A DNA stretch of 36,363 bases from Vicinamibacteria bacterium (lineage in GTDB: Bacteria; Acidobacteriota; Vicinamibacteria; Fen-336), in contig JAMPXO010000044.1 in assembly GCA_023701125.1 (NCBI GenBank), positions 1 to 36,363 of the forward strand. Direction: 5' to 3'. Shown here piece after piece: positions 1 through 36,363 of this stretch. Below the pieces are notes generated by a model. The model was not told where the DNA came from. It made no database searches and worked only from the letters and a program-made list of their open reading frames with translations. The position numbers and the translations under genes are program-made. Positions within the stretch are counted from its first letter, which is position 1, and each line of letters starts with the position of its first letter.

Positions 1-10
1 CCCCCCCCCC

Positions 11-68
11 CGCTCCACGGGGGCTCCGTCGGGCGGCAAAACCTCCTCCGCCCCCGCACCCCCAGAAA
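11..68 (-). repeat. Dispersed GC-rich hairpin repeat, copy 1
   Basis: This gene-free left edge lies just downstream of the AAA ATPase stop. Read on the minus strand it contains GGGGGCGGAGGAG (43-55), a 17-base middle, then AGCCCCC followed by GTGGA (14-25). GGGGGC and GCCCCC can pair as a hairpin (arms 50-56 and 18-24). The same two blocks, with a middle of nearly the same length, occur at 34735-34774. It may act as a transcription terminator for the operon ending at 74, but it has no T tract. The run of 11 C at the extreme left could be a true base run or an assembly edge. Confidence 0.55.
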
Positions 69-73
69 GAAAT

Positions 74-1903
74 CTATTCTCCCAGCACCGCTTTCAGGTG
101 GGCGATGCGGGCGTTGACGTCGGTGAGCGAGAGCTTGCGGAAGCGCTCCGGCAGGAAGCGGGTGTCGGTGCACTCCTTGACCGCCAGCAGGTCCATCAGC
201 TCCAGCCGCTCGACGTGGGCCGAGCTGCGGAAGTCGGCGATCGCCGCCTCGATGCAGGAGCGCAAGCTCGGCGCCGCCGCGCCGCCGCGCGAGGCCAGGT
301 CCAGCCCGGCCTCGTGGGCGCGCAGCGCGCGCACCAGCACGCCCTCCATCTCGTTGCCGCCGATCTGGTCGTCGTCGGGCAGCCGCGGCAGGTCGGCGGG
401 GGCGATGTCGAGCTTGAGCTTGCGAGCCATGGCCGCGAACAGCGCGGCGCGACCTTCGGCGTCGCCCGGCGGGAACAGCGGGATGTGGACGTCGAGCCGG
501 CCCTGGCGCTTGAGGTCGACCTCGACCAGGTCGGGCCGCGAGGTGGCGAAGATCCAGATGATCTTGCCGCGGTTGCGGGTGTCCGACATCTCCTTGGCCA
601 GCATCGCGTAGATGCGGCCGCCGAGGCCGGAGTCGCCGTCGCCGCCGCCGCGCTTGCCCGTCGCCTGGTCGGCCTCGTCGACGAACACGATCACCTGGCC
701 GAGCGCGTGCAGGATCGCGAACACCTTCTCGAGGTTGCCCTCGGTGGCGCCGACCCACTTGTCGCGGAAGTTCTTCATCTCCACGCAGGGCACGCCGATG
801 TCGCCGGCCAGGCACTCGACCAGGTACGTCTTGCCGGTGCCGATGCGGCCGGTCAGCAGGTAGCCCATCGGGATCGCGCGGGTCTTGCCGCGCTTGAGCA
901 GCACCGCGTCCTCGCGCAGCCAGGCCTTGGCCTCGACGTGGCCGGCGACGTCGTCGAGGGTGCGGTCGGTCTCCAGGAACTCCAGCCGCCCGGCCGCCTC
1001 CTTCTCGATCAGCTCCTTCTTCATCCGGGTCAGGAACGCCCCGCTGATGCGCTCGCCGGAGCCCATCGCCCGCCGCACCAGCGTGCGCACGCCGACCCGG
1101 GTCAGGCCCACCAGCTTGTCGGCCAGCGCCTCCTTCGGCACCTCGGACAGCTTGTCGAAGTCCTCGCCGGCGACCAGGTCGTGGACGAAGCTGCGGATCT
1201 CGGCGCCCGTCGGCAGCGACAGCTTGACCTTGGAGCTGTGCGGGTTCTCGACCAGCGTCTTGTTCAGGTCCGACAGGTTCTCGGCGATCAACGCCGTCGC
1301 CACCACCGCGCCGGTGATCTGCGGGTCGCGCGACCAGTCGAGCAGCTGGATCACCGTCTGGCTCGACTCGCTCACGTACGCAGGGTCGCCGGCCGGAGCC
1401 ACGAACTGGGCGTGGTCGACGATCACCGCGACCCGCAGCGGGTCGGCCACCGCGCGCGCGTCCTGGACCTTCGTCCGCGACACCGCGTGGCGCAGGAAGC
1501 GGTCGACGATCTCGATCGCCCGCTTCGGGTCGCGCGGCAGCAGGTTGCCGAAGTCGAGGCCCGCCAGCTTGTCGGTGCCCGGGTCCGGCATCGACGCCCA
1601 GTTGGTGCCCGAAAACGTGTCGAAGGCCTTCAGGAAGCGGTAGAAGGGCTCGGCGCCCCGGCGCGCGCGCAGGCCGCGGCCGCGGTCGTAGACGAGCACG
1701 ACGTCGAACGGCGCGAACATCGTGGTCTCGAGGAAGCGCGCCAGCGAGACCCACTCGCGCCCGCCCTTGCCGTCCACGCCCTCGACCAGGTCGAACACGT
1801 TGCCGTGGAGGACGAACTGGCTGGCGGCGCCGCTGCGGAATGCCCCGCGCATCTCCTCGGCCCAGGCGGGCAACGTCGTCGGTGGCGGCGTCGGGTCAGC
1901 CAT
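74..1903 (-). CDS. Two-tier AAA ATPase (Ycf46/Vps4-like), PspA operon
   Basis: The 609-residue protein has a complete AAA module in its second half: Walker A GRIGTGKT (352-359), Walker B VIVFVDEADQ with D409/E410, a sensor-1 segment ATSRPD (453-458, Ser where Asn is usual), and arginine-finger region KRQGR (465-469). The first 300 residues lack a P-loop but contain a Walker-B-like IVDHAQ near 161 followed by a QTVIQLLDWS helix. This resembles the degenerate first tier of Ycf46-type ATPases (inference). A GGAGG lies 8 bases before the ATG. The gene is last in the operon, 22 bases after the coiled-coil protein. The likely role is ATP-driven remodelling of a protein assembly, plausibly the PspA polymer encoded first in the operon. 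The substrate is not shown by the sequence. Confidence 0.85.
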   Translation of the reverse strand: MADPTPPPTTLPAWAEEMRGAFRSGAASQFVLHGNVFDLVEGVDGKGGREWVSLARFLETTMFAPFDVVLVYDRGRGLRARRGAEPFYRFLKAFDTFSGTNWASMPDPGTDKLAGLDFGNLLPRDPKRAIEIVDRFLRHAVSRTKVQDARAVADPLRVAVIVDHAQFVAPAGDPAYVSESSQTVIQLLDWSRDPQITGAVVATALIAENLSDLNKTLVENPHSSKVKLSLPTGAEIRSFVHDLVAGEDFDKLSEVPKEALADKLVGLTRVGVRTLVRRAMGSGERISGAFLTRMKKELIEKEAAGRLEFLETDRTLDDVAGHVEAKAWLREDAVLLKRGKTRAIPMGYLLTGRIGTGKTYLVECLAGDIGVPCVEMKNFRDKWVGATEGNLEKVFAILHALGQVIVFVDEADQATGKRGGGDGDSGLGGRIYAMLAKEMSDTRNRGKIIWIFATSRPDLVEVDLKRQGRLDVHIPLFPPGDAEGRAALFAAMARKLKLDIAPADLPRLPDDDQIGGNEMEGVLVRALRAHEAGLDLASRGGAAAPSLRSCIEAAIADFRSSAHVERLELMDLLAVKECTDTRFLPERFRKLSLTDVNARIAHLKAVLGE

Positions 1904-1925
1904 TCGGGGCCTCCAGGGGCGCGGT

Positions 1926-2867
1926 CTAGCGGGCGCGCTCGCGAGCGCGCGGCGGCGGGGGCGCGGGCCTCGCCGGCTCGCCGGCCTCGGCCGGCAGCAG
2001 CGGCGCCGCGCTGGCGTCGAAGTCGTCGCTGCCGAGCGAGGTCAGCAGCTCCGCGTGCTGGTCCATCCAGCGCGAGGTCTCGCCGATCGTCGAGGTCACC
2101 GCGTCGAGCCGCGCCGAGAGCAGCTCGGGCCGGCCGGACACGGCGCTCTCCTCGCGCACCAGCCGCACCTGCTGCTCGATCCGGGTCAGCTCGGCGTCGA
2201 TCACCGCCAGGTTCTTCTCGGCGGTGTCGACGTTGGCGAGGCGCTTGTCGAGGATGTCCAGGGTCGAAGCCAGCGAGCGCGCCAGGGCGCCCTCGGGCTC
2301 GGCCGCGGTCAGCCGCCCGCGCACGTCGTCGGCCTCGGCCCTGAGCTCGTCGCGGTCGACCCGCGAGAGCACGTCCTGCACGCCCTCGCGCGAGGCGAGC
2401 AGGCGCAGGAACAGCCACAACAACTGGTTGAGGTTGCCCGTGCGCAGGTCCCCTCCCGTGGCCGCCTCGCCGGGAGCCTGGCCGAGGATCTCGCGGCACT
2501 GCTCGGCCAGCATCCGGTAGCGGGCCTGCGCGCCGGGCTTGAGCCGGGCGATCGCCTGCCGCGCCCTGTCCTCGAAGTCGCTGCCGCGCAGCGCCCGCTT
2601 CGCCATCAATTGCTCCGCGGCCACCAGCTTCTGGAACCGCGCGCTGGCCGAGCGGCCGCCGACGAAGGTCACCAGGCCGGCCAGCCCCAGCAGCCAGAAG
2701 CCGGCGTTGAACAGGCCGGCGAGACCGAACGACACGAGCATCATCTGGGTCAGCGGCATCGCCCCCAGCACCCGGGTCTTCACGGGCCGCAGCGCGGCCT
2801 CTTTCAGGTAGTCGAGGTAGCCGAGTGGCCGCGCCGGGGACGGTGCCGGCGCCGGCGTGTCGCTCAC
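1926..2867 (-). CDS. Inner-membrane coiled-coil protein, unknown function
   Basis: This is a 313-residue protein starting with GTG inside a GTGA overlap with the stop of the ABC ATPase gene, which sets the start. The N terminus is Pro/Ala-rich and cytoplasmic-looking. Residues about 36-68 form one long or two short hydrophobic helices (TQMMLVSFGLAGLF and onward). The rest is charged and helical with heptad-like stretches (about 75-280), followed by a Pro/Arg-rich tail. I do not recognise a named family. Its position between an ABC ATPase and an AAA ATPase, with translational coupling, suggests a membrane adaptor linking the transporter or PspA to the ATPase. That is inference only. Confidence 0.8.
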   Translation of the reverse strand: MSDTPAPAPSPARPLGYLDYLKEAALRPVKTRVLGAMPLTQMMLVSFGLAGLFNAGFWLLGLAGLVTFVGGRSASARFQKLVAAEQLMAKRALRGSDFEDRARQAIARLKPGAQARYRMLAEQCREILGQAPGEAATGGDLRTGNLNQLLWLFLRLLASREGVQDVLSRVDRDELRAEADDVRGRLTAAEPEGALARSLASTLDILDKRLANVDTAEKNLAVIDAELTRIEQQVRLVREESAVSGRPELLSARLDAVTSTIGETSRWMDQHAELLTSLGSDDFDASAAPLLPAEAGEPARPAPPPPRARERAR

Positions 2868-3715
2868 TTGCCGTCGTCGACCGCGCGGAAGGCCTGGCTG
2901 ACCTCGGCCACGGCGGCCTTGAACGCGGGCGACTCCTGGACGGTGAGCGGGTCGGCGTCGCGCGTCTTCGGGATCACGTCGTCGAACTGGCGCACGATCC
3001 GGCCCGGCGCGCGGCCCATCACCCACACCCGGTCGCCGAGGAAGACGCCCTCGGAGATGGAGTGGGTCACCAGCATCACCGTGGCCTCGACCTCGTGCCA
3101 CAGGTCCATGATCAGCCGCTGCATGTCGAGGCGGGTCGGCTCGTCGAGCGCCGAGAACGGCTCGTCCATCAGGATGATGCGCGGCTTGAGCACCAGCGAG
3201 CGGGCGATCGCGACCCGCTGCTGCTGGCCGCCCGAGAGCTGGTGCGGGTACTTGCGCTCGTGGCCGCCGAGGCCCACCTTCTTGATCCAGTCGCGGGCCC
3301 GCGTCTCGCGTTCGGCCCGGGCCAGCTTCTGGCCCGCGGCGTCGAGCTCCAGCCCGAACGTGACGTTCTCCAGCACCGTGCGGTGGGGGAACGAGCTGTA
3401 TTTCTGGAAGATCATGCCGCGGTCGGCGCCCGGCCCCGCGACCGCCTTGCCGCGCACCAGGACCTCGCCGGAGGTCGCCGGCGCCACGTCCGTGAAGCCG
3501 TGGATCAGGTTCAGGATCGTCGACTTGCCGCAGCCGGACGGCCCCAGGATCGAGACGAACTCGCCGTAGCTCGGCTTGTCGTCGATCCGGAAGCTGACGT
3601 CCTTCAAGGCCGTGAACTCGGTCGGCTGACCGGGGTTGAAGATCTTGGTGACGTTCTTGAACTCGACGACCGGAAGCAGACCCGGGGTCGGCGCGACGGG
3701 CGGCGCGGTGCTCAT
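2864..3715 (-). CDS. ABC transporter ATPase, SsuB/TauB-like
   Basis: This is a 283-residue nucleotide-binding subunit of an ABC importer of the nitrate/sulfonate/taurine class. Walker A is GPSGCGKST (58-66), the Q-loop Gln is in MIFQKYS (Q104), the signature is LSGGQQQ (160-166), Walker B is IILMDEP (D184, E185), and the H-loop His is in LVTHS (H218). All catalytic elements are intact. The ATG overlaps the permease stop as ATGA, and the stop overlaps the next gene as GTGA, so it is tightly coupled to both. It would power the permease encoded just upstream, receiving substrate from the OmpA-fused binding protein. The substrate cannot be read from the ATPase. Confidence 0.9.
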   Translation of the reverse strand: MSTAPPVAPTPGLLPVVEFKNVTKIFNPGQPTEFTALKDVSFRIDDKPSYGEFVSILGPSGCGKSTILNLIHGFTDVAPATSGEVLVRGKAVAGPGADRGMIFQKYSSFPHRTVLENVTFGLELDAAGQKLARAERETRARDWIKKVGLGGHERKYPHQLSGGQQQRVAIARSLVLKPRIILMDEPFSALDEPTRLDMQRLIMDLWHEVEATVMLVTHSISEGVFLGDRVWVMGRAPGRIVRQFDDVIPKTRDADPLTVQESPAFKAAVAEVSQAFRAVDDGK

Positions 3716-4518
3716 CGGCCCTGCCCCTGGTGCGGGAACAGGCGCTTCTCGGCGAACTGCCACAGCTTGTCGGTGAGGAACGCGACGACGACGATCACCA
3801 GCAGCACGAGGTAGATGTGCTCGCGCGGCCCGCGCCGCTGGGAGGTGATGATGATGCCGCCGATGCCCTTGCCGACGTCGACCATCTCGGTCAGCAGGAT
3901 GTAGCTCCAGCCGACGCCGAAGCCGAGCCGCAGCGCGCGGAAGATGCCGGGCCAGGCGACCGGCAGCAGCACCTTGGTGACCGCCTCGGAGCGGCTCGCG
4001 CCGAGCGTCCAGGCGGTCTTCAGGTACGTGTCGTCGACGCCGTCGACCGCGCCCACGATCAGCGGCACCAGGTAGATGGCGAAAGCGAGGGCGAGGAAGG
4101 CGACCTTCTGCGTCTCCTCGGTGCCGAACAGCGACAGCGTCAGCGGCACCAGGGCGGGGATCGGCAGGTAGGCACCGAACACCGTCAGCGGCGTGAAGGC
4201 GGCCTTGACCTTGGTGAAGGCGCCCATCGCCACGCCGAGCGGGAACGCGATCGCGACGCCGACCGCGAAGCCGGCGACGATCCGGCTCAGCGAAACGGCC
4301 AGGTTGCGGGTCAGCGCGCGGTCGAACCACAACGAGCGGAACGAGCCGACGACTTCTCCCGGCGAGGGCAGGATCGCCGGCGACAGCAGGCGTTCCTCGG
4401 CCTCCCCGGTGGTGGCCCCCATCCACGCCAGCAGCAGGACGAGGATGGGGACCGAGCCGAGGATCCACGCCCGCCAGCCGGGCAGGCTCTCGCGGATCCG
4501 GAAGAAGCCGCCGTCCAC
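3712..4518 (-). CDS. ABC transporter permease, SsuC/TauC-like
   Basis: This 268-residue inner-membrane permease has about six hydrophobic helices (first at about 19-34, last at about 235-252). A typical EAA-type cytoplasmic loop, GASRSEAVTKVLLPVAWPGI, lies near residues 173-192 and contacts the ATPase. The start is GTG, six bases after the stop of the binding-protein gene, and the stop overlaps the ATPase start as ATGA. Family members import sulfonates, taurine, nitrate, bicarbonate or pyrimidine precursors. None of these is established here, and the unusual binding protein makes a classic nutrient role uncertain. Confidence 0.9.
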   Translation of the reverse strand: MDGGFFRIRESLPGWRAWILGSVPILVLLLAWMGATTGEAEERLLSPAILPSPGEVVGSFRSLWFDRALTRNLAVSLSRIVAGFAVGVAIAFPLGVAMGAFTKVKAAFTPLTVFGAYLPIPALVPLTLSLFGTEETQKVAFLALAFAIYLVPLIVGAVDGVDDTYLKTAWTLGASRSEAVTKVLLPVAWPGIFRALRLGFGVGWSYILLTEMVDVGKGIGGIIITSQRRGPREHIYLVLLVIVVVAFLTDKLWQFAEKRLFPHQGQGR

Positions 4519-4524
4519 GCCCGG

Positions 4525-6258
4525 CTACTTCGCCTCGGGCGGGTAGACCGAGATCTCGACCCGGCGATTCATCGCGTGGTTCTGGGGATCGTCCGGGTTG
4601 GCCGGCTCGTCCCACGCCTTGCCCTCGACGATGAACTTGTTGGGGTCGAACTTGTACTTCTTGACCAGCGCCTGGCGCACGGCGTCGGCGCGGTCGGCGG
4701 AGAGCTGCTTGACGTCCTCGAAGCGCGGGCCCTTGCCCTTCATCGAGCCGTCCGTGTGGCCGACCACCGCGATCACCGCCCGCTCGTACTGGCCCGCCAG
4801 CCGCGCCACCTTCTCGAGCGTCGCGTCGGCGCCCGGGTCGTACAGCGTGTTGGGGACCGGCTTGCCCGACTCGTCGTGCTGCGGCTCGAAGATGTTGGCC
4901 GAGTTCGGGTAGAAGTTGATGCGGATGGTCTGGGTCAGGATCGGCGCCTCGGACGACAGCTTCTTGTAGGCCGTCGGCGCGAACTGGGCGCGGTTCTCGT
5001 CCTTCTGGTGGGCGAGCTTGCCCTCCCTGTCGAGCGCCTGCAGCACCGAGAAGTCCATCACCTCGTCGAAGCGGACCGGGGTGTCGATCAGGCCCAGCTC
5101 GCGGTACACGAAGTTGACGTTCTTCCAGGTCCGCTCGAAGTTGGCCGGGTCGTTGGCGTTCATGAAGAAGTTCTTGTTCTCGCCGAAGTTGGTCGAGTGG
5201 GCGTCGGCGGCCATCGAGCGCACCTCCTCGGCCTGCATGCCGTAGCCCTCGGCCATCGCCGCGAACGCCTTCTCGCGCTGGGTGTCGTCCTTCAGCAGGT
5301 CCATGCCCTTGAAGATGCCGGCCACCAGGCCCTTGATCACCTCCGGGTGGTCCTTGGCGAAGTCGGCGCGCGCCGCCCACACGTCGGCGATCAGCTTGTT
5401 GGCCTCGGCCGTGGTGGTCAGCACCCGCGTGCCCTTGACCTTCTCCGGGATGTTGTAGATGTCGGGCGCCCACGACACGCAGGCGTCGATCGACTTGTCG
5501 GAGACGAAGGCCGCCGCCGCCTCGAACGCGGTGGCCGTGAACTTGTGCTTGACCTCGGACGGCTGCACGCCCGCGTTCAGCAGCAGGTTGTTGATGAAGT
5601 ACTGCGACGGGCTGTTCTGGGCGTAGACGATGGTCTTGCCCTTCAGGTCCTTGACCGACATCACGTTGCCGCGGACGACGATGCCGTCGCCGCCCGACGA
5701 CCAGTCGACCTGCTGGAAGATGCGCGGCGCGCTGCGCGAGTCCTTCATCAGGTCGGGCGCGAACAACACCATCATGTCGAGCGTGCCCCACAGGATCTGG
5801 CTCTCGCCGGCCGCGAAGCTGTCGCGGGCGACCACGGGGTCGTCGATCAGCTTGAGGTTGACCTTGAAGCCGTACTCCTTGAAGAACACGCTGTTCTCGC
5901 TGGGCGCGAAGCCGCCGTTGGCGGCCACGATCGGCAGCCAGCCGATCCAGACGTTGATCGGGAAGTTGACGACCTTCGCCTTGTCGTCCCACTTGTAGGC
6001 CGACACGCCCTTGACGGGCGGCAGCTTCTCGGACGGGACGTACTTGTACTCCTGGACCGTGGTGATGCCCTTGGCGTCGGGGGCCTCGACCTTGCGGAAC
6101 TCGTCGAGGTCGACGTTGGCTGCGCCGCCCCTGCCGGAGGGGGCGAGCATGTCGCGGAAGTAGTACGCCGCCCCGCCCAGGCAGGCGAGGACGAACAGGA
6201 ACAGGACCAGCTTGCCGAGCACGGTCGGCCCGACAGGCTGCGGATTCTGATCGCTCAT
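4525..6258 (-). CDS. Membrane-anchored SBP (NMT1/SsuA-like) fused to OmpA
   Basis: This 577-residue fusion begins with an uncleaved-looking signal anchor (about 14-34) that has no lipobox Cys. A type-2 periplasmic binding fold of the NMT1/THI5/SsuA kind follows (about 97-400; WIGWLPIVAANGG near 104-116 and DACVSWAPDIYN near 258-269). An OmpA-like peptidoglycan-binding domain closes the protein (about 445-575: IRINFYPNSA, VVGHTDGS with D503, LSADRADAV with R523, MNRRVEI near 563-569). The protein would span from inner membrane to cell wall and present the binding domain to the co-encoded permease. AGGAGA precedes the ATG by about nine bases. PspA lies 26 bases upstream. OmpA-fused binding proteins exist in some genomes, but the substrate is unknown. 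Confidence 0.88.
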   Translation of the reverse strand: MSDQNPQPVGPTVLGKLVLFLFVLACLGGAAYYFRDMLAPSGRGGAANVDLDEFRKVEAPDAKGITTVQEYKYVPSEKLPPVKGVSAYKWDDKAKVVNFPINVWIGWLPIVAANGGFAPSENSVFFKEYGFKVNLKLIDDPVVARDSFAAGESQILWGTLDMMVLFAPDLMKDSRSAPRIFQQVDWSSGGDGIVVRGNVMSVKDLKGKTIVYAQNSPSQYFINNLLLNAGVQPSEVKHKFTATAFEAAAAFVSDKSIDACVSWAPDIYNIPEKVKGTRVLTTTAEANKLIADVWAARADFAKDHPEVIKGLVAGIFKGMDLLKDDTQREKAFAAMAEGYGMQAEEVRSMAADAHSTNFGENKNFFMNANDPANFERTWKNVNFVYRELGLIDTPVRFDEVMDFSVLQALDREGKLAHQKDENRAQFAPTAYKKLSSEAPILTQTIRINFYPNSANIFEPQHDESGKPVPNTLYDPGADATLEKVARLAGQYERAVIAVVGHTDGSMKGKGPRFEDVKQLSADRADAVRQALVKKYKFDPNKFIVEGKAWDEPANPDDPQNHAMNRRVEISVYPPEAK

Positions 6259-6284
6259 CTTCTTCGTCTCCTGAGAGTGGTGGG

Positions 6285-7043
6285 TCAGCCCTGCGGGCCC
6301 ATGTCCTTGACCGCGGCCGGCGGCGCGGCCGTCGGCCCTTCAGCGGCGGGCTTCTCTGCTGCCGGGGCCTCCATGCCGTAGGCGGCGGCGAACTCGGACA
6401 GCGCGGCGTCGGCCAGCGCCTGCTGTTCCGCCTCCATCAGCTCGACCTTCGAGGTGTCGATCGTCGAGCCGGCGACGCGGGCGCGGCCGGCGGCCTTGTC
6501 GCGGCGCTCGGAGAGGTACTCCTCGACCCGGTTCAGGGTGTCGCCCGAGCCGCCGATGGTGCCGATCATGCCGGAGGCCATCTCCTGCAGCTCGGCCTGG
6601 GCCTCGAGCATCTCGGTCTCGCTCATCATCCGCTTGAGCTTCTCGATCTTGGCGTGAGCCTCGCGGACCGAGACGTCGCGGGCCGTGACCAGCTTCTTGT
6701 AGGTGTCCTCGGCCGCCTGCAACTGGCCGCGGTTCTCCTCGAGCTGCTCCTTGACGGTCTTCAGTTGCAGCGCGTACTGGCCCGCCGCGTTGCGGTTGCC
6801 GACCTTGAGGTTGGCGGCGGCCTTGGCGGCCAGGTCGCGCTCCTGGCTCTCCAGCGTCTTGACCTGGCGCAGCAGCCGCTCGCAGAACCCGGCGTGGGTC
6901 GCCAGGTTCTCGTTGAAGCGGGAGATCTGCTCGCGCAGCGCCTCGCGCTCCGCCTCGATCAGGGCCTGCGGGTTCTGGCGTTCGAGGCCGGAGACGAACA
7001 GGCCGATGAAGCCGCGGAACAGGGTAGCGAGGCGGGCGAACAT
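6285..7043 (-). CDS. pspA: PspA/IM30 (ESCRT-III superfamily) protein
   Basis: This 252-residue protein is almost entirely charged alpha-helix. It opens with an amphipathic segment (MFARLATLFRGFIGLF) typical of PspA helix 0, then ISRFNENLATHAGFCERLLRQ and long coiled-coil helices to about residue 190. An Ala/Pro-rich tail extends beyond the usual length of about 220 residues. The PspA/Vipp1 family binds stressed inner membrane and forms ESCRT-III-like rods and rings (established for the family). The start is chosen at the ATG preceded by AAGGAGG five bases upstream; longer in-frame extensions lack such a site. It is first in the six-gene operon. A TACAAT box on the minus strand at 7101-7106 could be its promoter. 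I saw no pspF-like gene in the window. Confidence 0.85.
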   Translation of the reverse strand: MFARLATLFRGFIGLFVSGLERQNPQALIEAEREALREQISRFNENLATHAGFCERLLRQVKTLESQERDLAAKAAANLKVGNRNAAGQYALQLKTVKEQLEENRGQLQAAEDTYKKLVTARDVSVREAHAKIEKLKRMMSETEMLEAQAELQEMASGMIGTIGGSGDTLNRVEEYLSERRDKAAGRARVAGSTIDTSKVELMEAEQQALADAALSEFAAAYGMEAPAAEKPAAEGPTAAPPAAVKDMGPQG

Positions 7044-7100
7044 GCGTCCTCCTTCTCGGCCCCGGGAGACGCCAGCCGGGGCGGGTGGGCTCAGGGCCGG

Positions 7101-7106
7101 ATTGTA
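7101..7106 (-). promoter_or_regulatory. Possible -10 box for the PspA operon
   Basis: The minus strand reads TACAAT here (5 of 6 to the sigma-70 consensus), about 57 bases before the PspA start, leaving room for the AAGGAGG ribosome site. I see no good -35 hexamer 16-18 bases upstream. I also see no sigma-54 GG-N10-GC element, unlike the E. coli psp promoter. Confidence 0.35.
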
Positions 7107-7162
7107 CCGCCCGCAGGCGGCCAGGCGCGGCGGGCCGGGGTTCCTTCCGGCGCCGGCTTCGC

Positions 7163-7168
7163 TACAAT
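7163..7168 (+). promoter_or_regulatory. Possible -10 box for the lipoprotein gene
   Basis: TACAAT lies on the plus strand about 70 bases before the ATG at 7238. It is divergent from the identical box at 7101-7106. The sequence 17 bases upstream is only weakly like a -35 element. Confidence 0.35.
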
Positions 7169-7237
7169 GAATGTTTTCCGGCCGGGGCACCGGCCGGCCT
7201 GGCCGGTCCCCACGGCGGCCTCGAGGTGCAAGAAGCC

Positions 7238-7879
7238 ATGTCCCGCGCTCGTGCTCTGTTCACCGCCGTGTCGGCCCTGACGATCCTCGCCGCCTGCGGC
7301 GGTGGAGGGGGTGGCGGCAGCTCCACGCCGCAGAACCCGGTGGCCTCGGCCACCCCGACGCCCGCGCCGACCCCCACGCCGAACCCGTTCGCCGCCGCCT
7401 GCGGCACGCCGCTGCCGCCGCTGTCGGCGTCCTACGGCTACCGGATCAAGGTTCAGCTCGAGCCGCGGCCGACGCTGAAGGTGCTCAACGCCAGCCCGCT
7501 GGTGCGCGATGCCGCGTACTGCGCCGCCGCCGGTTTCCCGGGCTCGAACACCTGCAACACCCGGCTGGAGACCGACCCGCAGCGCGAGGCGTGCGATCAC
7601 TACATCTCCGGGATCTCGAAGACGGGGCGGCCGGGGCCGGACTGGTACGAGGTCAAGAACGGCCAGAACGTCGAGTGCAGCGGGATGGGCCGCCCCGAGC
7701 TGGGAGCCGCCTGCGGCTACAAGGACATCACGCAGTACATGATCGACATCTCGGCCGCGGGCAAGTTCCGGGCCTGCTCGCCGGCCACGGGCCAGTGCGG
7801 CGTGTGCGTGGTCGAGCCCGGCGACTGGGGCGTGGTCCACGACAGCCCCGCCGGCATCTGCAAGCTCGACGACGAGTAG
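7238..7879 (+). CDS. Secreted Cys-rich lipoprotein, unknown function
   Basis: This 213-residue protein starts at the ATG that directly precedes a lipoprotein signal: MSRARALFTAV, hydrophobic core, then LAAC with the lipid-anchored Cys at residue 20. A run of six or seven Gly and a Pro/Thr linker (PTPAPTPTPNP) follow, which should hold the domain away from the membrane. The globular part (about 60-213) has many Cys (ACGTP, AYCAAAG, NTCNTR, EACDHY, ECSGM, AACGY, ACSPATGQCGVC), suggesting several disulfides. No family is recognised. The gene diverges from the PspA operon and converges on phoH, with two inverted repeats between the stops. An envelope location is well supported; the function is unknown. 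Confidence 0.85.
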   Translation: MSRARALFTAVSALTILAACGGGGGGGSSTPQNPVASATPTPAPTPTPNPFAAACGTPLPPLSASYGYRIKVQLEPRPTLKVLNASPLVRDAAYCAAAGFPGSNTCNTRLETDPQREACDHYISGISKTGRPGPDWYEVKNGQNVECSGMGRPELGAACGYKDITQYMIDISAAGKFRACSPATGQCGVCVVEPGDWGVVHDSPAGICKLDDE

Positions 7880-7889
7880 CGGGCATGGT

Positions 7890-7919
7890 GCCTGCGCCGG
7901 AGTGAATCCCGGCGCAGGC
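7890..7919. terminator. Strong hairpin between convergent genes
   Basis: GCCTGCGCCGG (7890-7900) and CCGGCGCAGGC (7909-7919) form a perfect 11-base stem with an 8-base loop. It sits between the convergent stops of the lipoprotein and phoH genes and could serve both strands. There is no T tract, so an intrinsic terminator in the strict sense is not shown. Confidence 0.55.
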
Positions 7920-7942
7920 TCCGCCCCCAGGCCCCCGGGGGC
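7919..7942 (-). repeat. Dispersed GC-rich repeat, copy 2 (partial)
   Basis: Read on the minus strand, 7938-7919 is CCGGGGGCCTGGGGGCGGAG. This differs at one position from the 20 bases at 34725-34744 on the plus strand. The left end forms the perfect palindrome GCCCCCGGGGGC (7931-7942), which overlaps the phoH stop codon. The AGCCCCC-RTGG half seen in the other two copies is missing, and the 7890-7919 hairpin follows instead. Confidence 0.5.
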
Positions 7943-9264
7943 TACAACAGGTTGCTGGCCAGCTCGGCGAGCGGGCTGCGCTCGCCCTTGACCAGGTTGA
8001 CGTGGGCGAACAGGTCCTGGTCCTTCATCTTGTCGATCAGCACCGTCAGCCCGTTGCTCTGCGAGTCCAGGTAGGGCGTGTCGATCTGGTGGATGTCGCC
8101 GGTGAACACCACCTTCGAGCCCTCGCCCGCGCGGGTGATGATCGTCTTCACCTCGTGCGGCGTCAGGTTCTGCGCCTCGTCGACGATGAAGTAGACGTGG
8201 TCCAGCGAGCGGCCGCGGATGTAGGCGAGCGGCGCCACGCAGATCTTCTCCTGCTCCACCATCTCGCCCAGCGCGCGGTGCTCCTTGCTCTCCGGCGCCA
8301 GCCGGTGGCGGATCACCGCGATGTTGTCCCACAGCGGCTGCATGTACGGGTCGAGCTTGCTCTTGACGTCGCCCGGCAGGTAGCCGATGTCGCGGTTGCC
8401 CATCGGCACCACCGGCCGCGCCAGGAAGATCTGGCGGAAGTGGCGGCGCTGCTCGAGCGCCGCTGCCAGCGCCAGCAGCGTCTTGCCGGTGCCGGCGCGC
8501 CCGGTCAGCGTGACCAGTTGGCACTCCGGCCGCATCAGCGCGTCGATCGCGAAGATCTGCTCGGCGTTGCGCGGCTCGACCCCGTAGGCCGGGCGCTTGG
8601 CCACGCGCTCGAGCAGCCCGCTGTGGCGGGCGAAGTGGGCGAGCGCCGACAGGCTGCCGTTCTTCATCACCAGGTACTGGTTGGGCAGCAGGTTGGGCGG
8701 CGCGCCCGGCACCTCGGTGTGGGGGATGGTGTGCGGCTCGGTGTGCAGCCGCGCGATCACGTCGGACGGCAGCCCCTCGATCGCGGCGGTGCCCGTGTAC
8801 AGCCGGTCGGCGTGGCGGACCTTGCCGGTCGTGTAGTCGTCGGCGCGCAGGCCGAGCGACTTGGCCTTCATCCGCAGGTTGACATCCTTGCTGACCAGGA
8901 TCACCTCGCGGTCGGGGTGGCGCTCGCGCAGCTCGTCGGCCAGGGCCAGGATGCGGTGGTCCGGCTTGTTGCTGGCGAAGGCGTGGGCGACCCGCGTGCT
9001 GCGCCCCTCGCCGATCTCGATGAACAGCCGGCCGCGCCCCTCGCCCAGCGGCAGCCCCTCCGTCAGCGAGCGGTCGCCGGCCAGCTCGTCGAGCTCGCGG
9101 ATGAAACTGCGGGCCTCGAGGTTGATCGCCTCGTTGCCGCGCTTGAAGCGGTCGAGCTCCTCCAGCACGACGATCGACAGCGCGACGTCGTGTTCCTTGA
9201 AGTTGTAGATGCAGGAGTGATCGAACAGCACGACGTTGGTGTCCACCACGAAGAGCTTGCTCAT
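7942..9264 (-). CDS. PIN-PhoH family ATPase/ribonuclease (YlaK-type)
   Basis: This 440-residue fusion carries an N-terminal PIN nuclease domain (about 1-150: FVVDTNVVLFD with D8, acidic VVLEELD with E35/E36, VSKDVNLR with D127) and a PhoH-type ATPase domain (about 220-440: GRAGTGKT at 255-262, IVDEAQ with D362/E363, VVFTGDIHQID). The family is thought to couple an ATP-driven helicase-like motor to RNA cleavage. The start is set at MSKLFVVDTN, preceded by GAGGT five bases upstream, and an earlier in-frame start only adds seven residues. A possible promoter lies at 9423-9451. The gene stands alone between convergent and divergent neighbours. Confidence 0.92.
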   Translation of the reverse strand: MSKLFVVDTNVVLFDHSCIYNFKEHDVALSIVVLEELDRFKRGNEAINLEARSFIRELDELAGDRSLTEGLPLGEGRGRLFIEIGEGRSTRVAHAFASNKPDHRILALADELRERHPDREVILVSKDVNLRMKAKSLGLRADDYTTGKVRHADRLYTGTAAIEGLPSDVIARLHTEPHTIPHTEVPGAPPNLLPNQYLVMKNGSLSALAHFARHSGLLERVAKRPAYGVEPRNAEQIFAIDALMRPECQLVTLTGRAGTGKTLLALAAALEQRRHFRQIFLARPVVPMGNRDIGYLPGDVKSKLDPYMQPLWDNIAVIRHRLAPESKEHRALGEMVEQEKICVAPLAYIRGRSLDHVYFIVDEAQNLTPHEVKTIITRAGEGSKVVFTGDIHQIDTPYLDSQSNGLTVLIDKMKDQDLFAHVNLVKGERSPLAELASNLL

Positions 9265-9422
9265 CGGACCTCGCGGGTAGCCCACGGGCAGGCGCGGCGC
9301 TGGCGCCGGTACCGTGGGGAAAGAGAGGTGAGCGGGTGGGGAGACGACGAGACGGCGCGACGGCCTGCGGCGGAGCGAAGCAGCCGGGACGGCAGACCCT
9401 GGAACTGGATCACGCTGCCATT

Positions 9423-9451
9423 ACTGTAGGACTTGAGCTGGGGCCGGGCAA
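9423..9451 (-). promoter_or_regulatory. Possible sigma-70 promoter for phoH-like gene
   Basis: On the minus strand TTGCCC (9451-9446), a 17-base spacer and TACAGT (9428-9423) each match four of six consensus bases. They lie next to one of the few A/T-rich patches in the window (9453-9475). The implied leader of about 150 bases to the ATG at 9264 is long for this genome. I see no gene in 9265-9553. Confidence 0.4.
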
Positions 9452-9482
9452 GCCTTTTTTACAGCTGGATTTTTCAGCCAGG

Positions 9483-9534
9483 GGCGAGCCCCCGGGATAA
9501 CAGGGCTTTCTCGGGTCCCCGGGGTTGGCTCGCC
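9483..9534. repeat. Inverted repeat upstream of gene pair
   Basis: GGCGAGCC (9483-9490) and GGCTCGCC (9527-9534) are perfect 8-base arms around an imperfect inner stem: CCCGGGA at 9491-9497 against TCTCGGG at 9509-9515, one mismatch. It ends 19 bases before the GTG at 9554 and could be a regulatory or terminator-like structure. Its role is unknown. Confidence 0.4.
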
Positions 9535-9553
9535 TCTTGCTCGAACTCTTCCC

Positions 9554-10324
9554 GTGGAAGCCCCAAACCTCCGACGCACCGCACGGTGGGCGCTGCTCGG
9601 CCTGGTCCCCGCGGCCTCGTTTCTCGCCTACCGCTGGAGCGACCATCGGTGGCGGCCCGAGATCCCGGTCGCAGAAGTGGTGCGGGCCCGCCAGACGGAG
9701 GCGATGGGGCTGCTCGTGGAGGCCGCCGATCGCGGGCGACTGCTCAACTTCGAGCAGGCGCTGCTGGTCGTCGACCAGAGCCTGATCCAGGACCTGCTGA
9801 GCGCCGCCATGCCCCTCGAAGGGCCGGTCGGCAGTTTCCAGGTGCGGATCGAGTCCGCGACCGCGTCGTTCGACGGCGGCCTCGCCCTGATCCACCTGAA
9901 CGGCCGGGCGACGCTCGTGGAGTCCTCCGTGACCGCCGAACTCCGGGTCTACGCGGGCCTCGACGTCCAGGATCTGGACCCCGACAACGGGTTGCTCCGC
10001 TGCCGGGTGCAGGTGTTCGGGGTCGAAACTCCCCAGGCCAACCTGCTGGGCCTCGACGAACCGCTGCGCGGGCTCACCGCGGCGCTCACCGAGGGTGGCC
10101 TCGCGGCGCTGCTGCCCTTCGTCGAGATCCCCGTGCGGGTGGACGACCACATCGCGCTGCCCGCGGTGGACTCGAAGCGCTTCGACCTGCTCGAGGCGCA
10201 GGTGCCGATCCGGGCCGAGGTCGCCGAGGTGAAGGTGTTCGGCGGCCGGCTCTGGGTCTCGCTGGTGACGCGCTCGGCGGAGCCCGAACTCGGCCTCGGG
10301 GCCCCCCCGGAGAATCCCGAGTGA
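9554..10324 (+). CDS. Membrane-anchored protein, unknown function (pair member 1)
   Basis: This is a 256-residue protein with a GTG start and no clear ribosome site. A short basic N terminus is followed by one hydrophobic segment (WALLGLVPAASFLAYRW, about 12-28), probably a signal anchor. The rest is soluble with alternating strands, including LLVVDQSLIQDLLSAAMP near 70-87. No family is recognised. It ends in a GTGA overlap with the next gene. The two proteins share a layout: N-terminal anchor, a VDQSLIQDL/VRSALVEDL-like helix, then beta-rich repeats. They may be related and may form a complex at the periplasmic face. The call of a real gene rests on length, coupling and codon pattern. Confidence 0.75.
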   Translation: MEAPNLRRTARWALLGLVPAASFLAYRWSDHRWRPEIPVAEVVRARQTEAMGLLVEAADRGRLLNFEQALLVVDQSLIQDLLSAAMPLEGPVGSFQVRIESATASFDGGLALIHLNGRATLVESSVTAELRVYAGLDVQDLDPDNGLLRCRVQVFGVETPQANLLGLDEPLRGLTAALTEGGLAALLPFVEIPVRVDDHIALPAVDSKRFDLLEAQVPIRAEVAEVKVFGGRLWVSLVTRSAEPELGLGAPPENPE

Positions 10325-11301
10325 GCCTGGCTCGCACCCTCGTCCTGCTGGCGGTCGCCGGGCTGAGCGCGGGCTACGTGGACTCCCGCCGCCGCACCGA
10401 CCCGGGCTTGCGTGGCGAGGCGCTGCAGAGCGCCCACGACCAGCTCCACGCCCGCCTCGCGAGCGGCATCGAGCGCGACCCCGTGGCGGCGCGCGCCAGC
10501 GCCGACCCGGGCCAGATCGTGATCGCCGTGCGCTCGGCCCTGGTGGAAGACCTGACCGCCCGAACGGCCCGCCAGTACCTGCAGCAGGTGAGCCTGGACC
10601 TCACGGCCGTGAAGGCCCACGCTGGCGGCGAGCTGCGACGCAAGACCCTGATCGGGCGCCGCAAGATGGGCGTCTGGGACGTGAACGTGGTGATCGGCAG
10701 CCTGCTCGGCCATCTCCAGGTCGGTCCTCCGCGCGTCGCCTTCGCCCGCAACGTGCTGGACGTCGAGCTGCCGCTGGAGGTGCAGGCGGTCGCGATCCCG
10801 GTCGAGCTGCACTTCGCCTGGAACTCGAAGGGCCTGGCCGACCTCGTCTGCCAGGACTTCCAGCTCGACCTGCCGCTGGAGGGACGGGCGGCCCGTCAGC
10901 ACCACGTGCTCAAGGGGCGGATCGAGCTGGCCGCCGGGCCCCTCGGGCTATCGGCCATGCCCGTCGTCCCGGACCGGTCCTTCCGGCTGCAGCTCGAGCT
11001 GACGCCGGACTCGTGGACCCGGGTGCGGGTGGCGCTGCGCAGCCAGGATACGTTCTCGCGCTGCGGCCTGTTCCTGGAGCCGGAGGACGTGTTGCAGGAG
11101 TTGCGCCGGCTGGTGGCCAAGGGCATCCGGGTCCGGTTGCCCGCGAAGATCTTCCGCCGGATCGCGCTGCCCGCGGGGTTCGAGCAGGAAGTGACGGTCG
11201 GCGACCGCGTGGTCCGGCTGTCGCTCGCCGACCAGAAGCTGTTCTCGAGCGACGCCATGCTGTGGGCCAGCGCCCGGGTGCAGGTGGCGCGCGCGCCGTG
11301 A
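10321..11301 (+). CDS. Exported or anchored protein, unknown (pair member 2)
   Basis: This 326-residue protein begins with GTG in a GTGA overlap with the upstream stop, which decides the start. The N terminus (LARTLVLLAVAGLSAGYV) is a signal peptide or anchor. The mature part is rich in amphipathic strands (VSLDLTAVKAHAGGEL, VPVELHFAW-like segments, FQLDLPLEG), resembling a lipid- or membrane-facing beta domain of the AsmA/bridge type in general character. I cannot place it in a named family. It is co-transcribed with the 9554 gene. The stop faces the REC-GGDEF-EAL gene with 28 bases between. Confidence 0.75.
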   Translation: MSLARTLVLLAVAGLSAGYVDSRRRTDPGLRGEALQSAHDQLHARLASGIERDPVAARASADPGQIVIAVRSALVEDLTARTARQYLQQVSLDLTAVKAHAGGELRRKTLIGRRKMGVWDVNVVIGSLLGHLQVGPPRVAFARNVLDVELPLEVQAVAIPVELHFAWNSKGLADLVCQDFQLDLPLEGRAARQHHVLKGRIELAAGPLGLSAMPVVPDRSFRLQLELTPDSWTRVRVALRSQDTFSRCGLFLEPEDVLQELRRLVAKGIRVRLPAKIFRRIALPAGFEQEVTVGDRVVRLSLADQKLFSSDAMLWASARVQVARAP

Positions 11302-11329
11302 CCCGGGCAGGCCCGGCGTCGAGGCGGCG

Positions 11330-13042
11330 TCAGGCCCGTGCGGCCTGCACGCTCGCCCACTCGGCCGCGGGCATCGGTCGCGCGCACAGGTAGCCCTGGA
11401 CCTCGTCGCAGGCGTGCCGGCGCAGGAACTCCAGTTGCGTCTCGGTCTCGACGCCCTCGGCGATCACCTTCAGCTTCAGGCTGTGTGCCATGCCGAGGAT
11501 GGCCACCGCGATCGCCGCGGTCGCCGGGTCGGTGGCGAGGTCGCGCACGAAGCTGATGTCGAGCTTGAGCGAGTCCACCGGGAAGCGCTTCAGGTAGGAC
11601 AGGCTCGAGTAGCCGGTCCCGAAGTCGTCGATCGCGATCCGGATGCCGGAGGCCTTCAGCTCGCGAAGCACCTGGTCCGTCTGCTCCCTGCGGGACATCA
11701 GGCAGCTCTCCGTGATCTCGATGTCGAGCCACTCCGGGGGGACGCCGTTGTCGCCCAGGGCGTGAGCGACCTCCTGGACGAAGCCGTCACGCAGGAACTG
11801 CTGGGCCGAGACGTTGACGGCCACGCGCACGAAGCCCAGCCCGCAGCGCGCCCACTCGGCGATCTGCCGGCAGGCCGTCCGGATCACCCACGAGCCGACC
11901 GGGACGATCAGCCCCGAGTGCTCGAGTACCGGCACGAAGGCCGACGGGGGGCACAGCCCGTGGCCGGGTCGGTCCCAGCGGATCAGCGCCTCGGCGCCCG
12001 ACCACGCCCCGTCCACGACCCGCATCTTCGGCTGGTAGTGGAGGACGAACTCGTCGTGCTCGAGCGCGCTGCGGAGCGCGTTCTCCATGGCCAGCGCCTC
12101 GCGGGCCCGCGCGTTCATCTCCTCGGAGTAGAAACGCCAGTGGTCGCGCCCGGCGCTCTTCGCCTCGTGCAGCGCCGTGTCGGCGCACTTCATCAGCGTC
12201 TCCGCGTCCGTCGCGTCGACCGCGGACACGGCGATGCCGATGCTCGCCGTCACCGCGACCTCGGCGCCCTCCAGTTGCAGCGGCCTCTGGAGCGCCGCCC
12301 GGACCCGGGTGGCGACCGCCTCCGCGCCGCGCGGAGCGTCGGCCGCGCCCGTCACGACCAGCGCGAAGACACCCCCTTCGAGGTGCGCCGCCGCATCCCG
12401 CGGGCCCAGGCAGGCGACCAGCCGGTCGCGCACGGAACGCAGCAGGGCGTCCCCGCCGAGCCGGCCCAGCGCGTCGTTGACGTCCTTCAGGCGATCGACC
12501 GCGACGCACAGCACCGCCACGTCCGTGGCGCCCCCGGTGGACGCCGCGAGCGCCCGCGTCAGCAGCTCGCGACAGAGCACGCGGTTGGGCAGGCCCGTGA
12601 GCGGGTCGTAGCGCTCGAGCAACTGGCCGTAGCTCCGCGCCTCCCGGAGCAGCAGCCGGACCTCGAGCAGGTTGTGGATGCGGGTCAGCACCTCGACCTG
12701 GTCGAACGGCTTGCTGATGAAGTCCTTGGCACCCGCCTGCAGCGCCCGCAGCTTGTGGCCCGGCTCGGCCGTCAGCACGAGGACGGGGAGGTAGCCCTCG
12801 GTCTCGATCTCGCTCAGGCCCTGCATCACCTCGAAGCCGTCCATGCCGGGCATCTTCAGGTCGAGCAGGATCAGGTCGTGGCGGTGCTCGCGGTACAGCC
12901 CGCAGACCGCGCGCGGATCGGTGGTGGAGCTGACGGCCGAGTAGCCGGCAGCGCCCAGCATGCGCTCCAGCAGCAGCACGTTGACGGGCGAATCGTCGAC
13001 CACGAGGACCTGCGCCCGCAGGATGTCGGCCGCGCCGATCAT
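11330..13042 (-). CDS. Response regulator with degenerate GGDEF and EAL domain
   Basis: This 570-residue protein has a receiver domain (about 10-130; D16/D17, phospho-acceptor D61 in LLDLKMPGMDG, K111 in SKPFD), a GGDEF fold (about 140-305) and an EAL domain (about 318-565). The cyclase signature is ruined: EGGVF (222-226) stands where GGDEF should be, so cyclase activity is not expected. The EAL side keeps EALIRW (351-356), NVSAQQF, EITES, IDDFGTGYSSL, LKLD and AEGVET, so c-di-GMP phosphodiesterase activity is likely. It is last of a three-gene operon, 13 bases after the hybrid kinase, a probable phosphodonor. GGAG lies eight bases before the ATG. Confidence 0.92.
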   Translation of the reverse strand: MIGAADILRAQVLVVDDSPVNVLLLERMLGAAGYSAVSSTTDPRAVCGLYREHRHDLILLDLKMPGMDGFEVMQGLSEIETEGYLPVLVLTAEPGHKLRALQAGAKDFISKPFDQVEVLTRIHNLLEVRLLLREARSYGQLLERYDPLTGLPNRVLCRELLTRALAASTGGATDVAVLCVAVDRLKDVNDALGRLGGDALLRSVRDRLVACLGPRDAAAHLEGGVFALVVTGAADAPRGAEAVATRVRAALQRPLQLEGAEVAVTASIGIAVSAVDATDAETLMKCADTALHEAKSAGRDHWRFYSEEMNARAREALAMENALRSALEHDEFVLHYQPKMRVVDGAWSGAEALIRWDRPGHGLCPPSAFVPVLEHSGLIVPVGSWVIRTACRQIAEWARCGLGFVRVAVNVSAQQFLRDGFVQEVAHALGDNGVPPEWLDIEITESCLMSRREQTDQVLRELKASGIRIAIDDFGTGYSSLSYLKRFPVDSLKLDISFVRDLATDPATAAIAVAILGMAHSLKLKVIAEGVETETQLEFLRRHACDEVQGYLCARPMPAAEWASVQAARA

Positions 13043-13055
13043 GTTCAGCTCCGGT

Positions 13056-14780
13056 TCATCGGGACAGCCGCGTCCGCTCGGCTGCGGTCTCCAGCGCCGC
13101 GGCCAGCGCCGCGTTGAACTCGGCGACCCGCACCGGCTTGGTCAGGTAGCGGAAGAAGCCGCCCTTCAGCCCGCGCTCGATGTCCCTCGGCATCGCGTTG
13201 GCGCTCAGCGCCAGCACCGGGATGCGGGCGGTGACGGGGTCCTCGCGCAGGATGTGCAGCGCGTCGAAGCCGCTGAGGCCGGGCAGGTTGATGTCCATCA
13301 GGATCACGTCCGGCAGCTCGGACCGCGCGATCTCGAGGCCACGATCCGCGTCGACCGCGGTCAGCAGGCACAGGTCCGGGCGGCGGGCGATCAGCATCTC
13401 GACCAGCTTCAGGTTGGCCGGGTTGTCCTCGACGTACAGGACGGTGTGGACTCGCTCGCCGTTCGGCACGGGCGTCAACGCCGCGACGCTTCGCTGCGCC
13501 GGCTCCTCGCCCGCCTCGGCCACCGCGGACGTGGGCAGTTCGATCCAGAACCGGCTGCCCTTGCCGACCGTGCTCGCCGCGCCGATCCGGCCGTGCATCA
13601 GGTCCGTCAGCCGCTTGCTGACGACGAGGCCGATGCCGGTGCCCTCTTCGCCGCCTTGCTCCTGTCCCAGCCGGTTGAAGGGCTGGAAGAGCTGGGCCAG
13701 CTTCTCCGGCGTCAGCCCGGCTCCAGTGTCGGTGACGGTGATGCGAATGAGCTCCGGGGCGCCGGCGTCGCAGCCGACGTTGACCGCGCCGCCCGGGCGG
13801 TTGTACTTGATCGCGTTCGACAGCAGGTTGATCAGCACCTGCTTCAGCCGGGTGCGGTCGGCCAGCACCACGAGCGGGGCGTCGCAGCCCGCGAAGGTGA
13901 TGGTCACCCCGTGGCTCCGGGCCTGCGGCTCGATCATGTCCTGGCACTCCACCATCACCTCGGCCAGCGGCACCGGCTCCAGCGACAGCGTCAGCCGGCC
14001 GGACTCGATGGCGGCCAGGTCGAGGACCTCGTTGATCAGTTCCAGCAGGTACCAGCCCGCCTGCAGGATCTGGTCGATGCTGGCCTTCTGGGCCGGCGTC
14101 GGCGGCGGCGACTCCGACTCCATCAACTGGGCGAAGCCGAGGATCGCGTTGAGCGGGGAGCGCAGCTCGTGGCTCATGCTGGAGAGGAAGTCCGACTTCG
14201 CGAGGCTGGCCTTCTCCGCCAGCGACTGCGACTTCTCCAGCTCCAGGTTCTTCTCCCGCAGCACCTGGTCCAGCCGCTGGCGGAGCTGCTGGCGCTCGGC
14301 CTCGACCTGCTTGCGGGCGGTGTTGTCGGTGCCGATCAGCAGGTAGCCGATGATCTCGTCCCGCTCGTCGCGCAGCGCGGTCACCGACACCACCGCGGGG
14401 AAGCGGCTGCCGTCCTTGCGGATGTAGGTCAGCTCGTAGATGTCCTCGATCCCGCGCGAGGCCTTGAACACCAGCGCCTCGAAGCCGGGCGCGATCGGGG
14501 TGTCGAACTCGGCGCTGAGCACGCCGGCCCGCGCGATCACCTCCTGCGGATCGGAGATGTCGGCCGGGGTGATGGTGTCGATCACCTCGGCGGCGGCGTA
14601 GCCCAGCATGCGCTCGGCGCCGACGTTGAAGATCTGGATCACGCCGCGCGCATCGGTCGCAATGCTCGAGAAGTTGGCGCTGTTGAAGATCGCGTCCTGC
14701 AGCGCCCCGGTCTTGAGCAGGGCCTCCTGGCGCCGCACTTCCGTGACGCGGTTCGCCTCGCGTGTCGCTGGCCCGTTCAT
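13056..14780 (-). CDS. PAS hybrid histidine kinase with C-terminal receiver
   Basis: This 574-residue, apparently soluble kinase contains a PAS domain with PAC (about 25-155), a coiled coil (155-195), a HisKA domain with H204 in SMSHELRSPLNA, and an HATPase domain with N box NLLSNAIKYN (near 318-327), G1 DTGAGL (351-356) and G2 GTGIGL (380-385). A receiver follows (about 445-565; E451/D452, D496 in ILMDINLPG, K548). All catalytic residues are present. It has no membrane segment, so it probably senses a cytoplasmic cue. The receiver can pass phosphate to REC domains on either side of it in the operon (inference). Neighbouring genes are 13 bases away on both sides. Confidence 0.93.
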   Translation of the reverse strand: MNGPATREANRVTEVRRQEALLKTGALQDAIFNSANFSSIATDARGVIQIFNVGAERMLGYAAAEVIDTITPADISDPQEVIARAGVLSAEFDTPIAPGFEALVFKASRGIEDIYELTYIRKDGSRFPAVVSVTALRDERDEIIGYLLIGTDNTARKQVEAERQQLRQRLDQVLREKNLELEKSQSLAEKASLAKSDFLSSMSHELRSPLNAILGFAQLMESESPPPTPAQKASIDQILQAGWYLLELINEVLDLAAIESGRLTLSLEPVPLAEVMVECQDMIEPQARSHGVTITFAGCDAPLVVLADRTRLKQVLINLLSNAIKYNRPGGAVNVGCDAGAPELIRITVTDTGAGLTPEKLAQLFQPFNRLGQEQGGEEGTGIGLVVSKRLTDLMHGRIGAASTVGKGSRFWIELPTSAVAEAGEEPAQRSVAALTPVPNGERVHTVLYVEDNPANLKLVEMLIARRPDLCLLTAVDADRGLEIARSELPDVILMDINLPGLSGFDALHILREDPVTARIPVLALSANAMPRDIERGLKGGFFRYLTKPVRVAEFNAALAAALETAAERTRLSR

Positions 14781-14793
14781 CGTCCGTCTCCTG

Positions 14794-17700
14794 TCATCCG
14801 GCCCGCCCGCCGAGCCGGGTGGCCGTTCTTTCGTCGAGGATGCGGCAGGCGTCCAGGATCAACAGGTCGGTCGGCTCGTCGATCGCCCCGCCGCCCGTGG
14901 ACGCCCCGGGCTCGAACGAGAAGCGGCCGTCCGGCCAGGCCGCGAACTCGATCACCGCGTCGCGCCCGTCGTGCTCGTCCGAGCTGGCCCGCGCCAGCCG
15001 TCCGGCCTCGAACGTCATGCGCGTGGAGCGCCCCGCGCGGGTCACCTCGAGCGCTCCCGACAGTCCCCCCTGGTGGCACATCTGCAGCAGGCCGGGGGCG
15101 CCCATCAGCTCGATCGTGCCCTGCATGCCCGTGTCCCCTGCAGCGGCCGCGCCGGCCAGGGCGCACGGCTCCATCAGCGCGTGCATGCGGGTCAGGATCT
15201 CGTCCACCGCGGCGTCGATGGACGGCGGCGGCCCCTCGTCTGCCGCGGCGCCGGCCGCACCGGCGTCGTGGACCCGGCCATGGGAGAGGAACACCACGGG
15301 CACGTCGCGGGTGGCGCGGTGCGCGCGCAGCCGGCGGCAGATCTCGAAGCCGTCGAGCCCCGCGGGCCGCACGTCCAGCAGCACGATCTGCGGCGGTCGC
15401 TGCAGCGCCAGGCGCAGGGCCTCCTCGCCGCTGCTCGCATCCTGGACCCGGAAGCCGCGCGCCTCGAGCACGGAGCGCAGGTGACCGCGGAACAGCGGGT
15501 CGTGCTCCGCGATCAGCACCTCGCGCAGGCCGCGCGGGATGTCGTCGAACGTCGGCGGCGCGCGGCGGTCCAGCTGCGGGTCCGGTTCGCCCGCCACGAT
15601 CTGCTCGCGCCGCGGGTCGAGTTCCTCGAAGCGGGCGCGGGTCGGCGCCGCCACGTCGCCCGCCTGGCCCACCACGGTGCCCGCGCGGAGCACGATCCGC
15701 GCTTGCTCGGCGTCGCCCCTGACAGTCAGCAGCCCCGTCCGCCCCAGGCGCTGCACGTCGGCCGCCAGTTGCGCGGCCGCCGCGCCGCGCTCCTCGACGG
15801 CGCCCTTGCGCCCCGCGAGCGTGCTCAGGATGCGGGCGACCTGCTCCTGCAGCTGGTGCTGCGAGATCGGCTTCGTGAGGTAGTCGACCACGCCGAAGCG
15901 GAAGGCCCGGGTGCGCGCCGCGAGTTCGTGGTTGGCGGTCAGGAACACGACCGGGAAGCGGGCCGTGTCGTCCTCCGCCTGGAGCGCGCGGACGACCGCA
16001 TAGCCGTCCATCCCGGGCATCGTGATGTCGCACAGCACCAGGTCCGGCTGGTGCTCGCGCACCAGCGCCACGGCCTGGCGCGGGTCGCCCGTGGCGGCCA
16101 CCCGGTACCCGGCCCCGGACAGGATCGTCTCGATCGCCTCGCGGGTCTCGTCCGAGTCCTCGATCACCACGATGCAGCGGCGCTCGAAAAAGACCGGCGG
16201 CGCTGTCGCGATGGCGGCCAATGGCTCGGACCGCGCCGCAGCGGGCAGCGCCAGCCCTGTCGGCGGCTGTTTCAGGAAGGCCTCGCAGGCGGCGTCGCCC
16301 AGCGGCCGGCTGTAGAAGTAGCCCTGGATGCGGTCGCAGGCCTCCTGGCCCAGCACCTCGAGCTCCTCGCGGGTCTCGACCCCCTCGGCCTGCACGCTGA
16401 GGTTCAGCGTGTGCGCCAGGCGGATGATGGCGATCGCGATGGCGGCGTCGCCGGGCCCGGTGTCGATCCCGCGCACGAACGACTTGTCGACCTTCAGGGT
16501 GTGGATCGGCAGCTGCCGCAGGTAGGAGAGCGACGAGTAGCCGGTACCGAAGTCGTCGATCGAGATCAGCACGCCGAGCGCGTTGAGCTCGGCCAGCACG
16601 CGCGAGGTCGCCTCGGGGTTCTTCATCGCCTGGCTCTCGGTGATCTCGAGCTCGAGGCAGGCCGGGCGCAGGCCGGTCTCGGCCAGCACCTGGGTCACCC
16701 GCCGCAGCAGGCTCGGGTCGTGGAACTGGCGGGCGGCGATGTTGACGGCCACGGTCAGGTCGGGGTGCCCCAGCTCCTGCCAGGCCTTGACCTGGCGGCA
16801 GGCCGTGGCCAGCGCCCACCAGCCCATCGGCAGGATCAGGCTGGAGCTCTCGGCCAGGGGCAGGAAATCGGCAGGCGGCAACACGCCGTGGACGGGGTGC
16901 CGCCAGCGCATCAACGCCTCGACACCGTGGACCCGGTTGCGGGTCAGGTCCCAGGCCGGCTGGTACTCGAGGAACAGCTCGCCGCGCTCGAGCGCGCGGT
17001 GCAGCCCGCTCTCCATCTCGAGCCGGGCCATCGCCGCCGTGTGCAGGCTCAGCGTGTAGAGCTGGCAGTTGTCGCGGCCCTGCTCCTTGGCCCGGTACAG
17101 CGCCGCGTCGGCGTTCTTCAGCAGCGTGTCGGCGTCGTGCCCGTCCTCGGGGTAGATCGAGATGCCCATGCTGCCGTTCATGAACAGCTCGCGGCCGGCG
17201 ACCATCACGGGCGCTCGCAGCAGGCCGAGGACCTGCTGTCCGACGGCGGCCGCCTGGGTGGCGTCGCTCACCTGGGTCAGCAGCAGGACGAACTCGTCGC
17301 CGCCGATGCGGGCCACCGTGTCCTCGGCGCGCATGGCGCCGGCGAGGCGCGCGGCGATCGCCTGCAGCAGGTCGTCACCCGCCTGGTGGCCGAGCGAGTC
17401 GTTGACGTCCTTGAAGTCGTCGAGGTCGAGGAACATCACGCCCAGCCGCTTGCCCTGGCGGTGGGCGTGGGCCAGGGCCACGCCCAGCCGGTCCAGCAGC
17501 AGCCGGCGGTTGGGCAGGCCGGTCAGCGCGTCGTTGTAGGCGAGGGCCTCGATCCGGGCGTCCGCCACTTTGCGCGCGGTGACGTCGAGGCCCACGCCCA
17601 TCACCGCCGGGCGGCCGCGGTAGCGCAGCGGCTGGGCCGAGAAATCCACCCAGCGCGGCTGCCCGTCCTTGCGCACGAGCCGCACCTCGCGCCGCACGGG

Positions 17701-18507
17701 CGTGCTCGATCCGCCCATGTCGCGGCCGTGGCGACGGACCTTGTCCCGGTCTTCGGGGTGGATCACGTCCCACAGCGTACGGGTCTCGAAGTCCTCGATC
17801 GTGTAGCCGGTGATCTCGCAGGCGGCCTCGTTGGCGAAGCGCAACTGCGTGCCCTGCAGGATGAAGATGGCGCACGGGGCGTTCTCGGCGAGGGCGCGGA
17901 AGCGGGCCTCGCTCTCCAGCAGCGCGAGGGCGGCGTGGCGACGCGCAATCGCGCGGCCGAGGTGTCGCGCCGCCACCTCCAGCAGCTCCTGCTCGCGCGG
18001 TCCGATGCCCGGCGAACTCGGATAGGTCTTGACGACCAGGGCCCCGATCGCGGTCTCGCCGTCGCGCAGCGGCACGCCGAGCCACGCGCCCAGTGGGACC
18101 TCGATCGGCGCGACCGCACCGCCGGCCACCAGCCGGTTGAAAGCCTCCGCGGTCGCCAGCAGCGACTGGTTCGTGGCGATCACGTGCTGCACCAGGCTGC
18201 CCGGGCACGGCCCGTCCTCCGGGGCGGCTTCCCGCTCGTCGACGTGGTAGACGAACTGCAGGTTCGGGGCGGTCTCCTCGCGCAGGCAGACGGAGAAGTT
18301 CCGTGCGGGAAGGATCTCGCCGAGGACCTGGTGGACGCCGGCGCACAGCGTGGCGATCTCCGGGACGTCCTCGAGGTGGTGGAGGGCCGCGCGCAGGCCG
18401 GCGACGCCAGGGTCGGCGCGCACCTCGGCGACCGCGGCCTGGATCGCGCCGATCCAGGCGTCCGGCTCGCGCGGGCCGTGGCCCGTCGGTGGCGGACGCG
18501 TGCTCAT
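14794..18507 (-). CDS. GAF-PAS-GGDEF-EAL-REC-PATAN-REC-PATAN signalling protein
   Basis: This is a 1237-residue multidomain protein. It has a GAF (about 47-190), PAS (200-312) and GGDEF (325-480) with intact GGDEF (402-406) and RAED I-site (393-396). The EAL (495-740) has EAL at 530-532, NIAARQF, EITES, DDFGTGYSSL, KVDKSF and AEGVET. Receiver 1 (777-895) has D827, T857 and K879. A short PATAN/DUF4388-like segment (about 905-955) precedes receiver 2 (996-1080; D1045, but no clear conserved Lys), and a second PATAN/DUF4388-like domain (about 1126-1205) closes it. Both c-di-GMP synthesis and breakdown look catalytically competent. The start is MSTRPPP with AGAGGA seven bases upstream. It heads the operon with the hybrid kinase. 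A frameshift-free run across all domains argues against an assembly fusion. Confidence 0.9.
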   Translation of the reverse strand: MSTRPPPTGHGPREPDAWIGAIQAAVAEVRADPGVAGLRAALHHLEDVPEIATLCAGVHQVLGEILPARNFSVCLREETAPNLQFVYHVDEREAAPEDGPCPGSLVQHVIATNQSLLATAEAFNRLVAGGAVAPIEVPLGAWLGVPLRDGETAIGALVVKTYPSSPGIGPREQELLEVAARHLGRAIARRHAALALLESEARFRALAENAPCAIFILQGTQLRFANEAACEITGYTIEDFETRTLWDVIHPEDRDKVRRHGRDMGGSSTPVRREVRLVRKDGQPRWVDFSAQPLRYRGRPAVMGVGLDVTARKVADARIEALAYNDALTGLPNRRLLLDRLGVALAHAHRQGKRLGVMFLDLDDFKDVNDSLGHQAGDDLLQAIAARLAGAMRAEDTVARIGGDEFVLLLTQVSDATQAAAVGQQVLGLLRAPVMVAGRELFMNGSMGISIYPEDGHDADTLLKNADAALYRAKEQGRDNCQLYTLSLHTAAMARLEMESGLHRALERGELFLEYQPAWDLTRNRVHGVEALMRWRHPVHGVLPPADFLPLAESSSLILPMGWWALATACRQVKAWQELGHPDLTVAVNIAARQFHDPSLLRRVTQVLAETGLRPACLELEITESQAMKNPEATSRVLAELNALGVLISIDDFGTGYSSLSYLRQLPIHTLKVDKSFVRGIDTGPGDAAIAIAIIRLAHTLNLSVQAEGVETREELEVLGQEACDRIQGYFYSRPLGDAACEAFLKQPPTGLALPAAARSEPLAAIATAPPVFFERRCIVVIEDSDETREAIETILSGAGYRVAATGDPRQAVALVREHQPDLVLCDITMPGMDGYAVVRALQAEDDTARFPVVFLTANHELAARTRAFRFGVVDYLTKPISQHQLQEQVARILSTLAGRKGAVEERGAAAAQLAADVQRLGRTGLLTVRGDAEQARIVLRAGTVVGQAGDVAAPTRARFEELDPRREQIVAGEPDPQLDRRAPPTFDDIPRGLREVLIAEHDPLFRGHLRSVLEARGFRVQDASSGEEALRLALQRPPQIVLLDVRPAGLDGFEICRRLRAHRATRDVPVVFLSHGRVHDAGAAGAAADEGPPPSIDAAVDEILTRMHALMEPCALAGAAAAGDTGMQGTIELMGAPGLLQMCHQGGLSGALEVTRAGRSTRMTFEAGRLARASSDEHDGRDAVIEFAAWPDGRFSFEPGASTGGGAIDEPTDLLILDACRILDERTATRLGGRAG

Positions 18508-18681
18508 CGCCGTCCTCTTGAGCAAGATCGTCGCCAGCGTCTCGGCCCCGGCCCGGACGGCCGAAGACGCCTGACGTGGCACCGCGAGCAGCGCCCGCGT
18601 CCAGCGACCCGAGGCGGGTCGCCATTTGTACACCCTACACGGCGGGGCCGCGGCCCGCCGGCGCTGGCGCCGCTTCTCGCC

Positions 18682-18697
18682 TGGCATCGGGGTTGCT
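18682..18697 (+). promoter_or_regulatory. Sigma-54 promoter match
   Basis: TGGCAT-CGGGG-TTGCT has the invariant GG (18683-18684) and GC (18695-18696) separated by exactly ten bases and differs from TGGCAC-N5-TTGCW at one position. Transcription would start near 18708, about 57 bases before the DUF4214-like gene, whose GGGAGGG ribosome site then lies in the leader. I noticed no bacterial enhancer-binding activator in the window. Confidence 0.55.
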
Positions 18698-18764
18698 CCT
18701 GCGGGATGGCGGTGGCCTGCGTCGACCGGCGACGCCGCGCCAGGGGACTCGTGGGGAGGGTGTG

Positions 18765-19547
18765 ATGCGAATCAGGACGGTCGTGCTGGTGACCTCGCTC
18801 TGTGCGGGCGCGAGCCTGCTCGGCGGCGGCGGCGTGGCCTTCGCCCAGAGTCGGCAGGACGATGCGGCCGTCCGGCGCGCGTTCCACGCAGCGCAGAACC
18901 GCGAGCCGACGGCCCGGGAGCTGCGGCGCTACGCGCGGCTGATGGGCAAGTACGAGTGGACGGAGGCGGACGTGCGCCGCGACCTGGCCGAGCGCTCCGA
19001 CTACCAACGCTACTCGTCGAGCCGCGGCACGCGGCCGGAGGTCGTGATCCAGCGCGCCTACCGCGACATCCTGGGCCGCCAGCCCGACGCGGAGGGCCTG
19101 CGCCACTACGAGACCCGGATGCTGAAGGAGGGCTGGACCGAGCAGGACATCCGCGAGTCGCTGCGCAAGAGCCCCGAGTACTCGACCCAGGGTCGGCAGC
19201 AGGCGTCCGCCGACCGCATGGTCCGCCAGGCCTACCAGCAGATCCTCGGCCGCGAACCGGACGCGGAGGGCCTGCGCGACTACCGCCAGGCCATCGTCGA
19301 CGACGGCTGGGAGGAGCACGACGTGCGCCAGGCGCTCTCTCGCAGCCGCGAGCGGCAGCAGAACCGGGGCACGATCGACGACGCGCAGGCCACGGAGATG
19401 GTCCGGCGCGCCTACCGGTCCGTGCTGAACCGCGAGCCGGACGCGGCGGGGCTGCGCGAGTACAAGGCGCGCATCCTCCAGGATCGCTGGACCGAGGAGC
19501 AACTGGCCAAGGTGCTCCGGGACAGCCCGGAGTATCGCAACCGGTAG
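18765..19547 (+). CDS. Exported protein with four DUF4214-like repeats
   Basis: This 260-residue protein has a Sec signal peptide ending AFAQS (cleavage near 27). The mature part is four similar units of about 45-50 residues. Each has a pattern like RxAYRxxLxREPDAxGLRxYxxxxxxxxWTExDxRxxLxxSPEY, seen near residues 36-83, 90-135, 146-189 and 206-255. The first unit is the most diverged. This matches the DUF4214 repeat, which in other proteins accompanies extracellular or S-layer-like and phycobilisome-linker-like structures. The ATG is preceded by GGGAGGG five bases upstream, and a sigma-54 promoter match lies at 18682-18697. It diverges from the c-di-GMP operon. A structural or scaffolding envelope role is plausible; the partner is unknown. 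Confidence 0.85.
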   Translation: MRIRTVVLVTSLCAGASLLGGGGVAFAQSRQDDAAVRRAFHAAQNREPTARELRRYARLMGKYEWTEADVRRDLAERSDYQRYSSSRGTRPEVVIQRAYRDILGRQPDAEGLRHYETRMLKEGWTEQDIRESLRKSPEYSTQGRQQASADRMVRQAYQQILGREPDAEGLRDYRQAIVDDGWEEHDVRQALSRSRERQQNRGTIDDAQATEMVRRAYRSVLNREPDAAGLREYKARILQDRWTEEQLAKVLRDSPEYRNR

Positions 19548-19573
19548 GCCGCCGCGAGGTGCGGCGCGGAGCG

Positions 19574-20662
19574 CTAGCTGCGGAAGCGGAGGTCGACGCG
19601 GTAGCGTGGCACCCAGCGCCCGCGCTCCGCGAGCTGCGGGGCGTCCTTGAAGCGCTGCCACTGGCCGACGACGTGGAGCGAGAGGCCGCGGGGAAGGCGC
19701 ACGCCGAGGTCGCCCTTGTGGCCCTCCCAGCCGGTCACCCACAGGAAGTCGTCGGCGCCGTAGGCGGCCAGCGTCGCGTCCTTGTCGACCTTCGCGTACA
19801 CGTACTCGCCGCGCAGCAACGACGAGCGCACCGAGCCCACCACGGCCGCCAGCCACAGGCCCTTGTCGTCGTCGTCGACGGCGGTGTTGACGCTGGCGTC
19901 GGCCACCAGCTCGACGCGCACGCTGCCCTCGTGGCGGAAGCGCAGCACCGCGTCGAGCACCTCGTAGTCGCGGACCAGGGCGCCGCCGACGCGGGTGTTC
20001 TGGCGGCGGATCACGCTCGCGATCTCGCCCTTGTCGTCGAAGGCCACGAAGGCCCCGGTCAGCGACAGGCTGGACAGCTCGCCCAGGCCGAAGTCGGCCT
20101 CCAGCGCAGCGGCCAGGGTCTGCGCCGAACCGTCGTCGAAGACGTGCCCTCCCCAGCTGCCGACGCCGATCAGCGACAGCCGCTTGAGCGCGCCGCGCTC
20201 GCGCAACGAGAACATCGTGGCCGCGCCCTGGGCGCGCAGGTCGCGATCCCAGATCATCTCCGTGAAGCCGATCGGCATCTCGAAGATGCCGCCTTCGATC
20301 CGCAGCCAGTGGCCGGCCTCGAACTTCGCCCAGGCGAGGTCGACGCGCAGGTCGCGCGAGTCGTAGTTGTCGCGCTGGACGGCGACCACGGGCGGGTGGT
20401 TGTCGTCGGAGGACAGGTTGGCCTCGGCGCCGAAGCCGAACGCCACCGGGCCGATGCCCAGCTCCAGGCGCGGCCGCAATTGCAGTCGCTGGCGGGCGTC
20501 CTCCTCGGCCGTGTTCAGGCCGTCCGTCCACTCGGCCCGCAGCAGCGCGTCGAGCTCGAACGCGACGGACAGGGTCTTCGGCGCCTGGTAGACGGGGTCG
20601 GCCTCCTGCGCCGCCAGCGGCGCGGCGAGCAGCACGAGAGCCAGGATTCGTGAGCGGTGCAT
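19574..20662 (-). CDS. Porin-like outer-membrane beta-barrel protein
   Basis: This 362-residue protein has a cleavable signal (MHRSRILALVLLAAPLAAQ, cut near AAQ-EA). It then shows many short alternating amphipathic strands typical of a barrel (LQLRPRLELGIGPVAFGFGAEANLS, RVDLAWAKFEAGHWLRIEGGIFEM, VRVELVADASVNTA in part) and ends in YRVDLRFRS. The family resembles phosphate-selective or OprO/P-like porins in architecture, without a clear substrate signature. A TAGGAT box lies only five bases before the ATG, overlapping an AGGA that could also act as ribosome site. The start could therefore be leaderless or conventionally initiated. The gene diverges from the PilZ gene. Confidence 0.8.
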   Translation of the reverse strand: MHRSRILALVLLAAPLAAQEADPVYQAPKTLSVAFELDALLRAEWTDGLNTAEEDARQRLQLRPRLELGIGPVAFGFGAEANLSSDDNHPPVVAVQRDNYDSRDLRVDLAWAKFEAGHWLRIEGGIFEMPIGFTEMIWDRDLRAQGAATMFSLRERGALKRLSLIGVGSWGGHVFDDGSAQTLAAALEADFGLGELSSLSLTGAFVAFDDKGEIASVIRRQNTRVGGALVRDYEVLDAVLRFRHEGSVRVELVADASVNTAVDDDDKGLWLAAVVGSVRSSLLRGEYVYAKVDKDATLAAYGADDFLWVTGWEGHKGDLGVRLPRGLSLHVVGQWQRFKDAPQLAERGRWVPRYRVDLRFRS

Positions 20663-20735
20663 GGGCGATCCTACAACGGCTGGCGCCGGCCTTCCGTTGC
20701 GCCGGCTCCCACCGCGGTCTTACGATGGGCTCGAC
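20663..20735. promoter_or_regulatory. Compact divergent promoter region, porin / PilZ
   Basis: The 73-base gap serves both genes. Toward PilZ, TTGCGC (20697-20702), an 18-base spacer and TACGAT (20721-20726) form a plausible promoter ending nine bases before the ATG. Toward the porin, TAGGAT (20673-20668) is five bases before the ATG. CAACGG and CCGTTG form an inverted repeat across the centre. Confidence 0.4.
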
Positions 20736-21053
20736 ATGAGCCTGGACAAGCGGATCGCGCCTCGCGCCTCGTATCCGTGCGACCTCGTGTGCAAGGCGGT
20801 GGGTGTGCCGAACCCGATGAACCCGCGCATCTCGGATCTCTCCGTCACCGGGGCCTTCATCGACACCATGAACCCCGCCCCCGCGGGCACGAAGCTGTCG
20901 TTGCACTTCACCGTCGGCGGCCACGACGTGAAGGTCGAGGCCGAGGTCGCCCACGCGATGGACCGCTTCGGCATGGGCGTGCGCTTCCTCGAGATCAGCG
21001 AGGACGATCGCGAGTTGATCGAGTCGGTCGTGATGGGGCTGCCGGAGGCCTGA
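20736..21053 (+). CDS. PilZ-domain c-di-GMP-binding protein
   Basis: This 105-residue single-domain protein has both PilZ signature motifs: RxxxR (R6-I-A-P-R10) near the N terminus and DxSxxG (D34-L-S-V-T-G) about 25 residues later. The rest follows the PilZ barrel (FGMGVRFLEIS near the end). PilZ proteins bind c-di-GMP dimers and alter a partner's activity (established). It could be a reader for the diguanylate cyclase/phosphodiesterase operon about 2 kb away (inference). The ATG has no Shine-Dalgarno but has a -10-like TACGAT nine bases upstream, which suggests a leaderless message. Confidence 0.9.
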   Translation: MSLDKRIAPRASYPCDLVCKAVGVPNPMNPRISDLSVTGAFIDTMNPAPAGTKLSLHFTVGGHDVKVEAEVAHAMDRFGMGVRFLEISEDDRELIESVVMGLPEA

Positions 21054-21079
21054 GCCGCGACGCGGCCGACCCTGGCCGC

Positions 21080-22339
21080 TCAGGACGGATCGGGCCCCAC
21101 GTAACGGGCGCGCGGCCGCAGCAGGAAGCCCGCCTCGCGCTGCTCGAGGACGTGGGCCACCCAGCCCGCGCAGCGCCCCAGCGCGAACAGCGCGCTGGCC
21201 GCGCCCGCCGGCAGGCCCAGCCCCGCCGCCAGCGCCACCAGCCCGACGTCGACGGTCGGCCGCTCGAGCCCGGCGGTGTTGGCCGCGTCGATCAGCGCGC
21301 GCACCGTGCGCAGCCGTGGCCGGGTGGGCGCCAGGGCCAGCGCCGCGTCGAGCAACGGCGGCGTGCGCGGGTCGCCCGCCGGATAGAGCCTGTGGCCGAA
21401 GCCGGGCAACGCCTCGCCGCGGCGCAGTCGTGCGGCAACGGCGCTCGCCGCGCGCTCGGGGCGGCCGACCTCGTCCACCAGCGCTTCGACCCGGTCGCAC
21501 TCGCCGCCGTGGCGCGCGCCGGTCAGCGTGCAGAGCGCCGCCAGCAGCGCCGCGGCCAGCCCCGTCCCGGCGGAGGCCGCCACCCGGGCCGCGAACGTGG
21601 AGGCGTTCAGCTCGTGGTCCGCCAGCAGCACCAGGGCGCGGTCGAGGGCTGCGCGCGCCCGTGGCGACGTGCGACCGAGCAGCGCCAGCGCGGCCCCGTC
21701 GGCCACGCTCGCGGCCGCCCCGGTGCGCCGCAGTCGGCGAGCATCGACGGCGAGTGCCAGCGCCGCGGTCAGCGCCCGGATCAGGCGGCGCGCCACCACG
21801 AGCTCGGCGCTCGTGGCGCGGCCCACGGGCACGGGGTCGCCGACGGCGGACGCCGCCAGCGCCAGCAGCATCGCGTCCAGCGGCCGGGCGCCGGCGGGCA
21901 GGTGCGGGCGCAGCGCCAGCAGGCGGCCGGCGACGCCCGGCTCGAGCGTCGGCCACGTCGGCGCCGCCACCGGCAGGGTCCCGCTCCACAACAACTCGGC
22001 GACGGCCTCGTAGCGGGTTCCCGCCGCCGCCAGCGCCGCCGCCCGCTGGCCGCGGTAGACCGGGCCGTCCGCGCCGAGGCCGCTGATCGCCGACTCCAGC
22101 ACCGGCTCGCCGAAGCGCAGCGCGCCGGCGGCGACCGGGGCGTGCCCGGCGCGGGCCTCGCCCCGCTCGCGCAGCCGCTCGAGGTCCTCGCGCCGGTACT
22201 GGCTGGTGCCGCGCCGTTCTCCGTCGCGGCGGCGGACCTGGCCGCGGCTCGCGTAGGCGTAGAGCGTCGCCCGCTTGACTCCGAGCAGGCGGGCCGCCGT
22301 GGCGGCGTCGAGCCACTCGCGCTTGATCGGGGTTTCCAT
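21080..22339 (-). CDS. Citrate synthase-family protein with N-terminal HTH
   Basis: This 419-residue protein starts with a MerR/excisionase-type DNA-binding helix-turn-helix (about 8-58: WLDAATAARLLGVKRATLYAYASRG and RREDLERL). A full citrate synthase fold follows. Catalytic-type residues are present: His in ARHGG, His in GFGHRLYPAGDPR, and Asp in PTVDVGLVAL. It could be an enzyme that also binds DNA or a regulator derived from the enzyme. Its target is plausibly the palindromes in the shared promoter with the divergent citrate synthase gene. The ATG lacks a Shine-Dalgarno and has GACAAT six bases before it. HTH-fused citrate synthases next to a plain paralog are a recurring but poorly characterised arrangement. 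Confidence 0.85.
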   Translation of the reverse strand: METPIKREWLDAATAARLLGVKRATLYAYASRGQVRRRDGERRGTSQYRREDLERLRERGEARAGHAPVAAGALRFGEPVLESAISGLGADGPVYRGQRAAALAAAGTRYEAVAELLWSGTLPVAAPTWPTLEPGVAGRLLALRPHLPAGARPLDAMLLALAASAVGDPVPVGRATSAELVVARRLIRALTAALALAVDARRLRRTGAAASVADGAALALLGRTSPRARAALDRALVLLADHELNASTFAARVAASAGTGLAAALLAALCTLTGARHGGECDRVEALVDEVGRPERAASAVAARLRRGEALPGFGHRLYPAGDPRTPPLLDAALALAPTRPRLRTVRALIDAANTAGLERPTVDVGLVALAAGLGLPAGAASALFALGRCAGWVAHVLEQREAGFLLRPRARYVGPDPS

Positions 22340-22342
22340 GTG

Positions 22343-22371
22343 TTGATTGTCGAATCAATGTGGATCCACAT
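22343..22371. promoter_or_regulatory. Two adjacent palindromes in divergent promoter
   Basis: TTGATT-GTCG-AATCAA (22343-22358) is immediately followed by, and overlaps by one base, the perfect 14-base palindrome ATGTGGATCCACAT (22358-22371). They sit between the two citrate-synthase-family genes. The first overlaps the GACAAT box of the HTH protein. They are good operator candidates, most simply for the HTH protein itself. Confidence 0.55.
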
Positions 22372-22408
22372 CAAGCTCCGGCGCATCGTGCTGCGGAGGA
22401 GGACAGGG

Positions 22409-23521
22409 ATGGCGACGATGGAGGGCGCGCCCACGGGGCTCGCCGGTGGACTGGACGGGGTCGTGGTCGGCGACACGGAGCTGTCGCTGGTGGACGGCGG
22501 GCGCGGGCGGCTGGTGCTGCGCGGGCACGACGTGGAGGCACTGGCGGGCCACGTCTCGCTCGAGCACGTCGCCGGGCTGTTGCTGGACGGCCGGCTGCCG
22601 GACGGGCCGCGCCGGACCGCGATCCAGGCCGCCCTCGGCCGCGGTCGCGCCGCCGCCGCCCAGCGGTTGCGCGCCGATCCCGCGCCGCTCGCCGCCGAGC
22701 ATGCGATGGACGCGCTGCGGGCCGGCGTGTCGCGGCTGACGGAGCCCGCCGATCCACTCTCGGCATTGGGCGAGTTGGCGGGGGCGATCGGCGTGATCGC
22801 CGCCGCCTGGTCTCGCGGCCGGGCCGGGCTGGAGTTGCTCGCGCCCGACCCTGCGGCGGGCCACGCCCACGACCTGCTGCGGCTGGCCACGGGCACGGCC
22901 GACGACGAGCGCGCCGCAGCCCTCGATGCGTATCTCGTGACGGTCAGCGACCACGGCATGAACGCCTCGACGTTCGCGGCCCGCGTCGTCGCCTCGACCG
23001 GCTCGGACGTGGTGTCGAGCGTCGTCGCGGCGCTCGGCGCGCTGAAGGGCCCGTTGCACGGCGGCGCCCCCGGCCCGGTGCTCGACATGCTCGACGCGAT
23101 CGCGGAGCCCGACCGGGCGGCGGGCTGGATCGACGGCGAGCTCGCCGCTGGTCGCCGGATCATGGGCCTCGGCCATCGTGTCTATCGCGTCCGCGATCCG
23201 CGCGCGGCCGTACTCGAGGCGGCGCTCTCCCGCCTGCAGCGGGGCCGCGTCGCGACCGGGCGGCTGGCCGTCGCCCGCGCCACCGAGCAGGCGGCCGAGG
23301 CGGCCCTCGCGCGGCGCCACCCGGGCCGCGCGCTGAAGGCCAACGTCGAGTTCTACACGGCCGTGCTGCTGGAGGCGATCGGCCTGCCGCGCAGCCTGTT
23401 CACCGCGACCTTCGCGGCGGGCCGGGTCGTCGGCTGGCTGGCCCACGTGGCCGAGCAGCAGCGCACGGGCCGGCTGATCCGGCCCGGAGTGCGCTACGTT
23501 GGACCGATGCCGGCGGCGTGA
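22409..23521 (+). CDS. Citrate synthase / 2-methylcitrate synthase family
   Basis: This 370-residue enzyme shares the fold and many motifs with the divergent HTH protein, including DHGMNASTFAARVVAS against DHELNASTFAARVAAS. Active-site His residues lie in PLHGGAPG and GLGHRVYRVRDPR. The third catalytic position is Glu in NVEFYTAV, where E. coli-type enzymes have Asp in NVDFYSG. NVEF also occurs in a subgroup of short bacterial citrate synthases. The reaction would condense acetyl-CoA or propionyl-CoA with oxaloacetate. The start at 22409 is chosen because AGGAGG lies about eight bases upstream. An in-frame ATG at 22358 would lie inside the operator and place that ribosome site within the coding region. 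Confidence 0.85.
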   Translation: MATMEGAPTGLAGGLDGVVVGDTELSLVDGGRGRLVLRGHDVEALAGHVSLEHVAGLLLDGRLPDGPRRTAIQAALGRGRAAAAQRLRADPAPLAAEHAMDALRAGVSRLTEPADPLSALGELAGAIGVIAAAWSRGRAGLELLAPDPAAGHAHDLLRLATGTADDERAAALDAYLVTVSDHGMNASTFAARVVASTGSDVVSSVVAALGALKGPLHGGAPGPVLDMLDAIAEPDRAAGWIDGELAAGRRIMGLGHRVYRVRDPRAAVLEAALSRLQRGRVATGRLAVARATEQAAEAALARRHPGRALKANVEFYTAVLLEAIGLPRSLFTATFAAGRVVGWLAHVAEQQRTGRLIRPGVRYVGPMPAA

Positions 23522-23554
23522 GGGGACGCCCGCGGGCCCCGCTAGACTGGGAGC

Positions 23555-24238
23555 GTGCGCGTCGCCGTCATCATTCCAGCCCTCGACGAAGAAGAGGCGA
23601 TCGGGCTCGTCGTGCGCGAGCTGCCGCCTGTCGAGGCGGGGGTCTTCGTCGTCGACAACGGCTCCCGCGACCGCACCGCCGAGGTGGCCCGCGCGGCCGG
23701 CGCGACCGTGCTCCACGAGCCGCGGCGCGGCTACGGCCAGGCCTGCCTGACCGGGATCGCGGCGGCGGCGGCAGCGGGCGCCGAGGTCTACGCCTTCGTC
23801 GACGGCGACCACTCCGACCACCCCGCGCAACTGGTCGACGTGCTGGCGCCGCTGCTGCGCGACCAGGCGGACCTGGTGATCGGCTCGCGCTCGCTCGGCC
23901 GTCGCGCGCCCGGCGCCCACCCGTGGCACGCCGTGCTCGGCACCCGGCTCTGCTGCGCGTTCATGAACGCGGCGCTCGGCACGCGGGCGACCGACCTCGG
24001 ACCTTTCCGCGCGATCACCCGCGGGGGCTACGAGCGGCTGGCGATGACGGACCGCGCCTATGGCTGGACCGTCGAGATGCAGGCGCGGGCGCGCAAGCGC
24101 GGGCTGCGGGTGGCCGAGGTCGCCGTCGACTATCGGCCGCGGATCGGCCGCAGCAAGGTCAGCGGCACGCTCTCGGGCAGCGTGCGCGCCGGCGCGCGGA
24201 TCCTGGCCACGATCGCCCGCGAGGCCGCGACCCGCTGA
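23555..24238 (+). CDS. Family 2 glycosyltransferase (DPM1/DPG-synthase-like)
   Basis: This 227-residue, single-domain GT-A enzyme contains VIIPALDEEEAI, VVDNGSRDRT, a DxD-type metal site in FVDGDHSDHP (near 82-91), and TDLGPFRAITRGGYERL in the acceptor half. There is no membrane anchor. The family adds hexoses from nucleotide sugars to polyprenyl phosphate or other lipids. The GTG start is six bases after a TAGACT box, with a GGGAG too close to the start to act as a ribosome site, so a leaderless message is possible. It is followed without a gap by the GT87-like membrane protein, a plausible user of a lipid-linked sugar. Confidence 0.85.
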   Translation: MRVAVIIPALDEEEAIGLVVRELPPVEAGVFVVDNGSRDRTAEVARAAGATVLHEPRRGYGQACLTGIAAAAAAGAEVYAFVDGDHSDHPAQLVDVLAPLLRDQADLVIGSRSLGRRAPGAHPWHAVLGTRLCCAFMNAALGTRATDLGPFRAITRGGYERLAMTDRAYGWTVEMQARARKRGLRVAEVAVDYRPRIGRSKVSGTLSGSVRAGARILATIAREAATR

Positions 24239-24270
24239 GCCCGCGGCTGACGTTCGCCGGCGCGGCGCTC

Positions 24271-25512
24271 GTGCTCACGGCCTGCGCCGCGTTCTTCGCC
24301 CGCGCGGGTGACGCGACTCGCGCGGTCGCGCCCCATCTCGCGCTCTACGGCCTCGCCTTCGCCGCTTTCCTCGTGGCGCTGCACGCCGCCTCGCGGCTGC
24401 CGCTCGCCGGCCGCGGCCTCGGCGCCGCACTGCTGCTGGCCCTCGGCTGGCGCGCGCTGCTGGTGCCCGCGCCGCCGCTGCTCTCCGACGACGTCTACCG
24501 CTACGTGTGGGAAGGCCGCGTCCAGCGCCACGGCGGCAACCCCTACGCCTGGCGCGACCGCCCGGAGTCGGAGCGCCTCGTGCACTTGCGCGACGCCGGG
24601 TGGGAGCGCATCAACCACCGCGACTACACCGCGATCTACCCGCCGCTGTGGCAGCTCGCGGCTCGTGCGACCAGCGCGGTCCACGACTCGGTGACGGCCT
24701 TCAAGCTGCTGCTGGTCGGCTGCGAGGCGCTGTCGTGGCTGGCGCTGCTGGCGCTGCTGCGCGCGCGCGGCCAGCCCGGGTGGCGGGTGCTGATCGCGGC
24801 CTGGAACCCGCTCGCGCTGGTCGAGATCGCGGGCAGCGGCCACCTCGAGCCGGCGGCGACGTTGTTCCTGCCGCTGGCGCTGCTGTCGCTGGCCCGCGGC
24901 CGGGCCGGGGCGGCGGCGCTGGCGCTCGCCGCGGGCGCGCTGGTCAAGCTGCTGCCGGGGCTGGTGGCGCTCGCCTGGCTGCGGCGCTTCCGGCCCGTCC
25001 ACGCGATCGCGCCGCTGGCGCTGGCCGCGGTCGCGAGCTGGCCCTTCCTCGATGCGGGCGTGGGCCTGGTGCGCTCGGCGCAGGGCTACGCGGCGTTCTG
25101 GCGCTTCAACGAGAGCGGCTTCGCGCTGCTGGCCGCGCTGGTCGGCGACGCCCGCGCGCCGCAGCTCGCGGCGGCGCTGGCGCTGGGGCTGGCGGCCCTG
25201 CTGGCGTGGCGCGGGGGCGAGCCCGCGCGGGCCGCGCTGGTGCTCGTCACCGCCTTCCTGCTGCTCGGACCGAGCGCGCTGCCCTGGTACGCGCTGTGGC
25301 TGCTGCCGCTGCTGGTCGTCGTCGAGGCGCCGGCCCTGCTGCTGTTCACCGGTACCATCGCCCTCGCCTACCTCGCGCTGCCGGGCTGGCAGTCGGGCGG
25401 CGAGTGGCAACTGCCGTGGGCGTGGCGGGCACTGGAGTACGGGCCGTGCGCCGCTGTGGCGGCGGTGCAGGCGTGGCGGCTGCGATCGAGGGAGGTGCCG
25501 TGGACGCGCTGA
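24271..25512 (+). CDS. GT87/DUF2029-like integral membrane glycosyltransferase
   Basis: This protein of at least 413 residues has about 9-11 hydrophobic helices. The motif LLSDDVYRYVWEGRVQRHGG near residue 70 matches polyprenyl-phosphate-sugar-dependent mannosyl/glycosyltransferases. YPPLWQL and NPLALVEIAGSGHLEP fit the same family. The start is uncertain. GTG at 24271 is the first standard start codon, but the first helix appears to begin about ten codons earlier (RLTFAGAAL). The frame is open through a CTG at 24235 that overlaps the preceding TGA as CTGA. A non-standard coupled start is therefore possible. The 3' end overlaps the DUF2064 gene by 13 bases. It probably uses a lipid-linked sugar made with the help of the upstream gene. 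Confidence 0.8.
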   Translation: MLTACAAFFARAGDATRAVAPHLALYGLAFAAFLVALHAASRLPLAGRGLGAALLLALGWRALLVPAPPLLSDDVYRYVWEGRVQRHGGNPYAWRDRPESERLVHLRDAGWERINHRDYTAIYPPLWQLAARATSAVHDSVTAFKLLLVGCEALSWLALLALLRARGQPGWRVLIAAWNPLALVEIAGSGHLEPAATLFLPLALLSLARGRAGAAALALAAGALVKLLPGLVALAWLRRFRPVHAIAPLALAAVASWPFLDAGVGLVRSAQGYAAFWRFNESGFALLAALVGDARAPQLAAALALGLAALLAWRGGEPARAALVLVTAFLLLGPSALPWYALWLLPLLVVVEAPALLLFTGTIALAYLALPGWQSGGEWQLPWAWRALEYGPCAAVAAVQAWRLRSREVPWTR

Positions 25513-26174
25513 TCGTGTTCCTGAAGGAGCCGGTGCCCGGCCAGGTCAAGACCCGGCTGGCGCCGGTGCTGGGCGCGGAGGCCGCGGCAGCGCTCTACGC
25601 GGCGCTGGTCGACCACGCGCTGGCGACGCTGCGCGGTCCGTGGCAGGTGCTGCTGTTCGGAACGCCGGCCGAGGCCGCCCCGCGACTCGCCGCGCGCCAC
25701 GGCGTGCCCGTGCGGGCGCAGGCGGAGGGCGACCTCGGCGTACGCATGGCCGCCGCCTTCGAGGCCGCCTTCGCGGCCGGCGCCACGAGGGCGGTGATCG
25801 TCGGTACCGACTGCCTGTCGCTGCACGCGATCGACGTGGAGGAGGCGTTCGAGGCCCTCGCCGGCCACGACGTGGCGGTGGCGCCGGCGCAGGACGGCGG
25901 CTACGTGATGCTGGGCCTGCGGGTGGCGACGTCCGCGCTCTTCGCGGGCGTCGAGTGGAGCACGCCGAAGGTCATGGCCCAGACCCTGGAGCGAGTCGCC
26001 CGCGCCGGCCTCACGTTCCAGCGGCTGTCGAAGCACGGCGACCTCGACACCCTCGACGACCTCCGCCGCGACCGCGCCAGGCTCGCCGCCCTGCCGTTGG
26101 ACGCGAGCACCCGCGCGGCCCTGACCGCCGCCCTCGACGCCCCCGGACCCGCCCCGGCACCGGGTGCGCGCTAG
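25500..26174 (+). CDS. DUF2064 / TIGR04282-like nucleotide-sugar-type transferase
   Basis: This 224-residue protein has a GT-A-like fold. The N-terminal phosphate-binding segment is LIVFLKEPVPGQVKTRLAP, the metal-site-like segment is VIVGTDCLSL near 100-109, and the later motif is AVAPAQDGGYVMLGL. The family is annotated as glycosyltransferase or nucleotidyltransferase. The arsenosugar name sometimes attached to it is not supported here because no ars genes are nearby. The GTG start has GGAGG just upstream and overlaps the membrane protein's last 13 bases, so the two are translationally linked. Confidence 0.85.
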   Translation: MDALIVFLKEPVPGQVKTRLAPVLGAEAAAALYAALVDHALATLRGPWQVLLFGTPAEAAPRLAARHGVPVRAQAEGDLGVRMAAAFEAAFAAGATRAVIVGTDCLSLHAIDVEEAFEALAGHDVAVAPAQDGGYVMLGLRVATSALFAGVEWSTPKVMAQTLERVARAGLTFQRLSKHGDLDTLDDLRRDRARLAALPLDASTRAALTAALDAPGPAPAPGAR

Positions 26175-26190
26175 ACCCCGGAAGTCCCCG

Positions 26191-26210
26191 CCTCTCCCGC
26201 GTGGGAGAGG
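26191..26210. repeat. Hairpin covering a ribosome-binding site
   Basis: CCTCTCCC (26191-26198), a GCGT loop and GGGAGAGG (26203-26210) form a perfect 8-base stem. The right arm contains part of the GGAGAGGAG ribosome site of the ORF at 26221. It may terminate the upstream operon or limit translation of the small ORF, and its shape also resembles short intergenic repeats common in GC-rich proteobacteria. Confidence 0.5.
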
Positions 26211-26220
26211 AGAAACGACC

Positions 26221-26403
26221 ATGGCGACGCCCGACATCCTGACGGCGCTCCAGGGCATGGAGCAGCGACTGGCCGAGCGCATCGACGCCCGCGCCGCCGA
26301 GTTTCGGCAGGCGATTGAGGACAAGTTCGAACGAATTCGCCGCTTGCCCCCGCTCGACCGGCGGGTCAAGACGCTCGAACGCGGGGCGGCGAAGCGGGCC
26401 TGA
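26221..26403 (+). CDS. Small charged helical protein, unknown
   Basis: This 60-residue ORF starts MATPDILTALQGMEQRL and continues with heptad-like Leu/Ile/Ala spacing and many Arg/Glu, ending in KRA. It looks like a short coiled coil. An AGGAG-type site precedes the ATG, partly inside a hairpin. No signal peptide or membrane segment is present. It could be a small accessory protein; I do not recognise a family. Confidence 0.6.
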   Translation: MATPDILTALQGMEQRLAERIDARAAEFRQAIEDKFERIRRLPPLDRRVKTLERGAAKRA

Positions 26404-26428
26404 TCCGCGGGGCGAACACGACCGGGGT

Positions 26429-27055
26429 TCAGCGCAGGCCGTCGAAGAAGTCGACCTGGCCCGTCTCCAGCGAGTACTCCGCGCCGACCACGCGCAGGCC
26501 GTCCTCCTCGATCAGCCGCTCCAGGATCTCCGAGCCGTGCCGGAGCTGGCCCGCGGCAAAGCGCACGTTGGCGCGCACCGCCTCGCGCACGAGCGCATCG
26601 GGGTCGTGACCGAGGCCGAGCGCCAGCAGCCCTTCGACCGACGGCCGGACGCGGTCGACGATCGAGCGCAGGTTGCGCGACGGCTTGCCCCCGGGCTGGG
26701 CGAGCGCCTCCAGCGTCGCCGAGATGGCGCCGCACTGGGAGTGGCCGAGCACGACCACGAGCCGGGTGCCGAAGCGCTCCGCGGCGAACTCGACGCTGCC
26801 GATCTGCGAGGGCGCGACCACGTTGCCGGCGACCCGGATCACGAACAGGTCGCCGAGCCCCTGGTCGAACACCAGCTCCGCCGGCACCCGCGAATCGGAG
26901 CAGCCGAGCACGATCGCGAACGGCTCCTGGCCGGCGAGCAGCTCGGCCCGCCGCGAGTGGTTGGGCGCCGCGTCCTCGTTGCGCAGGCCGGCCACGAACC
27001 GCTCGTTGCCGGCCTTCAACCGGTGGAGCGCCTCGTCCGCCTCGATCTTCGTCAT
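26429..27055 (-). CDS. Beta-carbonic anhydrase
   Basis: This 208-residue enzyme catalyses reversible hydration of CO2 to bicarbonate, presumably in the cytoplasm since no signal peptide is seen. Zinc ligands are clear: C52 in GCSDSR, H105 and C108 in GHSQCGA. D54 and R56 of the catalytic dyad are also present. Length is normal for bacterial beta enzymes. The ATG overlaps the upstream dehydrogenase stop as ATGA, so it is translated with that gene. No bicarbonate-using pathway is next to it, so its role may be general CO2/pH balance. Confidence 0.95.
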   Translation of the reverse strand: MTKIEADEALHRLKAGNERFVAGLRNEDAAPNHSRRAELLAGQEPFAIVLGCSDSRVPAELVFDQGLGDLFVIRVAGNVVAPSQIGSVEFAAERFGTRLVVVLGHSQCGAISATLEALAQPGGKPSRNLRSIVDRVRPSVEGLLALGLGHDPDALVREAVRANVRFAAGQLRHGSEILERLIEEDGLRVVGAEYSLETGQVDFFDGLR

Positions 27056-27909
27056 CGGCCGCTCACCACCCGCGCGATCGCGCTGGAGTCGAGCCCGCCG
27101 TCGCCGCGGGCGATCGCCTCGTCGTGGACGGCCGCGATGCCGCGCGTGACCGGGAGTTCCACGCCCCGCGCCTGCGCCTCCTCGAGCATCAGCCGCAGGT
27201 CCTTGCGCGCCATCGTCACCTCGAAGAACGGCGGCGCGAACTCGCCCGTCGCGATCTTCGCCGCCCGCGCCGGCAGGAACTGGCCGGGGTTGAACTGCTG
27301 GAACAGGCCCATCGCCTCGACGGTGGAGACGCCCAGCGCGCGGGCCAGTCGGTTGACGTCGCCCAGCACGCCCGTGATGCCGATGAAGGCGAGGTTTCCG
27401 AACAGCTTGAACGCCGCCGCCCGCTCGGGACCGGGGCCGACGTAGACGACGTGGCCGGTCAGCGGCGCGAGGCTCGGCTGCAGCGCCTCGTGGCGCGCGG
27501 GATCGCCGCAGACCAGGATCACGCCGCTGCCCTCGCGGGCCTGCGGCGGGCCCATGAACACCGGCGCGTGCACGTAACGGCGGCCGCGGGTGTCCCAGCG
27601 CCGCGTGCGCTCGGCGGTCGGCGTCGGCGCGGTCGTGGTGTGGTCGACGATCCAGGTCGTCGGGTCGATCGCGTCGGCGAGCGGCTCCAGCACCGCGTCG
27701 ACGGAGGCGTCGTCGGCGAGCGTCAGGTGCAACTGTTCCGCTCCGCGCAGCGCGTCTTCGGGCCGCTCGCAGACGCGCGCGCCGTCCGCGGCCAGCGCGC
27801 GGGCCTTGTCCAGGCTGCGGTTCCACACGGCCACGGAGTGGCCCAGCTCGATCAGGTGACGGACGAAGGCGGCCCCGAGCAGTCCGGTGCCGAACCAGGC
27901 GACGTTCAT
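27052..27909 (-). CDS. NAD(P)-dependent 3-hydroxyacid dehydrogenase family
   Basis: This 285-residue protein belongs to the 3-hydroxyisobutyrate dehydrogenase / beta-hydroxyacid dehydrogenase family. It has a Rossmann start MNVAWFGTGLLG (GxGxxG-like), substrate-side FMGPPQAREGSG, and the catalytic Lys-Asn pair in AAFKLFGNLAF (near 169-179). Family members oxidise 3-hydroxyisobutyrate, tartronate semialdehyde or related short hydroxyacids, or reduce succinic semialdehyde; which one applies is not readable. GGGAGG lies six bases before the ATG, and TACCAT at 27943-27938 could be a -10 box. It is coupled to carbonic anhydrase by ATGA. Confidence 0.9.
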   Translation of the reverse strand: MNVAWFGTGLLGAAFVRHLIELGHSVAVWNRSLDKARALAADGARVCERPEDALRGAEQLHLTLADDASVDAVLEPLADAIDPTTWIVDHTTTAPTPTAERTRRWDTRGRRYVHAPVFMGPPQAREGSGVILVCGDPARHEALQPSLAPLTGHVVYVGPGPERAAAFKLFGNLAFIGITGVLGDVNRLARALGVSTVEAMGLFQQFNPGQFLPARAAKIATGEFAPPFFEVTMARKDLRLMLEEAQARGVELPVTRGIAAVHDEAIARGDGGLDSSAIARVVSGR

Positions 27910-27952
27910 GAATGCCTCCCTTGGATGACCGGGAACGATGGTAACGGACCCG

Positions 27953-29914
27953 CTACGCGCCGCCGAGGTCCTCGAGGATGTCCTTGAACTTGCGCTCCCC
28001 GCGGCTGCCGCCGGCCGTGGGCGAGCCGTCGAGCGAGTTGACGTCGGCCTGGGTCAGGTCGAGCCGCGGGGCGAAGGCCTTCTCGTGGAACTCGAGCGCG
28101 AGGCGGGAGGCAGCCTCGCGCTCCGATTCGCCCGGCCGCGGGTCGATCGAGGCGCAGGAGTACAGGCGTCCCGCGGGCCCGTAGAGGCACGCGCGCGAGC
28201 CCTCGACGGCGACAGCGAAGCCGAGCGAGGCGTCGGCCACGAGCCGCGGCGAGCCGCGTAACAGCGCGAGCGTCTCGCGCGAGAGCGGGTCGCTGCCGGC
28301 GCGGAAGGCGACGGGCAGGCGCAGGCCCGGCGCCCGCAGCGCGCCGGGGTGGACCTGCAGCGCCAGGTCGAACAGCCGCGCCGCGTCGGCAGTGCGCCGG
28401 AGGCCGTGCGCGGCCTGGGCGCCGAGCGCGGCCGCATTGGCCCGCCGCAGCGCCTCCGCCCGCGGCAGCCCGGCGATCGCGCGCTCGGCGAACGCCAGCG
28501 CGTCGGTCCGGCGGCCCTGGGCGAGTGCCACCTGGCCGTCGAAGAAGTCGAAGTAGGGGGTGAAGCCGGGCATGGTCTCGAGCTTGCGGGCCCGCGCCAG
28601 CGCGCCGGCGACGACACCCGGCCCGACCGCGTCGACATCGACGTCGACCGGGATGCCGCCGGCCAGGTACGGCCGCAGCGTGGACACCAGCAGTGGCTCG
28701 TCGATCAGCGCCGCGGCGCGGCGGCCCGAGGTCCATGCCCGCAATCCGTAGCGCCAGCTCCGCGCGCGGGCCCGCAGCGACTCCAGGCGGCGCGTCGCCG
28801 ACGCCCGTTCGGCCTCGCGCTCTGCGGCCAGCAGCGCGGCCTGGCGGTCGATCAGCGCCGCCCCGGCCTCGAGCTGCGAGGAGTCGGCGCTGGTCAGCCC
28901 GGTGCGGTCGGGGCGGTCGAGGGTGCGGCCCGTGATCCGCGCGGCCTGCTCGCCGCGCCCCGCGTAGAGCAGGAAGCGGGCGGCGCCCAACTGGGTCTCG
29001 GCCCACGTCTGCTCGTCGAGCGACGGCGGCTGGCCGTTGCGCCAGGCGAACATCTGGCGCATCGCGCCGGTGGCTTCGCCCGGCCGCCCCTGGTCGACGT
29101 AGCGCAGCATCAGGTCGAGCCACGGGTTGCTGGCGGTGCCGGCGACGAAGTGGCGGCTGGCCTCGTCGAGCAACTGCTCGGCCTCGTCGAAGCGCAGCAG
29201 CGCCAGCGCGGCGTAGGCCGCGTTCGTGTAGCTCTCGGGGTAGTGGTAGTCGCCCTTGCGGTCGACGGCCGCCGCGTCGAGGCAGGCGCGGTAGCCGGCC
29301 TCGCGCCGCTGCAGCTCGGACTCGATCGCGCAAAGCGAGGTGCGGGCCTTGGTCTGCTGATAGGAGTCGTCGCTCTTCAGGCCCGCCTCGGCCGCGCGGC
29401 GCGCCTCGTCCCAGCGCTTGAGGCGCATCAGCGGCCAGGCCCGCAGCGCCGGGCGGTCGGGGTCGTAGCTCGCGTCGTGGACCGCCAGCACCGAAAGCTG
29501 TTCGTCGTAGCGGTCCATCTCCGCCAGCAGGTTGGCGACCTGGTCGAGCATCGAGGCGTGCCACAGCCAGGGCGTGTCGGAGGTCGGGTTCTGGCCGTAG
29601 CGGGCCTCGAACAGCTTGCGGGCCTCGCGGGCGTGGCGCAGTGCCTGCGGCAACTGGCCCTCGGAGACGTGCAGCGCGTGGGCGAGCAGGAAGTGGCCGG
29701 CCCACGACCGGCGGTCCTGGCGCAGCATCGCCTCGGCCGCCTCGCGCAGCGCGATCAGCTTGCCCTCCTCGAGCAGCCGCCAGGCGGCCAGCGCGCGGGC
29801 GTCGGTGCCGAGGCCGTTGCCCGCCTCCGGGGCCGCGGCCGGCTGTGCCCCGGCCTGCCCCGCGCACAGCACCAGCGCGAGTGCGAGCGCCCGCGGCGCG
29901 CGCTTCAGCTTCAT
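27953..29914 (-). CDS. Exported TPR-like protein of the MoxR operon
   Basis: This 653-residue protein has a signal peptide ending AGAQP (cleavage near 23). A long helical part has tetratricopeptide-like spacing (about 40-480: ALHVSEGQLPQALRHAREARKLFEARYG, MRLKRWDEARRAAEAG, ALLRFDEAEQLLDEAS in pieces). A C-terminal part of about 110 residues follows (ASLGFAVAVEGSRACLYGPAGRL and SERE..LALEFHEKAF). No enzyme motif is visible. The ATG overlaps the MoxR stop as ATGA, placing it firmly in the DUF58-transglutaminase-MoxR operon. TPR proteins are common partners in such operons, where they may assemble envelope complexes. The exact family was not identified. Confidence 0.8.
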   Translation of the reverse strand: MKLKRAPRALALALVLCAGQAGAQPAAAPEAGNGLGTDARALAAWRLLEEGKLIALREAAEAMLRQDRRSWAGHFLLAHALHVSEGQLPQALRHAREARKLFEARYGQNPTSDTPWLWHASMLDQVANLLAEMDRYDEQLSVLAVHDASYDPDRPALRAWPLMRLKRWDEARRAAEAGLKSDDSYQQTKARTSLCAIESELQRREAGYRACLDAAAVDRKGDYHYPESYTNAAYAALALLRFDEAEQLLDEASRHFVAGTASNPWLDLMLRYVDQGRPGEATGAMRQMFAWRNGQPPSLDEQTWAETQLGAARFLLYAGRGEQAARITGRTLDRPDRTGLTSADSSQLEAGAALIDRQAALLAAEREAERASATRRLESLRARARSWRYGLRAWTSGRRAAALIDEPLLVSTLRPYLAGGIPVDVDVDAVGPGVVAGALARARKLETMPGFTPYFDFFDGQVALAQGRRTDALAFAERAIAGLPRAEALRRANAAALGAQAAHGLRRTADAARLFDLALQVHPGALRAPGLRLPVAFRAGSDPLSRETLALLRGSPRLVADASLGFAVAVEGSRACLYGPAGRLYSCASIDPRPGESEREAASRLALEFHEKAFAPRLDLTQADVNSLDGSPTAGGSRGERKFKDILEDLGGA

Positions 29915-30951
29915 CGCCGGGCGAGCGTCGCGCGCGCCAGCCGCTCGAACGGCTCGCGCGCCACGTCCTTCAGTACCTCGTGGATCGAGCCCACGCCGGG
30001 CGCCAGCTCCACGCGGTGGCCGAAGACCCGCGGCGCCAGCGCCTCGATGTCCTCGGCGCCCACCCAGTCGCGGCCGTGGAAGGCGGCGCGGGCCTGCAGC
30101 GCGGGCAGCATCAGCACCAGGCTGCGGGTGGAGGCGCCCTGCACGACCCGCTCGTCGGCGCGCATCGCGCGCACGACGTCGACCAGGCACTCCTGGACCT
30201 CTTCCGCGACGGCGACCGACTGGTCGATCACCGTGCGCGCGGCCAGGATCTGCGAGCGGGTCACCCGTGGCAGGTCGGCGCGCTCGACGTCGCGGCGCTG
30301 GCGCCACGACGACAGCACCTGCAGCTCCGAGTCGCGGTCGATGTGGTCCATCCGCAGCTTGAACAGGAAGCGGTCGAGCTGGGCGGCGGGCAGCGGGTAG
30401 GTGCCGGCCAGGTCGAGCGGGTTCTGGGTCGCGATCACGAAGAACAGCGCGTCGAGGCGGTGGGTGATGTTGTCGACCGTGACCTGCTTTTCGGCCATCG
30501 CCTCGAGCATCGCCGACTGCACCTTGGGCGACGTGCGGTTGATCTCGTCGGCCAGCACCACGTGGGCGAAGATCGGCCCCGGGCGGAAGTGGAACGTCGC
30601 GGTCGCGGCGTCGAACACCGTCGAGCCCGTGACGTCCGACGGCAGCAGGTCGGGCGTGAACTGCACGCGCCGGAAGTCGGCGATCTGGTCCTCGGGCCGG
30701 TCGTCCTCGATCGAGTTGCCGAGCGCCTTGGCCAGCGTGGTCTTGCCCGAGCCCGGGAAGTCCTCGAGCAGCACGTGGCCGTCGGCCATCAGCGCGACCA
30801 GCGTCAGCTCGATGAACTCGTCGCGGCCGAGCACCGCGGCCGCCATCCGCGCCCGCAGCCGCCGCGCGACCTCGCGCGCGTCGGCCAGCGTGTTCACCTC
30901 GCCCGCGGGCATCACGGCCGGCGCTTCGTTCACGTCTTCGGTCGGGTTCAT
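29911..30951 (-). CDS. MoxR-family AAA ATPase chaperone
   Basis: This 346-residue ATPase has Walker A PGSGKT (66-71), Walker B VVLADEIN (D135/E136), sensor-1 region FFVIATQNPLD, and the family segments LLPSDVTGS and AQLDRFLFKL. MoxR proteins help fold or activate metal- or VWA-containing partners and are commonly encoded with DUF58 proteins (established association). Two ATGs compete. The one at 30951 has GGAG six bases upstream and is preferred. The one at 30963 adds METR and has GAGG at nine bases. It follows the transglutaminase by 26 bases and overlaps the TPR protein by four. Confidence 0.93.
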   Translation of the reverse strand: MNPTEDVNEAPAVMPAGEVNTLADAREVARRLRARMAAAVLGRDEFIELTLVALMADGHVLLEDFPGSGKTTLAKALGNSIEDDRPEDQIADFRRVQFTPDLLPSDVTGSTVFDAATATFHFRPGPIFAHVVLADEINRTSPKVQSAMLEAMAEKQVTVDNITHRLDALFFVIATQNPLDLAGTYPLPAAQLDRFLFKLRMDHIDRDSELQVLSSWRQRRDVERADLPRVTRSQILAARTVIDQSVAVAEEVQECLVDVVRAMRADERVVQGASTRSLVLMLPALQARAAFHGRDWVGAEDIEALAPRVFGHRVELAPGVGSIHEVLKDVAREPFERLARATLARR

Positions 30952-30977
30952 CCGGGTCTCCATCTCAGGTCGCCTCT

Positions 30978-33176
30978 TCAGCGCGCGAACAGCGTCGAGG
31001 TCGGGTCCAGCCAGCCGAGCCAGCGCCGCCAGCGCGGCACCCGCTGGCGCAGCGCGGCTCGCACGGCGTGGGACGCGCCGAGCAGGGCGGCGGCCGGCGG
31101 CCGCTCGCGCGAGCCGAGCGCGGTCGCCAGGTGGCCGCGGGTCAGCTCCGTGAAAGCCGGGGCCGTCGGCATCACCCGCTGTGCGAAGCTCTCGCGGGTC
31201 TCGCCGGTCGCGCGCCGCAGGCCGACCTCGGCCAGCCGGTCGAGCGCCTCGCGGTAGGCGAGCCGCCACGCCTGCGCGGCGCGCAGCCGCGGCGCCAGCG
31301 CCCGCCACAGCTTCACTGCGTACGCGAACAGCAGGGCCGCCACCAGCAGCGCTCGCAGGCCGCGCACGAAGTCGTCCCAGGTGAACGACGGGGCGCCGTC
31401 CTCCGCTTCCTTCAGCTCGCCCTCGGTCTCGCGCAGGCTCTGGCCGAGCATGCGCTGCAGGCCGGGATCGGGGCTGTCGCGCGGTGGGTCGAGCGAGCGC
31501 TCCGGGGTGATGTCGACCACGACCCAGCCGACGCCCTCGACGAACACCTCGGGCCAGGCGTGGGCGTCGCCGCCGCGCACCAGCAGCGTCGAGCCGCTGC
31601 CGCGGTCGGACTCGGACAGCGCGTAGCCGGCGGCGACCCGGGTCGCGACCCCGCGCGAGCGGAGCAGGAACGTCGCGGCGTGCGCGAAGTGCACGCAGTA
31701 GCCGGTCTTGTCGCCGAACAGGAACGAGGCCACCGGGTCGGGCTGGTCGTCGTCGTGGCGGCTGCGGCGGGAGTAGATGCCCTCCTTGTCGAGCCACATC
31801 TTCACGGCGATCGCCTGCGCCAGCGGGTCGAGGCTCCACTCCGCGCGCAGCCCGCCGGCGACGATCTGGTCCGCCAGCTCGCGGTAGCGCGGGTCGGAGG
31901 GGGCCGCGGTGTAGTGGCGCCACTGCGCCTCGCTCCAGCCGGGCGCGCGGGCGGCGCGGCTCAGCATGCGGTCGTAGGGCAGGGTGAGCACCCGCGACTC
32001 CACGCCGTAGGCGAGGCGGAAGCGCTTGGGATCGGGGTTCTGCGCCGGCCACACCGCGGCCGGGGCATCGAGCGCGAACGGCACCGGGTGGTCGGCGAGC
32101 AGGCCGATCGTCGTGCGCAGCGAGGTGCGCTGGTCGGACAGCGGCGGCGCGGCGGCGAGCTTCTCGCGGCGGGCGGGGAAGCCGCCGATCAGGTCGGTGT
32201 CGACGTCGTCGCGGGTGGCGCGCACGAGGCGCCGGCCGTTGAACTGCGAAAACGCGGTCTGGCGCAGGTAGAAGGCCCCCGACGGCGGTGCGTACTCGCC
32301 GTGCAGCAGCAGCACCGCGACCGGGGCATCGGCGCCCGACTGCTGGTACTCGGACTTGAACGGCAGGTCGTCGCGGTCGCCGCGCCGTGCTCCGTTGCCG
32401 CCGCCGCTGCCCGGCCGCTCCGGCTTCGGCTCCCAGCCCTGCTTCGGCTTGCCCTGCAGGCCCAGCTCGCTGCCCGCCTGCGCGCGCGGCGTGCCGGTGA
32501 CGCGGACGACGAAGACCAGCGCCGCCGCCAGCAGCAGGAAGCCGGCGAGGTGCAGCGGCGCGCGCCGCCGCCGCGGCTCGTTCAGCAGCAGCGCCGCGGC
32601 CAGCAGGCCGGCGATGCCGCCCAGCACCAGCAGCACGGAGACGGGGTCGATGCCGCGCGCCCACGCCCAGTTGGAGAGCGCCAGCGGGCGGTGGACCATG
32701 CCGTCGCGGTGGCCGGCGACCACCGCCGCGAAGCCGGCCGCCACCACGCCGGCCTCGAGCACGGCCAGCGCGGGCAACCTCCGCGCGCTGGCGCGCAGCG
32801 CGACGAAGCCGGCGAGGGTCAGGCCGCACCACAACACGGCCTCGGACAACGCCAGTGCGCGGTGGGCGCCGAGCGCCAGCGGCAGCGCCGACGGCCCGGT
32901 CGCGAGCGACGCGGCGCCGGTCGCGGCCAGGCCGAGCAGCGCGCAGAGCGCGAGCAGCGCCGGCGTGCGCAACCGCGACGCGGCGGCCCGCTCGCCGAGC
33001 ACGACACCGACAGCCGTGCCACAGAACGCGGCCAACAGGCCTGACGCGCGGGTCAGCGGCCACAGCAGCAGCACGACCGAGACGCCCAGCAGGGCGGCGC
33101 GGCCGGCGAGCGCCCACGGCAGCGCCCGCCACGCGCCGTGGCGCGGCGTCGGTGGCGGCGGGGAGAACAGCGTCAT
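30978..33176 (-). CDS. Membrane transglutaminase-like protein (DUF3488/TgpA-type)
   Basis: This 732-residue protein has about six to seven N-terminal membrane helices (about 20-230), a Gly/Arg-rich linker (250-270), and a periplasmic transglutaminase-like domain with the complete triad C494 (TGYCVHFAHA), H539 (GDAHAWPEVFVEG) and D555 (WVVVDITPE). One more membrane helix lies near 607-622, followed by a cytoplasmic DUF4129-like tail. This is the TgpA architecture; the natural substrate is not settled. The ATG overlaps the DUF58 stop as ATGA. Position between DUF58 and MoxR fits the widespread three-gene module. Confidence 0.93.
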   Translation of the reverse strand: MTLFSPPPPTPRHGAWRALPWALAGRAALLGVSVVLLLWPLTRASGLLAAFCGTAVGVVLGERAAASRLRTPALLALCALLGLAATGAASLATGPSALPLALGAHRALALSEAVLWCGLTLAGFVALRASARRLPALAVLEAGVVAAGFAAVVAGHRDGMVHRPLALSNWAWARGIDPVSVLLVLGGIAGLLAAALLLNEPRRRRAPLHLAGFLLLAAALVFVVRVTGTPRAQAGSELGLQGKPKQGWEPKPERPGSGGGNGARRGDRDDLPFKSEYQQSGADAPVAVLLLHGEYAPPSGAFYLRQTAFSQFNGRRLVRATRDDVDTDLIGGFPARREKLAAAPPLSDQRTSLRTTIGLLADHPVPFALDAPAAVWPAQNPDPKRFRLAYGVESRVLTLPYDRMLSRAARAPGWSEAQWRHYTAAPSDPRYRELADQIVAGGLRAEWSLDPLAQAIAVKMWLDKEGIYSRRSRHDDDQPDPVASFLFGDKTGYCVHFAHAATFLLRSRGVATRVAAGYALSESDRGSGSTLLVRGGDAHAWPEVFVEGVGWVVVDITPERSLDPPRDSPDPGLQRMLGQSLRETEGELKEAEDGAPSFTWDDFVRGLRALLVAALLFAYAVKLWRALAPRLRAAQAWRLAYREALDRLAEVGLRRATGETRESFAQRVMPTAPAFTELTRGHLATALGSRERPPAAALLGASHAVRAALRQRVPRWRRWLGWLDPTSTLFAR

Positions 33177-34444
33177 CCGCGCAGCGCCTGGGCGTGGGCC
33201 GCGCCGTAGGACCGGCCCGTGCGCCGCTCGACGACCAGCGTGCCCGCACCCAGCGCCGCGACCTGGCGCAGGGTGTCGGCGAGTGCGCTGGCCGGCGTCG
33301 CCTCGGCCGCTTCGCCCGAGGCCAGCAGCAACCGCCGCCACAGCGGCTCGGGGCGGTCGCGGGCCACGCTCTCGGCACAGATCACGAACGACAGCCGCCC
33401 GCCCTGGAGGCGAGCCGCCGCGTGCACGTTGGCGATCCAGGCCCCCGGCGCCGCCGGTGCGAACACCACGCAGTGGGCGGCCCCCTCGCGCCAGGCGGCC
33501 TCGAGGAAAGCCGGCAGGTCGGCGCCCGCGCGGCGCAGGCCGCCCGAACGCGCGATCGCCAGCAGCGCTCCGTCGAGGTCGTCGGTCGGCTCGGGCGAGC
33601 CGTCGCAGCCGAACGCCCAGTCGGCGCCGAGCGAGCCGCTCTCGAGCGCGACCCGGGCCGCGGCGGCCGCGGCCTCGTCGGCCTCGTCGGTGACGAGGAA
33701 GGCGACGGTCTTGCGGGCGGGCACCAGCGCCCGCTCGGGCAGCCGCACGGTGAGCTTGCCGGTGCGCGCCCACACCTTCCACAGGATGTGGCGTGCGGAG
33801 TCGCCCGGCGCATAGCGGCGCAGGTCCATGCGGTCGCCGTCGGGCGTGCCCGACGGATGCGGCAGGCCCTCGCCGCCGGCCAGCGCGTCGACCACGCTGA
33901 CGTGGCGCAGGCGGCCGGGGTTGGGCAGGATCGTCAGCGCGGCCGGCGTCTCGCGCTCCCAGCTCACCCGCACCAGGCCGAACACGTCGCCGACGGTGAA
34001 GCGGCGCCGCACCGCGCGGGCGTGCCCGCGCAGCGAGGCCCGCACCTCCTCGACGAGGCGGCCGTCGCGCTGCCGCGGCAGGCACTCGATGCCCGCGGGC
34101 TCCTGCCACGACCAGCCGAGCGAGACCAACGGCAGGCGGGCGAGGCCGGGCGCGTCGAAGCCGGTCGGCAACAGCACGTCCGACTCCAGGTTGCGGTTGA
34201 GCGGCGGCGGCAGCAGCCTGCGGCGCAGCGAAAGGCCGGCGACGACGCAGGCCGCGAGCGCCATCCCGGCCACCAGCAGCCCGGCCAGGCCGACGACGAA
34301 CACGACGAAGTCCAGCGCCCGCAGCCCCAGCGCCCACAGCGCCAGCCCGGCCAGCGCCAGCGCCAGCGCGCCGCGCGTGGTCAGCGGCCACCACGCGCGA
34401 ACGTGCGCGGCGACGCGGCGGAGCCAGCGGGCGGCGCGGAGCAT
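33173..34444 (-). CDS. DUF58 family protein
   Basis: This 423-residue protein has two N-terminal membrane helices (about 24-42 and 45-68) and a cytoplasmic part with the DUF58 core motif MDLRRYAPGDSARHILWKVWAR near residue 207. A VWA-like domain with an imperfect metal site follows (FLVTDEADEAAAA). It heads the operon with transglutaminase, MoxR and the TPR protein, and its stop overlaps the next start as ATGA. Its ATG is six bases after a TACAAT box, with no usable Shine-Dalgarno, so the operon message may be leaderless. The function is unknown for the family, though it is thought to be a MoxR client. Confidence 0.92.
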   Translation of the reverse strand: MLRAARWLRRVAAHVRAWWPLTTRGALALALAGLALWALGLRALDFVVFVVGLAGLLVAGMALAACVVAGLSLRRRLLPPPLNRNLESDVLLPTGFDAPGLARLPLVSLGWSWQEPAGIECLPRQRDGRLVEEVRASLRGHARAVRRRFTVGDVFGLVRVSWERETPAALTILPNPGRLRHVSVVDALAGGEGLPHPSGTPDGDRMDLRRYAPGDSARHILWKVWARTGKLTVRLPERALVPARKTVAFLVTDEADEAAAAAARVALESGSLGADWAFGCDGSPEPTDDLDGALLAIARSGGLRRAGADLPAFLEAAWREGAAHCVVFAPAAPGAWIANVHAAARLQGGRLSFVICAESVARDRPEPLWRRLLLASGEAAEATPASALADTLRQVAALGAGTLVVERRTGRSYGAAHAQALRG

Positions 34445-34450
34445 CCTGCG

Positions 34451-34456
34451 ATTGTA
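34451..34456 (-). promoter_or_regulatory. -10 box for DUF58 operon, leaderless candidate
   Basis: The minus strand reads TACAAT with only six bases between it and the ATG at 34444-34442. Transcription would therefore begin at or next to the start codon. No clear -35 hexamer is visible 16-18 bases upstream. Confidence 0.45.
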
Positions 34457-34543
34457 GGGGCGGGCCCGCCCGCGTGCCGGGAGGCGTCCAGGGAGGCGGA
34501 CCGGCTTGGCCGCGCCGTGCCCGCGTGCTAGAAGCGGACGATC

Positions 34544-35551
34544 GTGGAAGCGCCGACCGTCTCCGTCGTCATCCCCGCTTGCGACGAGGAGGCCTGCATC
34601 GAGGCCACCGTGCGCGAGGTCCTGGCCGCGCTGCCCGGCGAGCGGGTCGAGATCGTGATCGTCGACGACGGCAGTCGCGACGGCACCTGGGCCGTGGTCG
34701 AGCGTCTCGCCGCGGCCGACCCCGCCGGGGGCTTGGGGGCGGAGGAGCTCCGTTCGCGACGTAGCCCCCATGGGACCGGCGCCGGGCTCCGCCCGGCATC
34801 GGAACCCGTGGTCCGCGGGGTGCGGCTCGCTCGCAACTTCGGCCACATGGCGGCGCTGCAGGCGGGGTTGCACGAGGCGAAGGGCGCCGCCGTGATCACG
34901 ATGGACGCCGACGGCCAGCATCCCGCGGACGCGCTGCCCGCGATGCTGGCGGCGTGGCGCGGCGGAGCGGCCGTGGTGCAGGCGGTGCGGATCGCCGAGG
35001 AGCGGCGTGGCCTGTTCAAGGGCTACACCTCGGGCCTGTACTACCGCGTGTTCTCGCGGCTCGCCGGCATCGAGTTGAAGGAGGGCGCCGCGGACTTCCG
35101 GCTGCTCTCGCGCCAGGTCGTCGACGTGGCGCTGGCACACCCGCACTTCGCGCTGTTCCTGCGCGGGTTCGTGAGCTGGACGGGCTTCCACACCGCGTCG
35201 CTGCCGGTCGCGTTCCGGGCCCGCAGCGCCGGCACCACCAAGTACTCGCTGCGCAAGATGCTGGCACTCGGCGCCGAGGGCGTGCTGCGCTTCTCGACCA
35301 AGCCGCTGCGGGCCGCGACCTACCTGGGCCTCGCCACCTGCGCGCTGTCGCTGACCTACCTCGTCTACGTGCTGGTGATCCGATTGTTCGGCCACGACTT
35401 CGTCACCGGCTGGGCGTCGGTCGCAGGCTTGATGGCGCTGATCGGCGGCATCCAGTTGCTGGTCGTCGGCATCCTCGGCGAGTACGTCGCGGTCGTCTTC
35501 GAGCGCCAGATCGGGCGACCGGACTACGTTGTTTCGGAGAAGAAGAACTAG
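34544..35551 (+). CDS. DPM1/GtrB-like glycosyltransferase with insertion
   Basis: This 335-residue polyprenyl-phosphate glycosyltransferase has a GT-A domain (VSVVIPACDEEACI; IVIVDDGSRDGT with D41/D42; metal site MDADGQHP; later RSAGTTKYSLRKM). It ends in two C-terminal membrane helices (about 258-277 and 290-313). It would transfer a sugar to undecaprenyl phosphate at the inner membrane. Between D59-P60 and V89-V90-R-G-V, about 28 residues (AGGLGAEELRSRRSPHGTGA onward) replace the short link usual in the family, and they are encoded by a dispersed hairpin repeat. The frame stays open, so the protein is probably functional. GTG start; a weak TAGAAG lies nine bases upstream. Its stop and the helicase stop share CTAG. 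Confidence 0.88.
   Translation: MEAPTVSVVIPACDEEACIEATVREVLAALPGERVEIVIVDDGSRDGTWAVVERLAAADPAGGLGAEELRSRRSPHGTGAGLRPASEPVVRGVRLARNFGHMAALQAGLHEAKGAAVITMDADGQHPADALPAMLAAWRGGAAVVQAVRIAEERRGLFKGYTSGLYYRVFSRLAGIELKEGAADFRLLSRQVVDVALAHPHFALFLRGFVSWTGFHTASLPVAFRARSAGTTKYSLRKMLALGAEGVLRFSTKPLRAATYLGLATCALSLTYLVYVLVIRLFGHDFVTGWASVAGLMALIGGIQLLVVGILGEYVAVVFERQIGRPDYVVSEKKN
34721..34800 (+). repeat. Dispersed hairpin repeat, copy 3, inside a coding region
   Basis: CCGGGGGCTTGGGGGCGGAG (34725-34744) matches copy 2 with one mismatch. GGGGGCGGAGGAG (34735-34747) and AGCCCCC-ATGGG (34763-34774) match copy 1. GGGGGCT (34727-34733) and AGCCCCC (34763-34769) can pair. A second small inverted repeat, CCGGGC / GCCCGG (34783-34795), follows. 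All of it is read in frame within the glycosyltransferase. Confidence 0.6.
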
Positions 35552-36363
35552 CCTTTCGCCCCGAGTCCCAGCGCGGCCAGCACGCCCGGGACCGCGCCCG
35601 CGTCGCAGTGGAGCAGCCGCGCGAGCTTCGCCACCGGCGGCGGCTGTCCGCGGCGCGCGCCGTGGTGGGCGAGGGTCAGCGCCTCCTCCAGCGCGTCGAC
35701 GCGCAGCAACAGACCGGCGACCGACTCGTAGCCGCAGGCCGCGTCTCGGCGCGGGTCGGGTGCGCCCGCCGCCCGCAGCGAGGCGGGGCCCACGGGCAGC
35801 ACCGCCGGCTCCGGGTGCCGCACGTGCCACAACGTCGCCCGCACGCGCAGGGCCTCGGGCGCCAGCAGCGCGCGCTGGAACACGTGCCGCCAGCCGAGGG
35901 CCATGCCCTGTCGCGCCAGCTCCTGGCGATCGGCCCGGGTCAGCGCCTCGATCCCGGCGCGCAGCCGTCGCCGGGGCGCCGAGCCCAGGCTCTCGGCGAG
36001 GCTGTAGACGAGCCCGCGCGGCGCCGGCGCCAGCGGCGCCTCGAGCGCCGCCAGCAGCGGGCCGAGCGTGCGCCGCAGGTGGTTCGCGAGCCAGCCGGCC
36101 AGCCGCCGCCGCACCCGCTCGCGGCGCGGCGGGTCGAGCAGGTCGGAGGCGATCGCCTCGACCTGCGGCGCGAGCGGACGGTCGCCCGGCAGCAGCCGGC
36201 CGACGGGTGCCTCCCGCCACAACACGGCACCCTCCGCGGTCAACGAGAACGCGTCGTCGGGCGCTTCCACGAGTTCCCCGACGCGCGCGTCGAGCCCCTC
36301 GCGCAGCGCGCGGTTGGCCGCGGCCCGCAACGCCCGCGACGCCTCGCGCGGCTCGAACTGGAA
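35548..36363 (-). CDS. Suv3-like helicase, C-terminal part (runs off window)
   Basis: The frame is open to the right edge, giving 271 residues of the C-terminal end; no start is needed within the window. The sequence reads RALRAAANRALREGLDARV, then FSLTAEGAVLWREAPVGRLLPG, a long helical middle, and LTRADRQELARQGMALGWRHVF. This pattern resembles the accessory C-terminal region of bacterial and mitochondrial Suv3-type superfamily II RNA helicases, where a similar RAL..AA..AL..E and DR..L..LG..FG..H.F run is found. The helicase motifs themselves would lie outside the window, so the call is moderate. Its stop overlaps the convergent glycosyltransferase stop by three bases (CTAG). Confidence 0.6.
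   Translation of the reverse strand, partial: FQFEPREASRALRAAANRALREGLDARVGELVEAPDDAFSLTAEGAVLWREAPVGRLLPGDRPLAPQVEAIASDLLDPPRRERVRRRLAGWLANHLRRTLGPLLAALEAPLAPAPRGLVYSLAESLGSAPRRRLRAGIEALTRADRQELARQGMALGWRHVFQRALLAPEALRVRATLWHVRHPEPAVLPVGPASLRAAGAPDPRRDAACGYESVAGLLLRVDALEEALTLAHHGARRGQPPPVAKLARLLHCDAGAVPGVLAALGLGAKG

Follow-up and report, generated by a model that had tools for sequence, protein, structure and literature searches.

A dispersed palindromic element family with in-frame intragenic copies in a genus of Vicinamibacteria

The window, the whole 36,363-nt stretch of DNA analysed here, is contig C190 of a 5.4-Mb metagenome assembly in 254 contigs (G000); two further species of the same genus, G001 and G002, provided the comparison genomes. 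At positions 34544–35551 of the plus strand, the window carries an intact open reading frame encoding a GtrB/DPMS-type family 2 glycosyltransferase of 335 amino acids (Pfam PF00535), the best solved relatives of which are GtrB sll0501 chains such as 5ekp. A first-pass annotation, made from the sequence alone, had proposed that about 28 extra residues (61–88) interrupt this protein, and the alignments bear this out: 17 of 17 aligned homologues have a matching gap, located past the helix that comes next to VDDGS and ahead of the strand VRGVRLARNFGH. The insert is absent from the glycosyltransferase of the two same-genus species and of 16 more distant homologues; the annotation had raised the possibility that homologues lacking the repeat would carry the same insertion, and they do not. 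In DNA alignments with the genes in G001 (L009) and G002 (L090), the gene has a net gain of 84 bp and is otherwise collinear.

The inserted DNA contains an 81-bp palindromic element of subfamily A (34727–34807, plus strand; nhmmer model positions 1–81) that is absent here from G001 and G002, has 78% G+C and is read in frame +0 as GGLGAEELRSRRSPHGTGAGLRPASEP. It consists of two adjacent stem–loops on the plus strand. The first (SL1; 34727–34769), defined by folding and pair counts, has outer arms GGGGGC/GCCCCC; the second (SL2; 34772–34807; helix 3 in the pair counts) contains pairs that are altered on both sides among copies. The element is flanked on the same strand by the triplets GCC on the left (34724–34726) and GTG on the right (34808–34810), the latter completing the 84-bp net insertion; the two triplets match imperfectly, with no clean duplication at this site. 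In an AlphaFold2 model of the protein, the catalytic domain mostly scores above 90 and the insert has low confidence (52–58 in 10-residue blocks); the insert is probably a floppy stretch of about 28 amino acids, as far as the prediction indicates. The dN/dS of the gene against the sister species is about 0.2, indicating constraint over the span that separates the two, at some point of which the insert would have arrived.

The annotation had further taken the inserted DNA for one copy of a repeat family and had named a lack of further genomic copies as the alternative. A 32-base core gave 74 matches in G000 at up to 3 mismatches and none in a reversed control, and the 19-base left end gave 235 matches at up to 2 mismatches against 8 in the control. 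By the left end, therefore, G000 holds roughly 230 copies, far above chance, and these lie both inside and outside genes. Contigs C72, C107, C112, C140, C177 and C208 of G000, as well as the window at positions 1–68, start or end within element arrays. Because contigs break inside such arrays, array lengths and copy number are underestimated. Two further copies had been proposed within the window, at 11–68 and 7919–7942; similarity is present at both, and neither is a full copy. The first is a weak, diverged left-half copy (15–62, minus strand; nhmmer E = 0.56) at the contig end, adjoining the 3′ end of the gene at 74–1873 (minus strand), and the second is a 20-base fragment resembling the left end of the element (7919–7938, minus strand; 19/20 by blastn) inside a different hairpin between convergent genes. 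That other strong hairpin (GCGCCGGAGTGAATCCCGGCGC; 7900–7945), which lies alongside the fragment, is possibly a related repeat or a terminator.

The distribution of the element is narrow. Among 17 genomes of the order, it occurs only in the three of this genus, and among 396 Acidobacteriota genomes from 211 genera, a set drawn without G001 and G002, it occurs only in G000. A scan of viral contigs with one exact pattern, and searches of phages and plasmids, gave no match, and carriage by phage, plasmid or virus was rejected on these grounds. Rfam 15 contained no match above the gathering score, and a single literature search returned no description of a comparable repeat from Vicinamibacteria.

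The commonest unit is 81 bp long and reads GGGGG(T/C)TTGGGGGCGGAG...CGGAACCC, with copies of this length averaging 92% identity to the consensus. Its stem–loops span positions 1–43 and positions 46–81, the second having 14 pairs, 5 of which are altered on both sides in some copies. The covariation score of 0.115 compares with 0.081 in shuffles, none of 500 shuffles scored as high and slid controls reached at most 0.059. These values support, short of proof, selection on pairing in the second stem–loop, the copies being related to one another and the structure having been derived from the same copies. Each half of the element is also found alone, and tandem arrays have a period of 84–86 bp in G000 and 87–88 bp in G002. 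Two subfamilies can be distinguished: A, of 81 bp (27 codons), and B, of 84 bp (28 codons), which has three more bases, is the main type in G001 and G002 and is also present in G000. An 82-bp variant of subfamily A occurs in all three genomes. The proposal that the sequence tolerates translation holds in that five of the six frames of the consensus are open. Special adaptation to translation, however, was rejected, because composition-matched shuffles have nearly as many open frames (mean of 4.4 of 6, 49% having at least 5); the high G+C content alone suffices to explain translatability.

We assigned gene context with a codon-usage gene finder trained on the genes of the window and applied with element bases masked, after a simple codon score that used no gene model had left the context unclear. 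Two samples of sites were used, one picked by similarity to the core (sample 1) and one picked by the exact left end only (sample 2). The element lay in genes at 33 of 82 sites in sample 1 and 7 of 17 in sample 2, that is, about 40%, a genome-wide fraction that is an extrapolation from these samples; random placement would put a far larger share in genes, as about 94% of the sequence is coding. At that rate, the roughly 230 copies could place the element in some 90 proteins. Intergenic copies adjoined the 3′ end of a gene in 57 cases and the 5′ end in 32. Within genes, the copies of sample 1 occupied both strands and all six frames (+0, 11; −0, 11; −2, 4; −1, 3; +1, 3; +2, 1), and 20 of 32 full copies sat exactly between codons (p = 0.001).

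The reading frame of host genes is preserved. Among in-gene units, 31 of 34 had a length divisible by three, against 32 of 57 outside genes (Fisher p = 0.0004), a contrast that is partly circular because the gene finder requires an open frame. Sample 2 alone showed no such contrast, and both of its full A-type in-gene units were 82 bp. A fairer test takes the position of the site from the G001 gene: ten sites fall clearly within a G001 gene, and in G000 the frame is kept at every one of them. These comprise eight sites of sample 1, of which #18 and #27 lie near the stop codon, together with L295 and L298, the last being the weakest case. Where a sample-1 site is intergenic in G000 yet falls in a gene in G001, it is always within 35 bp of a gene end.

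The other host proteins are diverse. In HisF (L149), residues 1–138 and 166–280 align to the solved chain 4evz, which is itself continuous at residue 137, so that the insert cleanly interrupts the alignment with solved HisF chains. MoeA, RecQ and other hosts retain their Pfam domains; further hosts recognized by Pfam are an AMP-binding enzyme, an amidohydrolase, an amino-acid permease, an ABC transporter and a DUF2332 protein, and a penicillin-binding protein carries the element near its C terminus. A second glycosyltransferase (L295) reads FPGLAS, then 29 residues, then NPPRVLYAGQLYPW, where G001 reads FPGLASGGSKRVLYAGQLYPW.

Comparison between species indicates recent gain or loss of the element. 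For 23 sample-1 sites, both flanks lie within the 1.6 Mb of G001 examined, and nearly all of these sites are without the element there; several junctions among them are not clean, and #12 and #79 retain some extra sequence. Five of the six sample-2 sites that could be placed in G001 likewise lack the element, the sixth (L298) lying in a proline/alanine-rich linker where the alignment is uncertain. Three copies in G002 (L272, L274 and L288) are absent from G001, with flanks 90–100% identical (97–99% on most sides). One copy (L285/L268) is common to G001 and G002, in frame in a dehydrogenase that is 96% identical between them, showing that in-gene copies can be inherited. Sister species thus differ in presence or absence at the same sites, and the suggestion that the repeat is mobile or expanding stands: it has spread. 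Some of the element-free G001 sites could nevertheless reflect loss, and the boundaries of G001 sites are often blurred by 10–25% divergence and by decayed neighbouring copies. At one pair of loci (L274, 2994–3077, versus L208, around 9471), the 84-bp element plus 8 flanking bases in G002 stand opposite ATCCTCAG in G001, between flanks 98–100% identical where they align; because CTCAGCC also occurs in the loop of the element itself, the G001 allele could be a deletion remnant instead of an original empty site. Short remnants resembling the right end of the element (GGAACCC) lie to the left of the full copies at L272 and L288, as if older copies had decayed there or new copies had inserted beside old ones.

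The left flank of the element tends towards CCCGNC and the right flank towards GNCGG, a consensus that could be part of the element itself instead of a target preference. The triplets at −3 to −1 and +1 to +3 agree in register at 17 of 66 sites, above the shuffled expectation (p = 0.0016). At L154, the duplication is clean (GTC) and the site is 92–93% identical; other sites show no duplication or a small replacement. Searches for a mobilizer in G000, G001 and G002 gave no Y1_Tnp (PF01797), for which control genomes gave matches, no DDE_Tnp_1, and no match to ISAzo13 in a search run without a positive control. An IS110 parent was rejected, because the 1.7–3.3-kb loci of the six PF02371 matches in the three genomes hold no copy of the element. 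An autonomous partner with the element halves as its ends was also rejected, the only candidates being separated same-orientation pairs about 70 bp apart.

As a whole, the data are very probably best explained if the insert is a copy of a palindromic element that is dispersed, non-autonomous and specific to the genus. Such an element would spread by insertion, apparently preferring sites like G-N-C followed by GG and sometimes leaving a 3-bp near-duplication. Frame-shifting or stop-carrying insertions would be purged, and those that keep the frame would persist because the roughly 28 residues may be accommodated by the host protein as a polar, disordered loop. The mobilizer would most likely be a transposase acting in trans that has been lost or has gone unrecognized. 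The junctions count against the insertion step of this explanation, as they vary between a net 81 or 84 bp, with one 8-bp replacement and decayed copies nearby.

A rival origin, as a miniature inverted-repeat transposable element (MITE) derived by internal deletion from an insertion sequence with a 3-bp target duplication and moved by the DDE transposase of that sequence, has a real chance of being correct, although we hold it below even. The in-register triplets, the clean duplication at L154 and the target-like flanks would all fit, and the ends GGGGGTTT and GGGTTCC (reverse complement) are weakly alike. Bacterial MITEs with intragenic copies include ERIC, BOX and QMITE1 of Coxiella (reviewed in PMC10969869), and the element resembles these in being small, non-autonomous, present at high copy number and sometimes fused in frame to host genes. 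By contrast with them, no parental insertion sequence was found here, and both terminal inverted repeats and duplications are weak. Several sites lack a duplication altogether, no longer element with the same ends occurs in the 2 Mb examined, and an IS4/IS5-type parent was rejected for want of DDE_Tnp_1 in the three genomes.

A mechanism that itself favours codon boundaries, in which a G-N-C target combined with a length of 3n would place insertions between codons on either strand and make genes a habitat too, seems doubtful to us. If true, it would describe a selfish element fitted to life inside proteins. G-N-C is a common codon shape in G000, which would explain the codon-boundary bias.

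Less probable again is a classical REP or REPIN moved by a host RAYT (a Y1 transposase). The palindromic units, tandem and mosaic arrays, half copies and proximity to gene 3′ ends are all REP/BIME-like (PMC3733652), and many copies have GTAG at positions 35–38. That GTAG is internal, however, with GGAG almost as common, and none stands at the end of a 20–40-bp palindrome; the unit of 81–84 bp exceeds REP length; and the missing Y1_Tnp leaves the three genomes without the transposase that this reading requires. Intragenic GTAG- or CGTC-tagged REPs are described in Opitutus terrae, Thauera, R. conorii and others (PMC3733652), and these too occur as palindromic units in singles, dimers and arrays, mostly intergenic near 3′ ends with some in genes and in frame (PMC3733652). 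They differ from the present element, for which no terminal GTAG or CGTC tag is established, the units are longer, the genus has no RAYT and the in-gene share is larger (about 40% of sampled copies). By the tests made, the element is not a RAYT-driven or GTAG-tagged REP. The REPINs and BIMEs of enterobacteria and pseudomonads have two palindromes per unit, half units that occur alone and tandem arrays. The present element shares the paired palindromes, solo half units and arrays, but its two stem–loops have different sequences, and no RAYT transposase was found.

That the insert acts as a functional coding module, with selection on the amino-acid sequence of a peptide tag or domain that passed from protein to protein, is very improbable: frames +0 and −0 are the commonest and the +0 peptide is similar across many hosts, but all six frames and both strands are in use, over half of the copies are extragenic, the hosts are unrelated and what is kept is stem pairing at the DNA level. 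An artefact of chimeric assembly, sequencing error or a miscalled gene is least probable of all; this is a metagenome assembly in which several contigs (for example, C112, C140, C177 and C208) end inside the element, yet such breaks are expected inside a high-copy repeat, the element occurs in three separately assembled species and host genes are collinear on both sides at 80–98% identity to relatives.

The dispersed, non-autonomous element that we favour invites comparison with the palindromic elements of Rickettsia (RPEs) and Wolbachia (Ogata et al.). PMC10969869 and PMC3767692 describe these as dispersed, about 100–150 bp long and in many cases in frame in unrelated genes, encoding residues that the protein apparently tolerates, and RPE sites are common to rickettsial orthologues (PMC3767692). 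The analogy drawn in the first-pass annotation holds for behaviour, as roughly 230 copies of a palindromic repeat occupy one genome, many in unrelated genes with the frame kept. It does not extend to host, composition or architecture. RPEs reside in reduced, A+T-rich intracellular genomes and the present element in a G+C-rich 5.4-Mb Acidobacteriota genome; the unit here is 81–84 bp with two stem–loops and a very different base composition; and the sister species here lack the element at orthologous sites. The element looks like a family separate from RPEs, set apart by these features, with the likeness resting on behaviour. With RPEs compared by description, we class it as a new family within a known kind, that of dispersed palindromic elements some copies of which sit in frame inside genes.

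Palindromes that code for protein are familiar above all from Rickettsia, and REPs inside genes have been described in a handful of other genomes. The family described here is large, sits in a 5.4-Mb Acidobacteriota genome and can be set against sister species, as little as about 2% diverged, in which the same sites are element-free. Its length classes of 81, 82 and 84 bp offer a direct test of how selection filters insertions, and the insertions of about 28 residues in HisF, RecQ, MoeA and GtrB form a natural collection in which to study how proteins gain new segments.

Elsewhere in the window, inspection by eye revealed two adjacent, divergent citrate-synthase-like genes (21080–22339, minus strand; 22358–23521, plus strand), the first of which encodes an N-terminal stretch resembling a MerR-type helix–turn–helix. 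Also by eye, the gene at 4525–6258 (minus strand) encodes a protein resembling an ABC-transporter substrate-binding protein, the C-terminal part of which is OmpA-like.
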